Positions 1-64,000 of a stretch of DNA of 64,000 nt are shown here, piece after piece; within the stretch, counting starts at the first letter, position 1; each line of letters opens with the position of its first letter. The notes under the pieces are model-generated. The model made no database searches. It saw nothing but the letters and a program-made list of their open reading frames with translations, and was not told where the DNA came from. The stretch lies in NCBI RefSeq assembly GCF_900111025.1, contig NZ_FOFN01000001.1, positions 620,001 through 684,000 of the forward strand, written 5' to 3'. The position numbers and the translations under genes are program-made. The DNA is from Hyunsoonleella jejuensis. Its GTDB lineage: Bacteria > Bacteroidota > Bacteroidia > Flavobacteriales > Flavobacteriaceae.

Positions 1-1140
1 ACCATGGCCTTCCTTAACTTTTGAAATATAACCACTATTAAGTAACATGGAAGGTAATTTTAAACGTAACACTATGGTATTGCTATCAATCCAATTTCTG
101 CCACCTTTCCACCCAGCTACATTGGGAGGGTCTAGTAATGTTTGACCTAACAACCTTTGAATGTATATAAGTTGTTTCCGGTTTTTAAATTCTGTTGGCA
201 CCACCGTTTTTATACCCACTAAAAATTCTATGGGGGACTTTATTTTATTACCTATATGTTGTGCATCATAAAACCAATCTGCTAATAGCATATGGCGCAT
301 TACGGTTTCAATATTATAGTCTTTGTAAAACACATCGGCCAGTTCATTTACGTGGTTTTTGTTTATGGTTTCACTCACAAAATATTTATATAACTTTCCA
401 CAAATATATGTGGCACATTGCTTCTTATTCAGAATAATATCCACAATATCTTCTCCTGAAAAATTGCCGGTTTTCCCAAAAAAGGTCTTGTCTTCAAAAT
501 CGTGCGCCCATTTTCTAAACACAAATTCACCTTTTATATTATGGGAATATCCTGTAAATGCACGCGCACTTTCCTTAATATCTTGCTCGGTATACTGTCC
601 TTCACCCAATGTGAATAGTTCCATGAGTTCGCGTGCAAAATTCTCATTGGGTTTGTGTTTTCTGTTTTGTTTGGTGTTGAGGTATTTGGTCATTGCCGCT
701 TCTTTTGAAATGGCATTTACAAAATCCCTAAAATTCCCAAGAGCGTATTTGCGTAAGGTGTTATTGAAGTTCTGTATGTAAACAATATTGTTATCCTCAC
801 AAACAAAGTGGTTCGCCCAAAAAAGCGTCATTTTTTCCCGTAGAACCTCTTTGGAAGTAGATAACCTTTCAATCCAAGCAGCATTCAGTTCCATTTGTTT
901 CTGGCGACTCATTTTTTGGATTTCCATACGGGTTTTTGGGTCTAATTTCTCGCTCATCATTCCAGAGAAAACGGCTTTAATTTCAGAAGTGTCAACCTCT
1001 AATGCTGTATGTGAAGAAGAACTCTTAAAAAGGCCACTTACAATGTGTTTTTTATTCTTTTTAGATAGCTTTTCTAATTCTGAAGGTGAAATTCCAAAAC
1101 CAACGCGCCAGTATAAATGCTGTATGTGTTTCTTCTTCAT
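1..1140 (-). CDS. DUF1800 family protein (C-terminus cut by window edge)
   Basis: The minus-strand frame from an ATG at 1140 stays open for 380 codons to the window start, so the gene is partial at its 3' end. The N-terminus (MKKKHIQHLYWRVGFGISPS) and the motif DPPNVAGWKGGRNW close to the window edge are typical of DUF1800 proteins. In these proteins a helical N-terminal part leads to the conserved PPNVxGWxGG segment. DUF1800 genes in Bacteroidetes commonly sit next to a DUF1501 gene; any such neighbour would lie outside this window. The molecular function of the family is not established. No signal peptide is evident. Short plus-strand ORFs in this stretch are shadows of this gene. Confidence 0.85.
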   Translation of the reverse strand, partial: MKKKHIQHLYWRVGFGISPSELEKLSKKNKKHIVSGLFKSSSSHTALEVDTSEIKAVFSGMMSEKLDPKTRMEIQKMSRQKQMELNAAWIERLSTSKEVLREKMTLFWANHFVCEDNNIVYIQNFNNTLRKYALGNFRDFVNAISKEAAMTKYLNTKQNRKHKPNENFARELMELFTLGEGQYTEQDIKESARAFTGYSHNIKGEFVFRKWAHDFEDKTFFGKTGNFSGEDIVDIILNKKQCATYICGKLYKYFVSETINKNHVNELADVFYKDYNIETVMRHMLLADWFYDAQHIGNKIKSPIEFLVGIKTVVPTEFKNRKQLIYIQRLLGQTLLDPPNVAGWKGGRNWIDSNTIVLRLKLPSMLLNSGYISKVKEGHG

Positions 1141-1361
1141 ATTATAAAGTTTAGCGGGTTGATGGCAATATAAATATAACCCTTTAGACTTTAGAAGTTT
1201 AAAAAGGTTTAATCTTACCTATGAAGATACGAAAAAATACGGCTGAAGGTGGGCGTATTAAAAGGTTTAGTAACAAGTTTCCAAATCAGCGTTTCCTTCT
1301 CTATTAATCATTTTAATGAGGTAAACCTTGCTCACAAAAAAGTTCGCGGACGCAATTTTAT

Positions 1362-2915
1362 TTACAAATCAAACTTAATACCTTGTGCTAAAGGCAATTC
1401 TGTAGTGTAGTTGATGGTATTGGTTTGTCTACGCATATAAATTTTCCAAGCATCAGAACCAGATTCACGTCCACCACCAGTATCTTTTTCACCACCGAAG
1501 GCACCTCCAATTTCAGCTCCAGAAGTCCCAATATTTACATTGGCAATCCCGCAATCCGAACCTGAATGTGATAAGAAGCGTTCTGCCTCACGAAGATTGT
1601 TAGTCATAATTGCTGATGATAAACCTTGAGCTACATTATTTTGGATGTCTATGGCATTTTCAACGTCTCCTGAATATTTTAATAAATATAAAACAGGCGC
1701 AAAAGTTTCATGCTGAACAATTTTAAAATCAGGTTTAGCCTCTGCAATGGCTGGTTTTACATAACAATTACTTTCGTAGCCTTCGCCTGAAAGCACACCG
1801 CCTTCAACAACTATGGTACCGCCTTCTTCAACAACCTTTTTTAATGCTTGTGTGTACATTTGTACTGCATCGGTATCAATAAGTGGGCCTACATGATTGT
1901 TCTCATCCAAGGGATTTCCAATGCGTAATTGTTTGTAGGCATCAACCACAGCTTGTTTTACTGTATCATAAACAGATTCATGAATTATTAAACGACGCGT
2001 AGATGTACAGCGTTGTCCTGCAGTGCCCACAGCTCCAAAAACAGCACCAATTACGGTCATTTTAATATCGGCATCTGGTGTTACAATAATGGCGTTATTA
2101 CCGCCTAGTTCTAAGAGCGATTTCCCCAAACGACCAGCTACTTCCTGCGCTACAATTTTTCCCATTCTGGTTGAACCTGTTGCGGAAATTAATGGAATAC
2201 GGGTGTCTTTGGTCATAAATTCACCTACCTTATAATCGCCATTTATTAAGCAAGAAATACCTTCGGGCAAGTTGTTTGCTGCAAATACTTCAGCAGCTAT
2301 ATTTTGACATGCGATACCACATAACGGCGTTTTTTCAGAAGGCTTCCAAACACAAACATCACCACAAATCCAAGCTAGAGCTGTATTCCAGGACCAAACT
2401 GCTACGGGAAAATTAAATGCTGAAATAATACCCACTACACCAAGCGGATGATATTGCTCATACATTCTGTGTCCTGGACGTTCTGAATGCATAGTGAGTC
2501 CGTGCAACTGGCGCGATAAGCCTACTGCAAAATCACAAATATCAATCATTTCCTGTACCTCGCCCAAACCTTCCTGATAACTTTTTCCCATTTCGTAGGA
2601 TACCAATTTCCCTAGTGCTTCCTTTTTTTCTCGTAATTTATCTCCAAACTGACGTACGATTTCACCACGTTGAGGTGCGGGCATTAATCGCCATGTTTTA
2701 AAGGCATTTGTAGCAGCTTTCATAACGGATTCATAATCTTCTTTTGTTGTAGATTTCACTTTCCCAATTAACTGCCCGTCAACTGGGGAATAACTTTCAA
2801 TAGTTTTTCCATTCGAAAAATTATTAGCCCCTGTAGAAGTGCCTTTGTTTATGGCGTTTACTCCTAAGATTTGAAGTGCGTTATCTATACCGAAATCAGA
2901 TGCTACTTTGCTCAT
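1362..2915 (-). CDS. ALDH7-type aldehyde dehydrogenase (aminoadipate-semialdehyde / piperideine-6-carboxylate dehydrogenase family)
   Basis: This is a complete 517-residue NAD(P)-dependent aldehyde dehydrogenase, the usual length for the superfamily. The catalytic residues are visible: the general base Glu269 in LLELGGNNA and the nucleophile Cys303 in GTAGQRCTST. The Asn168-Phe-Pro motif of the cofactor and oxyanion site is also present. The HSERPGHRMYEQYHPLGVVG segment and the overall pattern resemble ALDH7A1/AmaB, which oxidise alpha-aminoadipate semialdehyde in lysine catabolism. Substrate assignment is by family resemblance only. It stands alone: the downstream DUF1800 gene is about 220 nt away and the next gene upstream is divergent. 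No signal peptide, so it is cytoplasmic. Confidence 0.9.
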   Translation of the reverse strand: MSKVASDFGIDNALQILGVNAINKGTSTGANNFSNGKTIESYSPVDGQLIGKVKSTTKEDYESVMKAATNAFKTWRLMPAPQRGEIVRQFGDKLREKKEALGKLVSYEMGKSYQEGLGEVQEMIDICDFAVGLSRQLHGLTMHSERPGHRMYEQYHPLGVVGIISAFNFPVAVWSWNTALAWICGDVCVWKPSEKTPLCGIACQNIAAEVFAANNLPEGISCLINGDYKVGEFMTKDTRIPLISATGSTRMGKIVAQEVAGRLGKSLLELGGNNAIIVTPDADIKMTVIGAVFGAVGTAGQRCTSTRRLIIHESVYDTVKQAVVDAYKQLRIGNPLDENNHVGPLIDTDAVQMYTQALKKVVEEGGTIVVEGGVLSGEGYESNCYVKPAIAEAKPDFKIVQHETFAPVLYLLKYSGDVENAIDIQNNVAQGLSSAIMTNNLREAERFLSHSGSDCGIANVNIGTSGAEIGGAFGGEKDTGGGRESGSDAWKIYMRRQTNTINYTTELPLAQGIKFDL

Positions 2916-3036
2916 TAATTATTGATTTGTTAATTAAATTGAAATTATTTGCGAATATACTAATAAAAAGTCATTTTTATTGAATTTCACTAATGATAAA
3001 ATTAGTAACTTTAAAACTTTAAATGAGACACTTTTT

Positions 3037-4086
3037 ATGAAGAATAGCATCTTTTTATTTAGCATTATTGTTACCTTATTTTCATGTAAAAACGAACCTG
3101 ACATTGAACGCAAAATAACAGCGGATACTACAGAAAAGGCAGCGTTTTCTATTGTGATACATGGTGGTGCCGGAACCATTAAAAGAGCATATATGACACC
3201 TGAAAAAGAAGCCGCTTACCAACAAAAACTTGAGGAAGCTATTCGTGTAGGCTATAACATTTTAAAAAATGGAGGTACAAGTTTAGATGCCGTAGAAAAA
3301 ACTATAAATGTTATGGAAGAGTCTCCTTTGTTCAACGCTGGCAAAGGTGCCGTTTTTACTCACGAGGGCACCAACGAACACGATGCTTCTATTATGGATG
3401 GTAAAACCTTAAACGCAGGGGCATCGGCAGGAACCAAAATAGTAAAGCACCCTATTAATCTGGCGCGAGCGGTTATGGAAAATTCACCACACGTAATGTT
3501 ATCTAGAGAGGGTGCAGAAATGTTTGCTAAAGCGCAAAACTTGGAAATTGTAGATCCTAGTTATTTCTACACCGAGGATCGCATGAAATCCCTAGAACGC
3601 GTAAAAGCTTCTGAGAATAAAAACGTAGCTTCATTTTATGACGGAACCCTGAAAGACTCAAAATATGGTACGGTAGGTTGTGCTGCTTTAGACAAACATG
3701 GAAATTTAGCTGCTGGCACGTCAACTGGGGGTATGACGAATAAACGTTGGGGACGCATAGGTGATGCGCCCATAATTGGAGCGGGCACTTATGCCAATAA
3801 CAATACCTGTGCTGTGTCTAGTACTGGTTGGGGTGAATATTTTATTCGTGGTATGGTGGCTTATGATATTTCAGCATTAATGGAGTATAAGGAGCTTTCT
3901 TTAGCTGAAGCTGCAAAAGAAGTAATTCAAAAAAAGTTACCGCGTATTGGTAATGGAGAAGGCAACGGCGGCATTGTTGCTGTTGATAAAAATGGCAATA
4001 TCGTCATGGAGTTTAATACCTCAGGAATGTATCGTGCTGCTATGAATGATAAAGGCGAATTATATATTGGCATGTACAAGGATTAA
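3037..4086 (+). CDS. Isoaspartyl peptidase / type 2 (plant-type) L-asparaginase, lipoprotein
   Basis: An Ntn-hydrolase of the EcAIII/IaaA family that removes isoaspartyl residues from dipeptides and hydrolyses asparagine. The frame could be extended upstream to a TTG at 2980. The ATG at 3037 is preferred because it starts directly with a lipoprotein signal (MKNSIFLFSIIVTLFSC, lipid Cys17). The protein is then 349 residues. The autocleavage site lies before Thr212 in KYG-TVGCAALD, followed by the substrate loop GTSTGGMTNK, both diagnostic. HGGAGTI near the mature N-terminus and NAGKGAVF are also conserved. The lipid anchor suggests it acts in the periplasm, perhaps on damaged peptides or as an amino-acid scavenger. 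Divergent from the aldehyde dehydrogenase. Confidence 0.92.
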   Translation: MKNSIFLFSIIVTLFSCKNEPDIERKITADTTEKAAFSIVIHGGAGTIKRAYMTPEKEAAYQQKLEEAIRVGYNILKNGGTSLDAVEKTINVMEESPLFNAGKGAVFTHEGTNEHDASIMDGKTLNAGASAGTKIVKHPINLARAVMENSPHVMLSREGAEMFAKAQNLEIVDPSYFYTEDRMKSLERVKASENKNVASFYDGTLKDSKYGTVGCAALDKHGNLAAGTSTGGMTNKRWGRIGDAPIIGAGTYANNNTCAVSSTGWGEYFIRGMVAYDISALMEYKELSLAEAAKEVIQKKLPRIGNGEGNGGIVAVDKNGNIVMEFNTSGMYRAAMNDKGELYIGMYKD

Positions 4087-4120
4087 TACAACATTTTATA
4101 TATTCACAAAAAAAAGCTAA

Positions 4121-5305
4121 ATGACTAAACGCTTTCAATTTAGTATCCTTATCGTTTTTAATTTTTTATGGGTTGGCGCTATAAATGCTCAGTCTTGTAA
4201 CTGTTCTAAAGATTTTGATGCCTTAGATAGATTACTTCAGAAAACGCCCGCTTATAAGGATAGTAAGGCCACTTATCAAAAAACATTTCAAAATTTAAGT
4301 TCTAAATTAAATACGATAACATCTGATTATGAATGTTTGGTTTTGCTTAACAAATTGGCATTAGCTGTTAATGACAATCATATCAACGTTTTTGGAATGC
4401 CCGAAAGTAAAGGACAATATATAACCAATACAACGATAAGTTTAGATAGTTTGAAACAGGAATTATCCAAACGCCCTTTTACGGATATTGAAGGGGTTTA
4501 TAAGCTTCCAAGTTATGTAACCTTGGGTGTTTATAAACATAACCAAGATTATATAGGTATTATCTTGGAATCTGAGTTGGAAAACTGGAACGCTGGAGAA
4601 ATTATGTACACCTTGGTTCCTTATGGAGAAGATTTGATGCTTGCCATTTTTGGTCAGCAAAAAAACAAACGTATGGTGGCCGTATCCGAACGTATAAAAA
4701 ATGGGATGTTTTTAAAACTAGGATTACGGAAACACCAGGATATTAAACCATATCACTTAGCACCATCACGCGACTCATTATTCATAAGAAAAGAGTTAAA
4801 CGATAAAACAACCTATATAAAAGCAGGAAGTTTTGATTCTTTTTATCCAGTATTGTCGGATGCTGAAGCATTTTATAAAACCTTGGAAAATTCATTATCA
4901 AAAGAAAATTTAATTGTCGATTTACGAGATAATACAGGAGGTGGCGAACGCAATTCTGATGTTTTATTAGAAATTTTAACTCAGTATTCTGCAAGCAACA
5001 ATATGTTTGTATTAATAAATCATAACACCGCTAGTAATGCAGAACAATTTGCAGTAAAGTTAAAAAAGCTTCCTAACACCAAAATTCTAGGAGATAAAAC
5101 TCAGGGTACACTTACCTACGAATTGAAAAAGAACATTTCAAACCCTTTACCTTGCAAGAAATTTGTGGCTATTATAACCTCTAAACGCCATAAGGAATAT
5201 CTGCCTTTCGAGTCTGTTGGTGTTGCTCCAGATATGTATTTAAAATATGATTCTGACTGGATAGAACAAGCAGTAAAAATTATAAACAGGCAATTAAAAT
5301 ATTAA
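4121..5305 (+). CDS. Secreted S41-family (C-terminal processing type) peptidase-like protein
   Basis: 394 residues with a Sec signal peptide ending near AINAQ at residue ~24. The C-terminal half carries a tail-specific-protease-like core: LIVDLRDNTGGGERNSDVLLE, then INHNTASNAEQFA where the Ser would be the nucleophile, and ILGDKTQGTLTYE. This matches S41 peptidases, but there is no obvious PDZ domain, as in the short S41 proteins common in Bacteroidetes. It follows the isoaspartyl peptidase after 34 nt and is probably co-transcribed, which suggests a shared periplasmic peptide-turnover role (inference). Substrate unknown. Confidence 0.8.
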   Translation: MTKRFQFSILIVFNFLWVGAINAQSCNCSKDFDALDRLLQKTPAYKDSKATYQKTFQNLSSKLNTITSDYECLVLLNKLALAVNDNHINVFGMPESKGQYITNTTISLDSLKQELSKRPFTDIEGVYKLPSYVTLGVYKHNQDYIGIILESELENWNAGEIMYTLVPYGEDLMLAIFGQQKNKRMVAVSERIKNGMFLKLGLRKHQDIKPYHLAPSRDSLFIRKELNDKTTYIKAGSFDSFYPVLSDAEAFYKTLENSLSKENLIVDLRDNTGGGERNSDVLLEILTQYSASNNMFVLINHNTASNAEQFAVKLKKLPNTKILGDKTQGTLTYELKKNISNPLPCKKFVAIITSKRHKEYLPFESVGVAPDMYLKYDSDWIEQAVKIINRQLKY

Positions 5306-5422
5306 GAGTTCTTTAACAGATAAGGATAGGCTAAATATAATTATGTGGACGTATCTAAATTAAAAGGATTCCACCTACGCTTTCGTTTTTTAAGTATTTT
5401 GTTAATCTAAACGCTCATCTTT

Positions 5423-8400
5423 ATGTCATTCAAAAAACTCGTTGCTATCACCATGGTAATCGTGCTAGCTGTCTCCTGTAAAAAACAAACTGTAGAAACT
5501 GATAACCTTTTCAAATTTAGAGATTATATCAGCTATACCACATCTGGCATCACATCGGTAGCAAGCCCAATTCAAATAAATTTAGCAAACGAAGTTAAGG
5601 GGTGGGAAATGGGACAGGAAATCACCGGCAATATCGTTTCCATCACACCGCATGTTGAGGGAAAACTAAAGGTGGCTAATACGCATACCTTACTTTTTAA
5701 ACCCGATGAACATTTAGAGCCAGATACAGAATATACCGTCGCTGTTAAACTTGATGATATTTACAGCAATATGCCCAAGGGTTTTGGTAATTACACTTTT
5801 CAATTTAAAACCATTACACCAAGTTTTAATGTGGTCACCAATAATTTGCAGTCCTACGGTAAAGAGTGGCAATACATGGAAGCTGTTATAAAAACTGCTG
5901 ACGTTATTGCTTTAAAAGATGCTAAAACATTAGTAGAGGCCTCACAAAACGGAAAAAAATTACCTTTGGTTTTTAACGAATTAAACCAAAGCTCCAAATA
6001 CTTTGAGTTTAAGATTGACAGCATTTACCGTTTAGTTGACGATACTGAAATTACAATAAAATGGAACGGGAAGAGTATTAAAGCACAAAATAATGGCGAA
6101 AACAGTGTTGCTATTCCGGGTCGAAATAACTTTACTATAGTAGATACCGAAGTAACCCAAACCCCCGAACAATTTTTGAGTATCAACTTTTCAGACCCCT
6201 TAAAAAAACAACAGAATTTTGATGGCTTGGTATCTATTCAGAATGTTAACAATCCGCGATATATTGTTGATGGTAATGTGTTGAAAGTGTATCCAGACAC
6301 AAAACTTGTTGGTAGTATTCAGGTAGATGTGTTTCAAGGTATCAAAAATACCGAAGGTTATAAATTGAAAAAACCGTTTTCCGAAACTATTGCTTTTGAA
6401 GACTTAAAACCCCAAGTAAGATTAATAAGCAATGGAACCATTTTACCTAATTCCCGAGAATTAAAATTTAATTTTGAAGCGGTGAGTTTAAGCGCTGTTG
6501 ATGTTCGCGTCATTAAGATTTATGAAGATAATGTGCTTCAATTTTTACAGGATAATAATTTGAACAGTAACAACCGCTACGATATTAAAAAAGTAGGGCG
6601 ACGCATTACGAAACAAACCATTCAACTACAAACTGCAGCAGAAAACACAGGAAAATGGAAAGCCTACAGTATCGATTTATCTAAATTTTTTAAAGCTGAT
6701 GCTGGGGCGATTTATCGCGTGGAATTAAGTTTTGGTAGGCGTTATTCGTTGTACAATTGTGAGGCAAATGCAAATACTTCGAATATTGAAAATGATAGTT
6801 ATGATGATTATTACACGGAAGATTATTATGAAGACGACTTTACAGATGTTGCTTCGGCAGATGAGGATTTGCGCGAAGAAATGTACTGGGATAATCTATT
6901 ATACCGCTACAAAAATTATACCTACAATTGGCGGGAGCAACAAAATCCCTGTCATGATGCCTATTATACCGAAAGTAAAATAGTATCACAAAACATGTTG
7001 GCTTCCAACTTGGGTGTTATCGCCAAACGAGGGGCCAATAATTCCTATTATTTTGCGGTAACTAATATTTTGAATACCGAGCCTGAGGCCAATGCAAAAG
7101 TAACGCTGTATGACTTTCAACAACAAGAATTAGAAAGTAGAACGACGGATACTGAAGGATTGACAATTATTGATGCCGATAATTACGCCAACTTCGCTAT
7201 TGTTTCAAAAGGAAATAACACCACTTATGTAAAATTACAGGATGGTAACTCATTGTCCTTAAGTAAGTTTGATGTGTCTGGCCATCGTTTACAACGCGGG
7301 CTAAAAGGCTATCTCTATGGCGAGCGTGGGGTTTGGCGACCTGGAGACACCTTGCATTTAACATTTATGTTAAACGACAATGCCAACCCGTTACCAAAAC
7401 GCCATCCTATAAAATTAGAAATCACTAATCCTAATGGTAAACTGGTGTATAAAAATGTAACTGCCGATAATCTTAATAATTTCTACAAATTCACGGTACC
7501 AACTTCAACAGAGGATAAAACAGGAAATTACAGCGCCAAGGTTTCTGTAGGTGGTGCAACTTTTAATAAAACGCTTAAAATTGAAACGGTAAAACCTAAT
7601 CGCCTAAAATTAAAGGTTGATTTTGAAAATGATATTTTAACCAATAACAAACCTCTAAAAGGTACTTTGGATGTAAAATGGCTGCATGGTGCACTAGGAA
7701 AAAACTTGAAAGCTGAAGTCAAAGCGAAATTTAGTGCTGCCTTCACCGCTTTTAATAATTATAAAAACTACACCTTTAATGACCCTACACGAAACTTTGA
7801 AACGGAAGAACTAAATGTGTTTGAAGGGAAGGTGAATGAAGAGGGTTTAGCAACCATAAATAAAACACTGAATATTGGCAAAAATGCACCAGGCATGCTA
7901 AACGTACAATTTTTGGTGCGCGCTTTTGAAAATGGGGGTGATTTCTCCATGGATGCTTTCACCAAAACCTATGCGCCTTACAATACCTTTGTAGGCTTAC
8001 GGTCGCCAAAAGGGAACGCTTATGGTTCGTTTTTTACAGATGAAAACCAAACCTTTGATGTGGTTGCAGTAGATGAAAAAGGCAAACCTATACAGCGCAA
8101 CAATTTGGAAGTAAAAATATATAAAGTAGAGTGGCGCTGGTGGTGGAATTCATCTTATGATGATTTAGCGAGTTACGTATCCAGTAGCTATCATAGGCCC
8201 TATAAATCCTTAAAGTTAAATACCGATGCCAACGGAAAAGCTAATTTCAAAGTGAATATCCCAGATGAAGACCGTGGCCGTTATTTGATTCGAGTTTTAG
8301 ACACAGAAAGTGGTCACGCCACAGGAAGGACCGCCTATTTTTATAAAAACTGGTGGCAAAAAGCACCTTCTAACGATAAGGAAGCGGCTAAAATGTTGGT

Positions 8401-10993
8401 GTTTTCTGCTGACAAAGAAACTTATAATGTAGGTGAAACTGCTAAAATTACTTTTGCTTCGGGAAGCGAAGGGCGTGCTTTGGTTAGTATTGAAAACGGC
8501 ACGGAAGTATTGGATTATAAATGGGCAAAAACTGCTAAAGGCGAAACGGTTGTTGATATACCAATTTCAAAAGAAATGGCACCAAACGTATTCGTTAATA
8601 TCTCGTTGTTACAACCTCATGCCATAACAGCTAACGATTTACCAATCCGTTTATATGGTGTTATTCCTATAATGGTAGAAAACCCAGACACGAAATTGTA
8701 TCCCGAACTGCAAATGCCCAATGCTCTAAGTCCAGAACAAAGTTTTGAAGTAAAAGTTTCAGAAAAAAACAATAAACCCATGACGTACACTATTGCTATG
8801 GTTGAGGAAGGTTTATTGGATTTAACCCGTTTTAAAACACCGAATGCTTGGAATGAATTTTACAAACGGGAGGCTTTAGGCGTAAAAACCTGGGATGTGT
8901 TTGATGATGTGATTGGTGCGTATTCAGGAAGTATCGATCAGGTATTTGCCATTGGTGGAGACGGTAGTGCCGCAGCCGGTAAGAACAAAAAAGCAAACCG
9001 TTTTAAGCCTGTAGTTACCTATTTAGGGCCATTTAAATTGGATGCAGGCAAAACAAAAACACATCAAATAAAATTACCAAATTATATAGGTTCGGTACGC
9101 ACTATGGTTGTGGCTGGAAATAATGAGAATGAGGCATATGGTAGCACAGACAAAACCGTTCCTGTAAAAAAGCCTTTAATGGTGTTGGCTACACTTCCAA
9201 GAAAATTAAGCCCGGGAGAAAAAGTAACATTACCTGTTACCGTTTTTGCGATGGAACCTAAAGTGAAAAACGTAAATATTAGTTTGAAATTAAGCAATGG
9301 CATTTCGGCAGTAGGTGAAACTTCAAAAAATTTAAGTTTTGCAAAACCCGATGAGCAAATGGCATATTTTGAATTGGACGTGAGTAAAGCTAAAGGTATT
9401 AACACCGTTGAAGTAATTGCAACAGGACATGGAGAAACGTCTAAATATAAAGTTGAATTGGATGTAGTGAATACAAACCCAATAACTTCAAAATCCATCG
9501 ATAAAACCTTAACGGCAAATGCATCAGAAGCTATAGATTTTTCAACGTTTGGTGTTATGGGAACAAATTCTGCAACGGTAGAGTTTTCCACCCTCCCTCC
9601 TATGGATTTTACACGTCGTTTGGCATATCTCATTCGTTATCCTCACGGATGTGTGGAGCAAACCACCTCAAGTGTCTTTCCACAGTTATTTTTAGAGGAT
9701 ATTTTCGATTTGACCTCAAATAAAAAGCAGAAGATTCGCAAAAATATCGAGAACGGCATCAAACGCTTAGGATATTTCCAAAAACCCAATGGGGGTTTAA
9801 GTTATTGGATGGGAGAAGCTAGCGCTAATGATTGGGGCACCAGTTATGCAGGACATTTTATGATTGAAGCCGAAAAGAAAGGTTATGTATTACCGTTAAC
9901 CTTTAAAAGCAATTGGTTGACATACCAGAAGCAAGCGGCTAGAAATTGGCGACCAAGTTATCGTACCTATAATTCTGATTTGGCACAAGCTTATCGACTA
10001 TATACTCTAGCGTTAGCGGGTAGTCCAGATTTGGCAAGCATGAACCGTTTACGGGAGTTTAGTGAAATCTCTAATGAAGCCAAATGGCGATTGGCAGCAG
10101 CCTATGCTTTGGCAGGACAAAAAGAGGCTAGCGATAAACTGTCGCAATCGGCAAATATTAACTTTAAGCTGCAACGCTATAACTATTACACGTATGGGTC
10201 TTTAGATAGAAATCGTGCGATGGCTTTAGAAACTATGGTGCTAACCAAAAACCCTAAAACACGAGAATTAGCAGAAACCATTGCCAAAGATTTATCTAGC
10301 AACCAATGGATGAGTACGCAAACCACGGCTTACAGCTTGCTAGCCATTGCTAAAATGGTAAGTGCTAACGGTGGTAAAGCACTACAAGTAAACTATACCA
10401 TTAACGGAAAAACAGAAAAAATAGACACTAAAAACGCTATTGCGCAACGTGAATTGTATATAGTGGATGGTAAAAACCGTTTGTTATTGAATAACACCAA
10501 GGAGAATGTAGTGTATATTCGGGTGCTGAACTCCGGAAAACTATCGCTTGGACAAGAATTGACCGAACAACGTGGGTTGAGTGTTTCAGTGCAATACAAA
10601 GATTTACAAGGCAATCGTATTGATGTTTCTAAATTACATCAAGGTCAGGATTTAGTAGCTGCCGTGAGTGTAAGCAACTTAAATAATAGCGCAGTAAATG
10701 ATGTGGCTTTAACCGAAATATTTCCATCGGGATGGGAAATTGTAAATACGCGTTTTACCGCCTTCGGAAACACCACAACAAGTGCAGCAAGACATACCGA
10801 TATTAGAGACGACCGCGTATATTTCTATTTTGATTTACCTGCAAAGGGAAAACACAGTACCAAAACCTTTAATGTAATGCTGAATGCTGCCTATTTAGGT
10901 ACGTATTATTTACCAGGAATTCAAGCAGAAGCAATGTATGATGATGAATTTTTGGTGCGAACTAAAGGGCAATGGGTAACGGTTGAAAGATAA
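5423..10993 (+). CDS. Bacterial alpha-2-macroglobulin family lipoprotein with thioester motif
   Basis: 1856 residues, lipid-anchored (MSFKKLVAITMVIVLAVSC, lipid Cys19). Bacterial alpha-2-macroglobulins trap proteases attacking the periplasm. The order seen is: MG-like beta domains in the first ~1000 residues; an MG2-type segment with GYLYGERGVWRPGDTLHLTF; then the thioester/TED region with RYPHGCVEQTTSS. There Cys1410 and Gln1413 form the CxEQ thioester, so this is the protease-trapping, thioester-containing class. A C-terminal domain (GWEIVNTRF, TKGQWVTVER) follows. An acidic, Asp/Glu/Tyr-rich stretch at about residues 450-480 looks like a linker. The stop codon directly abuts the GTG start of pbpC, the same gene pairing as yfhM-pbpC in Escherichia coli. 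Confidence 0.95.
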   Translation: MSFKKLVAITMVIVLAVSCKKQTVETDNLFKFRDYISYTTSGITSVASPIQINLANEVKGWEMGQEITGNIVSITPHVEGKLKVANTHTLLFKPDEHLEPDTEYTVAVKLDDIYSNMPKGFGNYTFQFKTITPSFNVVTNNLQSYGKEWQYMEAVIKTADVIALKDAKTLVEASQNGKKLPLVFNELNQSSKYFEFKIDSIYRLVDDTEITIKWNGKSIKAQNNGENSVAIPGRNNFTIVDTEVTQTPEQFLSINFSDPLKKQQNFDGLVSIQNVNNPRYIVDGNVLKVYPDTKLVGSIQVDVFQGIKNTEGYKLKKPFSETIAFEDLKPQVRLISNGTILPNSRELKFNFEAVSLSAVDVRVIKIYEDNVLQFLQDNNLNSNNRYDIKKVGRRITKQTIQLQTAAENTGKWKAYSIDLSKFFKADAGAIYRVELSFGRRYSLYNCEANANTSNIENDSYDDYYTEDYYEDDFTDVASADEDLREEMYWDNLLYRYKNYTYNWREQQNPCHDAYYTESKIVSQNMLASNLGVIAKRGANNSYYFAVTNILNTEPEANAKVTLYDFQQQELESRTTDTEGLTIIDADNYANFAIVSKGNNTTYVKLQDGNSLSLSKFDVSGHRLQRGLKGYLYGERGVWRPGDTLHLTFMLNDNANPLPKRHPIKLEITNPNGKLVYKNVTADNLNNFYKFTVPTSTEDKTGNYSAKVSVGGATFNKTLKIETVKPNRLKLKVDFENDILTNNKPLKGTLDVKWLHGALGKNLKAEVKAKFSAAFTAFNNYKNYTFNDPTRNFETEELNVFEGKVNEEGLATINKTLNIGKNAPGMLNVQFLVRAFENGGDFSMDAFTKTYAPYNTFVGLRSPKGNAYGSFFTDENQTFDVVAVDEKGKPIQRNNLEVKIYKVEWRWWWNSSYDDLASYVSSSYHRPYKSLKLNTDANGKANFKVNIPDEDRGRYLIRVLDTESGHATGRTAYFYKNWWQKAPSNDKEAAKMLVFSADKETYNVGETAKITFASGSEGRALVSIENGTEVLDYKWAKTAKGETVVDIPISKEMAPNVFVNISLLQPHAITANDLPIRLYGVIPIMVENPDTKLYPELQMPNALSPEQSFEVKVSEKNNKPMTYTIAMVEEGLLDLTRFKTPNAWNEFYKREALGVKTWDVFDDVIGAYSGSIDQVFAIGGDGSAAAGKNKKANRFKPVVTYLGPFKLDAGKTKTHQIKLPNYIGSVRTMVVAGNNENEAYGSTDKTVPVKKPLMVLATLPRKLSPGEKVTLPVTVFAMEPKVKNVNISLKLSNGISAVGETSKNLSFAKPDEQMAYFELDVSKAKGINTVEVIATGHGETSKYKVELDVVNTNPITSKSIDKTLTANASEAIDFSTFGVMGTNSATVEFSTLPPMDFTRRLAYLIRYPHGCVEQTTSSVFPQLFLEDIFDLTSNKKQKIRKNIENGIKRLGYFQKPNGGLSYWMGEASANDWGTSYAGHFMIEAEKKGYVLPLTFKSNWLTYQKQAARNWRPSYRTYNSDLAQAYRLYTLALAGSPDLASMNRLREFSEISNEAKWRLAAAYALAGQKEASDKLSQSANINFKLQRYNYYTYGSLDRNRAMALETMVLTKNPKTRELAETIAKDLSSNQWMSTQTTAYSLLAIAKMVSANGGKALQVNYTINGKTEKIDTKNAIAQRELYIVDGKNRLLLNNTKENVVYIRVLNSGKLSLGQELTEQRGLSVSVQYKDLQGNRIDVSKLHQGQDLVAAVSVSNLNNSAVNDVALTEIFPSGWEIVNTRFTAFGNTTTSAARHTDIRDDRVYFYFDLPAKGKHSTKTFNVMLNAAYLGTYYLPGIQAEAMYDDEFLVRTKGQWVTVER

Positions 10994-13345
10994 GTGTATA
11001 AGAATTTTAGAAATATTAAAAAACGTAAAGTAAGGTATTTAGTTGTTTCATTACTTCTAGTTACCTACTATTTTTGCTTACCAAAACAACTTTTTAAAGC
11101 CCCCACAGCTACAGTAATTAAAAGTGCAACTAACGATTTGTTAGGTGCTCAAATTGCTAAGGATGGCCAATGGAGATTTCCGCACAACGATAGTATTCCT
11201 AAAAAGTTTAAAACCTGTATTATTCAGTTTGAAGACGAATATTTTTATAAGCACCCTGGATTTAATCCGGTGTCTATTTTTAAAGCACTTTGGGATAATT
11301 TAAAATCTGGAGGTGTAAAACGCGGTGGTAGCACCTTGACACAACAAGTCATAAGATTATCTAGAAAAGGACAAAAACGCACCTATTTTGAGAAGTTAAA
11401 AGAACTGATTTTAGCTACACGTTTGGAATTTCGAGAATCTAAAGATAAGATTTTGGCTTATTATTCAAGTAATGCACCTTTTGGAGGGAATGTGGTGGGG
11501 TTAGACGCTGCGTCATGGCGGTATTTTAATAGAGATGCTGCTGAATTATCTTGGGCAGAAAGCGCAACTTTAGCAGCACTACCAAATGCACCCAGTTTGA
11601 TTTATCCTGGAAAAAACCAAAAGCATTTATTAAAAAAACGAAATCGTCTTTTAAAAAAACTATTAAGTAACTCAATAATTGACACTTTAACCTATGAATT
11701 ATCAATTGTTGAAGGATTGCCACAAAAGCCTTATCCATTACCTCAAATCGCGCCACATTTGTTACAAAAAGTAAGCGAAAATTATCACGGACAATTTGTA
11801 AAAACAACCATAGATAAACTACTTCAAGAACAGGTAAATCATATAGTAAAGACGCATTATAATCAATTAAGTCAGAACGAAATTTACAATGCAGCAGTAC
11901 TAATTTTAGATGTAAACACTAGAAAAGTTTTAGCATATGTGGGTAATGCACCAACAGATAATACACACCAAAAAGATGTTGATATTATTGATAAACCAAG
12001 AAGTACGGGCAGCATTTTAAAACCTTTTTTATACGCCGCTATGTTGGATAGTGGCGATTTATTGCCCCACACCTTAGTCGCCGATGTGCCCACACAATTT
12101 GGAAATTATAACCCCGAAAATTATAACAAAACCTATGATGGTGCAGTATCCGCGAGTCGTGTATTATCTAAATCGTTAAATGTTCCTGCCGTTAGAATGT
12201 TGCAAAAGTTTGGGCTAGATCGGTTTCATCATTATTTAAAACAATTGCAGCTAAAGGATTTAAAATATGAAGCAAACCATTACGGCCTATCGTTGGTTTT
12301 GGGTGGCGCCGAAAGCAATCTATGGGATTTGTGTAAAAGTTACGCGGCATTATCCTCTACTTTGAATCATTTTTCAGAAACCTCAAGTGAATATTTTTCA
12401 AATGAATTTTGTGAACCTAGTTTTATAGCTTCTGAACGTATAGATTTTGGACAAAAAACATCGGATAAAACATTGTTTGATGCAGCTTCAATTTATTTGA
12501 CCTATGAAAGCATGAAAGAAGTTAATCGGCCTGAAAGTGATGAAAGTTGGGAGTTTTTTGATGGCTCTAAACAAATTGCTTGGAAAACTGGCACCAGTTT
12601 TGGATTTCGCGATGCCTGGGCTATTGGCACCACCAAAGATTATGTAGTTGGTGTTTGGGTGGGAAATGCTGATGGTGAAGGGCGCCCTGGATTAGTTGGC
12701 GTTCAAGCTGCAGCACCTATTCTTTTTGATGTATTTGATGTGTTACCCAATAGTGATTGGTTTGCAAAACCTTTTGATGAGATGCAAGAAGTTTCTATTT
12801 GTAAATTGAGCGGTTATCGCGCTTCCGCTGATTGTGATGCTGTAGAAGATCAATACATACAACAAAGCGGATTGAAAACACAACCATGTCCGTATCATGT
12901 TTTAGTGCACTTAAACAATAATGAAACCTATCAGGTTAACTCGTCTTGCGAAGACGTTTCGAATATTATTCATAAGTCTTGGTTTGTGTTACCACCCATA
13001 ATGGCACATTATTATAAAACCAAAAATCCGTTTTACAAACCATTGCCAAAATTTAGAAGTGATTGCTTGGGTGATACCTCAGTTTCTATCGATTTTATTT
13101 ACCCTAAAGCAAATAACACTATTTTTTTACCTAAAGATTTTGATGGGGAAACCAACGACCTCATCTTGAAAATTGCACATTCTAAACCCGAAAGCACAGT
13201 ATTTTGGTATATTGACAATACTTTTATGGGCAGTACGAAAGACATCCACGAATTAGGTATCAAACCAAAATCTGGAAAACATTGGATTATCGTGGTTGAT
13301 GAATTTGGAAATGAAGCGAAACGATGGATTGAGATTTCAAAATAA
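10994..13345 (+). CDS. pbpC: Penicillin-binding protein 1C (bifunctional glycosyltransferase/transpeptidase)
   Basis: 783 residues. A short cytoplasmic basic tail and a membrane segment (residues ~14-30) precede a GT51 glycosyltransferase with catalytic Glu80 in FEDEYFYKHPGF and the RGGSTLTQQ motif. The transpeptidase domain shows S340-x-x-K in STGSILKP, the SxN motif in KSLNVPA and K531-T-G-T-S. The C-terminal ~90 residues, after a Cys-containing linker, look like the BiPBP_C domain of PBP1C. The GTG start at 10994 touches the stop of the alpha-2-macroglobulin gene, so the two are certainly co-transcribed and probably translationally coupled. The pairing is understood as murein repair alongside protease trapping after envelope breach. 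Confidence 0.95.
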   Translation: MYKNFRNIKKRKVRYLVVSLLLVTYYFCLPKQLFKAPTATVIKSATNDLLGAQIAKDGQWRFPHNDSIPKKFKTCIIQFEDEYFYKHPGFNPVSIFKALWDNLKSGGVKRGGSTLTQQVIRLSRKGQKRTYFEKLKELILATRLEFRESKDKILAYYSSNAPFGGNVVGLDAASWRYFNRDAAELSWAESATLAALPNAPSLIYPGKNQKHLLKKRNRLLKKLLSNSIIDTLTYELSIVEGLPQKPYPLPQIAPHLLQKVSENYHGQFVKTTIDKLLQEQVNHIVKTHYNQLSQNEIYNAAVLILDVNTRKVLAYVGNAPTDNTHQKDVDIIDKPRSTGSILKPFLYAAMLDSGDLLPHTLVADVPTQFGNYNPENYNKTYDGAVSASRVLSKSLNVPAVRMLQKFGLDRFHHYLKQLQLKDLKYEANHYGLSLVLGGAESNLWDLCKSYAALSSTLNHFSETSSEYFSNEFCEPSFIASERIDFGQKTSDKTLFDAASIYLTYESMKEVNRPESDESWEFFDGSKQIAWKTGTSFGFRDAWAIGTTKDYVVGVWVGNADGEGRPGLVGVQAAAPILFDVFDVLPNSDWFAKPFDEMQEVSICKLSGYRASADCDAVEDQYIQQSGLKTQPCPYHVLVHLNNNETYQVNSSCEDVSNIIHKSWFVLPPIMAHYYKTKNPFYKPLPKFRSDCLGDTSVSIDFIYPKANNTIFLPKDFDGETNDLILKIAHSKPESTVFWYIDNTFMGSTKDIHELGIKPKSGKHWIIVVDEFGNEAKRWIEISK

Positions 13346-13401
13346 ATATAGCTTTTTAAGCAACCTTTAATTTTTCTTTACATCTATAGATAAAATACTT
13401 C

Positions 13402-13845
13402 ATGAAAATATTTATACTTTTTCTCTGTTTCTTATGTTTATTTTCTTGTAACGAAGATAACGTGTGTGAAGGAGATCTATTTGAACAATTCCTTTTTATT
13501 GAAATTGTTGATGAAAGTGGAAATAACCTCATATCTAACAACACATTTAATTCAAGCGATATTATTGTAAGTAATTCTAGTGGATACGAAACAATTAATC
13601 CAGTTCAAAATATTTTAGATAAGAAAAATCTAATTGTTATTCTTGTAAATGGAAAACAAGGTAGTAATACATTTAACATTCAATTGTCCAATTCAATAAC
13701 AGATACGCTTATTATGAATATAAACAATGAAAGAACTGAACCACCATGTTCTGTAACAATTTCTACTCTAAATTCAGCAGCATACAACGGTGTAAACCAA
13801 ATATTGAAAGATTTTGAAGGCTACCTTATTACGATTGTAAAATAA
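13402..13845 (+). CDS. Hypothetical small lipoprotein
   Basis: 147 residues with a clear lipoprotein signal (MKIFILFLCFLCLFSC, lipid Cys16), then a mature part rich in Asn, Ser and Ile with short alternating hydrophobic stretches that suggest beta structure. I recognise no domain. It starts 56 nt after pbpC on the same strand and converges on the YCII-related gene, whose stop is 1 nt away; I see no terminator between them. Function unknown. Confidence 0.75.
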   Translation: MKIFILFLCFLCLFSCNEDNVCEGDLFEQFLFIEIVDESGNNLISNNTFNSSDIIVSNSSGYETINPVQNILDKKNLIVILVNGKQGSNTFNIQLSNSITDTLIMNINNERTEPPCSVTISTLNSAAYNGVNQILKDFEGYLITIVK

Positions 13846-13846
13846 T

Positions 13847-14410
13847 TTATCGCAAAGTAAACCCTTTACCAGCCCACCAAGGATGAATTTCTATTTCTAA
13901 TCGTCTAGCCTTAACCATAGGGTCTGAATTGGCTAAACTGTCTGCCATTTTTAAAGTGGGCACATTATAAATGGTAATGCCTCGAATATCGCCATCATCA
14001 CCAAAAGGCCCTGAAATATCTGCATATCCCAATTCATACATTTTGGTTAAGTGCGCTAAGTGCTGCTTTTGTAATTCTGCCGCCTCCTCTTCGTTTTGAC
14101 TGCGAATTGCCCCTCTTTTTAAAAACGCTATAAAGTATTGCTGCATTAAAATAGTATCTTTTGTTTTTTCATCTACATAGTCAAACGTTTTAAAGCCTTT
14201 AGCTGTTAATTCAGCTTTAATCTGTTTGGTGGATTTAGGGGGTTCGCCAGTTGCTACCTCTGTATTGTCTCTTTTTTCCTGGACTGATGTTTGTAATAGC
14301 TCCTTGCTTTTCACGTCATCTTTAATTTCAGAAACAGGTGTTTTTACATCTTCTTTACAGCTACAAAATAGTACGATTAGCGCTGCCAAAGTTATGGTTG
14401 TTTTTTTCAT
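13847..14410 (-). CDS. YCII-related domain lipoprotein
   Basis: 187 residues from the ATG at 14410; a GTG three codons upstream (14419) is possible but less likely. The ATG overlaps the TGA stop of the CYTH gene in an ATGA arrangement, so the pair is translationally coupled. An N-terminal lipoprotein signal (lipid Cys18, LFCSC) and a ~60-residue Lys/Glu/Thr-rich linker are followed by a YCII-like dimeric alpha+beta barrel domain. That domain is seen in YFIAFLKRGAIRS, KQHLAHLTKMYELGYADISG and ADSLANSDPMVKA. In YCII domains an invariant His/Asp pair is thought to be catalytic, but the biochemical role is unknown. A lipid-anchored form is unusual among the mostly cytoplasmic YciI proteins. Confidence 0.8.
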   Translation of the reverse strand: MKKTTITLAALIVLFCSCKEDVKTPVSEIKDDVKSKELLQTSVQEKRDNTEVATGEPPKSTKQIKAELTAKGFKTFDYVDEKTKDTILMQQYFIAFLKRGAIRSQNEEEAAELQKQHLAHLTKMYELGYADISGPFGDDGDIRGITIYNVPTLKMADSLANSDPMVKARRLEIEIHPWWAGKGFTLR

Positions 14411-14880
14411 GATGACCACGTTTTATAGGGTTGTTTGCTCAAGTGCGAATTGTAATATTTTATTTGTCCAGTTACTTCCTCACCTAACCAGTTTGGTTTT
14501 TCCATGGTATCATTTTCAGAGGACAGCTCAACTTCAGCAACAATCAAACCTTCATTATCTCCTAAAAACACGTCTACTTCAAACATATGATTACCAACGT
14601 TTACCTCATAACGTATTTTATCAATTAGTGTTGGTTCGCAAAGTTTTAAAAGCGCTTCGGCATCGGTTAAGGGTATTTTGGTTTCCCATTCGAACCTGCT
14701 TAAACCATCGTTTGTTGATTTTCCTTTTACTGTTACATATCCAGAATCGTCCTTTACTCTTATTCTAACGGTTCGCTCTGGATGAGTGTTAAGAAATCCT
14801 TGAATTAATCTTGTTTTGGTATGGGCTTCATTTATAAAAGCATCTGATTTTACCAAGAATTTCCGTTCTATTTCTATCAT
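14407..14880 (-). CDS. CYTH domain protein (triphosphate tunnel metalloenzyme family)
   Basis: 157 residues. It starts with the signature ExExK motif (MIEIERKFLV) of CYTH/TTM proteins, which form an eight-stranded beta tunnel that binds triphosphates and metal ions. Further tunnel residues are visible: RIRVKDDSGYVTVKGKS, RFEWETKIP, IRYEV, FEVDVFLGDNEGLIVAEVE. Bacterial members of this length are inorganic triphosphatases or of unknown substrate. The gene overlaps the downstream YCII-related gene by ATGA and is divergent from dinB, with a 53-bp shared upstream region. Confidence 0.9.
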   Translation of the reverse strand: MIEIERKFLVKSDAFINEAHTKTRLIQGFLNTHPERTVRIRVKDDSGYVTVKGKSTNDGLSRFEWETKIPLTDAEALLKLCEPTLIDKIRYEVNVGNHMFEVDVFLGDNEGLIVAEVELSSENDTMEKPNWLGEEVTGQIKYYNSHLSKQPYKTWSS

Positions 14881-14907
14881 AAGGAGCTACTTCTCAATTT
14901 AAATAAA

Positions 14908-14922
14908 AGACATTTAATGTCT
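14908..14922. promoter_or_regulatory. 15-bp perfect palindrome upstream of dinB
   Basis: AGACATTTAATGTCT is a perfect odd-length palindrome centred on 14915. It ends 11 nt before the dinB ATG and lies just before a weak -7-like TAAATTTA (14922-14929). A symmetric site at the promoter of a translesion polymerase gene suggests a repressor operator, possibly of an SOS-type regulator, but the binding protein cannot be identified here. Confidence 0.4.
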
Positions 14923-14933
14923 AAATTTACACT

Positions 14934-16034
14934 ATGTTAACCGATTTACCAATACGGAAAATAATTCATGTGGATATGGACGCGTTTTACGCTTCTGTTG
15001 AACAAATGGATAATCCTGAACTAAAAGGAAAACCCATTGCCGTAGGTGGTGGCGGTAAGCGCGGTGTGGTAAGTGCCGCAAGTTATGAAGCTAGAAAATT
15101 TGGTGTTAAAAGTGCTATGGCAGGAACTTTAGCTGCTAAATTGTGCCCTGAACTTATTTTTGTCAGGACGAATTTTGAGCGCTACAAAGAAATTTCGCAA
15201 CAAATACGACGTATATTTTATGATTACACTGATTTGGTTGAACCATTATCTTTAGACGAAGCTTATTTAGACGTAACGCAAAATAAAAAGGGAAATCCGA
15301 GCGCTTCTTTAATCGCAAAAGAAATTAGAGCACGTATTTTTAATGAAGTAGGCTTAACCGCTTCGGCAGGTATTTCCATCAATAAATTTATCGCAAAAGT
15401 AGCTAGCGACTACAATAAACCTAACGGACAAAAAACGGTTAATCCAGAAGAGGTTCTTGAATTTTTAGAGCAATTGGATATTAGGAAATTCTATGGTGTT
15501 GGAAAAGTTACTACCGAAAAAATGTACCAAAAAGGAATTTTTACCGGGGCAGATTTAAAACAAAAATCTTTAGAGTATCTCGAAAATCATTTCGGGAAAT
15601 CTGGCAAATATTACTACCATATTGTAAGAGGTATTCATACTAGTGAAGTAAAGCCACATCGTACCAGAAAAAGTTTAGCTGCCGAACGTACGTTTAGTGA
15701 GAATTTATCTTCTGAAATTTTTATGTTAGAAAAACTGGAGCATATTGCTGAAGAGGTGTCTCGAAGACTTTCCAAAAGTAAAGTTGCAGGAAAAACAATT
15801 ACATTAAAAATAAAGTACAGTGATTTTACGCTACAAACCAGAAGTAAAACCTTGCCTTACTACTTAAGCGATAAAAGTGTAATTCTTGAAACTGCAAAAT
15901 CCCTGTTATATCAAGAAAAGTTGAACAATTCGGTACGTTTATTGGGTATTTCGCTATCTAATTTAAATACTGAAAAGAAAGACAAACCAAAGATTGAAAA
16001 AACTGTAAGTGCACAATTGAAGTTTGAGTTTTAA
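14934..16034 (+). CDS. dinB: DNA polymerase IV (Y-family translesion polymerase)
   Basis: 366 residues, the normal length for Pol IV. The palm domain shows catalytic Asp14 in HVDMDAFYASVEQ and the second metal-binding pair in PLSLDEAYLDVT (around residue 107). AGISINKFIAKVASDYNKPNGQ and the helix-hairpin-helix region FYGVGKVT follow, then a little-finger domain and a C-terminal QLKFEF that may be a sliding-clamp-binding peptide (QxxFxF-like). It copies past damaged bases without proofreading. Single-gene transcription unit with its own upstream palindrome. Confidence 0.95.
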   Translation: MLTDLPIRKIIHVDMDAFYASVEQMDNPELKGKPIAVGGGGKRGVVSAASYEARKFGVKSAMAGTLAAKLCPELIFVRTNFERYKEISQQIRRIFYDYTDLVEPLSLDEAYLDVTQNKKGNPSASLIAKEIRARIFNEVGLTASAGISINKFIAKVASDYNKPNGQKTVNPEEVLEFLEQLDIRKFYGVGKVTTEKMYQKGIFTGADLKQKSLEYLENHFGKSGKYYYHIVRGIHTSEVKPHRTRKSLAAERTFSENLSSEIFMLEKLEHIAEEVSRRLSKSKVAGKTITLKIKYSDFTLQTRSKTLPYYLSDKSVILETAKSLLYQEKLNNSVRLLGISLSNLNTEKKDKPKIEKTVSAQLKFEF

Positions 16035-16149
16035 AGACACCTAAAAACCACGTTTTTTTAAGCACGTTGTGGCTATGACAAAAATCATAGAATAAGTTGC
16101 AACATAGCAGTAATTTAACATATTGAATATCAACTAAACTGTTTAAGCT

Positions 16150-18000
16150 ATGGGCAATATGGATGTAGAAAAGCTAAAGAGAAAAAAGGATAGGGCTAAT
16201 TACGTCCATCATTTGTTGAACGATATTAAGGCATTAGACCTCATGTTGCAAAAGGGAATGATTGAAACGGAGCCTATTCGCATTGGTGCAGAACAGGAGT
16301 TTTGTCTTGTAAAAACCAACTTTTCGCCTAGCAATAATGCTTTAGAAATCCTTGAAGATATTAACGATGAGCATTTTACTACAGAAATAGGAAATTATAA
16401 CCTAGAGGCAAATTTAGATCCTGTTGAGCTTAAGGGCGATTGCTTCTCAACACTCCATAGTCAACTAAAAATACTCTTAAAAAAAGCAAAGGACACTGCT
16501 AAAAAGAAGGACACCAAAATTGTATTAACTGGTATTTTGCCATCCATTGGGCTAGATAATATTGGTGAAAGCCAAATGACGCCGCTAAAACGCTACACCG
16601 TTTTAAATGAAGCCATAAAAGATTCTAGGAAACAAGATTTTAACATCCACATTCAAGGTGTTGATGAATTAAATTTATTATTCGATTCTGTAATGCTGGA
16701 AGGGTGTAACACCAGTTTTCAAATGCACTTACAGGTAAACCCAAATGAATTTATCGACACTTATAATTGGGCACAAGCCATTGCTGGACCAATTTTAAGT
16801 GCATGTACAAACTCGCCGTTACTGTTTGGTAAAGAACTGTGGAGTGAAACCAGAATAGCACTTTTTACCCAAAGTATTGATACTAGGGCAAATTCATTTT
16901 TGCTAAACGAAAATCAATCTCGGGTAAGTTTTGGTAAAAATTGGTATACAGGAACGGTAACCGATATTTTTAAGGATAATATTTCTCGTTTCAGAAGTTT
17001 TTTAACTTCAGCTTATATAAAGGATAGTGTAGATCTTATTGAAAACAATCAAATACCAAAATTATTGGCATTACAATTACATAACGGCACGGTATATCCG
17101 TGGAATCGTGTTTGCTATGGCGTTGGTAGTGAAAAACCCCACTTAAGAATAGAAAACAGATATATCCCCTCGGGACCTACCATTGTGGATGAGATTGCAA
17201 ATATGGTATTTTGGGTAGGTGTAATGATGGGCAAACCCAAAAAGTATGATAACATTCATAAACAATGGGATTTTAAAGATGTAAAAACCAACTTTTTTAA
17301 TGCAGCACGCTATGGTATGGCTGCCCAAATTTATTGGAACGGAACGTATATTTCGTGTTCTGATTTAATTTTAGACGAGCTACTACCAATGGCCTACAAG
17401 GGCTTATACAAGTTTGGTGTTTCACCAAAAGATGTAGAATATTATCTGGCAATTATTAAAAATAGAGTGAGAGGTTTAAACGGTTCAGAGTGGATGGTAA
17501 GAAGCTATAGGCACTTGCTGAAAAGCCATAAGCGGTTTGAAGCTATGCAAATTTTAACTTCAAAATTATACGAAAAACAAGAACATGATTACCCGGTCTC
17601 TACATGGCGTATTTTGCAAGAAACAGCAGAATTACCAGATGAAGGAAGCAGAGTAGTAAAACATATTATGCGAACTGATATTTTTTCGGTATACAAAACC
17701 GATAGTATTGAGTTGGTTTTAAATATCATGTTATGGAAAAATATTCATCATATGCCCGTTATTAGTCATAATAAGGAGTTGATAGGTGTTTTATCCTGGA
17801 GTGATATCAAGGACTATAAAGACGTAAAAGAAAGTGCAATTCAATCTGTTGGAAGCATCATGACCAAAAAGGTGATAGCAATACACGATCAAACTAAAAT
17901 ACCTGAGGCTAAAGCTTTGATGGAAGCTAATAACATTCATTTTTTACCCATTACCAAAGGGAATAAACTTATAGGGTTAATTACTTCAAGAGATTTATAG
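16150..18000 (+). CDS. GCS2-family carboxylate-amine ligase fused to a CBS-domain pair
   Basis: 616 residues. The first ~400 resemble the GCS2 glutamate-cysteine ligase superfamily: IRIGAEQEFCLVKT near the start (E-x-E type metal/ATP motif), TSFQMHLQVNPNEF, and a late LRIENRYIPSGP segment. The last ~110 residues form two CBS motifs (IMRTDIFSVYKTDSIELVL, then IMTKKVIAIHDQTKIPEAKALM), which usually bind adenine nucleotides and regulate the attached enzyme. Ligases of this fold join an amino group to a carboxylate with ATP; the true substrates here are unknown and need not be Glu and Cys. The stop lies 4 nt before the M14 hydrolase, indicating an operon. A second in-frame ATG at 16159 is an alternative start. 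Confidence 0.82.
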   Translation: MGNMDVEKLKRKKDRANYVHHLLNDIKALDLMLQKGMIETEPIRIGAEQEFCLVKTNFSPSNNALEILEDINDEHFTTEIGNYNLEANLDPVELKGDCFSTLHSQLKILLKKAKDTAKKKDTKIVLTGILPSIGLDNIGESQMTPLKRYTVLNEAIKDSRKQDFNIHIQGVDELNLLFDSVMLEGCNTSFQMHLQVNPNEFIDTYNWAQAIAGPILSACTNSPLLFGKELWSETRIALFTQSIDTRANSFLLNENQSRVSFGKNWYTGTVTDIFKDNISRFRSFLTSAYIKDSVDLIENNQIPKLLALQLHNGTVYPWNRVCYGVGSEKPHLRIENRYIPSGPTIVDEIANMVFWVGVMMGKPKKYDNIHKQWDFKDVKTNFFNAARYGMAAQIYWNGTYISCSDLILDELLPMAYKGLYKFGVSPKDVEYYLAIIKNRVRGLNGSEWMVRSYRHLLKSHKRFEAMQILTSKLYEKQEHDYPVSTWRILQETAELPDEGSRVVKHIMRTDIFSVYKTDSIELVLNIMLWKNIHHMPVISHNKELIGVLSWSDIKDYKDVKESAIQSVGSIMTKKVIAIHDQTKIPEAKALMEANNIHFLPITKGNKLIGLITSRDL

Positions 18001-18004
18001 TTTT

Positions 18005-19189
18005 ATGAATAACTTAGAAACAAAACCAATAGATACATCTAAAAACACGCATTTACTTTTTGAAATAGAAAAAGGTATAGCGTTACCTACCATAGTGTTT
18101 TTTGGAGGTATTCATGGGAATGAGAAGGCTGGGGTTACAGCACTAAAGCGTGTGTTGACAGATATAGATACGTATAATCTACATGGGAATGTATATGGCA
18201 TATTAGGTAATTTAAAGGCGTTAGATGAAGACCAACGCTATATAGATGAAGACTTAAATAGACTTTGGACGAAAGCACACATCGAAAAAGTGCTGTCTAA
18301 AACTTCAGTCAACAATGAAGAATTACAATTACAAGAGATTTTTGGGCTGATAAAAAAATTTTTAGAAAAAAATAAAGGCCCCTTTTACTTTATAGATTTA
18401 CATACTACCTCTAGCCAGAGCCTACCTTTTATTACTATTAACGATGCGTTGATAAACAGAGGGTTTTCAAAGCTTTTTCCGGTGCCGATTGTTTTGGGTA
18501 TCGAAGAATATTTAGAAGGTGCCTTACTAAGTTATATCAATAGCTTAGGTTATGTGTCTATTGGTTTTGAATCTGGGCAACATACCGATATACGCTCTGT
18601 AGAAAACAATATTGCTTTTATTCATTTAGCCTTAGTGTTTTCTGGAATACTAGATAAAATCAATACAAACGTAGATCACCACTTAGAAACTTTAAAATCA
18701 GCATCTAAAGGTTCAGATCAATTTTATGAAATTGTACATTTATTGAAGATAACAGGGAAAGATCATTTTAAAATGAAAGAAGGCTTTAAAAGTTTTCAAC
18801 GTATTAGTAAAGGCACACCAATTGCAACCTATAACGAAAAAGAAATCTGTTCTAATCATAACGGATATTTATTTATGCCGCTATATCAAAACAAAGGAAA
18901 CGAAGGCTTTTTTATCATCAAACCTATTTTACCGTTTTTTCTTTTCCTTTCTCGAGTGTTACGTCGTTTTAAGGTAGATTCACTTTTGGTGGGTTTACCG
19001 GGTATATCTTGGGAAAGCAAAAAAGAAGGGGTTTTAAAGGCAGATTTAAAGGTGGTTCAGTTTTTAGCAAAACCAATATTTCACATACTTGGATATAGAA
19101 GCAGAACTGTAACTGAAAACAAAGTGCTTTTATATAATCGTGAACGTGTTGCTAAAAGCAAAATTTATAAAAAAGAATCGTGGTATTAA
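18005..19189 (+). CDS. M14-family succinylglutamate desuccinylase/aspartoacylase-like hydrolase
   Basis: 394 residues. Zinc ligands are clear: His37 and Glu40 in GGIHGNEKAG and His133 in IDLHTTSS. The conserved DEDLNRLW motif supplies the substrate-binding Asn-Arg. These enzymes cleave an N-acyl or amide bond of an amino acid (N-acetylaspartate, N-succinylglutamate). The C-terminal ~150 residues (after VDHHLETLK) extend the family core. Tight coupling to the GCS2-CBS ligase suggests that one enzyme makes and the other removes the same amide bond, or that they work in sequence (inference). Confidence 0.87.
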   Translation: MNNLETKPIDTSKNTHLLFEIEKGIALPTIVFFGGIHGNEKAGVTALKRVLTDIDTYNLHGNVYGILGNLKALDEDQRYIDEDLNRLWTKAHIEKVLSKTSVNNEELQLQEIFGLIKKFLEKNKGPFYFIDLHTTSSQSLPFITINDALINRGFSKLFPVPIVLGIEEYLEGALLSYINSLGYVSIGFESGQHTDIRSVENNIAFIHLALVFSGILDKINTNVDHHLETLKSASKGSDQFYEIVHLLKITGKDHFKMKEGFKSFQRISKGTPIATYNEKEICSNHNGYLFMPLYQNKGNEGFFIIKPILPFFLFLSRVLRRFKVDSLLVGLPGISWESKKEGVLKADLKVVQFLAKPIFHILGYRSRTVTENKVLLYNRERVAKSKIYKKESWY

Positions 19190-19212
19190 GTTTAGGTTGT
19201 CTGATTTTTAAA

Positions 19213-19264
19213 AATCATTCAATTGCTAAATTAGTAGTTGCTATATTTTAACAATTGAATGATT
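19213..19264. repeat. Inverted repeat between convergent genes, possible terminator
   Basis: Perfect 13-bp arms AATCATTCAATTG (19213-19225) and its complement (19252-19264) are separated by 26 nt. The element lies between the convergent M14 and fatty-acid-hydroxylase genes. It is AT-rich with no clear T-tract, so a terminator function is possible but weak. Confidence 0.4.
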
Positions 19265-19283
19265 AATTATAAAAAGGAATGAA

Positions 19284-20159
19284 TTAAAGTTGTCCCTTTT
19301 TAAAACCATAGGTGTTCTGGCCTATAAAGTCCTTTGGAAATTTGTCATCGCCCTTAAATCCAATTTCTATTTTACCGCTATCTTCTGGTATATAATTAGT
19401 TTTAAAAATATAATCCCATAAGCTTAAACTAATCCCATAATTTACACCGTACTTGCCTTCAGGTAACGTGTAGGCATGATGGTATAAATGCATTACTGGA
19501 TTATTGAAAATATACTTTAGAGGCCCCCAAGTTATTTTAATGTTAGAATGGTTAAAGTGGCCAATGGCAATTGCTGCGAAATGAACAATATAGGCTTGTT
19601 CCGGTTCAAAACCACCTAGGAGCATTACGCCAAAAGTTTTTAGTGGTTTATACAATATGTTTTCCATCCAATGGTAACGCAAATGTGCGGCAAATCCCAT
19701 TTCCTTCACACTATGATGTACCTTATGGAACTTCCATAAAAAGCGGTATTTATGTAATAAAACATGTGTAAACCATTGTACAAAATCGAGTATAATGAAG
19801 AATACTACCAATTGCAACCATGGCGCCCATTGTGTGATATCAATAAGAGCCAAACTTTTTGCAGTAATATTAATTTCGCTAAAAAGTAACCCCAATATTT
19901 CATAAACCCCACTTATCACAATTGAGAACATGAAAAAATTAAAATACATATAGAATGCATCTAACCAAAAATCACGTCTAAAAATAGACTGCTCTTTTCG
20001 CCAAGGAAAGCCGATTTCCAATAACCATACAATTAATGAAATAGCTGTAAGTCCCCAAAAATAATTAGTGTACCACGGAACTTCAAAGATTATGGATTTC
20101 CATGTCCAATCTAAAGTGCCATTAAAGGCATTATAAAACGCTTCTAAATACTTTTCCAT
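19284..20159 (-). CDS. Fatty acid hydroxylase / sterol desaturase superfamily membrane protein
   Basis: 291 residues, an integral membrane di-iron enzyme. Histidine clusters typical of the superfamily are present: HVLLH, HKVHH, HFNH and HLYHH. They are arranged after three or four hydrophobic segments (residues ~30-50, 70-100, 115-140). Such enzymes hydroxylate or desaturate lipid chains or carotenoid/sterol-like substrates using O2; the substrate is not predictable. The gene begins 11 nt after the rhodanese stop and is probably the last gene of that operon, which would tie lipid modification to the sulfur-oxidation genes only by position. Confidence 0.87.
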   Translation of the reverse strand: MEKYLEAFYNAFNGTLDWTWKSIIFEVPWYTNYFWGLTAISLIVWLLEIGFPWRKEQSIFRRDFWLDAFYMYFNFFMFSIVISGVYEILGLLFSEINITAKSLALIDITQWAPWLQLVVFFIILDFVQWFTHVLLHKYRFLWKFHKVHHSVKEMGFAAHLRYHWMENILYKPLKTFGVMLLGGFEPEQAYIVHFAAIAIGHFNHSNIKITWGPLKYIFNNPVMHLYHHAYTLPEGKYGVNYGISLSLWDYIFKTNYIPEDSGKIEIGFKGDDKFPKDFIGQNTYGFKKGQL

Positions 20160-20170
20160 TTTTTATTTAT

Positions 20171-21079
20171 TTAATTTATACTATCATTTTCAAAAGGTAA
20201 ATCGCTAAAATAACTCCACTCAGTCCACGAGCCGTCGTAATTTTTAACGTTTTTATACCCTAACAGTTGCGTAAGCACAAAATTGGTATGTGCCGAACGA
20301 ACACCGCTATGGCAATACAATATGATAGAATCGTTCTTATTTAAATTACCATATATTTTTTCTAAATCTTTTATGGATTTAAATCTCTTTTCACCATTAT
20401 AATGAATAGCCACTACCCAATCCATATGAATACTTTTGGGTATTCTACCTCCTTTACTAGCACCTTTTTTTTGTTTTTTTCCCGAATATTCATCTTCACT
20501 TCTAGTGTCTAGAATAACCGTGTTGTTTTTTATGGCATTAATTACCTGCTCTTTTGATGCATAATAACGCATCTTAGGAGTTTTTGTAAGTTTAAATCTG
20601 GTTGCATTAACCTTAGGCGTTTTAGTACTTACTTCTCCATTAATTGATTTCCATCCTGAGATACCACCATTTAAAAGTTTTACGTTTTCAAAATCATAGT
20701 TTTGCAGTATCCACCATAATCTAGAGGCTTCGCATAGGCCATTATCATCATAAACAATAAGAGTGTCTTTAGTTTGAATACCAAGTTTTCCAAATAAAGT
20801 TTCTATTTGTGTTTTACTTGCCATCATACCTGTATATGGGTAAGAGGTGTTTTCAATATCCGTTCGCCATATATTTAATGCACCAACTATATGCTCATTT
20901 TCATAGTTCTCTCTTTTCCTGAAATCTATTATTTTAATGTTAGGACGATGAACACTTGCCATTAATTCGTTAGCCTCTATTACATATTTCGTTTTAATTT
21001 TTGATAAATTACTAGCTTCATTTTCCTTACATGCCAAAATGAATAATAGAAATACTATGATGTTAATTCTCCAATTCAT
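20171..21079 (-). CDS. Two-domain rhodanese-like sulfurtransferase lipoprotein
   Basis: 302 residues from the ATG at 21079 (a TTG three codons upstream is possible). The lipoprotein signal is MNWRINIIVFLLFILAC, lipid Cys17. Two rhodanese domains follow. The first, with IKIIDFRKRENYENEHIVGALN and YDDNGLCEASRLWW, appears to lack a standard active-site loop. The second carries the persulfide Cys in LYCHSGVRSAHT. Such proteins move sulfane sulfur, for example from thiosulfate to an acceptor with release of sulfite. The start overlaps the end of the cytochrome gene. Lying just downstream of a sulfite-oxidase-like gene, it may generate or channel periplasmic sulfite (inference). Confidence 0.87.
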   Translation of the reverse strand: MNWRINIIVFLLFILACKENEASNLSKIKTKYVIEANELMASVHRPNIKIIDFRKRENYENEHIVGALNIWRTDIENTSYPYTGMMASKTQIETLFGKLGIQTKDTLIVYDDNGLCEASRLWWILQNYDFENVKLLNGGISGWKSINGEVSTKTPKVNATRFKLTKTPKMRYYASKEQVINAIKNNTVILDTRSEDEYSGKKQKKGASKGGRIPKSIHMDWVVAIHYNGEKRFKSIKDLEKIYGNLNKNDSIILYCHSGVRSAHTNFVLTQLLGYKNVKNYDGSWTEWSYFSDLPFENDSIN

Positions 21080-21533
21080 ACCAATCAATACTGGTTAAAA
21101 CAGCACGCCTTCCTTTTTCTTTTGGCGGATAATTTGTAACTAAGTAATTAACTATAACTTCTTGATTTTTACCTAATTCCCATAGATTTTGAGTCTCTTG
21201 CATCCACTTAATTGTAGCATTCCAACGCTCAGCATTCATTCTGTTTTGAGTTACTAATTTTGATGAGTGGCAATTAGTACAGTTATTGACTACAGTCATT
21301 AACCCCTCAGCATCAATTAAACCTGTTCGCACATGAATACCATTTTCAATTCTATCCTCATCAACTTCAATAGGTTCTAATGCTACATACTCTTGTTTTG
21401 GCGTAAACATGTTAGGATTTGCTATGTAGAATAACAAACCTCCACCAGCAACTAAAAACAATACAAAGAGCAGCGTTAAAAGGCGGTATACTTTTCTAAC
21501 TTGTATCCAAAAGGCGTCTTCTTTTTGGGTCAT
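21063..21533 (-). CDS. Membrane-anchored c-type cytochrome (sulfite dehydrogenase electron acceptor candidate)
   Basis: 156 residues. An N-terminal membrane anchor (residues ~15-35, LLTLLFVLFLVAGGGLLFYI) is followed by a periplasmic domain with a single haem-binding motif CTNCH and a plausible distal Met in NRMNAE or IKWMQETQNLW. The gene starts immediately after the TAA of the sulfite-oxidase-like gene (TAAATG), so it is translationally coupled to it. By analogy to SorA-SorB, where a c-type cytochrome takes electrons from the molybdenum subunit, this is probably the electron acceptor; sequence homology to SorB itself is not claimed. Confidence 0.85.
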   Translation of the reverse strand: MTQKEDAFWIQVRKVYRLLTLLFVLFLVAGGGLLFYIANPNMFTPKQEYVALEPIEVDEDRIENGIHVRTGLIDAEGLMTVVNNCTNCHSSKLVTQNRMNAERWNATIKWMQETQNLWELGKNQEVIVNYLVTNYPPKEKGRRAVLTSIDWYELEN

Positions 21534-22754
21534 TTACTTAACTTTTACTGCTATTCTATGACAAGCATTATTCAAATATCCTTTAGGATTCCATCCTGGT
21601 AAAAGCATTGGTTGCGCTATTCCGTTAGTATCTGTAGCTCTAGCCCAAACTTCGTAATAACCAGATTTTGGAAAATCTATACTAGCCGAAAAGTGTTGCC
21701 ACGCTAAACGGTTTGCAGGTTGCTCAATATTACATGTTCTCCAAGTTGAGCCAAAATCTATGGAATATTCCATTTTAGCAACCTCTAGTTCACCCGCCCA
21801 TGCATGTCCCCTAATGTTTAAAGACTGTCCTTTTTTTAGTATTGCTCCAGTTTTTGGGTATGTGATTAGCGATTTTACAGGCATAGACTCTATGATGCAC
21901 ATGTCTTCATCTTTTACTTTTTCTCCTGGTGCAACTGGGGTGCAAGGCACTCTATAGGCTGTACCTGTCATTTTTGTACCATCATGTACTTTATTGCGTA
22001 CGCTAATTCTATTAATCCACTTGCCAGAAACCGATGCTGGCCAACCGCCAGCTACTAAGCGCAATGGATAGCCATGAACCAAAGGAATATCTTCCCCATT
22101 CATTTTAAATGCCAAAAGAGTTTCATCTTGTAGGGCTTTTTGCATTGGGCAACCTCTAGAAATCGGCTCTTTATTAGGATCTAAACTAAGATGCTTATCT
22201 ATGGCATGATATCCAATATAAACGGCACTACTTTCAATGCCAGCGTCTTCTAAAACATCGCGTAAACGAACACCTGTCCAAGAAGCACAATGTACAGCAC
22301 CAACTGTCCATTGGTTACCTTTTGCTGGAGGATCAAATTCTGAACGCCCGTTACCTCCACACTCTAATGTTAATTGATACGTGTGATGCTTGAATTTCGA
22401 TTTCAAATCAGCTAGCGTATATTTCTTTTTGTTTTTTACCGATTCACCATCAATTTCAAGCGTCCATGTTTTTGGGTCAATAGCTTCAGGTACTAATCCA
22501 TTATTTCTAATAAACATGCACGAATTAGGCGTTATCTTATCATCCAATAAATGCGCCTGTGCTTCAATATTCCATGGTTTATCATTGAGAACCACCATGT
22601 CTTTGTGCTTGTTAAATAGTTTAAACGGGTCGGGTTCTTGGAGTGCTAAAGGTGTATAGCCATTCAACATTTTAGAGCCAAAAACAAGTTCTGTACCTAT
22701 CAGTGCAGCGAAAGAACCTAGTGTTCCTTTTTTTACAAAATCTCTTCTTTTCAA
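21534..22754 (-). CDS. Sulfite-oxidase-family molybdopterin oxidoreductase, Tat-exported
   Basis: 406 residues from a TTG start; no in-frame ATG lies nearby upstream. The N-terminus MKRRDFVKKGTLGSFAALIG is a twin-arginine signal, so the folded enzyme with its molybdenum cofactor is exported to the periplasm. The SUOX fold motif LECGGNGRSEFDPP contains Cys132, the expected molybdenum ligand. Further conserved stretches are WTVGAVHCASWTGVRLRDVL, RGCPMQKALQDETLLAFKMNGE and HGYPLRLVAGGWPASVSGKW. A C-terminal Mo-co dimerisation domain (about residues 290-400) is visible. Expected reaction: sulfite to sulfate, with electrons passed to the cytochrome encoded next. First gene of a four-gene minus-strand operon. 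Confidence 0.92.
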   Translation of the reverse strand: MKRRDFVKKGTLGSFAALIGTELVFGSKMLNGYTPLALQEPDPFKLFNKHKDMVVLNDKPWNIEAQAHLLDDKITPNSCMFIRNNGLVPEAIDPKTWTLEIDGESVKNKKKYTLADLKSKFKHHTYQLTLECGGNGRSEFDPPAKGNQWTVGAVHCASWTGVRLRDVLEDAGIESSAVYIGYHAIDKHLSLDPNKEPISRGCPMQKALQDETLLAFKMNGEDIPLVHGYPLRLVAGGWPASVSGKWINRISVRNKVHDGTKMTGTAYRVPCTPVAPGEKVKDEDMCIIESMPVKSLITYPKTGAILKKGQSLNIRGHAWAGELEVAKMEYSIDFGSTWRTCNIEQPANRLAWQHFSASIDFPKSGYYEVWARATDTNGIAQPMLLPGWNPKGYLNNACHRIAVKVK

Positions 22755-22815
22755 AATATTTCTTCTTTAGCTTTAAGAACCAATAACCTAATTTACAGCA
22801 ACTAAGCATCTTCTC

Positions 22816-22833
22816 ATGTAACTAATGTTACAT
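22816..22833. promoter_or_regulatory. Palindrome in the divergent region of the sulfite-oxidase operon
   Basis: ATGTAACTAATGTTACAT: 7-bp perfect inverted arms with a 4-nt spacer, 61 bp before the sulfite-oxidase start and 58 bp before the divergent membrane-protein start. The size and symmetry fit a dimeric regulator site (Crp/Fnr-like spacing is possible), able to serve both directions. The regulator is not identified. Confidence 0.45.
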
Positions 22834-22856
22834 TAAAAAGAATAATTTCACATTAG

Positions 22857-22881
22857 ATTGCATTATTACAAAATATGCAAT
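22857..22881. promoter_or_regulatory. Second inverted repeat upstream of the membrane-protein gene
   Basis: ATTGCAT (22857-22863) and ATGCAAT (22875-22881) with an 11-nt spacer end 10 nt before the ATG of the gene at 22892. It could be an operator or a leader hairpin around the ribosome entry region; evidence is symmetry only. Confidence 0.3.
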
Positions 22882-22891
22882 AACTAATATT

Positions 22892-23569
22892 ATGACAAAA
22901 GATTTTGAAACTAAATTTACAGGTTGGGCATTTATTGTAGCCGCCTTGTTACTATGGTTGGGTTGGGCACTATCCCCTCACCATATTGGAGAATACATTG
23001 TAGCTTCAGATTTTGAAGCTATTGGCGAGAATGTTTGGACTTGGATTTGGATGTATCGTATTCATATTTTCGGCTGGGTTACTATGGCCATTGCCTTGTT
23101 TGCCTTAGTATCAGTAGCTGCAAGAAAACCTTATCGCGTACTTATACTGCCTGGAGCTGGCATGCTTATTATTGGTACGTTTACTTTGGCTATTGCAAAT
23201 GCATATTTTTATAATTTCGGTGCTTGGGGCGTTGGACAAACGGCAGGAAAGTCTGCAGCAGAAATTCAAACATTTGTAAACGATATTTTGTACACTAATC
23301 AATATGTGACCTGCTTTATTCGATTTGGTCGTGTTTTTTCAGGGGTTGGTTTAGTCTTGTTGGGTTACGGACTAATAAGATGGCATATTGTTGCTAAATG
23401 GTTGGGCTGGTTTACGCTTTTATTAGGGCTTGCCGCCATGGGTGTTATTATGGGTATTCCAGACAATTTTGAAATATACAAGCCTTTATTTCATGTTAAA
23501 GTGATTTGGTTGGTGGCTATCGGTGCGGCAATTCTAGCTAAAGGCATTCACTTACCAAAAAATGAGTAA
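22892..23569 (+). CDS. Multi-pass membrane protein, function unknown
   Basis: 225 residues with about six hydrophobic segments (for example FIVAALLLWLGWAL, FGWVTMAIALFALVSVA, VLILPGAGMLIIGTFTLAIA, VGLVLLGYGLI, WFTLLLGLAAMGVIM, VIWLVAIGAAILA). I do not recognise the family. Trp- and Tyr-rich loops and a few His (HH near residue 30, HVKV near the end) are visible but do not form a known cofactor site. It diverges from the sulfite-oxidase operon across a region with a palindrome, so shared control is possible. It is followed by a strong terminator. Confidence 0.75.
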   Translation: MTKDFETKFTGWAFIVAALLLWLGWALSPHHIGEYIVASDFEAIGENVWTWIWMYRIHIFGWVTMAIALFALVSVAARKPYRVLILPGAGMLIIGTFTLAIANAYFYNFGAWGVGQTAGKSAAEIQTFVNDILYTNQYVTCFIRFGRVFSGVGLVLLGYGLIRWHIVAKWLGWFTLLLGLAAMGVIMGIPDNFEIYKPLFHVKVIWLVAIGAAILAKGIHLPKNE

Positions 23570-23612
23570 TAACTTATTTTCAGATTAAAGAATACTGAGT
23601 CTAATTAATGCA

Positions 23613-23648
23613 AAAACGGCAATTCATTTTTTGAATGGATTGCCGTTT
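23613..23648. terminator. Bidirectional intrinsic terminator
   Basis: A hairpin with arms around AAACGGCAATTCATT and AATGGATTGCCGTTT, an A-run before and a T-run after. It sits between the convergent genes ending at 23569 (+) and 23656 (-), so it can stop transcription from both sides. Confidence 0.85.
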
Positions 23649-23655
23649 AAATATT

Positions 23656-23904
23656 CTAAATATCATTTCTAGATTTCAATTCTGCATCAATTTTTTTGAG
23701 GTTCACATAATTTACCAAAACCATAGGGATAAAAAAGACTGGCATCAAAACAGTAGCACTAAAACCTCCTTCTTTCCAGTTAAAAAAACTTATAACAAAC
23801 ATTACAGCTACAATACCGGCTAATACAAAAAATGCCATTTTAAAGGTTTTATATTTTTTTTGCAAATCTTCTGTTGCAACATGTTTAAGGTCTTCCTTTT
23901 TCAT
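23656..23904 (-). CDS. Small two-helix membrane protein, function unknown
   Basis: 82 residues: a charged N-terminal helix (MKKEDLKHVATEDLQKKYKT), two membrane segments (MAFFVLAGIVAVMFVISFF and TVLMPVFFIPMVLVNYV) and a charged tail. The start lies 2 nt after the stop of the M1 peptidase gene, indicating co-transcription. The compact layout is conserved-looking, but I do not recognise a domain. Confidence 0.75.
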   Translation of the reverse strand: MKKEDLKHVATEDLQKKYKTFKMAFFVLAGIVAVMFVISFFNWKEGGFSATVLMPVFFIPMVLVNYVNLKKIDAELKSRNDI

Positions 23905-23906
23905 AA

Positions 23907-25754
23907 TTAAAGCTTGTTATTAGTTTGGTCAATGTCCGCCATAAATCGACTAGGGTCTATTTGTACACCTTTTATTTCCTCTTTAGTTGTGAACGTGTAG
24001 GTAGGATAAGCCCAGGCCCAATCTTTAATTATTGTAGCAGATGTTGGTTTTTCACCTCGCATCATTTGCAAAGGAATGTAGAAATCTTCAGAGGATCCAT
24101 CCTTATAAGTAACCCTCACATCAATTGGCATTGGCATTAAACCTATACGCTCAAGAGTAATAGTCTTGTCTTCAACAGATTTTACGGCATAATCAATCGT
24201 ATTTGTAGTTCTTGTCCAGTCGTTCAAATACCAATCTAATTCTAAACCAGATACTTTTTCTGCTACTCTAATAAAATCGGTTCGCGTAGGATGTTTAAAA
24301 GCCCAATCTTTAAAGTACTGTTTTATTGTGGCCTTTTGATGTTCCTCTCCAATAACATAAGCTAGTTGATTTAAAAACACATAACCCTTATAGTAAGCAG
24401 AAATAGCGGAAGAACGATTGAAATAAAAACGATCTGCATGTGTTGTTTGCGGTTGTTCTGTTCCTGAGTTTACATAAGCGTAGTAAATATTATAAACACG
24501 CTGGGTTTGCGGTTCAATTGGTTTATTGAAAATTTCACTTTCTGCAAGTTCACCAAAGTATTCCGTAAAGCCTTCGTCCATCCAATAGTTAGTTAGCTCG
24601 TTGGTAGCCAACAAAAACTGAAACCACGAATGCGCCATTTCATGTGCGGTAACACCAAACAGCCCATTAAAAGTACCTTCGCCAGCTATAAGTGTGCACA
24701 TGCCGTATTCCATACCGCCATCTCCACCTTGTATTATGGAGTACTGTTTGTAGGGATATTGCCCTATATTTTCACTGTAAAACTCCATTAACTCTACGGC
24801 TTTAGGTTGCAATTTTTTCCAATTGTTTAATTTTTCTTTAGGCATGGTGCTTTTATAGAAGAAGTGCAGCATTGGCCCATTAGGAACTTGCGCAGTATCA
24901 TGGATATATTCAGGATCTGCTGCCCATGTAAAATCATGAACATTTGGTGCAACAAAATGCCATGTTAATTTATCGCTTTTGTGGCGTTTTACTTCTCCAG
25001 TTTCATAACCATGACCTATTTCGTTTGGGTTTTGTAAATAGCCCGTTCCGCCAACAATATAGTTTTTGTCAATGGTAAGTTTAACATCAAAATCGCCCCA
25101 AACACCATGAAATTCTCTGCCTATATAAGGGTCGGCATGCCAACCTTCATAGTCGTATTCCGCCAATTTAGGATACCACTGCGCCATAGATAATGCAACA
25201 CCTTCATTATTATTCCTGCCTGAACGCCGAATTTGAACAGGCACCTGAGCATCAAAATCCATGTTAAACGTTACTTTTTCACCTGGTAGAATAGGTTTTG
25301 CTAAATCAACTTCTAAAACAGTACCTACAGTTTCGTATGTAATGGGTGTTCCATTTTGTTTTAAAGATTTTACTTTGATATAACCTATTTCGTTCTGTTT
25401 CAATTTACTAATTCTATCTCTTACTCTTCCATCAGGATCTGCTATAGTTCTAGAACGCACATCCATCTCGCTTTCTGGTTGAAACGCATTAAAGTATAAA
25501 TGGTAGAATACCTTTTCTAAGACGTCTGGTGAGTTATTGGTATATATCAATTCTTGTTTACCCTCGTATTGATAGTTATTTACATCCATATCAATTTCCA
25601 TTTTGTAATCTACATGCTGCTGCCAATATGTAGAGGAGGAAGTTGTGTTTGGCACAGGAGGTTGAGGTATAACTGGAGCATTGCCAATATTTTTAGAGCT
25701 TGTACAAGCAGTGAAAAATGTTAAGGCAATAATATAAAGAGGTATTCTTTTCAT
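23907..25754 (-). CDS. M1-family zinc metallopeptidase (aminopeptidase), lipoprotein
   Basis: 615 residues from the ATG at 25754 (a TTG two codons upstream is in frame). The lipoprotein signal is MKRIPLYIIALTFFTAC, lipid Cys17. The zinc site HEMAH followed 18 residues later by the third ligand Glu in NYWMDEGFTEYFGE is the classical HExxH-x18-E of gluzincins. GGMEYGM before it is the exopeptidase/N-terminus-recognition motif (GxMEN-like), here with Tyr in place of Asn. The N-terminal part is the beta-rich M1 domain. It is lipid-anchored and therefore envelope-located, likely trimming peptides. It follows the S8 peptidase in the same direction, suggesting a protein-degradation unit. Confidence 0.92.
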   Translation of the reverse strand: MKRIPLYIIALTFFTACTSSKNIGNAPVIPQPPVPNTTSSSTYWQQHVDYKMEIDMDVNNYQYEGKQELIYTNNSPDVLEKVFYHLYFNAFQPESEMDVRSRTIADPDGRVRDRISKLKQNEIGYIKVKSLKQNGTPITYETVGTVLEVDLAKPILPGEKVTFNMDFDAQVPVQIRRSGRNNNEGVALSMAQWYPKLAEYDYEGWHADPYIGREFHGVWGDFDVKLTIDKNYIVGGTGYLQNPNEIGHGYETGEVKRHKSDKLTWHFVAPNVHDFTWAADPEYIHDTAQVPNGPMLHFFYKSTMPKEKLNNWKKLQPKAVELMEFYSENIGQYPYKQYSIIQGGDGGMEYGMCTLIAGEGTFNGLFGVTAHEMAHSWFQFLLATNELTNYWMDEGFTEYFGELAESEIFNKPIEPQTQRVYNIYYAYVNSGTEQPQTTHADRFYFNRSSAISAYYKGYVFLNQLAYVIGEEHQKATIKQYFKDWAFKHPTRTDFIRVAEKVSGLELDWYLNDWTRTTNTIDYAVKSVEDKTITLERIGLMPMPIDVRVTYKDGSSEDFYIPLQMMRGEKPTSATIIKDWAWAYPTYTFTTKEEIKGVQIDPSRFMADIDQTNNKL

Positions 25755-25818
25755 AGTCAATAGAATTAAGAAGGTTGTTTAAATAACAATATTTTAAACA
25801 ACCTTCCAATCATAAATT

Positions 25819-27426
25819 TTAGTTTGCCATTTTTGATGCCATAATTAAGGCATTATAGGCATTCACAATTTTACCAGATTTCACTATGTTTTTAAATGGT
25901 TGAATATCATCAGTATTTCCACCAACAATAACCTTTGTTTTAATCTCTAAACCAGAATCCATTATAATTTGTTTTACTTGTGCCGCTGTTAATTTAGGAT
26001 AGTATGAACGAAGTAACGCTGCTACACCAGCTACAGCAGGAGCAGCCATAGACGTACCGCCCTTAGTATCATACTCGTTTTCTGGCGTTGTAGAATATAC
26101 TTGGGCGCCTGGAGCAAATACATCAACATTATTTTTTCCGTAGTTCGAAAAACTTGCCAACAAGCCAGAACCGTATTTTGGTGAAAGGGCGCCAACCCTA
26201 ATGTAAGTATCAGATATTTCTTGTCCGTTTATATTGTCATCAGGATAGTTTGGTTCTACATCTACGTTTTTACTATCGTTACCTGCAGCATGCACAAATA
26301 CAACATCGTTTTTAGCGGCGTAGGAAATAGCATCTCTTACCCAGTCGCTATGCGGTGAAAAACTTTTACCAAAACTTCCGTTAATTATTGAGGCTCCATT
26401 ATCTACCGCGTAACGAATTGCTAAAGCCACATCCTTATCATACTCATCACCGTTTGGTACAGTCCTTATGCTCATTATCTCTACATTATTTGCAACCCCA
26501 TTAGCGCCTTTTCCATTATTACGTTCTGCAGCAATTATGCCTGCCACATGCGTACCATGGCTTTCATCTTTTTTAACTGGTTTTACATTGCCATTACCGT
26601 AGAATTTATTACTCATATCCTCAGGGTCATCACCATTTAATCTACCCTTAAAATCTTTATTTAAGTTGTAATTCAAACGTTCGTTAATACTTTTAATGGC
26701 ATCGTTTAACTCTTCTAAAGCATCAGCCATAGAATCGATATCATTGCTATACATGTATTGCGCAATCTGTTTTGCTTGCCCTAAGGATTGGTCTTCGGTT
26801 TTTATAGCCCCAACTTCTTTTTGGGTGTAATCTTTTTTACCAAAGTGTTTTGCAAGAATATCATCCGCATCTTTTACTTGCTGATAAATTTGGTCATACT
26901 GAGTTTTACGTTGAGTCCATTTAGCATACTCTTTTTCATATTCAGTCTTGGCTGCTGCGTAGTCTGGGTTACTGGTGTTTCCACTCGCTAAAATTCTAAC
27001 ATACTCTAACTGTTCATTGTAACCATCTCCTAAAAAATTCCAACCATGTATATCATCAATATAACCATTATTGTCATCGTCTTTCCCATTTCTAGGTTTT
27101 TCATCTTTGTTCGTCCAAATATTACCATCTAAATCTTCATGGTCTATGTCGATGCCAGAATCTATAACAGCGACTATAACGTTCTTTCCTTTTTTATTTT
27201 TGATTATTTCAGCATATGCCTTATCCACGCTCATACCCGGAATAGTATCTTTCAACAAATCTAGATGTCCCCAGTTTTGTTTTTCAGTTTCTGTTAAATC
27301 TGAAACCTTTAATGGAATGGCGTCAATATTCGCTTCGGGGGTTAATAGTATTTCTCCAGTACTCCCGCATCCCAAAAACAGGGTGCAAATTGCTAATGCT
27401 AATGTTACATGTTTAATTGTTCTCAT
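25819..27426 (-). CDS. Subtilisin-like S8 serine peptidase lipoprotein with large insertion
   Basis: 535 residues, lipoprotein signal MRTIKHVTLALAICTLFLGC (Cys20). The catalytic triad is complete: Asp in VAVIDSGIDIDHEDL, His in SHGTHVAGIIAAERN, Ser in GGTSMAAPAVAGVAALL. Between Asp and His lies an extra stretch of roughly 170 residues. It is charged and largely helical-looking (KTEYEKEYAKWTQRKTQYDQ), and is much longer than in classical subtilisins. A short calcium-loop-like DDDNNGYIDD precedes it. No C-terminal secretion-sorting domain is present, so the enzyme probably stays attached to the envelope by its lipid. Confidence 0.93.
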   Translation of the reverse strand: MRTIKHVTLALAICTLFLGCGSTGEILLTPEANIDAIPLKVSDLTETEKQNWGHLDLLKDTIPGMSVDKAYAEIIKNKKGKNVIVAVIDSGIDIDHEDLDGNIWTNKDEKPRNGKDDDNNGYIDDIHGWNFLGDGYNEQLEYVRILASGNTSNPDYAAAKTEYEKEYAKWTQRKTQYDQIYQQVKDADDILAKHFGKKDYTQKEVGAIKTEDQSLGQAKQIAQYMYSNDIDSMADALEELNDAIKSINERLNYNLNKDFKGRLNGDDPEDMSNKFYGNGNVKPVKKDESHGTHVAGIIAAERNNGKGANGVANNVEIMSIRTVPNGDEYDKDVALAIRYAVDNGASIINGSFGKSFSPHSDWVRDAISYAAKNDVVFVHAAGNDSKNVDVEPNYPDDNINGQEISDTYIRVGALSPKYGSGLLASFSNYGKNNVDVFAPGAQVYSTTPENEYDTKGGTSMAAPAVAGVAALLRSYYPKLTAAQVKQIIMDSGLEIKTKVIVGGNTDDIQPFKNIVKSGKIVNAYNALIMASKMAN

Positions 27427-27450
27427 TGTTATATTTGAATTAGTCCTTTC

Positions 27451-28311
27451 TTAATTAAATAGCTCCTCTGCTTTAAAAATATTTTCTAACCTCACCCCTT
27501 TTTCGGTATGTTTTACAGTTATAATTTCGTTGTAAGCGTCATGCTCTAAAAATAGATAATACCCGTTATCTGCAGCCATGTTTAGAAACTGCTCTTTTTC
27601 ATTTAAAGTAAGAAGCGGTCTCATGTCGTAGCCCATAACGTAGGGTAAAGGTAAATGGCCAGTGGTTGGTAGTAAATCGGCCATAAAGCAAATGGTTTTG
27701 CCTTTATAGTGAATTATAGGAATCATTTGTTTATCAGTATGCCCATCTGCAAAAAAAATATCGAAGCCCAAAGCAGAGTTTTTAAGCAAGCTATCTTTTG
27801 ATATATCTGTAAATTTTAACCGCCCGCTTTCTTCCATCGGTAAAATATTTTCTTTTAAAAACGATGCTTTTTCACGTGCATTTGGATGAATTGCCCAATC
27901 CCAATGGTCTGCATTACTCCAAAAGTGGGCATTTTTAAAAGCAGATTCGTAACCGGTTCTGTTCTTATTCCATTGAATGGCGCCCCCGCAATGATCAAAA
28001 TGCAAGTGTGTTAAAAACACATCGGTAATATCATCTCGATGAAAGCCATGTTTCTTTAGTGAAGAATCAATAGTCTCATTGCCCCACATGTAGTAATACC
28101 CAAAAAACTTTTCGGATTGTTTATTGCCCATGCCTGTATCGATTAAAATTAACCGATTACCATCTTCGATAAGTAAGCACCTTGCACTTAAATCAATCAT
28201 GTTTCTCTCATCGGCAGGATTGGTTCTACTCCAAAGGGTTTTGGGTACAACACCAAACATGGCGCCCCCATCTAACTTAAAATTTCCTGAATTGATTGCG
28301 TATAAATTCAT
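27451..28311 (-). CDS. MBL-fold metallo-hydrolase (lactonase-like)
   Basis: 286 residues with the metallo-beta-lactamase zinc motif THLHFDHCGG and further ligands in FADGHTDKQM and LFLEHDAYNE. The layout (N-terminal LIDTGMGNKQSEKF, then HxHxDH, then a late His) resembles the AttM/AiiA lactonase-type and related hydrolases. Substrate not predictable; quorum-signal lactonase activity is one possibility only. No signal peptide. It precedes the S8 peptidase gene by 24 nt and is probably the first gene of this minus-strand unit. Confidence 0.88.
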   Translation of the reverse strand: MNLYAINSGNFKLDGGAMFGVVPKTLWSRTNPADERNMIDLSARCLLIEDGNRLILIDTGMGNKQSEKFFGYYYMWGNETIDSSLKKHGFHRDDITDVFLTHLHFDHCGGAIQWNKNRTGYESAFKNAHFWSNADHWDWAIHPNAREKASFLKENILPMEESGRLKFTDISKDSLLKNSALGFDIFFADGHTDKQMIPIIHYKGKTICFMADLLPTTGHLPLPYVMGYDMRPLLTLNEKEQFLNMAADNGYYLFLEHDAYNEIITVKHTEKGVRLENIFKAEELFN

Positions 28312-28364
28312 AGCGAACGAATTTACAAAATATGCACAAAATCTTATATAATGTTAAGAGTTTA

Positions 28365-30557
28365 TTATGAAATAACCTGTTGCAAACGCTTGCCAAAATC
28401 AAAAAGAGCTTTAACCTCTTTTACACTTGCCAATCGTTCTTTCCTAAAAACTAATAATGCCTTTCCGTTAGATTCTACATGATAATATGGGTTGCTTTCA
28501 AAAAACTGAGTAATATCACTATTAAAAAACTCTGTGATGGCTGCGTCATTATCTCCCAACAAATAAAAACGATCTGAAAAGTCTGAATGATTTTGAATAG
28601 GGATATCCTTAAAGCCTGCAAAGGCATATACTTTTTCTAAGAAACCCTCGCGGTCTAGGGTGAATTCTGGGATTTCTTTATCCAATTCAATATGAAGCAT
28701 TGTTGAGCGTACAACTTCTTTGGCTATAAACTCACCTTCGGAAAACTCTATATCAAATAAAGAAATAGTTCCATTTCCATGGGTTAGCCTATTGTATATA
28801 TGATTAATAGTTTTGGTATTAAAAAAATGAAAATCATAAAGAAGCTCAACATCCTTTATTTTTTCAGGAATATAAATTAATTGGTAATTTTCGGCTAACG
28901 ACTCCATGCTTGTTTGCCGTCTTGTTAGGTTGTTTTGAATAATTTTTGGAACAGGTAATAATCGTCTTAAAGCAAATGGATGTTCAGAATCGGTATCATG
29001 CATATCAAGACCTATAACATCAAAATGGCCTCCACGTTTTTTAAACAATTCTTGGTAATCATGAATATTTTCCATTACGGTGTGATCTACAAAACTGCAC
29101 AATGAAAAATCTACGATAACATCATGGTCTTCTGGAATAGCATCGAGCTTATCTTTCAGTTTGTAAAAATTTAAAAAGCTACAAAAGTGCTTAACACTTA
29201 CATAAAAATCTTCCTGTCCTGCTTCTTGATACATTAGAACATTTGGTTTTAGTACGTTTCTAATAAATAAAGATGCTGTTTTATTTATTATAACATGAAT
29301 AATAAGTGTAATTAAAACCCCAGAAATAATACCTGTTATGAGGCCAATTTTAAGCGTAACTAAGAGTGTTACGAAGAAAATAATGAGTTGTTCTTTTCCA
29401 ATGCGACCAATATTTTTGATAACATCTGGTGATGCTAATTTATACCCTGTAAACACCAAAATTGCCATTAATGCTGGTAAGGGAATACGTGTAAGTTGCG
29501 TGCTAAATAGTACTATAAAAAACACCAAAAACATTGCATGAAAAAAGTTTGATGAACGGTTACTTGCACCGTTATTTACATTCACCGAACTTCGGGCTAT
29601 TACTGTAACAACGTTTAAGCCGCCCAAAAACCCACTTCCAATAGTGGCTAGCCCCAAAGCCTTTAAATCTCGATTTACGTTAGACCGTCTTTTTCTAGAA
29701 TCTAATTTATCAACCGCTTTTATGCTTAAAAGTGATTCAATACTAGCAATTAAGGTTATTGCTAATACACTGCCCCAAAAAGAGAAACTTCCAACTTTTG
29801 TAAAATTAGGCAGATGCATATCTGCAATAATTTGCTGAATACTTGGTATTCCAGAAATCATATAGGCTTTGTCAATAGGATTTTCCTCATGCAGTACAAT
29901 TTCAAAATAATAACTGAAGGCTATGGATAGAATAACAATCCACATTGGTGCAGGAACAAGCTGTAAATATTTATTGCGAATTTTGGAATAGAATAGCATA
30001 ATTGCTAAACTGATAACCCCGGCCAAAGCAGCAAAAATAAAGCCTTTGTTTTCATAATGAATAGCATCGTTGATTGTAAATGGAATTTCAAAAAGGTAAT
30101 CTAATGTATCCTCACGCTTTATTTTATGCGCCAACATTATATGAAACTGTTTCCCAAGAATAATAAGCCCTATAGCAGCGAGCATACCTTGAATTGCAGA
30201 TGACGGGAAAAAGTTAGCTAGTTTTCCCATTCTAAAAAATCCTAGAAGAATGATTAGTATACCTGAGCAAATAATCGCAGCATAAGCACTTTCAATTCCC
30301 AAAGTGGTTATGGCAACTAATAGCACCCCAACTAAGCCATTGCCAGGACCTACTATTGTTACATGACTTCCTCCAAGAATAGACACCACAACACCACCAA
30401 CAATAGCTGCAATAATTCCTGCAATTGGAGGAGCATCACTAGCCATAGCCAAACCTAAACCCAATGGTAAAGCGATAAGACTTACTACAAAACCAGAAAA
30501 GATGTTTTTCGGTAATGTCTTAAAAAAATCAGCTATATTATTTTTTTTCGGACTCAC
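28365..30557 (-). CDS. SulP-family anion transporter with STAS domain and long C-terminal extension
   Basis: 730 residues from a GTG that overlaps the upstream stop as GTGA, so it is translationally coupled to the universal stress protein gene. Residues ~15-430 are the transmembrane SulP domain (SGFVVSLIALPLGLGLAMAS, GSHVTIVGPGNGLVGV, ASIESLLSIKAVDKLD). A STAS domain follows (VIVDFSLCSFVDHTVMENIHD). SulP proteins move sulfate, bicarbonate or other anions, often with Na+ or H+. After STAS there are about 180 further residues, absent from typical ~550-residue SulPs. I cannot assign them; they contain a segment LYDFHFFNTKTINHIYNRLT and an acidic-rich end. Confidence 0.9.
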   Translation of the reverse strand: MSPKKNNIADFFKTLPKNIFSGFVVSLIALPLGLGLAMASDAPPIAGIIAAIVGGVVVSILGGSHVTIVGPGNGLVGVLLVAITTLGIESAYAAIICSGILIILLGFFRMGKLANFFPSSAIQGMLAAIGLIILGKQFHIMLAHKIKREDTLDYLFEIPFTINDAIHYENKGFIFAALAGVISLAIMLFYSKIRNKYLQLVPAPMWIVILSIAFSYYFEIVLHEENPIDKAYMISGIPSIQQIIADMHLPNFTKVGSFSFWGSVLAITLIASIESLLSIKAVDKLDSRKRRSNVNRDLKALGLATIGSGFLGGLNVVTVIARSSVNVNNGASNRSSNFFHAMFLVFFIVLFSTQLTRIPLPALMAILVFTGYKLASPDVIKNIGRIGKEQLIIFFVTLLVTLKIGLITGIISGVLITLIIHVIINKTASLFIRNVLKPNVLMYQEAGQEDFYVSVKHFCSFLNFYKLKDKLDAIPEDHDVIVDFSLCSFVDHTVMENIHDYQELFKKRGGHFDVIGLDMHDTDSEHPFALRRLLPVPKIIQNNLTRRQTSMESLAENYQLIYIPEKIKDVELLYDFHFFNTKTINHIYNRLTHGNGTISLFDIEFSEGEFIAKEVVRSTMLHIELDKEIPEFTLDREGFLEKVYAFAGFKDIPIQNHSDFSDRFYLLGDNDAAITEFFNSDITQFFESNPYYHVESNGKALLVFRKERLASVKEVKALFDFGKRLQQVIS

Positions 30558-31402
30558 TGTAAAATTAGAACATCGGTTGGTAATTCAGTTAAAATATGCT
30601 CAATATCGTGTGGAAATAAGCGGTCCCAAAACGTCATCTTGCTTGGGGCATTCATAACTAGTAAGTCTGCCCTAGATATTTGTGCGTAGTGCCCAATGGA
30701 GTATCCTTGTTTTCCAAAAATAGGCTGTAGTTTAATAATTTTATTCTTGGTATAATCTTCAGGAATATGGCTAACAATCTCCTTAATTCGTTGATTTTCT
30801 CTTAACTTAATACGTTCTTTAGCAATATTGGCGCGTCTTAAAGATTTATCATCATCCACTTTAACAGCAACATACTCTTCCCTTATTTCTTCTACAATGG
30901 TTATTTTTTCGGACATGAGATGTTTTGCAACATAAAAAGCGGTAGTAATGGTTTGCTCTGTTTTTGGGTCTTTAATTCCGTTTACAACAATGTGTTCACA
31001 TGGTATTCGTTCAACCGATGGCTTTATTAAAAGCAGTATAGAGCACTTAACTTTTCTAGTTATTTTTCGGGCAATAGAGCCCATGTAATATGTTACAAAG
31101 CGCTCTCTTTTTGCAGCACCTAAAACTAATAAGTCTATTTTTTTATCCTTTGAAACTGATAAAATAACATCTACAGGCTCTCCTGTTTTAAAAACAATTT
31201 CATAGTCTAAATTATCTGTTTCAAACGTTTTTAAAAACGATGTAAGCTTTTTTGTCTTTATTTCAGATGGGTTACCTACATGAATTAAAACTAATTTAGA
31301 TTGGAAAAATACTGCTAATCTAGCCGCCTCAAAAAGATTAGCCTTTAGGTTTGGAGAAAAGGCGACACCAATACCAATACTACTGAATGGTTTTAAAGAC
31401 AA
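30554..31402 (-). CDS. Universal stress protein with two tandem USP domains
   Basis: 282 residues starting at a TTG at 31402; upstream in frame a stop intervenes before any ATG, so TTG is the only reasonable start. Two alpha/beta USP domains are visible. The first runs to ~140 (LVLGAAKRERFVTYYMGSIARKITRKVKCSILLL, a Gly-rich nucleotide-binding type loop). The second is more degenerate and ends LLVMNAPSKMTFWDRLFPHDIEHIL. The coupling to the SulP gene suggests that it senses nucleotide or stress state to tune anion transport, as in known STAS/USP pairings; this is inference. Confidence 0.87.
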   Translation of the reverse strand: MSLKPFSSIGIGVAFSPNLKANLFEAARLAVFFQSKLVLIHVGNPSEIKTKKLTSFLKTFETDNLDYEIVFKTGEPVDVILSVSKDKKIDLLVLGAAKRERFVTYYMGSIARKITRKVKCSILLLIKPSVERIPCEHIVVNGIKDPKTEQTITTAFYVAKHLMSEKITIVEEIREEYVAVKVDDDKSLRRANIAKERIKLRENQRIKEIVSHIPEDYTKNKIIKLQPIFGKQGYSIGHYAQISRADLLVMNAPSKMTFWDRLFPHDIEHILTELPTDVLILQ

Positions 31403-31549
31403 GTTAGTTTTATTTTAGTATGAAACGGAAAGATAGCATTTTTTAAAATATTAGAATTGCAGGCTATAAATTCAACAAAAAAAATTATAATCTGAATAAA
31501 TCTTATCATTTTCTTTATTTTAGTGATTCTAAAAAAGAAAACATAATTT

Positions 31550-33400
31550 ATGTTAGAACTTTCGGGAATTATTATTCTTGGTATTTTGGCGCAATGGGTT
31601 GCGTGGAAATTTAAAATTCCAGCTATTTTACCATTAATTTTAATAGGATTGTTAGTTGGCCCTATCGCGGCAGAATATTTAAGTGAAGACGGCAGCAAGT
31701 GGATAGAACCTATTTGGAATGGCAAAAAAGGATTATTCCCTGGAGAAGGGCTTTATTATTTTGTGTCTTTGGCTATTAGTATCATATTATTTGAGGGAGG
31801 GCTAACCCTTAAACGGTCTGAAATACGAACTGTAGGCCCCGTGATAACTAAACTTATTACTGTAGGCTCAGCAATTACATTTTTTGGAGCAGGAGCATTG
31901 GCTTACTTTATCTTTGATTTGAATTGGGAGCTGTCATTATTATTTTCTGGCTTAATTATAGTTACGGGCCCCACGGTTATAACACCTATTTTACGAAATA
32001 TTCCGCTTAAAAAGGATATCTCTACCGTTCTAAAATGGGAAGGTATATTAATAGATCCGATTGGTGCATTAGTAGCGGTTTTAGTCTTTGAATTTATTAG
32101 TGTTGGAGGTGATAGTGGTTTTACCAAAACCGCACTTATTGAGTTTGGTAAAATTTTATTATTTGGTACTACATTTGGGTTTACATTCGCACACGCTTTA
32201 GCTTTTGCTGTAAACAAAAAATTTATACCCCATTACTTGTTAAATGTAGTGTCTTTATCAACGGTTCTATTGGTGTTTGTAGAGTCTGAAATTTTTGCCC
32301 ATGAATCTGGTTTACTAGCTGTTGTTGTTATGGGTATGGTCTTGGCTAATGGAAAGTTGGAGAACATTAAAGAACTGCTTTATTTTAAAGAGTCGCTAAG
32401 CGTATTGCTTATTTCAATATTATTCATTCTACTAGCGGCAAATATTGACTTTAAAGATTTAGAACTACTTTATACATGGAAAACGGCATTATTATTTGCT
32501 TTAGTAGTATTTGTAATAAGACCGTTAGCTGTTTTTACAAGCACTCATGGCTCGAAATTACACTTTAACGAAAAGCTATTTATTAGTTGGGTAGGCCCTA
32601 GAGGTATCGTTGCTGCTGGTATCGCTTCGCTTTTTGGCGGTAAGCTAATAAGGCAAGGTGTAGAAGGAGCAGAATATATCACGCCTTTGGTGTTTATGAT
32701 TGTGTTAGGCACTGTTTTATTAAACGCTACAACCGCACGGTTATTTGCAAAAGTAGTTGGCGTTTTCTTAAAAAGATCGGAGGGAATATTAATAGTTGGG
32801 GCGTCTCATTTTTCAAGACTGGTTGGAGAATATCTGGAAAATAATGGCAGGCATGTGGTGTTAATTGACAGTAATCAATCTAACGTACAATTAGCACAAG
32901 AACAAGGTCTTGAAGCTATAAATGCCGATATATATTCTGAAGAATTAAATAATAATATCGAATTAAATGATGTAGGTTTTCTTTTGGCTCTAACAGGAAG
33001 TAAAGACATTAACTCTTATGCCATTAATAGATTTAGAGAACAATTTGGTGAGAGTGGTTATTACCGATTGCTTACTTCTGATGAAATAGATGATGTAGAA
33101 AATAACCCGGATGAAGGGTTGTTTTCCCAAACAGATGATTTTAACAACTTAACCGAAGTAGCCAGAAAGTATCCAAAAATACACGAAACAGAAATAAAAA
33201 GCAGAGAGCATTTTGAGGAACTGATTGATTTGACCAATAACGATATTGACATAGTACCGCTATTGATAAAAGATAAAAAAGGAGTGTTAGAAATTATATC
33301 TTCACACAATAAAAAGATTGAAAAAATGGAAGATGGCTACAAACTTGTGTATATGGGAAAACCATTGAGCGTTCCTGAGGCTACACCGACGGCACAGTAG
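31550..33400 (+). CDS. Monovalent cation:proton antiporter (CPA family) with RCK/TrkA-N domain
   Basis: 616 residues. About twelve transmembrane segments fill residues 1-410. They include GLIIVTGPTVITPIL, where the TGP segment is the ion-site motif, and WEGILIDPIGALVAVLVFEF with the key Asp. A Rossmann-like RCK-N/TrkA-N domain follows (GILIVGASHFSRLVGEYLENNG, HVVLIDSNQ), which binds NAD(H) or nucleotides and gates the antiporter. The combination of antiporter and RCK resembles NhaP/KefB-type pH or K+ homeostasis systems. It is divergent from the USP-SulP operon with 147 bp between starts and ends in a very strong hairpin. Confidence 0.92.
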   Translation: MLELSGIIILGILAQWVAWKFKIPAILPLILIGLLVGPIAAEYLSEDGSKWIEPIWNGKKGLFPGEGLYYFVSLAISIILFEGGLTLKRSEIRTVGPVITKLITVGSAITFFGAGALAYFIFDLNWELSLLFSGLIIVTGPTVITPILRNIPLKKDISTVLKWEGILIDPIGALVAVLVFEFISVGGDSGFTKTALIEFGKILLFGTTFGFTFAHALAFAVNKKFIPHYLLNVVSLSTVLLVFVESEIFAHESGLLAVVVMGMVLANGKLENIKELLYFKESLSVLLISILFILLAANIDFKDLELLYTWKTALLFALVVFVIRPLAVFTSTHGSKLHFNEKLFISWVGPRGIVAAGIASLFGGKLIRQGVEGAEYITPLVFMIVLGTVLLNATTARLFAKVVGVFLKRSEGILIVGASHFSRLVGEYLENNGRHVVLIDSNQSNVQLAQEQGLEAINADIYSEELNNNIELNDVGFLLALTGSKDINSYAINRFREQFGESGYYRLLTSDEIDDVENNPDEGLFSQTDDFNNLTEVARKYPKIHETEIKSREHFEELIDLTNNDIDIVPLLIKDKKGVLEIISSHNKKIEKMEDGYKLVYMGKPLSVPEATPTAQ

Positions 33401-33453
33401 TAATTAAATAACACGTATATCGAACAAACACCTTAGGATAAAGATAGAATGTT

Positions 33454-33495
33454 TTATAAACAAAAACCTGCTTTAAAGCAGGTTTTTGTTTATAA
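33454..33495. terminator. 42-nt perfectly palindromic bidirectional terminator
   Basis: Two perfect 21-nt complementary halves meet at 33474/33475. The core is ACCTGCTTT/AAAGCAGGT, flanked by A-runs on one side and T-runs on the other in both directions. It separates the convergent antiporter (ends 33400) and pyruvate kinase (ends 33540) genes. Confidence 0.92.
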
Positions 33496-33539
33496 GAGAA
33501 GGCACGACACTCATAGTAATGACTAAATAATTTTATAGC

Positions 33540-34982
33540 TTAAAAACTACAGGTCTCAATTTCAGTAACCCTTAAAGTATTTACCATACCCTTGTCTTGA
33601 ATAGGCATCGCAGCTAAACTGATAAGCATATCGCCAACATCTAAATACCCCATTTTACAGGCTATAGCATTTACATCTTCTATAGTTTCGTCGGTACTTA
33701 CAAACTTATCATAATAAAAGGCGTGAACACCCCACAGCAAACTTAAACGTGTTAAAATACGCTTGTTTGAAGTAAACACTAGAATATGACACGATGGTCT
33801 CCAAGCCGAAATTTGAAATGCGGTGTACCCACTATTGGTTAATGTTGAAATAGCTTTTGCATCTATTTCGTTTGCCATAACAGCCGCATGATAACAAATA
33901 GATTTTGTAATGTAGCGATTAGTGCGAATATGCGGCGGCATTTCGGGTACTTTAATAAGCGGAGAATCTTCTACACTTTTTAAAATATCGCTCATTTGCT
34001 TAATAACCTCAACAGGATAGCTCCCTACCGACGTTTCACCAGATAGCATCACTGCATCTGCTCCATCCATAACAGAATTGGCCACGTCATTAACTTCTGC
34101 TCTAGTTGGTGTTAAGCTAGAAATCATAGTTTCCATCATTTGTGTGGCAATAATTACTGGAATTCTAGCTTTTTTTGCTCTTAAAACCAGTTGCTTTTGT
34201 ATTAGAGGAACCTCTTGCGCAGGCACTTCAACACCTAAATCGCCACGAGCTACCATTATACCATCACATTGGGTTACAATTTTGTCTATATTTTCAACGG
34301 CTTCTGGTTTTTCTATTTTTGCTACAATTGGAATTTTGTAGTCACTATGTTCTTTGATTAAGTCACGCAACTGCATTAAGTCTTCTGCATGACGTACAAA
34401 AGATAAAGCTATCCAATCTACATCTTGTTTTATTGCAAAAATGGCATCTTCTATATCCTTTTCGGTTAGTGCGGGTTGTGAAATATCAGTATTTGGAAGA
34501 TTAACACCTTTTTTAGATTTCAAAGGTCCACCTTGAATCACTTTGGCCTTTACCTGTGTTTTTTTATCTGTAGAGACTACTTCAAAAATTAATTTCCCAT
34601 CATCTAAAAGGATGCGTTCTCCTGGTTTTGCGTCTTGTGGAAACCTATCATAGGTCATGTAAACACGCTCTTTTGTGCCTTCAAAGCGTTCTCCAGTTTC
34701 AAAAATAATTTCATCACCAGGTTTTACCTCAACTTCTTCCTTCATTACACCCACACGCAATTTGGGGCCTTGTAAATCTGCTAAAATTGCGGCATTAAAA
34801 CCAAACTCATCATTTAGTTCGCGTATCATAGTAATACGTTTCTTTACATCTTCGTAGTCGGCGTGAGAGAAATTAATTCTAAATACGTTAGCGCCTTCTT
34901 CCATCATACCTTTAAGAATTTCCTTTGTACTGGTTGCTGGCCCTAATGTTGCTACTATTTTGGTTTTTTTTCTTAATCCCAT
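33540..34982 (-). CDS. pyk: Pyruvate kinase
   Basis: 480 residues, normal length. It converts phosphoenolpyruvate and ADP to pyruvate and ATP at the end of glycolysis. The N-terminal MGLRKKTKIVATLGPATS, the K+/Mg2+ and substrate site VAKIEKPEAVENIDKI with the catalytic Lys, GVMVARGDLGVE-like IMVARGDLGVEVP, and TRAEVNDVANSVMDGADAVMLSGE are all present. The C-terminal regulatory domain follows from about residue 350. The ATG overlaps the stop of the IPExxxVDY gene by one base (TAATG), so the two are translationally coupled. Confidence 0.97.
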   Translation of the reverse strand: MGLRKKTKIVATLGPATSTKEILKGMMEEGANVFRINFSHADYEDVKKRITMIRELNDEFGFNAAILADLQGPKLRVGVMKEEVEVKPGDEIIFETGERFEGTKERVYMTYDRFPQDAKPGERILLDDGKLIFEVVSTDKKTQVKAKVIQGGPLKSKKGVNLPNTDISQPALTEKDIEDAIFAIKQDVDWIALSFVRHAEDLMQLRDLIKEHSDYKIPIVAKIEKPEAVENIDKIVTQCDGIMVARGDLGVEVPAQEVPLIQKQLVLRAKKARIPVIIATQMMETMISSLTPTRAEVNDVANSVMDGADAVMLSGETSVGSYPVEVIKQMSDILKSVEDSPLIKVPEMPPHIRTNRYITKSICYHAAVMANEIDAKAISTLTNSGYTAFQISAWRPSCHILVFTSNKRILTRLSLLWGVHAFYYDKFVSTDETIEDVNAIACKMGYLDVGDMLISLAAMPIQDKGMVNTLRVTEIETCSF

Positions 34983-35467
34983 TAATTAAAAATTAAATGC
35001 TCCTTAGATTTCAGCGAACTTATATCAACATTGTACGCCATCGCTATCTGCGGTATCTTAAGAAGGTTATTTATTATTTTTTTTTCTTTACTATTATTAA
35101 ACTCACTATCAATTTTTAAAAAGTAGTTTACCTTACCATACTCTGGAATCAAATTATAGGACTTAATTACTTTATGATGTGCATTGAATAATGATTGTTG
35201 TTGTAATTGAGAATCAGTTTCTATTTTACAAATATTAGATACTAAATTCCAATGTATTAAATTCTGTTCATCTTCATATTCAAAAACAGAATAGGTAGTA
35301 TTTCCCTTATTAAAGTCTAAATCTTGGGGTTTTCTTATTAAGACAATATCTAAAGCTTTATTTAAAAGATAAGCTAATCTGTAATCTTCAATGGCACAAT
35401 GAATGGCAATTAAAGTACAGGACACATCCTCAAAAACATCATCAAGAATAAGTTTATGTACTGCCAT
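34982..35467 (-). CDS. IPExxxVDY family protein
   Basis: 161 residues. The segment IPQIAMAYNVD near the C-terminus matches the IPExxxVDY signature of a small Bacteroidetes-specific family that sits between ribonuclease III and pyruvate kinase. Here Glu is replaced by Gln and the final Tyr by Ile. The N-terminal MAVHKLILDDVFEDVSCTLIAIHCAIEDYRLAYLLN is typical of the family. No function is known. The strict adjacency to pyk, with overlapping stop and start, suggests a role linked to central metabolism or simply co-expression. Confidence 0.85.
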   Translation of the reverse strand: MAVHKLILDDVFEDVSCTLIAIHCAIEDYRLAYLLNKALDIVLIRKPQDLDFNKGNTTYSVFEYEDEQNLIHWNLVSNICKIETDSQLQQQSLFNAHHKVIKSYNLIPEYGKVNYFLKIDSEFNNSKEKKIINNLLKIPQIAMAYNVDISSLKSKEHLIFN

Positions 35468-35547
35468 AACCTGACTTATTAGCGTGTAAATATAGTATTA
35501 AAAACATTTAGAAGTCAATGGATTTATGATTTCTTAACGCCAAAACT

Positions 35548-35561
35548 CAACGCAAACGTTG
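35548..35561 (-). terminator. Weak hairpin downstream of rnc
   Basis: CAACG/CGTTG 5-bp stem with a 4-nt loop, followed on the minus strand by GAGTTTT. It sits 21 nt after the rnc stop and may partly separate rnc from the following gene. The stem is short, so confidence is low. Confidence 0.3.
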
Positions 35562-35581
35562 TAGTTGAAGTGTTTTAAAAC

Positions 35582-36322
35582 CTAAATCATTTTAGATATT
35601 TTATTTTGAAACGCAAAAAAAGCACGTTTTGATGCTTTCTCTTCTGCTTTTTTCTTTGAAGTGGCCCTTGCTTTGGCAACAATTTTATCATCTATAGACA
35701 ATTTTACTGAAAAATGTCTCACATCATCATTGCCTGTATCTTCATAAACATTGTAACCAAAAATCTTTTTTTCCTTTTGGCACCATTCTATTAAAAGGCT
35801 CTTGTAGCTTATTACTTTGCCTTCTAGCTGCTCAATATCTACATGAGGGGTAATTACACGTTTGTAAATGAATCTTTCGCAATATTTGTAGCCTTTATCT
35901 AAAAAAATAGCACCCACCAAGGCTTCAAACAAATTACCATGAATGTTGTCTCCAAACTGTCCTGCGGGTATTTTGCTTTCTACTAAATCTATAAGATTGA
36001 GTTCTTTACCAAGTTCATTTAGGTGTTCCCTACTTACTACTTTAGAGCGCATTTTGGTAAGGTAGCCCTCATCACCGCTTGGTACTTCTTGGAATAAATG
36101 TGATGCAATTACGGCGCTTAACATAGCGTCTCCCAGAAACTCCAATCTTTCGTAGTTAATAGCATTACCTTTGCTATCTTTTATGTTCATGGAGCGGTGT
36201 GTAAACGCTTTTCTAAAAATAGAAATATTTTTAGGTTTATACCCTAAGATATTTTGTAGCTGTATAAAAAAATTCCCGTTTCGTTTGGAACGGGAATTTA
36301 ATATGTTACGAATGACACTCAT
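35582..36322 (-). CDS. rnc: Ribonuclease III
   Basis: 246 residues. The catalytic RNase III domain has the signature NYERLEFLGDAMLSAVIASHLF, with the Mg2+-binding Glu/Asp. A second acidic motif is NLFEALVGAIFLDKGY. A C-terminal double-stranded-RNA-binding domain (YKSLLIEWCQKEKKIFGYNVYEDTG ... KKKAEEKASKRAFFAFQ) completes it. It matures rRNA and cuts structured RNAs. The start is 7 nt after fabF. A strong hairpin followed by a T-run lies inside codons ~8-19 of this gene, an unusual place (see separate entry). Confidence 0.96.
   Translation of the reverse strand: MSVIRNILNSRSKRNGNFFIQLQNILGYKPKNISIFRKAFTHRSMNIKDSKGNAINYERLEFLGDAMLSAVIASHLFQEVPSGDEGYLTKMRSKVVSREHLNELGKELNLIDLVESKIPAGQFGDNIHGNLFEALVGAIFLDKGYKYCERFIYKRVITPHVDIEQLEGKVISYKSLLIEWCQKEKKIFGYNVYEDTGNDDVRHFSVKLSIDDKIVAKARATSKKKAEEKASKRAFFAFQNKISKMI
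36266..36299 (-). promoter_or_regulatory. Terminator-like hairpin inside the 5' end of rnc
   Basis: Read on the minus strand: an 11-bp perfect stem (AAATTCCCGTT / AACGGGAATTT), an 8-nt loop, and a run of seven Ts overlapping the stem end. The element starts 24 nt into the rnc coding sequence. The form is that of an intrinsic terminator; alternatively the stem could be a cleavage site for RNase III itself, as in the known autoregulation of rnc in other bacteria. Confidence 0.6.
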
Positions 36323-36329
36323 TCGGGAT

Positions 36330-37580
36330 TTAATCTATTTTCTTGAATAATACACAGGCGTTATGTCCACCAAATCCAAAGGTATTACTCATTGCAACTT
36401 TAACATCTCTTTTTTGAGCTTTGTTTAACGTTAAATTTAATTCTGGGTCTATGTTTTCATCAACCGTTGTATGATTAATAGTTGGCGGAACTATGCCATG
36501 CTCTATAGCCAAAATACTTGCTATAGCCTCAATGGCACCAGCAGCACCTAAAAGATGCCCTGTCATAGATTTTGTAGAATTAATATTTATGTTTTTAGCA
36601 TGATCTCCAAAAACTTTAGAAATTGCTTTTAACTCTGCCACGTCGCCTAATGGTGTTGAAGTACCATGTGTGTTTATATGATCTACATCTTCAGGATTTA
36701 AACCTGCGTTTTCTAAACAGTTTTTCATAACTTCAACTACGCCAACACCTTCTGGATGTGGCGCCGTCATATGGTAAGCATCTGATGATAAACCACCACC
36801 AGCTACTTCCGCATATATTTTTGCGCCTCTAGCCTTGGCATGCTCATACTCCTCTAGAATAAGTGCACCAGCACCTTCTCCTAAAACAAAACCATCTCTA
36901 GTGCCGTCAAATGGGCGAGAAGCTGTTTCTGGACTTTCATTTCTAGTAGAAAGGGCATGCATTGCATTAAAACCACCCATACCGGCAATAGTTACAGCAG
37001 CTTCACTTCCCCCAGTTACTACTATATCACAATGTCCTAAACGTATCATGTTTAAAGCATCGAACATAGCATTTGCTGAAGACGCACATGCTGAAACCGT
37101 TGTGTAATTAGGCCCCATAAAACCATATTTTATGGAGATGTTTGCAGGTGCTATATCTGCAATCATTTTTGGAATAAAGAACGGGTTAAATCTTGGCGTA
37201 CCATCACCTGCAGCAAAGTTTAAAACTTCTTGCTGAAACGTTTCAAGGCCCCCAATTCCTGCTCCCCATATTACTCCTACCCGCAATTTGTTTAGCTCAT
37301 CAACGTTAAGTTTTGAGTCTGCAATTGCCTCGTCTGAGGCTACCATTGCATACTGTGCAAACTTATCCATTTTACGAGCTTCTTTTCTATCCAGAAAATC
37401 AGTTGCATTGAAGTTTTTTAGTTCGCAGGCGAACTTTGTTTTAAACTTCTCGGTATCATAATATGTAATAGGCGCAGCACCACTTTTTCCACTAATTAAG
37501 CCATCCCAATATTCATCTTTGGTATTGCCAATAGGTGTTAAAGCTCCTAGTCCTGTAACTACAACGCGCTTTATTTCCAT
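36330..37580 (-). CDS. fabF: Beta-ketoacyl-ACP synthase II
   Basis: 416 residues. It elongates fatty acids by condensing malonyl-ACP with acyl-ACP. The Cys-His-His triad is visible: Cys in TVSACASSANAMFDAL, His in INTHGTSTPLGDVAE and His in SMTGHLLGAAGA; the gating-loop FGFGGHNACVLF ends the protein. It follows acpP by 13 nt, the universal acpP-fabF pairing. Confidence 0.97.
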   Translation of the reverse strand: MEIKRVVVTGLGALTPIGNTKDEYWDGLISGKSGAAPITYYDTEKFKTKFACELKNFNATDFLDRKEARKMDKFAQYAMVASDEAIADSKLNVDELNKLRVGVIWGAGIGGLETFQQEVLNFAAGDGTPRFNPFFIPKMIADIAPANISIKYGFMGPNYTTVSACASSANAMFDALNMIRLGHCDIVVTGGSEAAVTIAGMGGFNAMHALSTRNESPETASRPFDGTRDGFVLGEGAGALILEEYEHAKARGAKIYAEVAGGGLSSDAYHMTAPHPEGVGVVEVMKNCLENAGLNPEDVDHINTHGTSTPLGDVAELKAISKVFGDHAKNININSTKSMTGHLLGAAGAIEAIASILAIEHGIVPPTINHTTVDENIDPELNLTLNKAQKRDVKVAMSNTFGFGGHNACVLFKKID

Positions 37581-37593
37581 AAAAATGTATTGC

Positions 37594-37827
37594 TTATTTT
37601 GCTTCTTCTATGTAAGAAATAGCTTGACCTACAGTAGCAATATTTTCTGCTTGATCGTCTGGTATTTGGATATCGAATTCTTTTTCAAATTCCATTATTA
37701 ATTCCACAGTGTCTAAAGAGTCTGCTCCCAAATCGTTTGTGAAGCTAGCTTCCGCAACTACTTCGTTTTCGTCTACACCTAACTTATCTACGATAATAGC
37801 TTTTACTCTTGATGCAATGTCTGACAT
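37594..37827 (-). CDS. acpP: Acyl carrier protein
   Basis: 77 residues, acidic four-helix protein. The phosphopantetheine attachment site is Ser37 in [16 protein letters not shown]. It carries growing acyl chains for FabF and other synthases. First gene of the acpP-fabF-rnc-IPExxxVDY-pyk series on the minus strand; divergent from purN. Confidence 0.97.
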
Positions 37828-37859
37828 AATCTTTTAATTTTAAAGGTTTAATTAGTTGG

Positions 37860-37867
37860 CAAAAATA
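37860..37867 (-). promoter_or_regulatory. Candidate -7 element of the acpP promoter
   Basis: TATTTTTG on the minus strand fits the Bacteroidetes TAnnTTTG consensus, 33 nt before the acpP start. The -33 TTG element is not clear. Confidence 0.4.
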
Positions 37868-38011
37868 AAAAACTTTATTTTAATACACAGTATTACTAAA
37901 AAAATGTGTCTGTAATTTACAAAAAATTACATTCAAGTATTTACTTTTACCTTCTAATTGTTAATATTTATTCTGTTTTGTTCGAATAATCTTAACACTA
38001 TAGTCTGTAAA

Positions 38012-38578
38012 ATGAAACGTATTGTAATTTTTGCGTCCGGAAGTGGAAGTAATGCTGAAAATTTAATTAAGTTTTTTCACAACAGCGATAATGCGTCTGT
38101 TATTCAAGTATTATCTAACAATCCCCGTGCCAAAGTCTTAGATCGGGCCAAAAGATTAAAAGTTAGTGCGCTGTCTTTCAATAGAATAGCGTTTTCTAGA
38201 AGTGAAGATGTTTTAAATATTTTAAAAGCATCAAAACCTGATTTGATTGTTTTGGCGGGTTTTCTATGGAAATTCCCTGAGTTTATTTTAGATGCGTTCC
38301 CTGACAAAGTGATAAATGTGCATCCTGCGCTATTGCCCAAATACGGGGGGAAGGGTATGTATGGCATGCATGTGCACGAAGCGGTGGTTGCCAATAATGA
38401 AACTGAAACTGGTATTACTATACATTATGTAAATGAAAATTATGATGAGGGTGCTGTAATTTTTCAGGCGAAATGCAATGTAGCTGCTAATGATACTGCT
38501 GAAGATGTAGCAGCTAAAATTCATGAATTGGAAATGGAGTATTTTCCTAAGGTTGTTGATGAATTATTGAAAAAGTAA
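38012..38578 (+). CDS. purN: Phosphoribosylglycinamide formyltransferase (GART)
   Basis: 188 residues from the ATG at 38012 (the frame is open upstream to a TTG at 37958, but MKRIVIFASGSGSNAENL is the standard N-terminus). It transfers a formyl group from 10-formyl-tetrahydrofolate to GAR in purine synthesis. Catalytic Asn and His lie in VINVHPALLPKYGGKGMYG, and Asp in ENYDEGAVIFQ. Together with purF downstream it marks this stretch as purine-linked, although the genes are separated by others. Confidence 0.96.
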   Translation: MKRIVIFASGSGSNAENLIKFFHNSDNASVIQVLSNNPRAKVLDRAKRLKVSALSFNRIAFSRSEDVLNILKASKPDLIVLAGFLWKFPEFILDAFPDKVINVHPALLPKYGGKGMYGMHVHEAVVANNETETGITIHYVNENYDEGAVIFQAKCNVAANDTAEDVAAKIHELEMEYFPKVVDELLKK

Positions 38579-38579
38579 A

Positions 38580-38722
38580 TGTCATTCAGAGCGAAGCGAA
38601 GAATTTTAAAAAGAATCTCGACGTTTTAATTTAACAGATTCTTCAGTCGTTCCTCCTTCTGAATGACAGCATATAGTTAGTTTAAGAAAATTTATATTGA
38701 GATCCTGAAACAAGTTCAGGAT
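38580..38722. repeat. Dispersed REP-like repeat, two palindromic modules
   Basis: Module 1 is bounded by TGTCATTCAGA (38580-38590) and TCTGAATGACA (38658-38668), with an inner AGAATCT/AGATTCT pair. Module 2 is the hairpin ATCCTGAA/TTCAGGAT (38702-38722). These sequence types occur as dispersed intergenic repeats in many Bacteroidetes and other genomes. It begins 1 nt after the purN stop and runs into the most upstream possible start of the RNase H gene. Confidence 0.7.
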
Positions 38723-38729
38723 GGTGAAA

Positions 38730-39374
38730 ATGGGATCTAAAAAGAAAAAGAAATACTACACCGTTTGGAAAGGCCACCACACTGGCGTTTTCGAATCTTG
38801 GGACGACTGTAAAGCGCAAATCACAAATTTTGATGGTGCACAATACAAATCTTTTTCAACGTTTGCAGCCGCTAAAAAAGCACTTAAGGGTAATTACAAA
38901 GATTATATAGGTAAAAATAAAAAATTCACTTCAGAATTATCGGAAGTACAGCTTGAGAAAATAGGGCAACCCAACTATAATTCCATTGCTGTTGATGCGG
39001 CTTCATCTGGAAATCCAGGGAAAATGGAATACCGTGGCGTAGACACAAAAACCAAAAAGCAACTCTTTATTCAAGGGCCTTTTGAAGAAGGCACAAACAA
39101 TATTGGCGAGTTTCTAGCTATTGTTCATGCATTAGCATTTTTAAAAAAGAAAAATAGCAACCGCATCATATATACCGATTCTAAAACTGCTATAAGTTGG
39201 GTGAAAAAGAAAAATTGTAATACAAAATTACAACGCACAGAGAAAAATAAACCTGTATTCGACTTAGTTGATAGAGCCGTTGATTGGCTTAAAAATAATA
39301 CTTACAATACCACAATTGTAAAATGGGAAACCAAAGCTTGGGGCGAAATTCCTGCTGATTTTGGGAGGAAATAG
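38730..39374 (+). CDS. Ribonuclease H with N-terminal viroplasmin-like domain
   Basis: 214 residues from the ATG at 38730. An ATG three codons earlier (38721) falls inside a dispersed repeat and is less credible. Residues ~7-50 (KYYTVWKGHHTGVFESWDDC, KSFSTFAAAKKAL) form the caulimovirus-viroplasmin / HBD-type domain that binds RNA-DNA hybrid. The RNase H1 domain follows: Asp in IAVDAASSGNPG, Glu in NNIGEFLAIVHAL, Asp in IYTDSKTAISW. It removes RNA from RNA:DNA hybrids. Confidence 0.92.
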   Translation: MGSKKKKKYYTVWKGHHTGVFESWDDCKAQITNFDGAQYKSFSTFAAAKKALKGNYKDYIGKNKKFTSELSEVQLEKIGQPNYNSIAVDAASSGNPGKMEYRGVDTKTKKQLFIQGPFEEGTNNIGEFLAIVHALAFLKKKNSNRIIYTDSKTAISWVKKKNCNTKLQRTEKNKPVFDLVDRAVDWLKNNTYNTTIVKWETKAWGEIPADFGRK

Positions 39375-39501
39375 GAATTAATATGTGCAAATCTTCTTAG
39401 AAAAGTTATACTAACTAGTATGTAAACTACTTTACGTTAAGCACAAGAACATACAGGGTAAAAACAGTTTTCTTTGAGAGCAACCCCCACAGAAATTAAC
39501 C

Positions 39502-39530
39502 TTGATTATCGAGTAAAAGACTTATATTTG
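39502..39530 (+). promoter_or_regulatory. Bacteroidetes-type promoter of the PfkB gene
   Basis: TTG at 39502-39504 and TATATTTG at 39523-39530 with 18 nt between them match the TTG / TAnnTTTG consensus of the primary sigma factor of the phylum. It lies 24 nt before the ATG at 39555 and argues for that start rather than the upstream TTG frame. Confidence 0.7.
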
Positions 39531-39554
39531 CAAAAAAATGAGGACTCCTTTTTT

Positions 39555-40496
39555 ATGAGCAAATTAATAATTGTTGGTACAGTGGCCTTTGATGCTATTG
39601 AAACACCGTTTGGTAAAACCGACAAAATTTTAGGTGGAGCAGCCACGTTTATAGGACTTTCTGCATCTCACTTTAATGTAGACGCAGCACTTGTGTCAGT
39701 TGTTGGGGGTGATTTTCCACAAGAATATTTAGACTTACTTTCTGATAAAAATCTTGATATTACAGGTATTGAAGTTGTAAAAGATGGTAAAACCTTTTTT
39801 TGGAGCGGACGCTATCATAACGATATGAATTCTCGTGACACTTTAATAACAGAATTGAACACACTTGCAGATTTTAATCCTGTTGTCCCTAAAGGTTATA
39901 ACGATGCCGATGTGGTGATGTTAGGGAATTTGCATCCACTTGTGCAAGCAAGTGTTTTAGATCAGATGACGGAAAAACCTAAGTTGGTCATTTTAGATAC
40001 CATGAATTTTTGGATGGATTGTGCTTTAGATGATTTGTTAAACGTTATTAAACGTGTTGATGTTATTACCATTAATGACGAGGAAGCACGACAATTAACA
40101 GGCGAATATTCTTTAGTGGTTGCTGCTAGAAAAATACATAACATGGGACCAAAGTATGTTGTAATAAAGAAAGGGGAACATGGTGCGTTGTTGTTTCATA
40201 ATGAGAACGTATTCTACGCACCAGCATTACCATTAGAAGAGGTGTTTGATCCAACAGGTGCGGGAGATACTTTTGCCGGAGGATTTGCTGGTTACCTAAC
40301 CAAAACTGGAGATGTGTCTTTTGAGAATATGAAAAACGCAGTGATTTATGGCTCTACTTTAGCGTCTTTCTGTGTTGAGAAATTTGGTACTGAGCGTATG
40401 CAGAACTTATCAAAAGATGAAGTTGAAAAACGATTGTTACAGTTTAAACACTTAACACAATTTGAAATAGAATTAACACAAAAAAGCACACTCTAA
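39555..40496 (+). CDS. PfkB-family carbohydrate kinase
   Basis: 313 residues from the ATG at 39555; the frame is open further upstream to 39474, but that stretch holds the promoter. N-terminal VGTVAFDAIETPFGK and GGAATFIGLSASHF are the PfkB substrate motif. The C-terminal DPTGAGDTFAGGFAGYL holds the catalytic Asp and the anion hole. Ribokinase-like enzymes phosphorylate sugars or nucleosides; substrate unknown. A hairpin terminator directly follows, its loop containing the stop codon. Confidence 0.92.
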   Translation: MSKLIIVGTVAFDAIETPFGKTDKILGGAATFIGLSASHFNVDAALVSVVGGDFPQEYLDLLSDKNLDITGIEVVKDGKTFFWSGRYHNDMNSRDTLITELNTLADFNPVVPKGYNDADVVMLGNLHPLVQASVLDQMTEKPKLVILDTMNFWMDCALDDLLNVIKRVDVITINDEEARQLTGEYSLVVAARKIHNMGPKYVVIKKGEHGALLFHNENVFYAPALPLEEVFDPTGAGDTFAGGFAGYLTKTGDVSFENMKNAVIYGSTLASFCVEKFGTERMQNLSKDEVEKRLLQFKHLTQFEIELTQKSTL

Positions 40497-40509
40497 ACGA
40501 GTGTGTTTT
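40487..40509 (+). terminator. Intrinsic terminator after the PfkB gene
   Basis: CACACTC (40487-40493) and GAGTGTG (40499-40505) with a 5-nt loop holding the stop codon, followed by TTTT. It should reduce readthrough into purF. Confidence 0.65.
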
Positions 40510-40561
40510 GGTTTAATATAATTATTAGTTCCGCGATAGCGAAATAACAAGAATTACAAAT

Positions 40562-42460
40562 ATGAGCGATGCTTTAAAACATGAATGCGGAATCGCACTC
40601 ATAAGACTTAAAAAACCATTAGAGTATTATAAGGAAAAATATGGGAGTGCATTTTATGGTGTAAATAAAATGTACCTCATGATGGAAAAACAGCATAACC
40701 GCGGACAAGATGGTGCTGGTTTTGCGAGTATTAAACTAGATGTAAAACCAGGGCAACGTTATATAAGTAGAGTTAGGTCTATTGCACAACAGCCTATTCA
40801 AGATATTTTCGATCAAATAAACGAGCGCATAAATAATGAGTTTAAAAATCATCCAGAATATAATGATGATGTGGCGCTTCAAAAGAAAAACATTCCATAT
40901 ATAGGTGAGTTACTTTTAGGTCACGTGCGCTATGGTACTTTCGGAAAGAACAGTGTGGAGAGTGTACACCCGTTCTTAAGACAAAATAATTGGATGCACA
41001 GAAACCTAATTATGGCGGGGAACTTTAATATGACAAATGTTAAGGAACTGTTTCAAAACTTAATTGAGTTGGGACAGCATCCAAAAGAATATACAGACAC
41101 CATTACGGTAATGGAAAAAATCGGTCATTTTTTAGATGACGCTGTTAGTAAAATTTACAAGAATTTAAAGAAAGAAGGCTATAATAAACAACAAGCATCG
41201 CCATTAATAGCTGAACGTCTTAAAGTATCTAAAATACTAAAAAGAGCTGCAAAAAATTGGGATGGTGGCTATGCTATGGCAGGATTAATTGGTCATGGTG
41301 ATTCTTTCGTCTTGAGAGACCCAGCGGGCATTAGACCTTGTTATTATTACAGTGATGACGAAGTTATAGTTGTGGCTTCAGAGCGTCCGGTTATACAAAC
41401 GGTGTTCAATGTGAAGTTTGAGGATGTAAATGAGCTGCCACCAGGACATGCCATTATCACAAAAAAATCTGGAGACTTTTCTATAAAGAAAATTTTAGAG
41501 CCTTTAGAACGAAAATCTTGCTCATTTGAGCGTATTTATTTTTCCAGAGGAAGTGATGCTGAAATTTATCAAGAGCGCAAAATGCTTGGTAAATTATTAA
41601 TGCCTAAAGTATTGAAAGCTATAGAGGGTGATTTAAAAAACTCTGTCTTCTCATATATTCCTAATACTGCAGAAACATCCTTCTTTGGAATGATTGAAAC
41701 AGCAGAGTCTGAGCTTAATAAAAAGAAAACCGACACCATTTTAAACGGTAAACGCAATATTTCTGCTGAAGAAGTTACACAAATTTTATCCGAGCGTATT
41801 CGTGTTGAAAAAATCGCGATTAAAGATGTTAAGCTTAGGACGTTTATAACCGAAGATAGTAGTCGTGATGATTTAGTAGCACACGTTTATGATATTACTT
41901 ATGGAGTAATAAAGCCAAACGACAATTTAGTGATTATCGATGACAGTATTGTTAGAGGTACAACACTTAAAAAGAGTATTCTAAAAATGCTGGACAGATT
42001 GAATCCTAAGCGCATAGTTGTGGTGTCCTCTGCCCCACAGATACGTTATCCGGATTGTTATGGTATAGATATGGCCCGTCTTGAGGATTTAGTCGCGTTT
42101 CGGGCAGCTTTAGCGTTACTGAAAGACCATAACAAGTACCACATAGTAGAAGATGTTTATAAAAAATGTAAAGCTCAAGAAGATTTTGAGGATAAGAACG
42201 TTCAGAACTATGTAAAAGAAATTTACGATTCCTTTACAGATGATGAAATTTCTATAAAAATCTCTGAACTGTTAAGCGATACATCTATTAAGGCTGAAGT
42301 GAAAATACTTTTTCAGCCAGTAGAAAATCTTCATAGAGCTTGTCCAGAACACTTGGGAGATTGGTATTTTACAGGTAATTATCCTACCGACGGTGGTAAT
42401 AGAGTAGTAAATAGAGCATTCCTTAATTTTTACGAAGGCAATAAAGAAAGAGCATATTAA
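40562..42460 (+). CDS. purF: Amidophosphoribosyltransferase (long form)
   Basis: 632 residues, longer than the ~500 of classical PurF. It is a class II glutamine amidotransferase: the nucleophile is Cys9 in KHECGIALI, so a short propeptide must be removed, and HNRGQDGAGFA is conserved. The PRPP loop is VIIDDSIVRGTTLKKSIL. Insertions relative to shorter forms are seen at about residues 60-100 and 340-420. The product is phosphoribosylamine, the first committed step of purine synthesis. Separated from the PfkB gene by a terminator; the 65-bp gap also contains a short palindromic stretch (TTCCGCGATAGCGAAA) that may be a repeat remnant or leader hairpin. Confidence 0.93.
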   Translation: MSDALKHECGIALIRLKKPLEYYKEKYGSAFYGVNKMYLMMEKQHNRGQDGAGFASIKLDVKPGQRYISRVRSIAQQPIQDIFDQINERINNEFKNHPEYNDDVALQKKNIPYIGELLLGHVRYGTFGKNSVESVHPFLRQNNWMHRNLIMAGNFNMTNVKELFQNLIELGQHPKEYTDTITVMEKIGHFLDDAVSKIYKNLKKEGYNKQQASPLIAERLKVSKILKRAAKNWDGGYAMAGLIGHGDSFVLRDPAGIRPCYYYSDDEVIVVASERPVIQTVFNVKFEDVNELPPGHAIITKKSGDFSIKKILEPLERKSCSFERIYFSRGSDAEIYQERKMLGKLLMPKVLKAIEGDLKNSVFSYIPNTAETSFFGMIETAESELNKKKTDTILNGKRNISAEEVTQILSERIRVEKIAIKDVKLRTFITEDSSRDDLVAHVYDITYGVIKPNDNLVIIDDSIVRGTTLKKSILKMLDRLNPKRIVVVSSAPQIRYPDCYGIDMARLEDLVAFRAALALLKDHNKYHIVEDVYKKCKAQEDFEDKNVQNYVKEIYDSFTDDEISIKISELLSDTSIKAEVKILFQPVENLHRACPEHLGDWYFTGNYPTDGGNRVVNRAFLNFYEGNKERAY

Positions 42461-42574
42461 TTATTAATTTGATAATTTGGTTTGCGGTTAAACTATAAAT
42501 CATGCATTTTGCCTGATAAATGCGCAATTCATCTAATAAATATTCTGATTATCCGAAAATAGACATAAATTGGT

Positions 42575-42650
42575 CTCACCATAACATAAGTAGGTTAAGT
42601 TCATGGTAGATTTGGGGCAAAAAAAGGTGAACGTTAGTTCGCCTTTTTTT
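42575..42650 (+). ncRNA. Candidate small RNA gene, copy 1 of a tandem pair
   Basis: A ~76-nt unit begins with a 44-nt block that is repeated with one mismatch 252 bp further on. It then has a hairpin GGTGAAC/GTTCGCC (42626-42643) and a T-run. The block contains a potential imperfect stem: ACCAT at its start can pair with ATGGT. Copy 2 has ACC where this copy has GCC in the hairpin, a change that keeps pairing (U-G versus U-A). A possible -7-like TAAATTGG precedes it. No ORF. Comparison to Rfam Flavo-1 is suggested. Confidence 0.6.
42626..42650 (+). terminator. Intrinsic terminator of small RNA copy 1
   Basis: A 7-bp stem with one G-U pair, a 4-nt loop, and seven Ts at 42644-42650. An A-run before the stem makes it partly bidirectional. 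Confidence 0.75.
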
Positions 42651-42817
42651 ATGCAATCCTATGAATAATATTGAACAAAAGTTAAGATTACAATATTGTC
42701 TTAATAATTGAATTTCCTGATAGTATAGCCATTCGTCTATATTTTATAACCTTATTTCCTTTAAGCCAATTTATAAGCAGTTCAGCCAAAATATTTTCGC
42801 ATGCTTTAATAGCAATA

Positions 42818-42825
42818 TATATTTG
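42818..42825 (+). promoter_or_regulatory. -7 promoter element of small RNA copy 2
   Basis: TATATTTG, a perfect TAnnTTTG match, directly precedes the repeated block (starts 42827). This places the expected transcription start in the first bases of the block. A -33 element around 42794-42800 is not clear. Confidence 0.6.
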
Positions 42826-42826
42826 A

Positions 42827-42900
42827 CTCACCATAACATAAGTAGGTTAAGTTTATGGTAGATTTGGGGCAAAAAGGTGAACTGCAAAGTTCACCTTTTT
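42827..42900 (+). ncRNA. Candidate small RNA gene, copy 2 of a tandem pair
   Basis: A ~74-nt unit shares the 44-nt block with copy 1 (one C/T difference at 42854 against 42602) and ends in a perfect hairpin GGTGAAC/GTTCACC with five Ts. The conservation covers the block and the stem, while loop sequences differ (TGCAAA here, GTTA in copy 1), as expected for a structured RNA rather than a recent simple duplication. A perfect -7 element lies directly upstream. The region has no reading frame. Function unknown. Confidence 0.65.
42876..42900 (+). terminator. Intrinsic terminator of small RNA copy 2
   Basis: Perfect 7-bp stem GGTGAAC/GTTCACC, 6-nt loop, five Ts at 42896-42900. Confidence 0.8.
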
Positions 42901-42911
42901 CATTTTAAGCC

Positions 42912-42938
42912 AAAAAAAACGCCCACTTAAAGTGGACG
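42912..42938 (-). terminator. Intrinsic terminator of the superoxide dismutase gene
   Basis: On the minus strand CGTCCACTT...AAGTGGGCG (one G-U pair) is followed by a run of eight Ts, 26 nt after the stop codon at 42964. Confidence 0.85.
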
Positions 42939-42963
42939 CTTATTACTTTTAAAAAAAACGCTT

Positions 42964-43572
42964 TTACTTCGCTTCTGCATAACGTTTTTCAACCTCGTTC
43001 CAGTTAATAACATTAAAAAATGCATTAATATAGTCTGGTCTGCGGTTTTGGTAATTCAAATAGTAGGCATGCTCCCAAACATCAATTCCTAAAATTGGAG
43101 TGCCGCCACAACCGATTCCTGGCATTAATGGATTGTCTTGATTTGCCGTAGAGCAAATATCTACCTTTCCACCCTTGTGTACGCACAACCAAGCCCAACC
43201 TGAACCAAATTGTGTAGCCGCAGCTTTCGAGAAAGCATCCATAAACCCTTCTTTAGAGCCAAAAGCTACTTCTATAGCGTCCTTTAGCTCTCCAGATAAA
43301 TAACCTTTGCCTTCAGGATTCATAACACTCCAAAATAAAGAGTGGTTATAAAATCCGCCACCGTTGTTTCTAACAGCGCCGTTGCTCATATCTAAATTGG
43401 TAAGAATGTCTTCAATAGATTTTCCATCTAAATCGGTGCCTTCAATAGCAGCGTTTAATTTACTTGTATATCCTGCATGGTGCTTAGAATGGTGTATCTC
43501 CATTGTTCTTGCATCTATATGAGGTTCTAAAGCATCATATGCGTAACCTAATTCTGGTAATTCAAAAGCCAT
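42964..43572 (-). CDS. Superoxide dismutase, Fe/Mn family
   Basis: 202 residues. Metal ligands are His27 in MEIHHSKHH, His77 in [10 protein letters not shown], Asp164 and His168 in [11 protein letters not shown]. It converts superoxide to oxygen and peroxide in the cytoplasm (no signal peptide). Iron versus manganese cannot be decided reliably from the sequence. Single-gene unit with its own terminator, convergent with the small RNA candidates. Confidence 0.96.
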
Positions 43573-43607
43573 AATTATTTGTTTAAAATATTAATATTTA
43601 ATTTCAA

Positions 43608-43615
43608 CAAAGTTA
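43608..43615 (-). promoter_or_regulatory. Candidate -7 element of the superoxide dismutase promoter
   Basis: TAACTTTG on the minus strand fits TAnnTTTG, 36 nt before the ATG. A TTG lies only 14 nt upstream, shorter than usual spacing. Confidence 0.4.
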
Positions 43616-43694
43616 TACATAAAAGGCATCAATTAAAAATAATATATCGTTATGAACTCATTGATAGTTTTTATCTTGTATGCAAATTTAAACT

Positions 43695-46600
43695 ATGATA
43701 AAACCAAGTGACTTTACGATTTACAATGCCTCTGCAGGTAGCGGCAAAACATATACGCTCGTAAAGGCTTATTTAAAAATTGTTTTAAGTTCTAAAAGCC
43801 AAGACGTTTTCAAGCGTATATTAGCTATTACATTTACAAATAAGGCTGTTGCCGAAATGAAAAGTAGAATTATAGATACACTTAAAACGTTTTCTGATAC
43901 TTCTATTTTAAAAAGTTCTAACAATGCTATGTTTGTCTCGCTGTGCTCAGAGCTTAACGTTTCGCCAGAAGTTCTTCATCTTAAATCGAAAGTAGTTTTA
44001 GACACTATAATTCATAATTATGCTGCTTTTGATATTTCAACGATTGACGGTTTTACACACCGAATAATTAGAACTTTTGCTTACGATTTAAAACTCCCAT
44101 TAAATTTCGAAGTTGAATTAGACCAAGACGCCCTTTTAAATGAGGCAGTAGATAGCCTAATAAATAAAGCTGGAACAGATAAGCAGCTTACCAATATTTT
44201 AGTGGATTTTGCAATAGAAAAGGCTGACGATGATATGAGTTGGGACGTATCGTTCGACTTTAATAAAATAGCAAAATTGCTGGTAAACGAAAATGATTTT
44301 CCTTATATAAATCAGCTAAAAGATAAAACCTTAGATGATTTTAAGGCACTTAAAACACAAATAAAGAAGGAGTTAAAACATACAGAACATGCTGTAGCCG
44401 AAGCATCGCAAAGCGCATTGTCTCTAATTGGAGAATCTGGTTTAGAATTTAGTGATTTTTCGGGGAGTTATTTGCCTAATCATTTTCAAAAATTAAGTGC
44501 GAAAAATTTTGAAGTGAATTTTACTGCTAAATGGCAGGTAGACTTAGAGAACAAGACACTTTATCCAAAACGTGTTACCGAACATATTGCCTTAACAATT
44601 GAACAAATACAACCTCAAATTGTATCGGTTTTTAATAAAACCAAACAGGGTGTATTTCATTATAAATTTTTAAAAGCATTTTACAAAAACATCACGCCGC
44701 TTTCAGTTTTAAACGCTATAAATAAAGAGCTAACACTTTTAAAGGAAGAGCAAAATAAAATGCTTATATCAGAATTTAACTCTATAATAAGTCAAGAAAT
44801 TAAAGACCAGCCCACGCCTTTTATTTACGAGCGGATTGGAGAAAAATTCAAGCACTATTTTATTGATGAGTTTCAGGACACTTCGGTTAAGCAATGGGAA
44901 AACTTAATACCACTCGTTAGTAATGCATTATCCGCAGAAAACGGAAGTCTTATGTTGGTTGGTGACGCGAAACAAGCCATATACAGATGGCGTGGAGGCA
45001 AAGCGGAACAGTTTATTAATTTATTCAATGCAGATGAGCGTCCGTTTCACATGCTTCAAAATGTTAATAATTTAGACACAAATTACAGAAGTTTTAAGGA
45101 AGTGGTTCAATTTAATAACGGTTTATTCAGTTTTGTTGCAGATGTCGTTTTTCAAAATAAAGATTATGCAAAACTCTATGAGCGTGCCCACCAAAACCCT
45201 AATAGTGAAAAAAATGGTTATGTAGAGCTAACATTCTTGGATATTGATAAAGACGAAGATAGGGACGACGCTTTTACCACAGCGGTATTAAACTCAATTA
45301 GTGGAAGTGTTAGCAATGGTTTCGAATATGCCGATATTACGGTTTTAGTCAGAAAGAAAAGTGAAGGTGTTGCCGTTGCCAATTGTTTAAGTGAAAATAA
45401 TATCCCTATTTTATCTTCAGAAACTTTACTAATTGCAAATTCGCCAGAAGTAACCTTCGTAAACAATATTTTAACACTTTTGGTACAGCCTGAAAATAAC
45501 GAGGTTAAAATTGAAGTGTTATATTTTTTATCTGAAATATTACCTATTGAAGACAAACATCAATTTTTCGTTAACCATATCAGCCTTTCTATACATAAAT
45601 TATTTTTTGCCCTAGAAGGTTTTGACATCTACCTAGATGGAGAGTTACTTTCTAAATTGCCCTTATATGATTTGGTTGAAACCATAACCAGAAGCTTTAA
45701 TTTGATTAAACACCCAAATGCATACTTACAAGGGTATTTAGATGTCGTGCTCGATTTTTATCACAAAAAGGGCTCCAGTATTTTGGAGTTTTTAGACTTT
45801 TTCAGCAAGAAAAAAGACACTTTAAGTATTGTTTCGCCCGAAGGTAAAAATGCAGTACAAATCATGACTATACATAAAGCTAAAGGCTTAGAATTTAATG
45901 TTGTGATTTTTCCCTATGCCGATTTAGATATTTATAAGGATTTTGAGCATAAAGAATGGTTTAGCATAAACGAAAGTATGTATGCTGGTTTTTCTCATAC
46001 TTTATTGAACTTTAGTTCGGATTTTGAGCATTTTGGTGTTCAGGGTTTAGAGCTGTTCAATAAGCATAAATCGCAACAGGAACTTGATAATATGAACCTT
46101 TTGTACGTGGCGCTAACAAGAGCCAAAGAACAACTTTATATAATTTCAAAAAATGATAACGACTTAAAAGAGGGTGCTAAAAGCACAAAATATTCAGGGT
46201 TGTTAATTAACTACCTTAAACATTTAGATCTATGGGACGATACAAACTTAACTTATAGTTTTGGAAGCGAGCAAACAAAAAGAGGTATAACCCAAGAAAA
46301 TAAGTTAGTTATTGAGCAGCGCACTTTTGTATCTAATGCAAAAGAAGACATTAATATAAAAATCGTTACTAAGTCTGGGACATTATGGAATACGGAACAA
46401 CAAGAAGCTATAGAAAAGGGAAATTTAATTCACGATATACTAGCTAAGATTCTAACAGGTGATGATATAGATAGAGTTTTGGAAGAAGCGTATATTTCAT
46501 CTGAAATCACAGCATCCCAAAAAGAAGCCATTAAAACAAAAATTATTGAAATAGTACATCATCCAGAATTGCACACATATTATACATCAGAATATACTAT

Positions 46601-46835
46601 TTATAATGAACGGGATATAATTACCAAAACAGGGGAAATACTTCGTCCTGACAGATTGGTTTTAAACGAAGAAAATAAAACTGTAGTGATAATGGATTAC
46701 AAAACGGGAGAAGTACAAAAGAATCACCAAAAACAGTTATTTGAATATCAACGTAGTATTGAAGACATGGGATATGTTGTAATAAAAAAGATACTAATCT
46801 ATGTTAACGATACTATAACCGCTAGCTATTTTTAG
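43695..46835 (+). CDS. AddA/RecB-like UvrD-type helicase-nuclease
   Basis: 1046 residues. The Walker A motif (residues 11-19, ASAGSGKT) and helicase motifs KRILAITFTNKAVAEMK, HYFIDEFQDTSVKQWENL, GDAKQAIYRWRGG, TIHKAKGLEFNVVIFP and LLYVALTRAKEQLYI define superfamily 1A. The C-terminal PD-(D/E)XK nuclease shows RPDRLVLNE and VVIMDYKTGEVQKNHQKQL. It should process double-strand breaks with the AddB-like protein encoded 1.6 kb downstream. Between them lies an OmpA gene in the same direction, an unusual interruption of an AddAB pair. Confidence 0.93.
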   Translation: MIKPSDFTIYNASAGSGKTYTLVKAYLKIVLSSKSQDVFKRILAITFTNKAVAEMKSRIIDTLKTFSDTSILKSSNNAMFVSLCSELNVSPEVLHLKSKVVLDTIIHNYAAFDISTIDGFTHRIIRTFAYDLKLPLNFEVELDQDALLNEAVDSLINKAGTDKQLTNILVDFAIEKADDDMSWDVSFDFNKIAKLLVNENDFPYINQLKDKTLDDFKALKTQIKKELKHTEHAVAEASQSALSLIGESGLEFSDFSGSYLPNHFQKLSAKNFEVNFTAKWQVDLENKTLYPKRVTEHIALTIEQIQPQIVSVFNKTKQGVFHYKFLKAFYKNITPLSVLNAINKELTLLKEEQNKMLISEFNSIISQEIKDQPTPFIYERIGEKFKHYFIDEFQDTSVKQWENLIPLVSNALSAENGSLMLVGDAKQAIYRWRGGKAEQFINLFNADERPFHMLQNVNNLDTNYRSFKEVVQFNNGLFSFVADVVFQNKDYAKLYERAHQNPNSEKNGYVELTFLDIDKDEDRDDAFTTAVLNSISGSVSNGFEYADITVLVRKKSEGVAVANCLSENNIPILSSETLLIANSPEVTFVNNILTLLVQPENNEVKIEVLYFLSEILPIEDKHQFFVNHISLSIHKLFFALEGFDIYLDGELLSKLPLYDLVETITRSFNLIKHPNAYLQGYLDVVLDFYHKKGSSILEFLDFFSKKKDTLSIVSPEGKNAVQIMTIHKAKGLEFNVVIFPYADLDIYKDFEHKEWFSINESMYAGFSHTLLNFSSDFEHFGVQGLELFNKHKSQQELDNMNLLYVALTRAKEQLYIISKNDNDLKEGAKSTKYSGLLINYLKHLDLWDDTNLTYSFGSEQTKRGITQENKLVIEQRTFVSNAKEDINIKIVTKSGTLWNTEQQEAIEKGNLIHDILAKILTGDDIDRVLEEAYISSEITASQKEAIKTKIIEIVHHPELHTYYTSEYTIYNERDIITKTGEILRPDRLVLNEENKTVVIMDYKTGEVQKNHQKQLFEYQRSIEDMGYVVIKKILIYVNDTITASYF

Positions 46836-46938
46836 CTAAATCACAAAATTTTTCAATCGTATTGCGCTCATTTGAGAAAAAAGTTGTCTAAAATCATTCT
46901 GAAATACGCATGAATAAAGGTAATCTTCATTTTTTTTA

Positions 46939-46946
46939 TATATTTG
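46939..46946 (+). promoter_or_regulatory. -7 element of the OmpA promoter
   Basis: TATATTTG, a perfect TAnnTTTG match, 68 nt before the ATG at 47015. It implies a long 5' leader, common for abundant outer membrane proteins, and means ompA is transcribed separately from the AddA gene. Confidence 0.55.
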
Positions 46947-47014
46947 TCTTTGTTAATAACATTTAACAACTTACTTTTGTTCACAATTAACACTTAAAAA
47001 TTAAACTTTTGAAT

Positions 47015-48403
47015 ATGAAAAATCTTAGCCGATTATTGTTCGCTATGTTGCTAGTACTAGGTTATAGCAACGTTGATGCGCAAGACAAAAACAACCCTTG
47101 GCAAATTACTATTGGGTTAAATGCAGTTGATGCTTACCCTAACGGAGATGGTGGCGCTTTTAGTGAGACCATTTTTGATGAATTTGTTAATGTGGAAGAC
47201 CACTACAACATTTTACCATCCCTATCTACTATTTCAGTTTCTAAATATATTGGAGATGGTTTCTCTTTTGGTGTAGCCGGTTCATTAAATAAAATAGATA
47301 AATGGGGAGATGTTCCTGGTTCTAATCCAGAAGAAACCCGTGTAGTAGATGATTTATCATACTATGGTATCGACGGTACCATTAAATATGGAATTGGTGA
47401 AGTGTTAGACTGGAAAACTTTCGATCCTTTCATTGGAATCGGTGGTGGTTACACTTGGATTGATGAGATTGGAGCAGGTACTTTAAACGGTACTTTAGGT
47501 TTCAACCTTTGGTTTAGTGAAAACATTGGTTTAACTATCCAAACAGCTTATAAGCATGCTTTCGAAGATTACTTAGATACACACTTCCAACATACTGCTG
47601 GACTTTCAATTAGATTTGGAGGAACTGATACTGACGGAGATGGTATTTATGACAAGGACGATGCTTGTCCAGATGTTGCTGGTTTAGAAGAATTCAATGG
47701 ATGTCCTGATAGTGATGGTGACGGTATTGAAGACAGTAAAGATGATTGTCCTAACGAAGCTGGTTCTGCTGAGTTTAATGGATGTCCTGATAGTGATGGT
47801 GATGGTGTAGTTGATAAAGATGATAAATGTCCTACTGTTGCAGGATTAAAAGCCTTAGCTGGTTGTCCAGATGCAGACGGTGATGGCGTAACTGATGCGG
47901 ATGATAAGTGTCCAAATCAAGCTGGTCCAGCTGCAAACAATGGATGCCCATGGCCAGATACTGATGGTGACGGTGTATTAGATAAAGATGACAAATGTCC
48001 AGACGTTAAAGGTACTGTTGCTAACAACGGATGTCCTGAGGTTTCTGAAGAAGTTCAAAAAACTTTAAATGAGTATGCTAAAACTATCTTATTTGATTTA
48101 GGTAAATCTTCAATCAAAAAGCAATCTCAAGAAGTTTTAAATGATATAGTTGATATCCTTAAGGAGTACCCAACTTCTAAATTTACAGTTGAAGGTCATA
48201 CAGATAGCACTGGTAGTGAGAAATTAAATCAATCTTTATCTGAAGCTAGAGCACTTTCTGTGAAAGAATATTTAGTTGACAATGGTATTGATGAATTTAG
48301 ACTTTCTGCTCTTGGATATGGTGAAGCTAAACCAATTGACACTAACAAAACTAGAGCTGGTAGAGCTAACAACAGACGTGTTGAAATTAACTTAGTAAAA
48401 TAA
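47015..48403 (+). CDS. OmpA-family outer membrane protein with thrombospondin type 3 repeats
   Basis: 462 residues from the ATG at 47015 (a TTG two codons upstream is in frame). Signal peptide to about DAQ at residue 23. Residues ~25-200 form an outer membrane beta-barrel-like domain ending near [10 protein letters not shown]. Five calcium-binding thrombospondin type 3 repeats of 27 residues follow, then the OmpA peptidoglycan-binding domain ([40 protein letters not shown]). It links the outer membrane to the cell wall. It has its own promoter and terminator. Confidence 0.95.
47627..48037 (+). repeat. Five tandem 27-residue thrombospondin type 3 repeats
   Basis: In-frame 81-nt units coding DxDGDGxxDxxDxCPxxAGxxxxxGCP; the fourth carries two extra residues (WP). 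Each has the Asp-rich calcium loop and a Cys pair. Typical for flavobacterial OmpA proteins. Confidence 0.9.
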
Positions 48404-48432
48404 GTAAAACACGTTTAAAAAATAAGTTTGTA

Positions 48433-48464
48433 AAAACGCTTCGGATATCCCGGAGCGTTTTTTA
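48433..48464 (+). terminator. Intrinsic terminator after the OmpA gene
   Basis: A hairpin (AAACGCTTCGG / CCGGAGCGTTT type stem with one mismatch) followed by a T-run. It separates the OmpA gene from the AddB-like gene 12 nt later. Confidence 0.8.
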
Positions 48465-48475
48465 TTTTTATACAT

Positions 48476-51232
48476 ATGAATAGCTTTATTTTTGATGTTT
48501 TAAACGAACTACAAGAGAATAATTATAATCTGTCCGAATTAACATTTGTACTACCTAGCAAAAGGGCTGGTTTATTTTTAAAACACCAAATATTAAAAGT
48601 TAGTAAAACGACACGTTTTGCACCAAAAATATTGAGCATTGAAGAATTTGTTGAAGAACTTTCTCAACTAAAAAGCGCAAAAAATACCGATTTACTATTT
48701 GAGTTTTATGACACATACCTAAGTTTAACCGAAAAAACAAAACAAGATTCTTTTGAATCCTTTTCAAAATGGGGGCAAGTATTACTCCAAGATTTCAATG
48801 AAATTGATCGTTATCTTATTTCACAACAACACATTTTTGATTATTTAACGGCAATAAAAGAAATAAACCATTGGTCTTCTGAAAAAAATCAGACTGATTT
48901 TATTAAAAACTATTTACAGTTTTGGAATAAATTAGGCGCATATTACAATCACTTTACAACATCATTAATCAATAAAAATATTGGTTACCAAGGATTAATT
49001 TATAGAGAGGCGGTAGAAAATATTGAGTCATTTATACAAAACTCTAGCCATAAGAAAATAATTTTCCTTGGGTTCAACGCATTAAATACGGCCGAGGCAA
49101 CAATTATTCAAGAGTTGCTGCATAACGACAAGGCTAAAATTTATTGGGATATCGACGATAAATTCATCAACAACCCAAAACATGATGCTGGGTTGTTTAC
49201 AAGAGCTTATAAAAATAACTGGACATTTTTTAAAACACATCCTTTTAAATGGATTACCCAGCACTACTCAGAAGAAAAAAATATTTCGGTTTTTGGCATA
49301 CCAAAAAATGTGGGGCAAGCAAAATATATCGGCGAGCTACTTGAAGATTTAGAACAAAAAAACAAGAGTTTAGAACGTACAGCCGTTGTTTTGGGTGATG
49401 AGAACTTACTTATACCAGTTTTAAACTCATTGCCAGAAAGCATAGAGGCTACAAATATAACTATGGGATTTCCACTAAAATCTATTCCCTTAGCCTCTCT
49501 TTTTGAGATACTATTCCGTATCCATAAATCAGATTCTAAAAGCTTTTATTATAAAGAAGTTATTTCGTTATTATCCAATCAGTTTGTCAAGCCTCTTTTT
49601 TTTAATGCAGATTCAGATGTTGCCAATAGGCTAATAACACATATTAATAGGAACAATGCAACCTATCTTAACGTAGAACTTTTAAAGCAGATTGCGCCAG
49701 AACACGACATTGTTTTAAATATGCTGTTTTCTGGTTGGGATGCTTCAGTAGAACGTGCGTTGACAAATTGCACTGAATTAATATTTGCAATTAAATCGTA
49801 TTTAGATAGAGATAAGGCCTCAAATAGATTGTCTCTAGAATACCTGTACAGGTTTAATCAACTATTTAATGAAATCTCTAGATTAAATTCAACCTACAAG
49901 CACATCAAAGACATATCTGCTCTTCACAACATTTATATAGAGTTATTAAGTTTAGAAACTCTAGATTTTAAAGGAGAACCACTAGAAGGTTTACAAATTA
50001 TGGGAATGTTAGAGTCTCGTGTTTTAGATTTTGAAACTGTAATTATTTCTTCTGTAAACGAAGGTATACTTCCCGCAGGTAAAAGCAATAACTCTTTCAT
50101 ACCTTTTGATGTAAAGTTAGAAAACAAGCTACCAACCTATAAAGAAAAGGATGCTGTATATACATATCACTTTTACAGGCTTTTACAACGAGCAAAAAAT
50201 GTAATTATACTGTACAATACAGAAGCAGACGTACTAATAGGAGGAGAAAAAAGTAGGTTCATCACCCAATTAGAATTAGAAGGCGTACATAAAATACATC
50301 ATCAAATAGTGGTACCCAAAGTTCCTATTCTTGAACAAAAATTGAAGACTATTAAAAAAACAGAAGCTTTGTTAGGAGATATATACTCTGTTGCGCAAAA
50401 AGGGTTTTCTCCATCTTCATTGACTAGTTATATTAGAAACCCAATTGATTTTTATTATCAAAAGATTTTAAAAATTAGAGAGTACGACGATGTCGAGGAA
50501 ACAGTTGCAGCAAATACATTGGGCACTGTGGTTCATAATACTCTTGAGGATTTTTATAAACCACTTATAAATCAGGTGTTAACAGTTGAGGTCATAAAAG
50601 CCTTAAAACCTAGGATTGAAGAAAGGGTTCGGTTTCATTTTAAGAAAGAATTTAAAGAGGGTGATATTTCAAAAGGAAAAAATTTAATTGTGTTTGAAAT
50701 CGCAAAACGCTATGTGTTAAATTTTATAAACTCTGAAATAGAGGACATAAAGAATGGCAATAAGGTAAGAATTCTTGAAATTGAAGCTGAAACTGCGGTA
50801 GATATTGATATCCCAGGAATAGATTTTCCAGTGAGGATAAAAGGGAAAGTGGATAGGGTAGATGAACGTAACGGTGTAACAAGAATAATTGATTACAAAA
50901 CTGGAAACGTACAGCAAGCTCAGGTTGAAATAGTAGATTGGGAAAATATAACTACAGACTATAAAAAATACGGCAAAAGCTTTCAAGTGCTCGCATATGC
51001 TTACATGATGTGTATAGCTAATAAAATACAATTGCCAGTAGAGGCTGGTATTGTATCGTTTAAAAACTTAAAATCTGGATTTTTAAAGTTTGCAAAAAAG
51101 GAAAGCGAAAGGAGTAGAACTAAGGATTCTAGAATAACAAATGCTACAATTTTAGCTTTTGAGGGAGAATTACAGTCTTTGATTTCAGAAATTTGTAATC
51201 CTAAAATTGATTTTACAGAAAAAGAAGTTTAG
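48476..51232 (+). CDS. AddB-like PD-(D/E)XK nuclease with inactive helicase fold
   Basis: 918 residues. The N-terminal region (TFVLPSKRAGLFLKHQIL) lacks a Walker A lysine motif, as AddB-type subunits of this phylum often do. A UvrD-like C-terminal helicase remnant is seen in QIMGMLESRVLDFETVIISSVNEGILP. The nuclease domain has FSPSSLTSYIRNPIDFYYQKIL, LGTVVHNTLEDFY and VDRVDERNGVTRIIDYKTGNV, with the D-x-(D/E)XK residues. Expected partner of the AddA-like protein in end resection of double-strand breaks. The stop is 2 nt before the hydrolase start. Confidence 0.9.
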   Translation: MNSFIFDVLNELQENNYNLSELTFVLPSKRAGLFLKHQILKVSKTTRFAPKILSIEEFVEELSQLKSAKNTDLLFEFYDTYLSLTEKTKQDSFESFSKWGQVLLQDFNEIDRYLISQQHIFDYLTAIKEINHWSSEKNQTDFIKNYLQFWNKLGAYYNHFTTSLINKNIGYQGLIYREAVENIESFIQNSSHKKIIFLGFNALNTAEATIIQELLHNDKAKIYWDIDDKFINNPKHDAGLFTRAYKNNWTFFKTHPFKWITQHYSEEKNISVFGIPKNVGQAKYIGELLEDLEQKNKSLERTAVVLGDENLLIPVLNSLPESIEATNITMGFPLKSIPLASLFEILFRIHKSDSKSFYYKEVISLLSNQFVKPLFFNADSDVANRLITHINRNNATYLNVELLKQIAPEHDIVLNMLFSGWDASVERALTNCTELIFAIKSYLDRDKASNRLSLEYLYRFNQLFNEISRLNSTYKHIKDISALHNIYIELLSLETLDFKGEPLEGLQIMGMLESRVLDFETVIISSVNEGILPAGKSNNSFIPFDVKLENKLPTYKEKDAVYTYHFYRLLQRAKNVIILYNTEADVLIGGEKSRFITQLELEGVHKIHHQIVVPKVPILEQKLKTIKKTEALLGDIYSVAQKGFSPSSLTSYIRNPIDFYYQKILKIREYDDVEETVAANTLGTVVHNTLEDFYKPLINQVLTVEVIKALKPRIEERVRFHFKKEFKEGDISKGKNLIVFEIAKRYVLNFINSEIEDIKNGNKVRILEIEAETAVDIDIPGIDFPVRIKGKVDRVDERNGVTRIIDYKTGNVQQAQVEIVDWENITTDYKKYGKSFQVLAYAYMMCIANKIQLPVEAGIVSFKNLKSGFLKFAKKESERSRTKDSRITNATILAFEGELQSLISEICNPKIDFTEKEV

Positions 51233-51234
51233 TA

Positions 51235-52077
51235 ATGACAATAGTTAAAAATTTTATTATTGAAGGAAAACACAATAAACCCATTGTAGCTGATATTTTT
51301 TACAAAGACGATAACACTCGTAAGCCCATATTAATATTTTGCCACGGCTATAAAGGTTTTAAAGATTGGGGTGCTTGGGATTTAATGGCAAATGTGTTTG
51401 CAGACTTAGGTTTTTTCTTTATTAAATTTAATTTTTCACATAATGGTGGTACTGTTGAACAGCCTATGGATTTTCCAGATTTAGAAGCGTTTGGAAATAA
51501 CAATTACACTAAGGAACTTGACGATTTAAAGTCTGTTATTGATTGGATTTATGAAGCTTCCGAACTCGGAGACAATCTTGATAATAACAACATTAATTTG
51601 TTAGGTCATAGCCGAGGCGGCGGCATTGTAGTTATAAAAGCAGAAGAAGACTCTCGAGTAACTAAAGTAATCAGTCTTGCTGGAGTTTGTGCTTACGGTA
51701 AACGAACTTCAACCATCGGAGATTTAGAACAGTGGAAAAAAAATGGCGTAAAATATGTTATGAACGGAAGAACCAAACAACAGATGCCGCATTTCTATCA
51801 ATTTTATGAAGACTTCAAGGCAAATGAGGAAAGGCTAACCATAAAACGGGCGGTTTCTAATTTAAAGATTCCATATCTCATTATACACGGAGATAATGAT
51901 GCAAGTGTTTTGATAGATGAAGCAATTCAGCTTCATACATGGTACAAAAAAAGCAAGTTAGAAATAATTAGAGGAGCAGACCATGTGTTTAATACCAAAC
52001 ATCCTTGGTTAGAAAAAACAATTTCTAAAGAATTAAAAGATGCAATCGCACTTATAATAGACTTTATTAAATGCTAA
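51235..52077 (+). CDS. Alpha/beta-fold hydrolase
   Basis: 280 residues. The nucleophile elbow is GHSRGGG, the oxyanion region FCHGYKGFKDWGAWD, the catalytic Asp is in HGDNDASVLIDEA, and the His is in GADHVFNTKHP. No signal peptide. Typical dienelactone-hydrolase/esterase-like architecture; substrate unknown. It starts 2 nt after the AddB-like gene and the next gene begins 6 nt after its end, so all three are probably one transcript. Confidence 0.88.
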   Translation: MTIVKNFIIEGKHNKPIVADIFYKDDNTRKPILIFCHGYKGFKDWGAWDLMANVFADLGFFFIKFNFSHNGGTVEQPMDFPDLEAFGNNNYTKELDDLKSVIDWIYEASELGDNLDNNNINLLGHSRGGGIVVIKAEEDSRVTKVISLAGVCAYGKRTSTIGDLEQWKKNGVKYVMNGRTKQQMPHFYQFYEDFKANEERLTIKRAVSNLKIPYLIIHGDNDASVLIDEAIQLHTWYKKSKLEIIRGADHVFNTKHPWLEKTISKELKDAIALIIDFIKC

Positions 52078-52083
52078 ATTAGA

Positions 52084-53757
52084 TTGAAAACTCCAAGCTT
52101 TTCTACACTTAATAGGTCGTCATATATAAACAAACTTAAAACAGAGGTTTTTGATTTGGCAATTATTGGTGGTGGTATTACAGGAGCCGGTATTGCTCTT
52201 GATGCTTCAGCAAGAGGATTAAAAGTTTGTTTGGTAGAGAAAAACGATTTTGCCTCTGGCACTAGTAATAAATCAACTAAACTTATTCATGGTGGCTTGC
52301 GCTACTTGAAGAATTTTGAAATTAGTTTGGTGCGAGAATCAGGTTCTGAACGTGCTGTTGTTCATAATCTAGCACCACATTTGGTAAAACCAGAAAAAAT
52401 GTTGCTACCCCTTGTTGAAGGGGGTACCTACGGAAAATGGATGACTGCCTTAGGCTTAAAAGTTTATGATTTTCTGGCAGATGTAAAAGGTGATGATAGA
52501 CGCCGCATGTTAGATAAAAAAGAAACCTTAAAAAAAGAGCCTTTACTAAATAAAGATGTGGTTATCGGTGGCGGAATTTATGCTGAATATAGAACAGACG
52601 ATGCACGATTAACCATCGAAATATTAAAGAAAGCAGCCTCTTATGGCGCTACAATCATCAATTATTGTGAAATGAAATCCTTCAATTATAATGATGATTT
52701 CAAGATTGAAAGTCTAAATTGTAAAGACAGAAATACGGGTAGCAACCTCATAGTAAAAGCTAGAAGCTATATATCGGCTGCCGGTCCTTGGGTAGACAGC
52801 ATTCGTAAAAAAGACAATTCAATAACCAAACAACGACTTCATCTTACAAAAGGCGTTCATTTAGTATTTCCATATGATAAATTACCAGTAAAACAATCTA
52901 TTTATTTTGACGTGCCAGATGGCAGAATGATATTTGCCATTCCTAGAGGGCGTGTAACTTATGTAGGTACTACAGATACAGATTATTTTGGGAATTTAGA
53001 TCGTGTTATTGCAACAAAACAAGATGCAAACTATCTTTTGAGTGCTGTTAATAACACCTTTAAGTCTGTTCATCTCACTATTGATGATATTGAATCCAGT
53101 TGGGCTGGATTAAGACCATTAATCCATGAAGCGCATAAATCTGCTTCAGACTTGTCCCGAAAAGATGAAATATTCATATCAAACAGTGGCTTAATATCTA
53201 TAGCAGGAGGTAAACTTACAGGCTATAGAAAAATGGCGTTTAGAGCTTTAGAAAGCGTTTTGAAATCATGTTTAAAAGAAAACACGAATAGATTTTTAGA
53301 GTCTACTACAGAATCGATCTCTTTGGTACATCCTCCGCTAACCTCAAATGATGACGTAAAAGCGTACCAACAGGAAATAGAAAGTCACTTAACACGTTTA
53401 GGGATAAAAGACACTTACTATTCGTGGTATTTATGCGCGTCTTATGGAAAACAAGCCGATATAATTGTAGAAAAATCGAAAACATTTAGTTCTACTAATG
53501 CTCTAGAAAATTTGATTAGAGCAGAACTTTGGTATAGCGTAAATTTTGAGATGGTGAATTGCCTTAATGACTTCTTTATAAGGCGTACAGGACGTTTATA
53601 TTTTGATATTGAAAGTATGCATAAATTCAAAAGTGTCATCATAAAAGATATGGCAACACTTTTGAATTGGGATATTCAAAGATTATTGAAAGAAGAGGAA
53701 AAACTAAACCTAGCGATTCAGGATTCCACTACATTTTACGATAAAGATTTTGAATAA
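52084..53757 (+). CDS. glpD: FAD-dependent glycerol-3-phosphate dehydrogenase
   Basis: 557 residues from a TTG start at 52084, 6 nt after the hydrolase stop. The FAD-binding Rossmann motif is LAIIGGGITGAGIALDASARG, and NDFASGTSNKSTKLIHGGLRYL is the GlpD signature. IAGGKLTGYRKMA near residue 375 is also conserved. A C-terminal DAO_C-like domain follows. It oxidises glycerol-3-phosphate to dihydroxyacetone phosphate and passes electrons to quinone at the membrane. The opposite reaction is coded by gpsA at 62.2-63.2 kb. Confidence 0.93.
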   Translation: MKTPSFSTLNRSSYINKLKTEVFDLAIIGGGITGAGIALDASARGLKVCLVEKNDFASGTSNKSTKLIHGGLRYLKNFEISLVRESGSERAVVHNLAPHLVKPEKMLLPLVEGGTYGKWMTALGLKVYDFLADVKGDDRRRMLDKKETLKKEPLLNKDVVIGGGIYAEYRTDDARLTIEILKKAASYGATIINYCEMKSFNYNDDFKIESLNCKDRNTGSNLIVKARSYISAAGPWVDSIRKKDNSITKQRLHLTKGVHLVFPYDKLPVKQSIYFDVPDGRMIFAIPRGRVTYVGTTDTDYFGNLDRVIATKQDANYLLSAVNNTFKSVHLTIDDIESSWAGLRPLIHEAHKSASDLSRKDEIFISNSGLISIAGGKLTGYRKMAFRALESVLKSCLKENTNRFLESTTESISLVHPPLTSNDDVKAYQQEIESHLTRLGIKDTYYSWYLCASYGKQADIIVEKSKTFSSTNALENLIRAELWYSVNFEMVNCLNDFFIRRTGRLYFDIESMHKFKSVIIKDMATLLNWDIQRLLKEEEKLNLAIQDSTTFYDKDFE

Positions 53758-53858
53758 AAATTCAATACTTGCTGATTTCTCCCTGTCCTAAAAGCCGTTT
53801 TACAAAGTAAACGATATAAGGGTAGCTTATTAATATTAAGGTATGAAGACCCTAAAAA

Positions 53859-54821
53859 CTACATCATTTGTATAAAGGCATAGTAAATAGGCATACCTAA
53901 GGTAATATTAAAGGGAAAGGTAATGCCTAAAGCCATAGGGATGTATATACCCGCATCGGCTCTTGGTTCTGCAAGTTTCATGGTAGCTGGCACAGCAATG
54001 TAAGATGCGCCGGCACCCAAAATAGCGAATAGTAGTCGGTTGCCTATACTTTCTGTTATAAAACCACTTAAATATGCTACTATTAAACCGTTGATTAGTG
54101 GTACAATAATTCCGAAAGCCAATAAAAAGAAACCATACTGTTTAAAGCCTTTAATACGTTTAGCGGTTACCATACCCATTTCTAATAAGAATAAAGAAAG
54201 GAACCCTTTAAAAATATCAGTAGTAAAAGGCTCGATACCTCTTGCTTGATTTGCATCGGCAATAAGGCCAATAACCAAACTACCAACGAGCATTAAAACA
54301 CTACCACCTGTTAAGGAATGTTTTATTAAAGCTCCCATGGATTTATCGGTTTGTTTTCCAGCATCGTAGAGCATAATTAGAATTACACCAACTATAATGG
54401 CTGGTGATTCCATTATTGCCATAATAGCTACCATATGTCCGCCAAAAGTAACTCCTTGTTGTTCTAAAAAAGACACAGCTGTAACGAAAGTCACTGCGCT
54501 AACAGAACCATATGCTGCAGCTATAGCTCCTGCATTTGGCACGCCAACCTTTTTCTTAAGAGCAAAAAACGTATAAATAGGCACCAAACTAGATAATAAA
54601 ATTGCAAAAACTATAGAATATAATATCTCAGAATTAAATTCGCTATGCGATAACTCCTGTCCGCCTTTAAAGCCAATAGCAAATAAAAGGTAAAGCGAAA
54701 TAAACTTCGAAGAGTTTTCGGGAATCTTTAAATCGCTTTTTAAGTAGGTTGCAAGAATACCTAAGATGAAAAAAAGTAAAACAGGATTCGTTAAATTGCT
54801 GATGAGCACATCTATATTCAT
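53859..54821 (-). CDS. SbtA-type sodium-dependent bicarbonate permease
   Basis: 320 residues from the ATG at 54821 (a TTG nine codons upstream is in frame but lies in the promoter region). About ten membrane segments are present: LTNPVLLFFILGILATYL at the start, KFISLYLLFAIGFKGGQELS, AAYGSVSAVTFVTAVSFLE, ILGAGASYIAVPATMKLAEP, MALGITFPFNITLGMPIYY. These match the SbtA family of high-affinity HCO3-/Na+ symporters first known from cyanobacteria. In a heterotroph it may feed anaplerotic carboxylation. Divergent from a LysR regulator, which probably controls it. Confidence 0.9.
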   Translation of the reverse strand: MNIDVLISNLTNPVLLFFILGILATYLKSDLKIPENSSKFISLYLLFAIGFKGGQELSHSEFNSEILYSIVFAILLSSLVPIYTFFALKKKVGVPNAGAIAAAYGSVSAVTFVTAVSFLEQQGVTFGGHMVAIMAIMESPAIIVGVILIMLYDAGKQTDKSMGALIKHSLTGGSVLMLVGSLVIGLIADANQARGIEPFTTDIFKGFLSLFLLEMGMVTAKRIKGFKQYGFFLLAFGIIVPLINGLIVAYLSGFITESIGNRLLFAILGAGASYIAVPATMKLAEPRADAGIYIPMALGITFPFNITLGMPIYYAFIQMM

Positions 54822-54858
54822 AATGGTTATTTTAAGTTGCGGAGGCAAAAGTATTTTA

Positions 54859-54887
54859 TTGCAATCATATATTTTTATTTAATTTTG
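54859..54887 (+). promoter_or_regulatory. Promoter of the LysR gene in the divergent region
   Basis: TTG at 54859-54861, 18 nt, then TAATTTTG at 54880-54887, fitting the Bacteroidetes consensus; 24 nt before the ATG. The 90-bp divergent gap would also hold the permease promoter on the other strand. Confidence 0.55.
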
Positions 54888-54911
54888 TTATCAAACACAT
54901 AAAGCATATTT

Positions 54912-55838
54912 ATGAATTTTACGTTACATCAATTAAAGGTTTTTAGTGTGATTGTTCAAAATAAAAGCATCACCAAAGCTGCTGAAGAGTTGAATATGAC
55001 GCAACCCGCGGCATCTATACAACTAAAAAACTTTCAGGACCAGTTCGACATTCCACTTACAGAAGTATTAGGACGGCAGTTGTATGTCACTGATTTTGGT
55101 AATGAGATTTATGATATCGCTGAAAAGATTTTAAACCAGGTTGAAACCATAGATTACAGAACCCAAGCATTTAAAGGCTTATTGTCTGGTAAACTTAGAA
55201 TTTCAGTTGTATCTACAGGGAATTATGTAATGCCGTATTTTTTAAATGGCTTTTTAAAACAACACCCGCAAATAGATTTGGTATTAGATGTTTCCAATAA
55301 AACCAATGTGATAAAAGATTTAGAGCAAAACGAAGTTGATTTTTCATTGGTTACCATTAGTCCGAAGCATCTAGACTTGCATGAAGAACCTATAATGATT
55401 AACAAATTGCATTTAGTTGCAGCTGCAAGCAACAGTTTAAACATTAAAAGAATAGAAGATAAATCTATTTTTAACAGAATTCCTTTAATCTACAGGGAAG
55501 AAGGTTCAGGCACACGTTTTACCATGCAAGAGTTTTTTGCAGAAGAGCATATTCAACCCAAGATTAAATTAGAATTAACTACAAACGAGGCTATAAAACA
55601 AGCGGTGGTTGCAGATATTGGAATGTCTATTGTGTCGTTGCTAAGTATTAAGAACGAATTGTCACAAAACGAATTGAAAATAATCCCTGTAAAAGGATTA
55701 CCGTTAGAATCGCAATGGAAACTTATTTGGTTAAAGAAAAAGAATTTATCGCCAGTAGCCCTAGCATTTTTAGACTATGTAAAGCAAGAAAAGGATAAAG
55801 TATATAATGAGTTTTTTAAGTGGATGGAACAGTATTAG
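54912..55838 (+). CDS. LysR-family transcriptional regulator
   Basis: 308 residues: N-terminal winged helix-turn-helix (FTLHQLKVFSVIVQNKSITKAAEELNMTQPAASIQL) and a C-terminal type 2 periplasmic-binding-like effector domain (LSGKLRISVVSTGNYVMPYFL, REEGSGTRFTMQEFF). The pattern is that of the CbbR/CmpR subgroup that governs carbon-concentrating and CO2-fixation genes. Its position divergent from an SbtA-type permease fits control of bicarbonate uptake (inference from context and family). Confidence 0.92.
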   Translation: MNFTLHQLKVFSVIVQNKSITKAAEELNMTQPAASIQLKNFQDQFDIPLTEVLGRQLYVTDFGNEIYDIAEKILNQVETIDYRTQAFKGLLSGKLRISVVSTGNYVMPYFLNGFLKQHPQIDLVLDVSNKTNVIKDLEQNEVDFSLVTISPKHLDLHEEPIMINKLHLVAAASNSLNIKRIEDKSIFNRIPLIYREEGSGTRFTMQEFFAEEHIQPKIKLELTTNEAIKQAVVADIGMSIVSLLSIKNELSQNELKIIPVKGLPLESQWKLIWLKKKNLSPVALAFLDYVKQEKDKVYNEFFKWMEQY

Positions 55839-56356
55839 ATGCTTTGCATTGTATCTGTTTGTTGCTTTTCTTCGTTCTTTTTTAAAATATTAGGAAAAAT
55901 AGTTGGTGCCAAAGATTTTACAGGTTTATAAAGTACAGACTCCTCTAAATCTTCTGCACTAGCAAAAGGTATCGTTTTGTTTAATCCATCAAAAACAATA
56001 AGTACAACGCTTAAAATCAATCCGATTTTTAAGCCCCCAAAAACACCACCAAGAATTTTGTTTAAAATGCCCAAAGCCGCAAAATTAGCGAGTTTTGTTA
56101 ATGCTTTTCCGGCAAGAGCAATCGCCACAACTATAATTATAAATGTAATGGCAAAAGCCACAATATTAATGTATTTCTCATCCCACGACACTTTTTCCAT
56201 TAAAAATTCTGCAGCAAAATTGCTAAAATGAATAGCGCCATAAACACCTGCAACTAAAGCTGCAAGCGAAGCCACTTCCACAAATAGTCCCTTCATAAAG
56301 CCACGAATTAGCCCAAAAAGCATTAGGGCACCAAGAATAATATCAATAACTGCCAT
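55835..56356 (-). CDS. CvpA family membrane protein
   Basis: 173 residues. Four membrane segments and the CvpA start MAVIDIILGALMLFGLIRGFMKGLFVEVASLAAL, then AIALAGKALTKLANFAALGILNKILGGVFGGLK. In enterobacteria CvpA affects envelope integrity and colicin V export; the molecular role is unclear. The stop overlaps the end of the convergent LysR gene by 4 nt. Confidence 0.9.
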   Translation of the reverse strand: MAVIDIILGALMLFGLIRGFMKGLFVEVASLAALVAGVYGAIHFSNFAAEFLMEKVSWDEKYINIVAFAITFIIIVVAIALAGKALTKLANFAALGILNKILGGVFGGLKIGLILSVVLIVFDGLNKTIPFASAEDLEESVLYKPVKSLAPTIFPNILKKNEEKQQTDTMQSI

Positions 56357-56473
56357 GGTTGTTTAGTTTTTGTAAATATAGATAAATTCTAACCTTGCTA
56401 ACTAAAACGTAAAAAAGTCCATAAACGTTTATTAACTTTGATTTTTTTAAAATTTTAATCATAAAAACAAACA

Positions 56474-56830
56474 GTGTCTAGAGACGAGAAATTAAAAGAA
56501 CGATGGGATTTGGTGGTTGAAAAACTCTCTAATCAGTTTGCCGATGGTGATACTCTAGATCTCGATGCCATAATTTACCTTATCGGTGTGCAGGAATTAG
56601 GGCAACTAAAGAGAACCTTTAAAAAAGACCAAAAGCTAGATTTAATGCACATTGCCATTTGCAAGCTCCTTACGCCTTATGGCTACTACGAGTTGGATTT
56701 TGTTGATGAAGACGGATGGCCTCATTATAAAACGCTAGAAGCACTTCCCTTCTTAAAAGCGGGAGAACAATCCGTTTTAATGAAAGAAGCCATCGTTAAT
56801 TATTTTTTAGAAACCGAATATATTCATTAG
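56474..56830 (+). CDS. Conserved-looking small cytoplasmic protein of unknown function
   Basis: 118 residues from a GTG start at 56474 (no ATG in frame near). It is charged, and predicted to be helical in the first half (LKERWDLVVEKLSNQFADGD, DAIIYLIGVQELGQLKRTFKK), with a conserved-looking acidic/aromatic centre YGYYELDFVDEDGWPHY. No signal peptide. It precedes pheS by 218 bp, separated by dispersed repeats; its TAG stop shares a base with the repeat start. I do not recognise a domain. Confidence 0.8.
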   Translation: MSRDEKLKERWDLVVEKLSNQFADGDTLDLDAIIYLIGVQELGQLKRTFKKDQKLDLMHIAICKLLTPYGYYELDFVDEDGWPHYKTLEALPFLKAGEQSVLMKEAIVNYFLETEYIH

Positions 56831-56912
56831 GGCGTTACCACAAGGGTCGGGCTTTCACTACTCGCTCCCTCCTGCGTCGGGGAGCTTAAACATACCGTTC
56901 AATCCCTAACGC
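56830..56912. repeat. Flavobacterial dispersed repeat, copy A
   Basis: Begins GGGCGTTACC (56830-56839), has GGGTCGGGCTT (56844-56854) inside and ends CAATCCCTAACGC (56900-56912). The same three blocks occur in the same order on the opposite strand at 61907-62107. This type of intergenic repeat is widespread in Flavobacteriaceae genomes. It sits between a small unknown gene and pheS. Confidence 0.75.
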
Positions 56913-56920
56913 AACCCAAC

Positions 56921-56985
56921 CGCAGCGTCCTTGCGAATCACACTTTTTTGTGTGATGTGGCAATCTCCTAATTTTTAGAGATTAC
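56921..56985. repeat. REP-like hairpin element next to copy A
   Basis: CGCAGCGTCCTTGCGAATCA followed by the hairpin ATCACAC-TTTTTT-GTGTGAT (56937-56956) and a GTGGCAATCTCC end resemble the common 'CATTGCGAGG...GCAATCTC' dispersed repeat of many bacterial genomes. The remaining gap up to pheS holds only a candidate promoter. Confidence 0.6.
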
Positions 56986-57021
56986 TTCACCGTTTACTCC
57001 TAGTAATGTTGATAATTTCAT

Positions 57022-57029
57022 TAAATTTG
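57022..57029 (+). promoter_or_regulatory. -7 element of the pheS promoter
   Basis: TAAATTTG, a TAnnTTTG match, 19 nt before the ATG at 57049; the -33 element is not convincing. Confidence 0.45.
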
Positions 57030-57048
57030 CCATCATTTTCAAGTTATC

Positions 57049-58068
57049 ATGATAGAGAAAATACAAGAACTTATTGCTGAAGCCGAAGCGTTTAAAGCCC
57101 AAACTAAAGAAGAGGTAGAAGCATTCAGAATAAAATATTTAGGCAAAAAAGGATTGTTAAACCAATACTTTGCTGAGTTTAAAAATGTGGCTAACGATCA
57201 GAAAAAAGAATTTGGTCAAACTATCAACAAACTCAAAAAAACTGCTGAAGAAAAAGTAAACACCTTAAGAGAAGAGCTTGAAAGTAAAGAAGAGGTAAAA
57301 GGGGTTTATGGCGATTTGTCCCGTCCGGGGCAACCTATAGAAATTGGTGCGCGCCACCCAATTTCAATTGTAAAAAACCAAATTATTGAAATCTTTTCTC
57401 GCATTGGATTCAATGTGAGTGAAGGTCCAGAAATTGAGGACGATTGGCACAACTTTACAGCATTGAACTTGCCAGAGCACCATCCTGCTCGGGATATGCA
57501 GGACACGTTTTTTATACAAACCAATCCTGATGTGTTGTTGCGTACGCACACCAGTTCTGTGCAAGTACGCTACATGGAAAATAACAAACCGCCGATTAGA
57601 ACTATTTCCCCGGGGCGTGTGTATAGAAACGAGGCAATATCTGCACGTTCGCACTGTTTTTTCCACCAAGTAGAAGGCTTGTATATTGATAAAGATGTAA
57701 GTTTTGCAGATTTAAAGCAAACCCTGCAACACTTCACTACCGAAATGTTTGGGAAAAGTAAAATACGCTTACGCCCAAGTTACTTTCCATTTACTGAGCC
57801 TAGTGCTGAGGTAGATGTGTATTGGGGCTTAGAAACCGAAACCGATTACAAAATGACCAAAGGTACGGGTTGGTTAGAAATTATGGGTTGTGGTATGGTA
57901 GACCCTAATGTTTTGGAGAATTGTGGTATCGACTCAAAAGAATACTCTGGTTTTGCTTTCGGAATGGGTATAGACCGGATTGCTTTATTACTACATCAAA
58001 TCAGTGATATTCGCTTATTGAGTGAAAACGATGTGAGGTTCTTGGAGCAATTTAAGAGTGCTTTGTAG
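57049..58068 (+). CDS. pheS: Phenylalanine-tRNA ligase alpha subunit
   Basis: 339 residues, the normal length. The N-terminal coiled coil (about residues 1-90) is followed by the class II catalytic core: HPISIVKNQIIEIFSRIGF, motif 2 region ISPGRVYRNEAISARSHCFFHQVEG, and motif 3 GFAFGMGIDRIALLLHQISDIR. It joins phenylalanine to tRNA(Phe) with PheT, whose gene is not in this window, the usual separation in this group. Confidence 0.97.
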   Translation: MIEKIQELIAEAEAFKAQTKEEVEAFRIKYLGKKGLLNQYFAEFKNVANDQKKEFGQTINKLKKTAEEKVNTLREELESKEEVKGVYGDLSRPGQPIEIGARHPISIVKNQIIEIFSRIGFNVSEGPEIEDDWHNFTALNLPEHHPARDMQDTFFIQTNPDVLLRTHTSSVQVRYMENNKPPIRTISPGRVYRNEAISARSHCFFHQVEGLYIDKDVSFADLKQTLQHFTTEMFGKSKIRLRPSYFPFTEPSAEVDVYWGLETETDYKMTKGTGWLEIMGCGMVDPNVLENCGIDSKEYSGFAFGMGIDRIALLLHQISDIRLLSENDVRFLEQFKSAL

Positions 58069-58119
58069 ATTTTTTAGGGATATTCGTTTAACGGTCTTGA
58101 TTATAAGTTTTTATGTGGT

Positions 58120-58866
58120 TTAGTGATATACTTTGCAAGTATAATCCACTCTTATCCAAGTTTCTTTATTGAATAGAGAAGGTTCTTTTAACAAAATAAA
58201 AAGTTCTTCGTCTGAAGGATTAGCTACAAAAGTCTTGTCTTTGATTTTATTAATTTTTGTCAGTCTATTATAATATTCGAGATTTTCAACAAACGAAGTA
58301 TCTGCAATTTTACTGTTCCATATAGTTAAACTGTCATTTTTCATTTCAAGCCATACTGCAAACCATTTTCCTTCTTGGTCTATAATATTTAAAAAACACT
58401 TGTTATTGTAAGATTTTACTATCACCCTCTTTTCAAGTTTTTTCTGGAAGTGGTTAACGAAGTATCCTTTCACCAGATTTATTTCATATGCCGGTTCTTT
58501 TTCAGTATAATAGATGTCTTCATCCAACGTTAATATTATTTTTTGAGTGGTGTCTTTATCCTTTATTATTAATGTGCTTTCTTTAAATTCTACATAAGTA
58601 GAATCATTTTTTATACTTTCTAAAAAAGTATAAATGGAATCCTTATGTATCCAATTGGTGCTGTAAATAATACAGTGTTTGTCATTTATTCTTTTAACAT
58701 TATAATAGATCTGTTCTTCTTTTTGAAGAAATTGGCCATTTAGGAACTCAGGCAATACATGTACAATTTCACCTTTGTTTGGAATCGGGTTCTCAAATAA
58801 AAGTATAGCGCATCCAAAAAAGAGAGTCAATAGCAATGCTAAAAAGAAGAACCTTAGTATTTTCAT
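58120..58866 (-). CDS. Hypothetical lipoprotein
   Basis: 248 residues with a lipoprotein signal (MKILRFFFLALLLTLFFGC, Cys19). The mature part is rich in Lys, Glu, Tyr and Ile and looks beta-rich; I recognise no domain. It follows the TPR gene in the same direction after 39 nt, possibly co-transcribed, and converges on pheS. Confidence 0.75.
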   Translation of the reverse strand: MKILRFFFLALLLTLFFGCAILLFENPIPNKGEIVHVLPEFLNGQFLQKEEQIYYNVKRINDKHCIIYSTNWIHKDSIYTFLESIKNDSTYVEFKESTLIIKDKDTTQKIILTLDEDIYYTEKEPAYEINLVKGYFVNHFQKKLEKRVIVKSYNNKCFLNIIDQEGKWFAVWLEMKNDSLTIWNSKIADTSFVENLEYYNRLTKINKIKDKTFVANPSDEELFILLKEPSLFNKETWIRVDYTCKVYH

Positions 58867-58905
58867 TTTGTTACTTTAAAAAATTAGCACCTGCGAATAC
58901 AATTC

Positions 58906-59955
58906 CTAAAATGGTGAAAAATAGGATTTGTATTGATAAGCAACCACATTTGGTGGTTGATCAATGGTTGGAATAGCCGTAAATCTTGGATAATTAGGAA
59001 TCAATTTTTCTGCTTTGGCAATATATTTATCTCTTAATTTATTATTACCCAGTCTGCCCTCAATCATTCCAAGCCAACCATAACACCAAGCTTCTATTAA
59101 CTTGGGTTTTTTGACCTTGGCATTTAAATAGAGATGAATGTTTTCTTTAAATTTATTTAAATCCTCGTCATGCTTATCTCCGCCTCTCATGGCTCCATAT
59201 AAATGTGCACGAGCAACATCAAGATACAAGACAACTTGGTCAGGGTCTCTTTTAATCACCATATTAAAACATTCTTTCGCCTTAACCTTATCATTAGTCA
59301 TTAAATAGGCTTTACCCAACTTTATAAGTGCTTGGTTGGTGTCACCATTGGTGTCTATATAGGTTTTCCAATAGTTAACAATGTCAAAATCTGGTTCTTT
59401 GGATTTTAAGATAAGTTCACCTTGAGCTGCATAAAGTGGATCCACACCCTTTAGAGTTTTAAGGTGCGTTTTTGCAATATCCATGTTCCCGCCCATGTCC
59501 TCTGGTAACGAACCATAAAGGTCTATTAGAAACAATAAGGATTCTCTGCAATCAGGCTTTATGGCCAAAATACTCTTTAATGTTTCTGTACATAGAACCA
59601 GGTTTTTAGTTATCGATTCTTTATTATTAGTTTTCATGGCTTTATAGGCTTCTAACATTTGTAAATTGGCTAGATAGAATCTGAACATTACATTTTTAGG
59701 ATCATAGTCTAGTGCTTTAATGATGTGTTCGGTTTTCTTATCGCTTTCCAGTGATCTGGCAATCTCGAAATGCGCTAAAGCATTAGTTGAATCGGATTTT
59801 ATAATTTTAGACAAAACATTTATTGCCTCTTCGGTATGTCCGTCCATTCTTAGCACATAGGCTTTAATTATATCATTAGTATTGTTTTGGCTGTACAACA
59901 AAAATATAGGCTGCATTGCTAAAGCAAACACGAGGTACTTCACAATTGTTTTCAT
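58906..59955 (-). CDS. Secreted tetratricopeptide-repeat protein
   Basis: 349 residues with a signal peptide ending near LLYSQ (residue ~22). TPR-type helical repeats run through the protein, for example HTEEAINVLSKIIKSDSTNALAHFEIARSL, then MLEAYKAMKTN, QALIKLGKAYLMTNDKVKAKECFNMVIKRDPDQV. TPRs mediate protein contacts; the partner is unknown. The 292-bp stretch upstream to the next gene holds no convincing gene. Confidence 0.85.
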   Translation of the reverse strand: MKTIVKYLVFALAMQPIFLLYSQNNTNDIIKAYVLRMDGHTEEAINVLSKIIKSDSTNALAHFEIARSLESDKKTEHIIKALDYDPKNVMFRFYLANLQMLEAYKAMKTNNKESITKNLVLCTETLKSILAIKPDCRESLLFLIDLYGSLPEDMGGNMDIAKTHLKTLKGVDPLYAAQGELILKSKEPDFDIVNYWKTYIDTNGDTNQALIKLGKAYLMTNDKVKAKECFNMVIKRDPDQVVLYLDVARAHLYGAMRGGDKHDEDLNKFKENIHLYLNAKVKKPKLIEAWCYGWLGMIEGRLGNNKLRDKYIAKAEKLIPNYPRFTAIPTIDQPPNVVAYQYKSYFSPF

Positions 59956-60247
59956 GGTTTTAATGTTAGTTAATATACTAGCTTTTGTATTTATAGTATA
60001 AGTTAAGCCTCAGTGTATTGGTCTACAATGATGTTGGTCAGTAAGCGATATCTTTTTTTTGGATGTCTTGCTAAAATTGAGATACTGATAGGAATTACAG
60101 TATTTGTTTTATCTAATACTATTTCTCAAATTGTTGGCAATGGATTAACGGATATGCGCCGTTGGTATGGCTTATATCCGTCGTTAAACGAAAGTAGCTG
60201 AAAAATTCTATAAAGTCAAAAATCTAAATAACCAAAAGAGCGATATT
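59956..60247. other. Intergenic region without convincing gene
   Basis: About 290 bp between the TPR gene and the PNPOx-like gene. The only long plus-strand frame (60013-60201, 62 codons) lacks a recognisable signal, domain or promoter and is judged spurious. The stretch around 60120-60190 is less AT-rich than its flanks and could be a repeat remnant, but I find no second copy in the window. Confidence 0.5.
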
Positions 60248-60691
60248 CTATATCCCATAAACCCTTTTAGCACTCGCAATTTGATCTTCCTCAGTAGTTT
60301 CAGGGTACAACATATACTTTGGGGCAATTATTGGTTTTGTGCTTTCAATAGAAATCTTAAAAATAGAGGCGAATGGAAATTTGCCTTCTGTTATTTTTAA
60401 AAGCGGCTGTTTTAATGCTTCAAATTCGGGCTGATGCTTTGAAATAATTTTTGCTTTACCTTTTACTTGATAGCCTTTTTGCACCAAAATATCAATAAAG
60501 CTTAAACACACATTTGGATTCTCTTTAATGTTTTTTGCAGATTGTGGAGACATAATGTTGGCTATAATAATGTCATTCTCAAAATAGGTAAACACTTCCT
60601 TTGGAGACACATTTGGGATGTTGTCTTGAGATACCGTGGCTAACCAACACAACACACTTTGGTCAATGTATTTTTTAATGTCCTCATTCAT
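60248..60691 (-). CDS. Pyridoxamine 5'-phosphate oxidase-like FMN-binding protein
   Basis: 147 residues with the split-barrel fold pattern of PNPOx-like proteins: SVLCWLATVSQDNIPNVSPKEVFTYFENDIIIANI, NPNVCLSFIDILVQKGYQVKGKAKII. Such proteins bind flavin and reduce or bind various substrates; true pyridoxamine phosphate oxidase is longer, so that activity is not implied. Its start overlaps the end of the upstream exported-protein gene by 8 nt, so the two are coupled. Confidence 0.87.
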   Translation of the reverse strand: MNEDIKKYIDQSVLCWLATVSQDNIPNVSPKEVFTYFENDIIIANIMSPQSAKNIKENPNVCLSFIDILVQKGYQVKGKAKIISKHQPEFEALKQPLLKITEGKFPFASIFKISIESTKPIIAPKYMLYPETTEEDQIASAKRVYGI

Positions 60692-61409
60692 AGTTTAAAT
60701 CTGTGAAAAGCCTTTCATTAAACTCTTGTTTTACCTCCACGTTTTTTGGTCCGAATTTGCTTCTATTAAACGATAACATAATGTTTCCCACTTTTTGGTA
60801 GTTGTCCCAAGGCATTGTAAAGCGAGGTGCTTCATCATTAAAATTTGTAAAAAACGCCCATTGCTTTATTAAATGGTCGGTTTGATCTACAAAAATATGG
60901 TACTTGTTATCTGGTGTAACACCAACATCACTAAACGTAAGTTGTAATACATCTGCAGTATTTCCGTTTTCCAAAACTTCCGTTTTCACATGCTTCAAGG
61001 TAACTCCTGGATCTTGTAATTTCCAAGGCATCACTAACCAGTAGGAATCGTTAATCCACCAATTTTTACCTTTTTCGAGTAGTTTGTTTAATGCTGCGTC
61101 ATCAGTAATTGGAGCCTCTCCTTTAAAAGCTTTTCCCTTAAGCGTATTTATATTTACAAGTATGGTAAGAGAATCTTGCGGACTTTCAATTCTAACATCG
61201 CCCGTCCATTTATTCCAAAACAATACGCGTTTGGCAAAATCCCATTTTATAAATTTGGTATTATTATAGTTATCCACACCGCCCATGGCTTTTTCTATCT
61301 GTTTTACAATTTCGGAAGTGTTTTTAGAAGTTTGCGCATTACAGGTGGTATAGGAAAAACTTAAAAAAAGTATTATCGCCGTAAGATTTAGAATTGAAGG
61401 TAATTTCAT
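60684..61409 (-). CDS. Exported protein of unknown function (possibly LolA/LppX-like fold)
   Basis: 241 residues. Signal peptide to about CNAQ (residue ~26). The mature protein begins TSEIVKQIEKAMGGVDNYNNTKFIKWDF and has alternating beta strands with aromatic residues (RVLFWNKWTGDVRIE, WWINDSYWLVMPWKLQDPGV). This is the style of periplasmic lipid- or lipoprotein-carrier domains of the LolA type. That assignment is by appearance only. Overlaps and is co-transcribed with the PNPOx-like gene. Confidence 0.75.
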   Translation of the reverse strand: MKLPSILNLTAIILFLSFSYTTCNAQTSKNTSEIVKQIEKAMGGVDNYNNTKFIKWDFAKRVLFWNKWTGDVRIESPQDSLTILVNINTLKGKAFKGEAPITDDAALNKLLEKGKNWWINDSYWLVMPWKLQDPGVTLKHVKTEVLENGNTADVLQLTFSDVGVTPDNKYHIFVDQTDHLIKQWAFFTNFNDEAPRFTMPWDNYQKVGNIMLSFNRSKFGPKNVEVKQEFNERLFTDLNYE

Positions 61410-61490
61410 TTTATAATTAAGTATATGTGTTTCTGGAAAATTACATAAACTTTTAGAAATAGGTTATTTTTGCTGCTTAAAATATGAGTT

Positions 61491-61886
61491 TTGAAAAAAG
61501 ATATTGAGATTCCGAAAGTTGAGGATGTTTACATTGCTGTAGTGCTAGAACATAACACTATTTACAAAACTGATGATTGGAATGCCTACATTATTAACGA
61601 TAAGGATACCGATTTAGAAATGGTAATTATTGTCTCCGAAGGCTATTCTGAAACTAAAAAGACAGCTACGTTTAGAAAGCGTATTGATAAACTTCCTGCG
61701 AAAAGCTACGCCAAAATAGAACTATTACAAGAAGATTTATTTGCACTGAATAATAGTTTTAAGGTTTCTTTTTTTGAAGGTAATGCAATGCTTGATAAAA
61801 CGTATGTGTTCAGAAAAAATACAATTAACCCAAAGGCATTACAAACCATACCGCTAATGAAGGTTAAAGGTGTTTTGGTGAAATAA
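61491..61886 (+). CDS. Conserved-looking small protein of unknown function
   Basis: 131 residues from a TTG start at 61491; the nearby ATG (61484) is out of frame. It is a beta-rich sequence (VYIAVVLEHNTIYKTDDWNAYI, LEMVIIVSEGYSETKKTATF, KVSFFEGNAMLDKTYVFRKN) that looks like a small domain with no signal peptide. I recognise no domain. Divergent from the exported protein gene at 61409; immediately followed by a dispersed repeat. Confidence 0.75.
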   Translation: MKKDIEIPKVEDVYIAVVLEHNTIYKTDDWNAYIINDKDTDLEMVIIVSEGYSETKKTATFRKRIDKLPAKSYAKIELLQEDLFALNNSFKVSFFEGNAMLDKTYVFRKNTINPKALQTIPLMKVKGVLVK

Positions 61887-61906
61887 ATACGTTGGCAAAC
61901 TAGACC

Positions 61907-62107
61907 GCGTTAGGGATTGTAGTGGCATCCTTTTGTTTTCTTACAGATATGCTAAATTATTGATGTATAACATAGTTTTATTTGGATTCCTGCCTTCGAA
62001 GGAGTGACAAAACAAAAGATATAGCCCTTCGACTACGCTCAAGATGAACTGCAAGCCCGACCCGACACCTGCACTGAGCTTGTCGAAGTGTTAGGAGGGT
62101 AACGCCC
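61907..62107. repeat. Flavobacterial dispersed repeat, copy B (inverted, filled with other repeats)
   Basis: On the opposite strand to copy A: GCGTTAGGGATTG (61907-61919), AAGCCCGACCC (62053-62063) and GGTAACGCCC (62098-62107) mark the same ends and centre. Between them lie a CTTCGACTACGCTCAAG-type palindrome arm (62028-62044) and CACTGAGCTTGTCGAAGTG (62072-62090), a second repeat family. A further related arm TGAGCTTAGTCGAAG is at 62161-62175. The 314-bp gap between neighbouring genes consists mostly of these repeats. Confidence 0.7.
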
Positions 62108-62199
62108 AAATATAAGTTTTAAAGAGCAATTTACAGTTGAGTGTTCTCCTCCTCTTGTGCTGAGCTTAGTCGAAGTATGGAGGAGCTAGAGGAGGCTTT

Positions 62200-63201
62200 T
62201 TAATCTAACAAATCGGTTAGTTTTTTAAACACCTTTTTCGGGTTTTTGTTTTCGTATAGGATAGCATAAACGGCATCAATAATAGGTGTTTCTGCTTTTT
62301 TCTCATTATTTTGGTTAATGAGGTAAGCACTTTTTGTAGCATAATATCCTTCGGCAACCATACTCATTTCCATTTGTGCAGATTTTACGGTGTAACCCTT
62401 GCCAATCATGTTGCCAAACATGCGATTTCTAGAAAACGTAGAGTAGCCCGTTACCAATAAATCGCCTAAATACGCAGAGTTATTAATGTTACGTTTCATT
62501 TTATGTACACGTTTTATATAACGTTTCATCTCCCTAATGGCATTACTCATTAAAATGCTCTGAAAATTATCGCCATAGCCCAATCCATGGGCAATTCCCG
62601 CGGCAATAGCATAAATATTTTTGAGCATAACGCCATATTCTATACCAATAACGTCATCACTTATCTTAGTTTTTATGTAGTCGCTCGATAAACTATCGGC
62701 TATCTGTTGCGCCTTTTTGGAGTCCCAACACGAAATGGTGAGGTAAGACAAACGCTCTAGTGCTACCTCTTCTGCATGACATGGGCCTGCTATAACCGCA
62801 ATATTTTCAAAGGGCACTTTGTATTTTTCATTAAAGTGCTCACCTACCAATAGGCCCGATTCTGGAACAATACCTTTTACGGCAGAAACCACGGTTTTTT
62901 TAGAAATATCTACAGTAAGCTTTTCCAGTTCACTATGAATAAAGGCAGAAGGGATTACAAATATTAAAATATCGGCCCATGTTGCCATCTCATTTATATC
63001 ATTACTAAGCTTTAATTGCTCCAAATGAAATTCTACCGAACTTAAATAATTGGGGTTATGCTGCTCCCTCAACAAATGCTCTTTGGTATATATACTGCGC
63101 ATATACCAACCAATTTCATCTAAATTTTCGCAAAGCATTTTCACAATAGCCGTTGCCCAACTTCCTGCTCCAAAAACCGCATATTTTAAAGGTTTATTCA
63201 T
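62200..63201 (-). CDS. gpsA: NAD(P)H-dependent glycerol-3-phosphate dehydrogenase
   Basis: 333 residues. The N-terminal Rossmann motif is FGAGSWATAIVKML. The substrate part shows SAVKGIVPESGLLVGE, AGPCHAEEVA with conserved Pro/His, and the catalytic Lys in GVMLKNIYAIAAGIAHGLGYGDN. SNAIREMKRY and GDLLVTGYSTFSRNRMFG are GpsA signatures. It reduces dihydroxyacetone phosphate to sn-glycerol-3-phosphate for phospholipid synthesis. Repeats lie just downstream. Confidence 0.96.
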   Translation of the reverse strand: MNKPLKYAVFGAGSWATAIVKMLCENLDEIGWYMRSIYTKEHLLREQHNPNYLSSVEFHLEQLKLSNDINEMATWADILIFVIPSAFIHSELEKLTVDISKKTVVSAVKGIVPESGLLVGEHFNEKYKVPFENIAVIAGPCHAEEVALERLSYLTISCWDSKKAQQIADSLSSDYIKTKISDDVIGIEYGVMLKNIYAIAAGIAHGLGYGDNFQSILMSNAIREMKRYIKRVHKMKRNINNSAYLGDLLVTGYSTFSRNRMFGNMIGKGYTVKSAQMEMSMVAEGYYATKSAYLINQNNEKKAETPIIDAVYAILYENKNPKKVFKKLTDLLD

Positions 63202-63332
63202 AGAAAATAAAACATTATTTCTACTTCAAAAGTACGTAAAATATAGAAGAATGTATGTATATGGTGCCTTCAATAAAAATTTTTGGCACGCTGTTTGGAT
63301 ATATAGAAACAGAAACCCTAAAACGGATGATT

Positions 63333-64000
63333 ATGAAGACTGCAAAATTACTTTTAAGTTTAGCGTTAGTATCAACACTTTTTACGTCTTGCTATACAGA
63401 GGTTATTGTTGATGACTTTGTGGATGCACCAATAATAAATGCAAACCAGGTACTAAATTCCCACGAACTTTGGTACGTAGATATAAACCAAACCATTGGT
63501 TTTGGTGAAGTGCCTTTTCTACAAAAAGCATTTACCATTTCGTTTATTAATGGAACAGTATATGCAAACAACAATTTAGTAGGTATCGGTAGCAGCGGCA
63601 ACGGATTTGGAATTGATGTTGCAAGTTATGATGCATATAATACAATTTTGGACGTAAATCATGATATTGATGGTTTTGTAACTTTCGATGTGTTTGTGGT
63701 AGATAGCAATACTATCGAGTTATACAATCCAGATACAGATACGTCGTACTTTTTAGAAGGCTATCAGCGAAGAAATTTTGACTACGATTTTGTGTTCTAT
63801 GATAATATTCATTATTTCTTACAAGAATATGAAGCTTGGGAAAAGACCTATACTAGTGAAATAGGTGTTTTAAACGAGTTTGATAACGAGAATTATTTAC
63901 AATTTTTAGCTGGAGGCAATGATTCTACCTTTAGAAGTTCTCAAGATGATTTTGGGATGAACCCTAATAACTTAATTTGGGATTATACAGGAGTTTATGG
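63333..64000 (+). CDS. Lipoprotein of unknown function (C-terminus cut by window edge)
   Basis: The frame from the ATG at 63333 (another ATG at 63327) is open to the window end, 222 codons, so the gene is partial at its 3' end. The lipoprotein signal is MKTAKLLLSLALVSTLFTSC (Cys20), followed by YTEVIVDDFVDAP. The mature part is acidic, Asn/Asp/Tyr-rich and beta-like (VYANNNLVGIGSSGNGFGID, HDIDGFVTFDVFVVDSNTIEL). I do not recognise a domain. Confidence 0.8.
   Translation, partial: MKTAKLLLSLALVSTLFTSCYTEVIVDDFVDAPIINANQVLNSHELWYVDINQTIGFGEVPFLQKAFTISFINGTVYANNNLVGIGSSGNGFGIDVASYDAYNTILDVNHDIDGFVTFDVFVVDSNTIELYNPDTDTSYFLEGYQRRNFDYDFVFYDNIHYFLQEYEAWEKTYTSEIGVLNEFDNENYLQFLAGGNDSTFRSSQDDFGMNPNNLIWDYTGVY

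What the first reader, a model, noticed from the sequence alone, without database searches (positions are those of the whole stretch)
42575..42900. Tandem pair of near-identical terminator-bearing units: candidate small RNA genes
A 44-nt block at 42575-42618 recurs at 42827-42870 with one mismatch. In both cases it is followed by a hairpin with a T-run whose stem keeps pairing although a base differs (G-U in copy 1, A-U in copy 2) and whose loop differs. Sequence between the copies is unrelated, so this is not a plain duplication of a long segment. Copy 2 has a perfect TATATTTG promoter element immediately upstream. No reading frame lies in either unit. The pair lies between purF and the superoxide dismutase gene. 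Rfam Flavo-1 (RF01705) is a flavobacterial RNA motif worth comparing; I cannot confirm identity.
Basis: partly seen in the sequence, partly recalled or inferred. Interest (0 to 1): 0.7.

Follow-up and report, generated by a model that had tools for sequence, protein, structure and literature searches.

The report
Invariant tandem sRNAs targeting small-protein mRNA
Two near-identical ~75-nt small RNA genes between purF and a superoxide dismutase gene belong to an RNA family, strikingly conserved in flavobacteria, that is complementary over about 46 nucleotides, start codon included, to the mRNA of a conserved 40-residue protein, which it most likely switches off.

Summary
Units 42575-42651 and 42827-42901 (+) each have a -7 box, an almost invariant ~46-nt body and a T-tailed terminator hairpin. 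A covariance model finds the family in 121 of 149 genomes (148 genera) of this bacterial family; the only two matches outside, among 198 genomes of the class, are weak and lack the body. In the 98 loci that hold both genes, 226 of 226 copies lie between purF and the SOD gene. Terminator stems vary but keep pairing. Flavo-1 and FopS are excluded.

New here: a predicted target. sRNA nt 4-49 is near-complementary to the leader and start codon of a 40-codon gene 396 kb away (-45.8 kcal/mol). That gene was found in 67 of 149 genomes, all sRNA-positive. In 45 of 52 tested leaders no shuffle (of 100) pairs as well; with a reversed sRNA, 0 of 52. It evolves as a protein (dN/dS about 0.15), but synonymous change is low where an sRNA site overlaps the ORF. 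Both genes share a 20-bp-period operator-like repeat.

Best reading: co-regulated trans-antisense sRNAs repress a small helical protein. Transcription and repression are inferred.

The parts
42503..42540 (+). putative operator of copy 1: two direct repeats (TGCnTTTnATCnnAT) with 20-bp period
   Evidence: profile R2 hit G000:C2:662503-662540, 25.6 bits; repeats derived from 185 of 245 non-type-3 copies. The copy-1 operator is itself a row of A3. In the window-only search the same model listed only the second half (42523-42540, E 0.23)
42566..42573 (+). -7 box of copy 1, TAAATTGG (weak form of TAnnTTTG)
   Evidence: sequence; TAnnTTnG across copies of this class
42575..42651 (+). sRNA copy 1 (purF side, variable base C at 42602)
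42578..42607 (+). 5' hairpin of copy 1, loop GUAGG
   Evidence: centroid fold and consensus fold; the pairs hardly vary, so there is little covariation evidence
42578..42623 (+). region of copy 1 complementary to the small-protein leader and start codon
   Evidence: duplex -41.7 kcal/mol, sRNA nt 4-49
42619..42650 (+). intrinsic terminator of copy 1
   Evidence: (I2); family-wide pairing
42758..42793 (+). putative operator of copy 2
   Evidence: R2, 26 bits, E 6.4e-07 in the window,
42818..42825 (+). -7 box of copy 2, TATATTTG
   Evidence: sequence; conserved
42827..42901 (+). sRNA copy 2 (SOD side, variable base U at 42854)
42830..42875 (+). region of copy 2 complementary to the small-protein leader and start codon
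   Evidence: duplex -45.8 kcal/mol, sRNA nt 4-49
42871..42900 (+). intrinsic terminator of copy 2
   Evidence: (I3)
40562..42460 (+). purF (usual left neighbour)
   Evidence: synteny
42964..43572 (-). superoxide dismutase gene (usual right neighbour)
   Evidence: synteny

Best explanation
The two units are genes of one family of ~75-nt trans-acting antisense sRNAs. An unknown regulator, binding two direct repeats just upstream of the promoter, controls them. Their nearly invariant 5' ~46 nt pairs with the leader and start codon of a separate, conserved ~40-codon mRNA (here G000:C2:266410-266529, 396 kb away) whose promoter carries the same repeats; in several genera the leader has repeated sites. 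Pairing blocks the ribosome, so the sRNAs keep the small helical protein low or delay it. Shown by comparison: the genes, their conservation, synteny and terminators, the complementarity, coding selection on the target, and similarity of the upstream repeats. Inferred: transcription, repression rather than activation, and a common regulator.
For: sRNA genes: 121 of 149 genomes of the family (107 of 125 good-quality ones); 226 of 226 copies between purF and SOD in the 98 loci that hold both, 273 of 273 on the purF strand in loci that hold purF (loci not de-duplicated); 270 of 282 copies keep a terminator hairpin, with 100 different arm pairs, length variants included. Target: own duplex -45.8, shuffles of the same leader about -19. 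Leader only: 45 of 52 beat all 100 shuffles and 45 of 52 best duplexes cover the assigned ATG, against 0 of 52 for the reversed sRNA. The gene was found by protein profile in 67 of 149 genomes, all 67 sRNA-positive, none of the 28 sRNA-negative (Fisher p 4.6e-9, uncorrected for shared ancestry). Coding: codons 7-37 dN 0.23, dS 1.49; in NLPEQPT, which overlaps an sRNA site, dS is 0.25 against 1.3-1.8 elsewhere (21 sequences). The two sRNA versions differ at one base that faces A or G in the sites (by eye); in 25 of 30 two-copy loci with both neighbours the purF-side copy has C and the SOD-side copy U. Operator: a matrix made from sRNA genes alone finds the phased repeat upstream of 43 of 61 small-protein genes with no shuffle (of 50) as good.
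Against: No RNA data. 54 sRNA-positive genomes gave no small-protein hit, so there the target is diverged, lost, or another one. Nine of 61 leaders did not clear all shuffles; 8 of those 9 were only partial (C-terminal) profile matches. The seed alignment of the small protein came from genes first seen through their complementarity, so peptide and site evidence are partly linked; the leader-only test less so. In 18 of 61 genes the repeat was not better than all shuffles. The 21 sequences were picked by a rule that asked for NL[PSH][EK], which favours conservation of those residues, though not of their third bases.
Confidence: 0.75

Rival explanations
1. The small-protein mRNA is mainly a sponge: its repeated leader sites titrate the sRNAs, whose important targets are other mRNAs.
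For: Leaders with many sites (L237 and L245: 7 matches each to a loose site pattern); one genome (L041, G016) keeps two near-perfect sites while the profile finds no small-protein gene; a possible stand-alone antisense RNA with promoter and terminator in G001 (L054, -31.5, 0 of 100 shuffles); a site just before the start codon of another gene in G003 (L197, -36.0, 0 of 100).
Against: The ORF is under purifying selection (dN/dS about 0.15), and 45 of 52 best duplexes cover its start codon. Other operator-linked genes of the own genome show only modest pairing: 3 of 14 downstream regions at 5 or fewer of 100 shuffles, against 1 of 14 upstream controls.
Confidence: 0.2
2. Type I toxin-antitoxin-like pair: the small amphipathic helix inhibits growth and the sRNAs are its trans-encoded antitoxin.
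For: 40 aa, predicted helix 10-39 (mean pLDDT 80.4, pTM 0.40); long antisense pairing; in 149 genomes the protein gene was never found without the sRNA.
Against: Hydrophobic moment (up to 0.34) and mean hydrophobicity (at most -0.01 over 18 residues) are modest; 54 genomes keep the sRNA without a detected protein gene; the two genes are unlinked.
Confidence: 0.15
3. Divergent members of the Bacteroides FopS/GibS sRNA family, acting on SusC mRNAs together with an RRM protein.
For: Sub-threshold alignment of 22.8 bits sharing UUCAUGGU..AGAUUU; FopS also pairs at start codons (PMC11697453, abstract and passages).
Against: Far below the gathering score of 56; other places in the own genome score as well (24.7 and 22.9 bits) and none of the listed matches in 31 genomes lies at this locus; no RRM_1 match in this genome.
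Confidence: 0.04
4. Protein-sequestering RNA (CsrB/6S-like) whose similarity to the distant leader is incidental, or merely repeated terminators behind purF.
For: Near-invariance of the entire body, including the 5' hairpin, would also fit a protein-binding RNA.
Against: Complementarity kept through leader evolution and own promoters and upstream repeats.
Confidence: 0.06

Closest known systems
csRNAs of Streptococcus (CiaR-dependent, five highly similar sRNAs)
   Same: Several near-identical sRNAs under one regulator; in S. pneumoniae they repress, additively, the mRNA of a small peptide precursor, comC (PMC4507080, outline and abstract).
   Different: Other phylum; here a 46-nt complementarity, a tandem array at one locus, multi-site leaders and upstream repeats shared with the target. 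No direct comparison with csRNA sequences was run.
FopS / GibS sRNAs of Bacteroides (RF04319, RF04182)
   Same: Multicopy sRNAs of Bacteroidota with a seed matching translation start regions (PMC11697453, abstract and passages).
   Different: Scores 22.8 bits against gathering 56 and 115; no RRM_1 protein found; different predicted target; tandem between purF and SOD.
Flavo-1 motif (RF01705)
   Same: RNA motif of flavobacteria.
   Different: 14 above cut-off elsewhere in this genome, none here.
Rfp18 and other Rfp RNAs of Flavobacterium psychrophilum (PMC9723704; passages and section 20 read)
   Same: Conserved flavobacterial RNAs; Rfp18 is predicted to pair with protease mRNAs.
   Different: Rfp18 is described as pairing through a third stem-loop, whereas these RNAs have two hairpins. 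No Rfp sequence was available to me, so identity with any of the 85 new Rfp RNAs was not tested.

Membership tests
FopS (RF04319) | covariance model score at or above gathering (56 bits) | tested here: not met
   22.8 bits; 0 of 31 genomes over cut-off and no listed match at this locus
FopS (RF04319) | RbpB-type RRM_1 partner protein | tested here: not met
   0 RRM_1 matches in own genome; the Bacteroides control rings
FopS (RF04319) | pairing with susC translation starts | not tested
   no systematic scan of SusC genes; an own-genome search for the seed complement hit two SusC/TonB-like genes (named by eye) inside the coding part and in the wrong orientation
Flavo-1 (RF01705) | covariance model match at the locus | tested here: not met
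   none in window at gathering, none locally up to E 10; 31 matches elsewhere in the genome at E up to 1
Trans-acting base-pairing sRNA (functional class) | own promoter and intrinsic terminator | tested here: met
   by sequence only: -7 box and terminators; start sites not mapped
Trans-acting base-pairing sRNA (functional class) | conserved complementarity to an unlinked mRNA beyond chance | tested here: met
   45 of 52 leaders beat 100 shuffles; reversed sRNA 0 of 52
Trans-acting base-pairing sRNA (functional class) | transcript and target regulation in vivo | not testable with these tools
   no RNA data
Type I toxin-antitoxin | small toxic, usually hydrophobic membrane peptide | tested here: inconclusive
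   40-aa predicted helix, modest hydrophobicity; toxicity untested
LytTR-type operator | two direct repeats like [TA][AC][CA]GTTN[AG][TG] about two helical turns apart (consensus recalled, from no call) | tested here: inconclusive
   20-bp-period repeats TGCnTTTnATC; partial fit only, regulator unknown

The most novel reading that the evidence does not exclude
A family-wide, vertically fixed regulatory circuit of flavobacteria: one regulator drives both a tandem array of nearly invariant sRNAs and the mRNA of a small helical protein with a multi-site leader, forming an incoherent feed-forward (or mutual titration) loop in which sRNA and leader have co-evolved as near-full-length antisense partners although unlinked, with further operator-controlled secreted-protein mRNAs as secondary targets.
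Probability: 0.4. Interest if true: 0.85.

Novelty: new variant of a known kind. Interest (0 to 1): 0.74.

Why it matters
Few sRNAs of flavobacteria have been given a target (Rfp18 in PMC9723704 is the one met in the papers seen). Here is one found in most sampled genera of the family, usually at one fixed locus, with an almost invariant body, a concrete predicted target and shared upstream repeats. It offers a directly testable sRNA-mRNA pair in a group whose translation initiation differs from Shine-Dalgarno (PMC9723704, passage), in a genome where no RRM_1 protein was found. It also exposes a small protein without a Pfam or NCBIfam match.

Tried and rejected
Rfam: nothing at gathering in the window; weak hits (STnc430, STnc40, STnc320, FopS, GibS, MicX) are all below their gathering scores, and the alignments shown rest largely on the terminator. 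FopS in 31 genomes: no listed match at the locus. Flavo-1: not here. Phage records: no match. RRM partner: none. Own-genome search for the seed complement (18-mer, up to 3 mismatches): 11 hits against 1 for the reversed control; 2 are the sRNAs, 1 the small-protein leader, 1 a weak leader hit (L063), and 7 lie opposite to coding genes, the wrong orientation. Some hits in other genomes (rpsC-like genes by eye) were likewise in the wrong orientation. The two weak matches outside the family (G210, G337) show a terminator without the body, judged by eye. Small protein: no Pfam match (2 proteins), no NCBIfam match (15 members). The consensus fold on A1 misaligned the terminator, so terminators were counted copy by copy. 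Copies away from the array exist, for example in G003, G005, G016, G017, G025 and G035; G018 has one by purF and one by the SOD gene, 18 kb apart.

Literature: the listings showed no paper whose title or abstract start names this RNA or target. Papers opened: PMC11697453 (outline, abstract, passages), PMC9723704 (passages, section 20), PMC4507080 (outline, abstract). The library lacks most subscription papers, and supplements could not be looked up.

Full report
The observation. From 42575 and 42827 the bodies agree except at one base (C or T), then each ends in a long terminator hairpin with a T-run. Upstream is a Bacteroidota-type -7 box (type recalled), TATATTTG before copy 2 and a weaker TAAATTGG before copy 1. 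No ORF of 30 codons lies inside a unit. The units fold better than shuffles, mainly through the terminator.

The family. BLAST over 60 genomes hit 30 of 37 in the window's own family (one of them, G015, only weakly) and none of 23 others. Copies share the body ACCATAACATAAGTAGGTTAAGTT[C/T]ATGGTAGATTTGGGGCAAAAA; a sister group has CCATAGCATAAG and GGTAAGATT. A covariance model finds it in 121 of 149 genomes drawn evenly from the family (148 genera), 107 of 125 among good-quality ones. In 198 genomes of the class 6 match: 4 of the family and 2 weak ones outside, which show a terminator without the body. A pattern scan of named genomes gave at least 118 stretches; the 80 titles shown are flavobacterial or unresolved Bacteroidetes genomes, for example Maribacter, Zobellia, Aquimarina, Winogradskyella and Flavobacterium.

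Synteny. Of 146 loci with exact-core copies (two sources, not de-duplicated, stretches of limited length), 62 show one copy, 45 two, 19 three, 13 four, 5 five and 2 six. All 273 copies in loci that hold purF read in purF's direction. In the 98 loci that hold both genes, all 226 copies lie between purF and the SOD gene. Most other loci hold only one of the neighbours within the stretch, and four copy-bearing loci hold none of the four neighbour genes tested (L072, L081, L107, L134). So the place is usual, not universal.

Terminators and 5' hairpin. The terminator keeps pairing while changing: 270 of 282 copies have a strong hairpin, with 100 different arm pairs, length variants included. The 5' hairpin hardly varies, so covariation cannot prove it.

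A target. Reverse-strand hits recurred at one kind of place: a short gene which, in the own genome and ten same-genus genomes, lies between an ABC-transporter gene and an acetoacetyl-CoA-synthetase-like gene (named by eye). In the own genome its product is MAPNLPEQPTRKESKIKETLNEQIRFVKGFLYLTKKIFML. A protein profile found it in 67 of 149 genomes. All 67 have the sRNA, and none of the 28 sRNA-negative genomes has it; the 49 strongest matches give the same picture (p 3.7e-6). Shared ancestry inflates these p values, and 54 sRNA-positive genomes gave no hit.

The pairing. In the own genome sRNA nt 4-49 pair with a leader stretch CCCCAAAUCUAUCAUAAACUUAAAAAACUUAUAGAUAUGGC that runs through the start codon: -41.7 (copy 1) and -45.8 kcal/mol (copy 2). 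Over 61 leaders plus early ORF, 52 beat every one of 100 dinucleotide shuffles. With the leader alone, 45 of 52 do (48 within 5 of 100), and 45 of 52 best duplexes cover the assigned ATG; with the reversed sRNA 0 of 52 beat all shuffles and 2 come within 5. Several genera have repeated sites in one leader. Of the 9 failures, 8 were partial profile matches.

Two layers of selection on the target. In 21 gap-free sequences, codons 7-37 have dN 0.23 and dS 1.49, so the peptide is very likely real. In NLPEQPT, whose codons overlap a further sRNA site, dS falls to 0.25, the mark expected of an RNA-level constraint; the selection rule for the 21 asked for the first residues of this motif. The protein is predicted as one helix, residues 10-39 (mean pLDDT 80.4), with no Pfam or NCBIfam match.

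Shared upstream repeats. Aligned upstream regions of the sRNAs show two direct repeats 20 bp apart just above the promoter. A matrix made from sRNA genes alone finds the same phased repeat upstream of the small-protein gene: 43 of 61 beat all 50 shuffles. The joint consensus is TGCATTTnATCnAATAAATATGCnTTTnATCTAATATA. Sister-group 'type 3' copies (GATTTGGGA) lack it and have another conserved upstream block. At E up to 1 the motif occurs 39-48 times in eight genomes of the genus, against 6-17 in four genomes of other families (one of these, G039, has a single strong hit). In the own genome about half of 14 sites read lie before lipoprotein-like or secreted-protein ORFs, by eye. Pairing of the sRNA with those leaders is only suggestive: 3 of 14 against 1 of 14 in controls. 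The repeats resemble LytTR half-sites as I recall them; this is not established.

Mechanism. I conclude that these are trans-acting antisense sRNAs that block translation of the small-protein mRNA, both under one regulator. Shown by comparison: gene structure, conservation, complementarity and coding selection. Inferred: transcription, sign of the effect, and the shared regulator. Alternatives are a sponge-like leader and a toxin-antitoxin-like pair; both share the pairing step. FopS and Flavo-1 membership fail. It works most like the streptococcal csRNAs (abstract of PMC4507080), without evidence that it is one.

Noticed in passing
L054 (G001:C7:113371-114393), about 470-560 on +: A possible stand-alone RNA complementary to the sRNA, with a TAAATTTG box and a terminator; duplex -31.5, 0 of 100 shuffles. 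Seen in one genome: a candidate sponge.
   Followed up: partly
own genome, L304-L317: The operator-like repeat recurs about 40 times (E up to 1) in each of eight same-genus genomes, in the own genome often before secreted or lipoprotein-like ORFs: a possible large regulon with an unknown regulator.
   Followed up: partly
SOD-side copies in Maribacter/Zobellia-type loci such as L070, L075, L080, L097: 'Type 3' sRNA copies (GATTTGGGACGAAAA) have their own very conserved upstream block, ATTTCYCACAATACCAGTAATTTAG, instead of the repeats.
   Followed up: no
L197 (G003:C15:169682-171057): TTGCCCCAAATCTACCCTAT lies directly before the ATG of an ORF that looks like a secreted repeat protein; duplex -36.0, 0 of 100 shuffles: possible second target in one species.
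   Followed up: partly
L041 (G016:C12:30372-31429): Two near-perfect sRNA sites are kept although the protein profile finds no small-protein gene in this genome.
   Followed up: no
own genome, places listed: Fourteen Flavo-1 (RF01705) motifs above cut-off elsewhere in this genome, none in the window's stretch.
   Followed up: no
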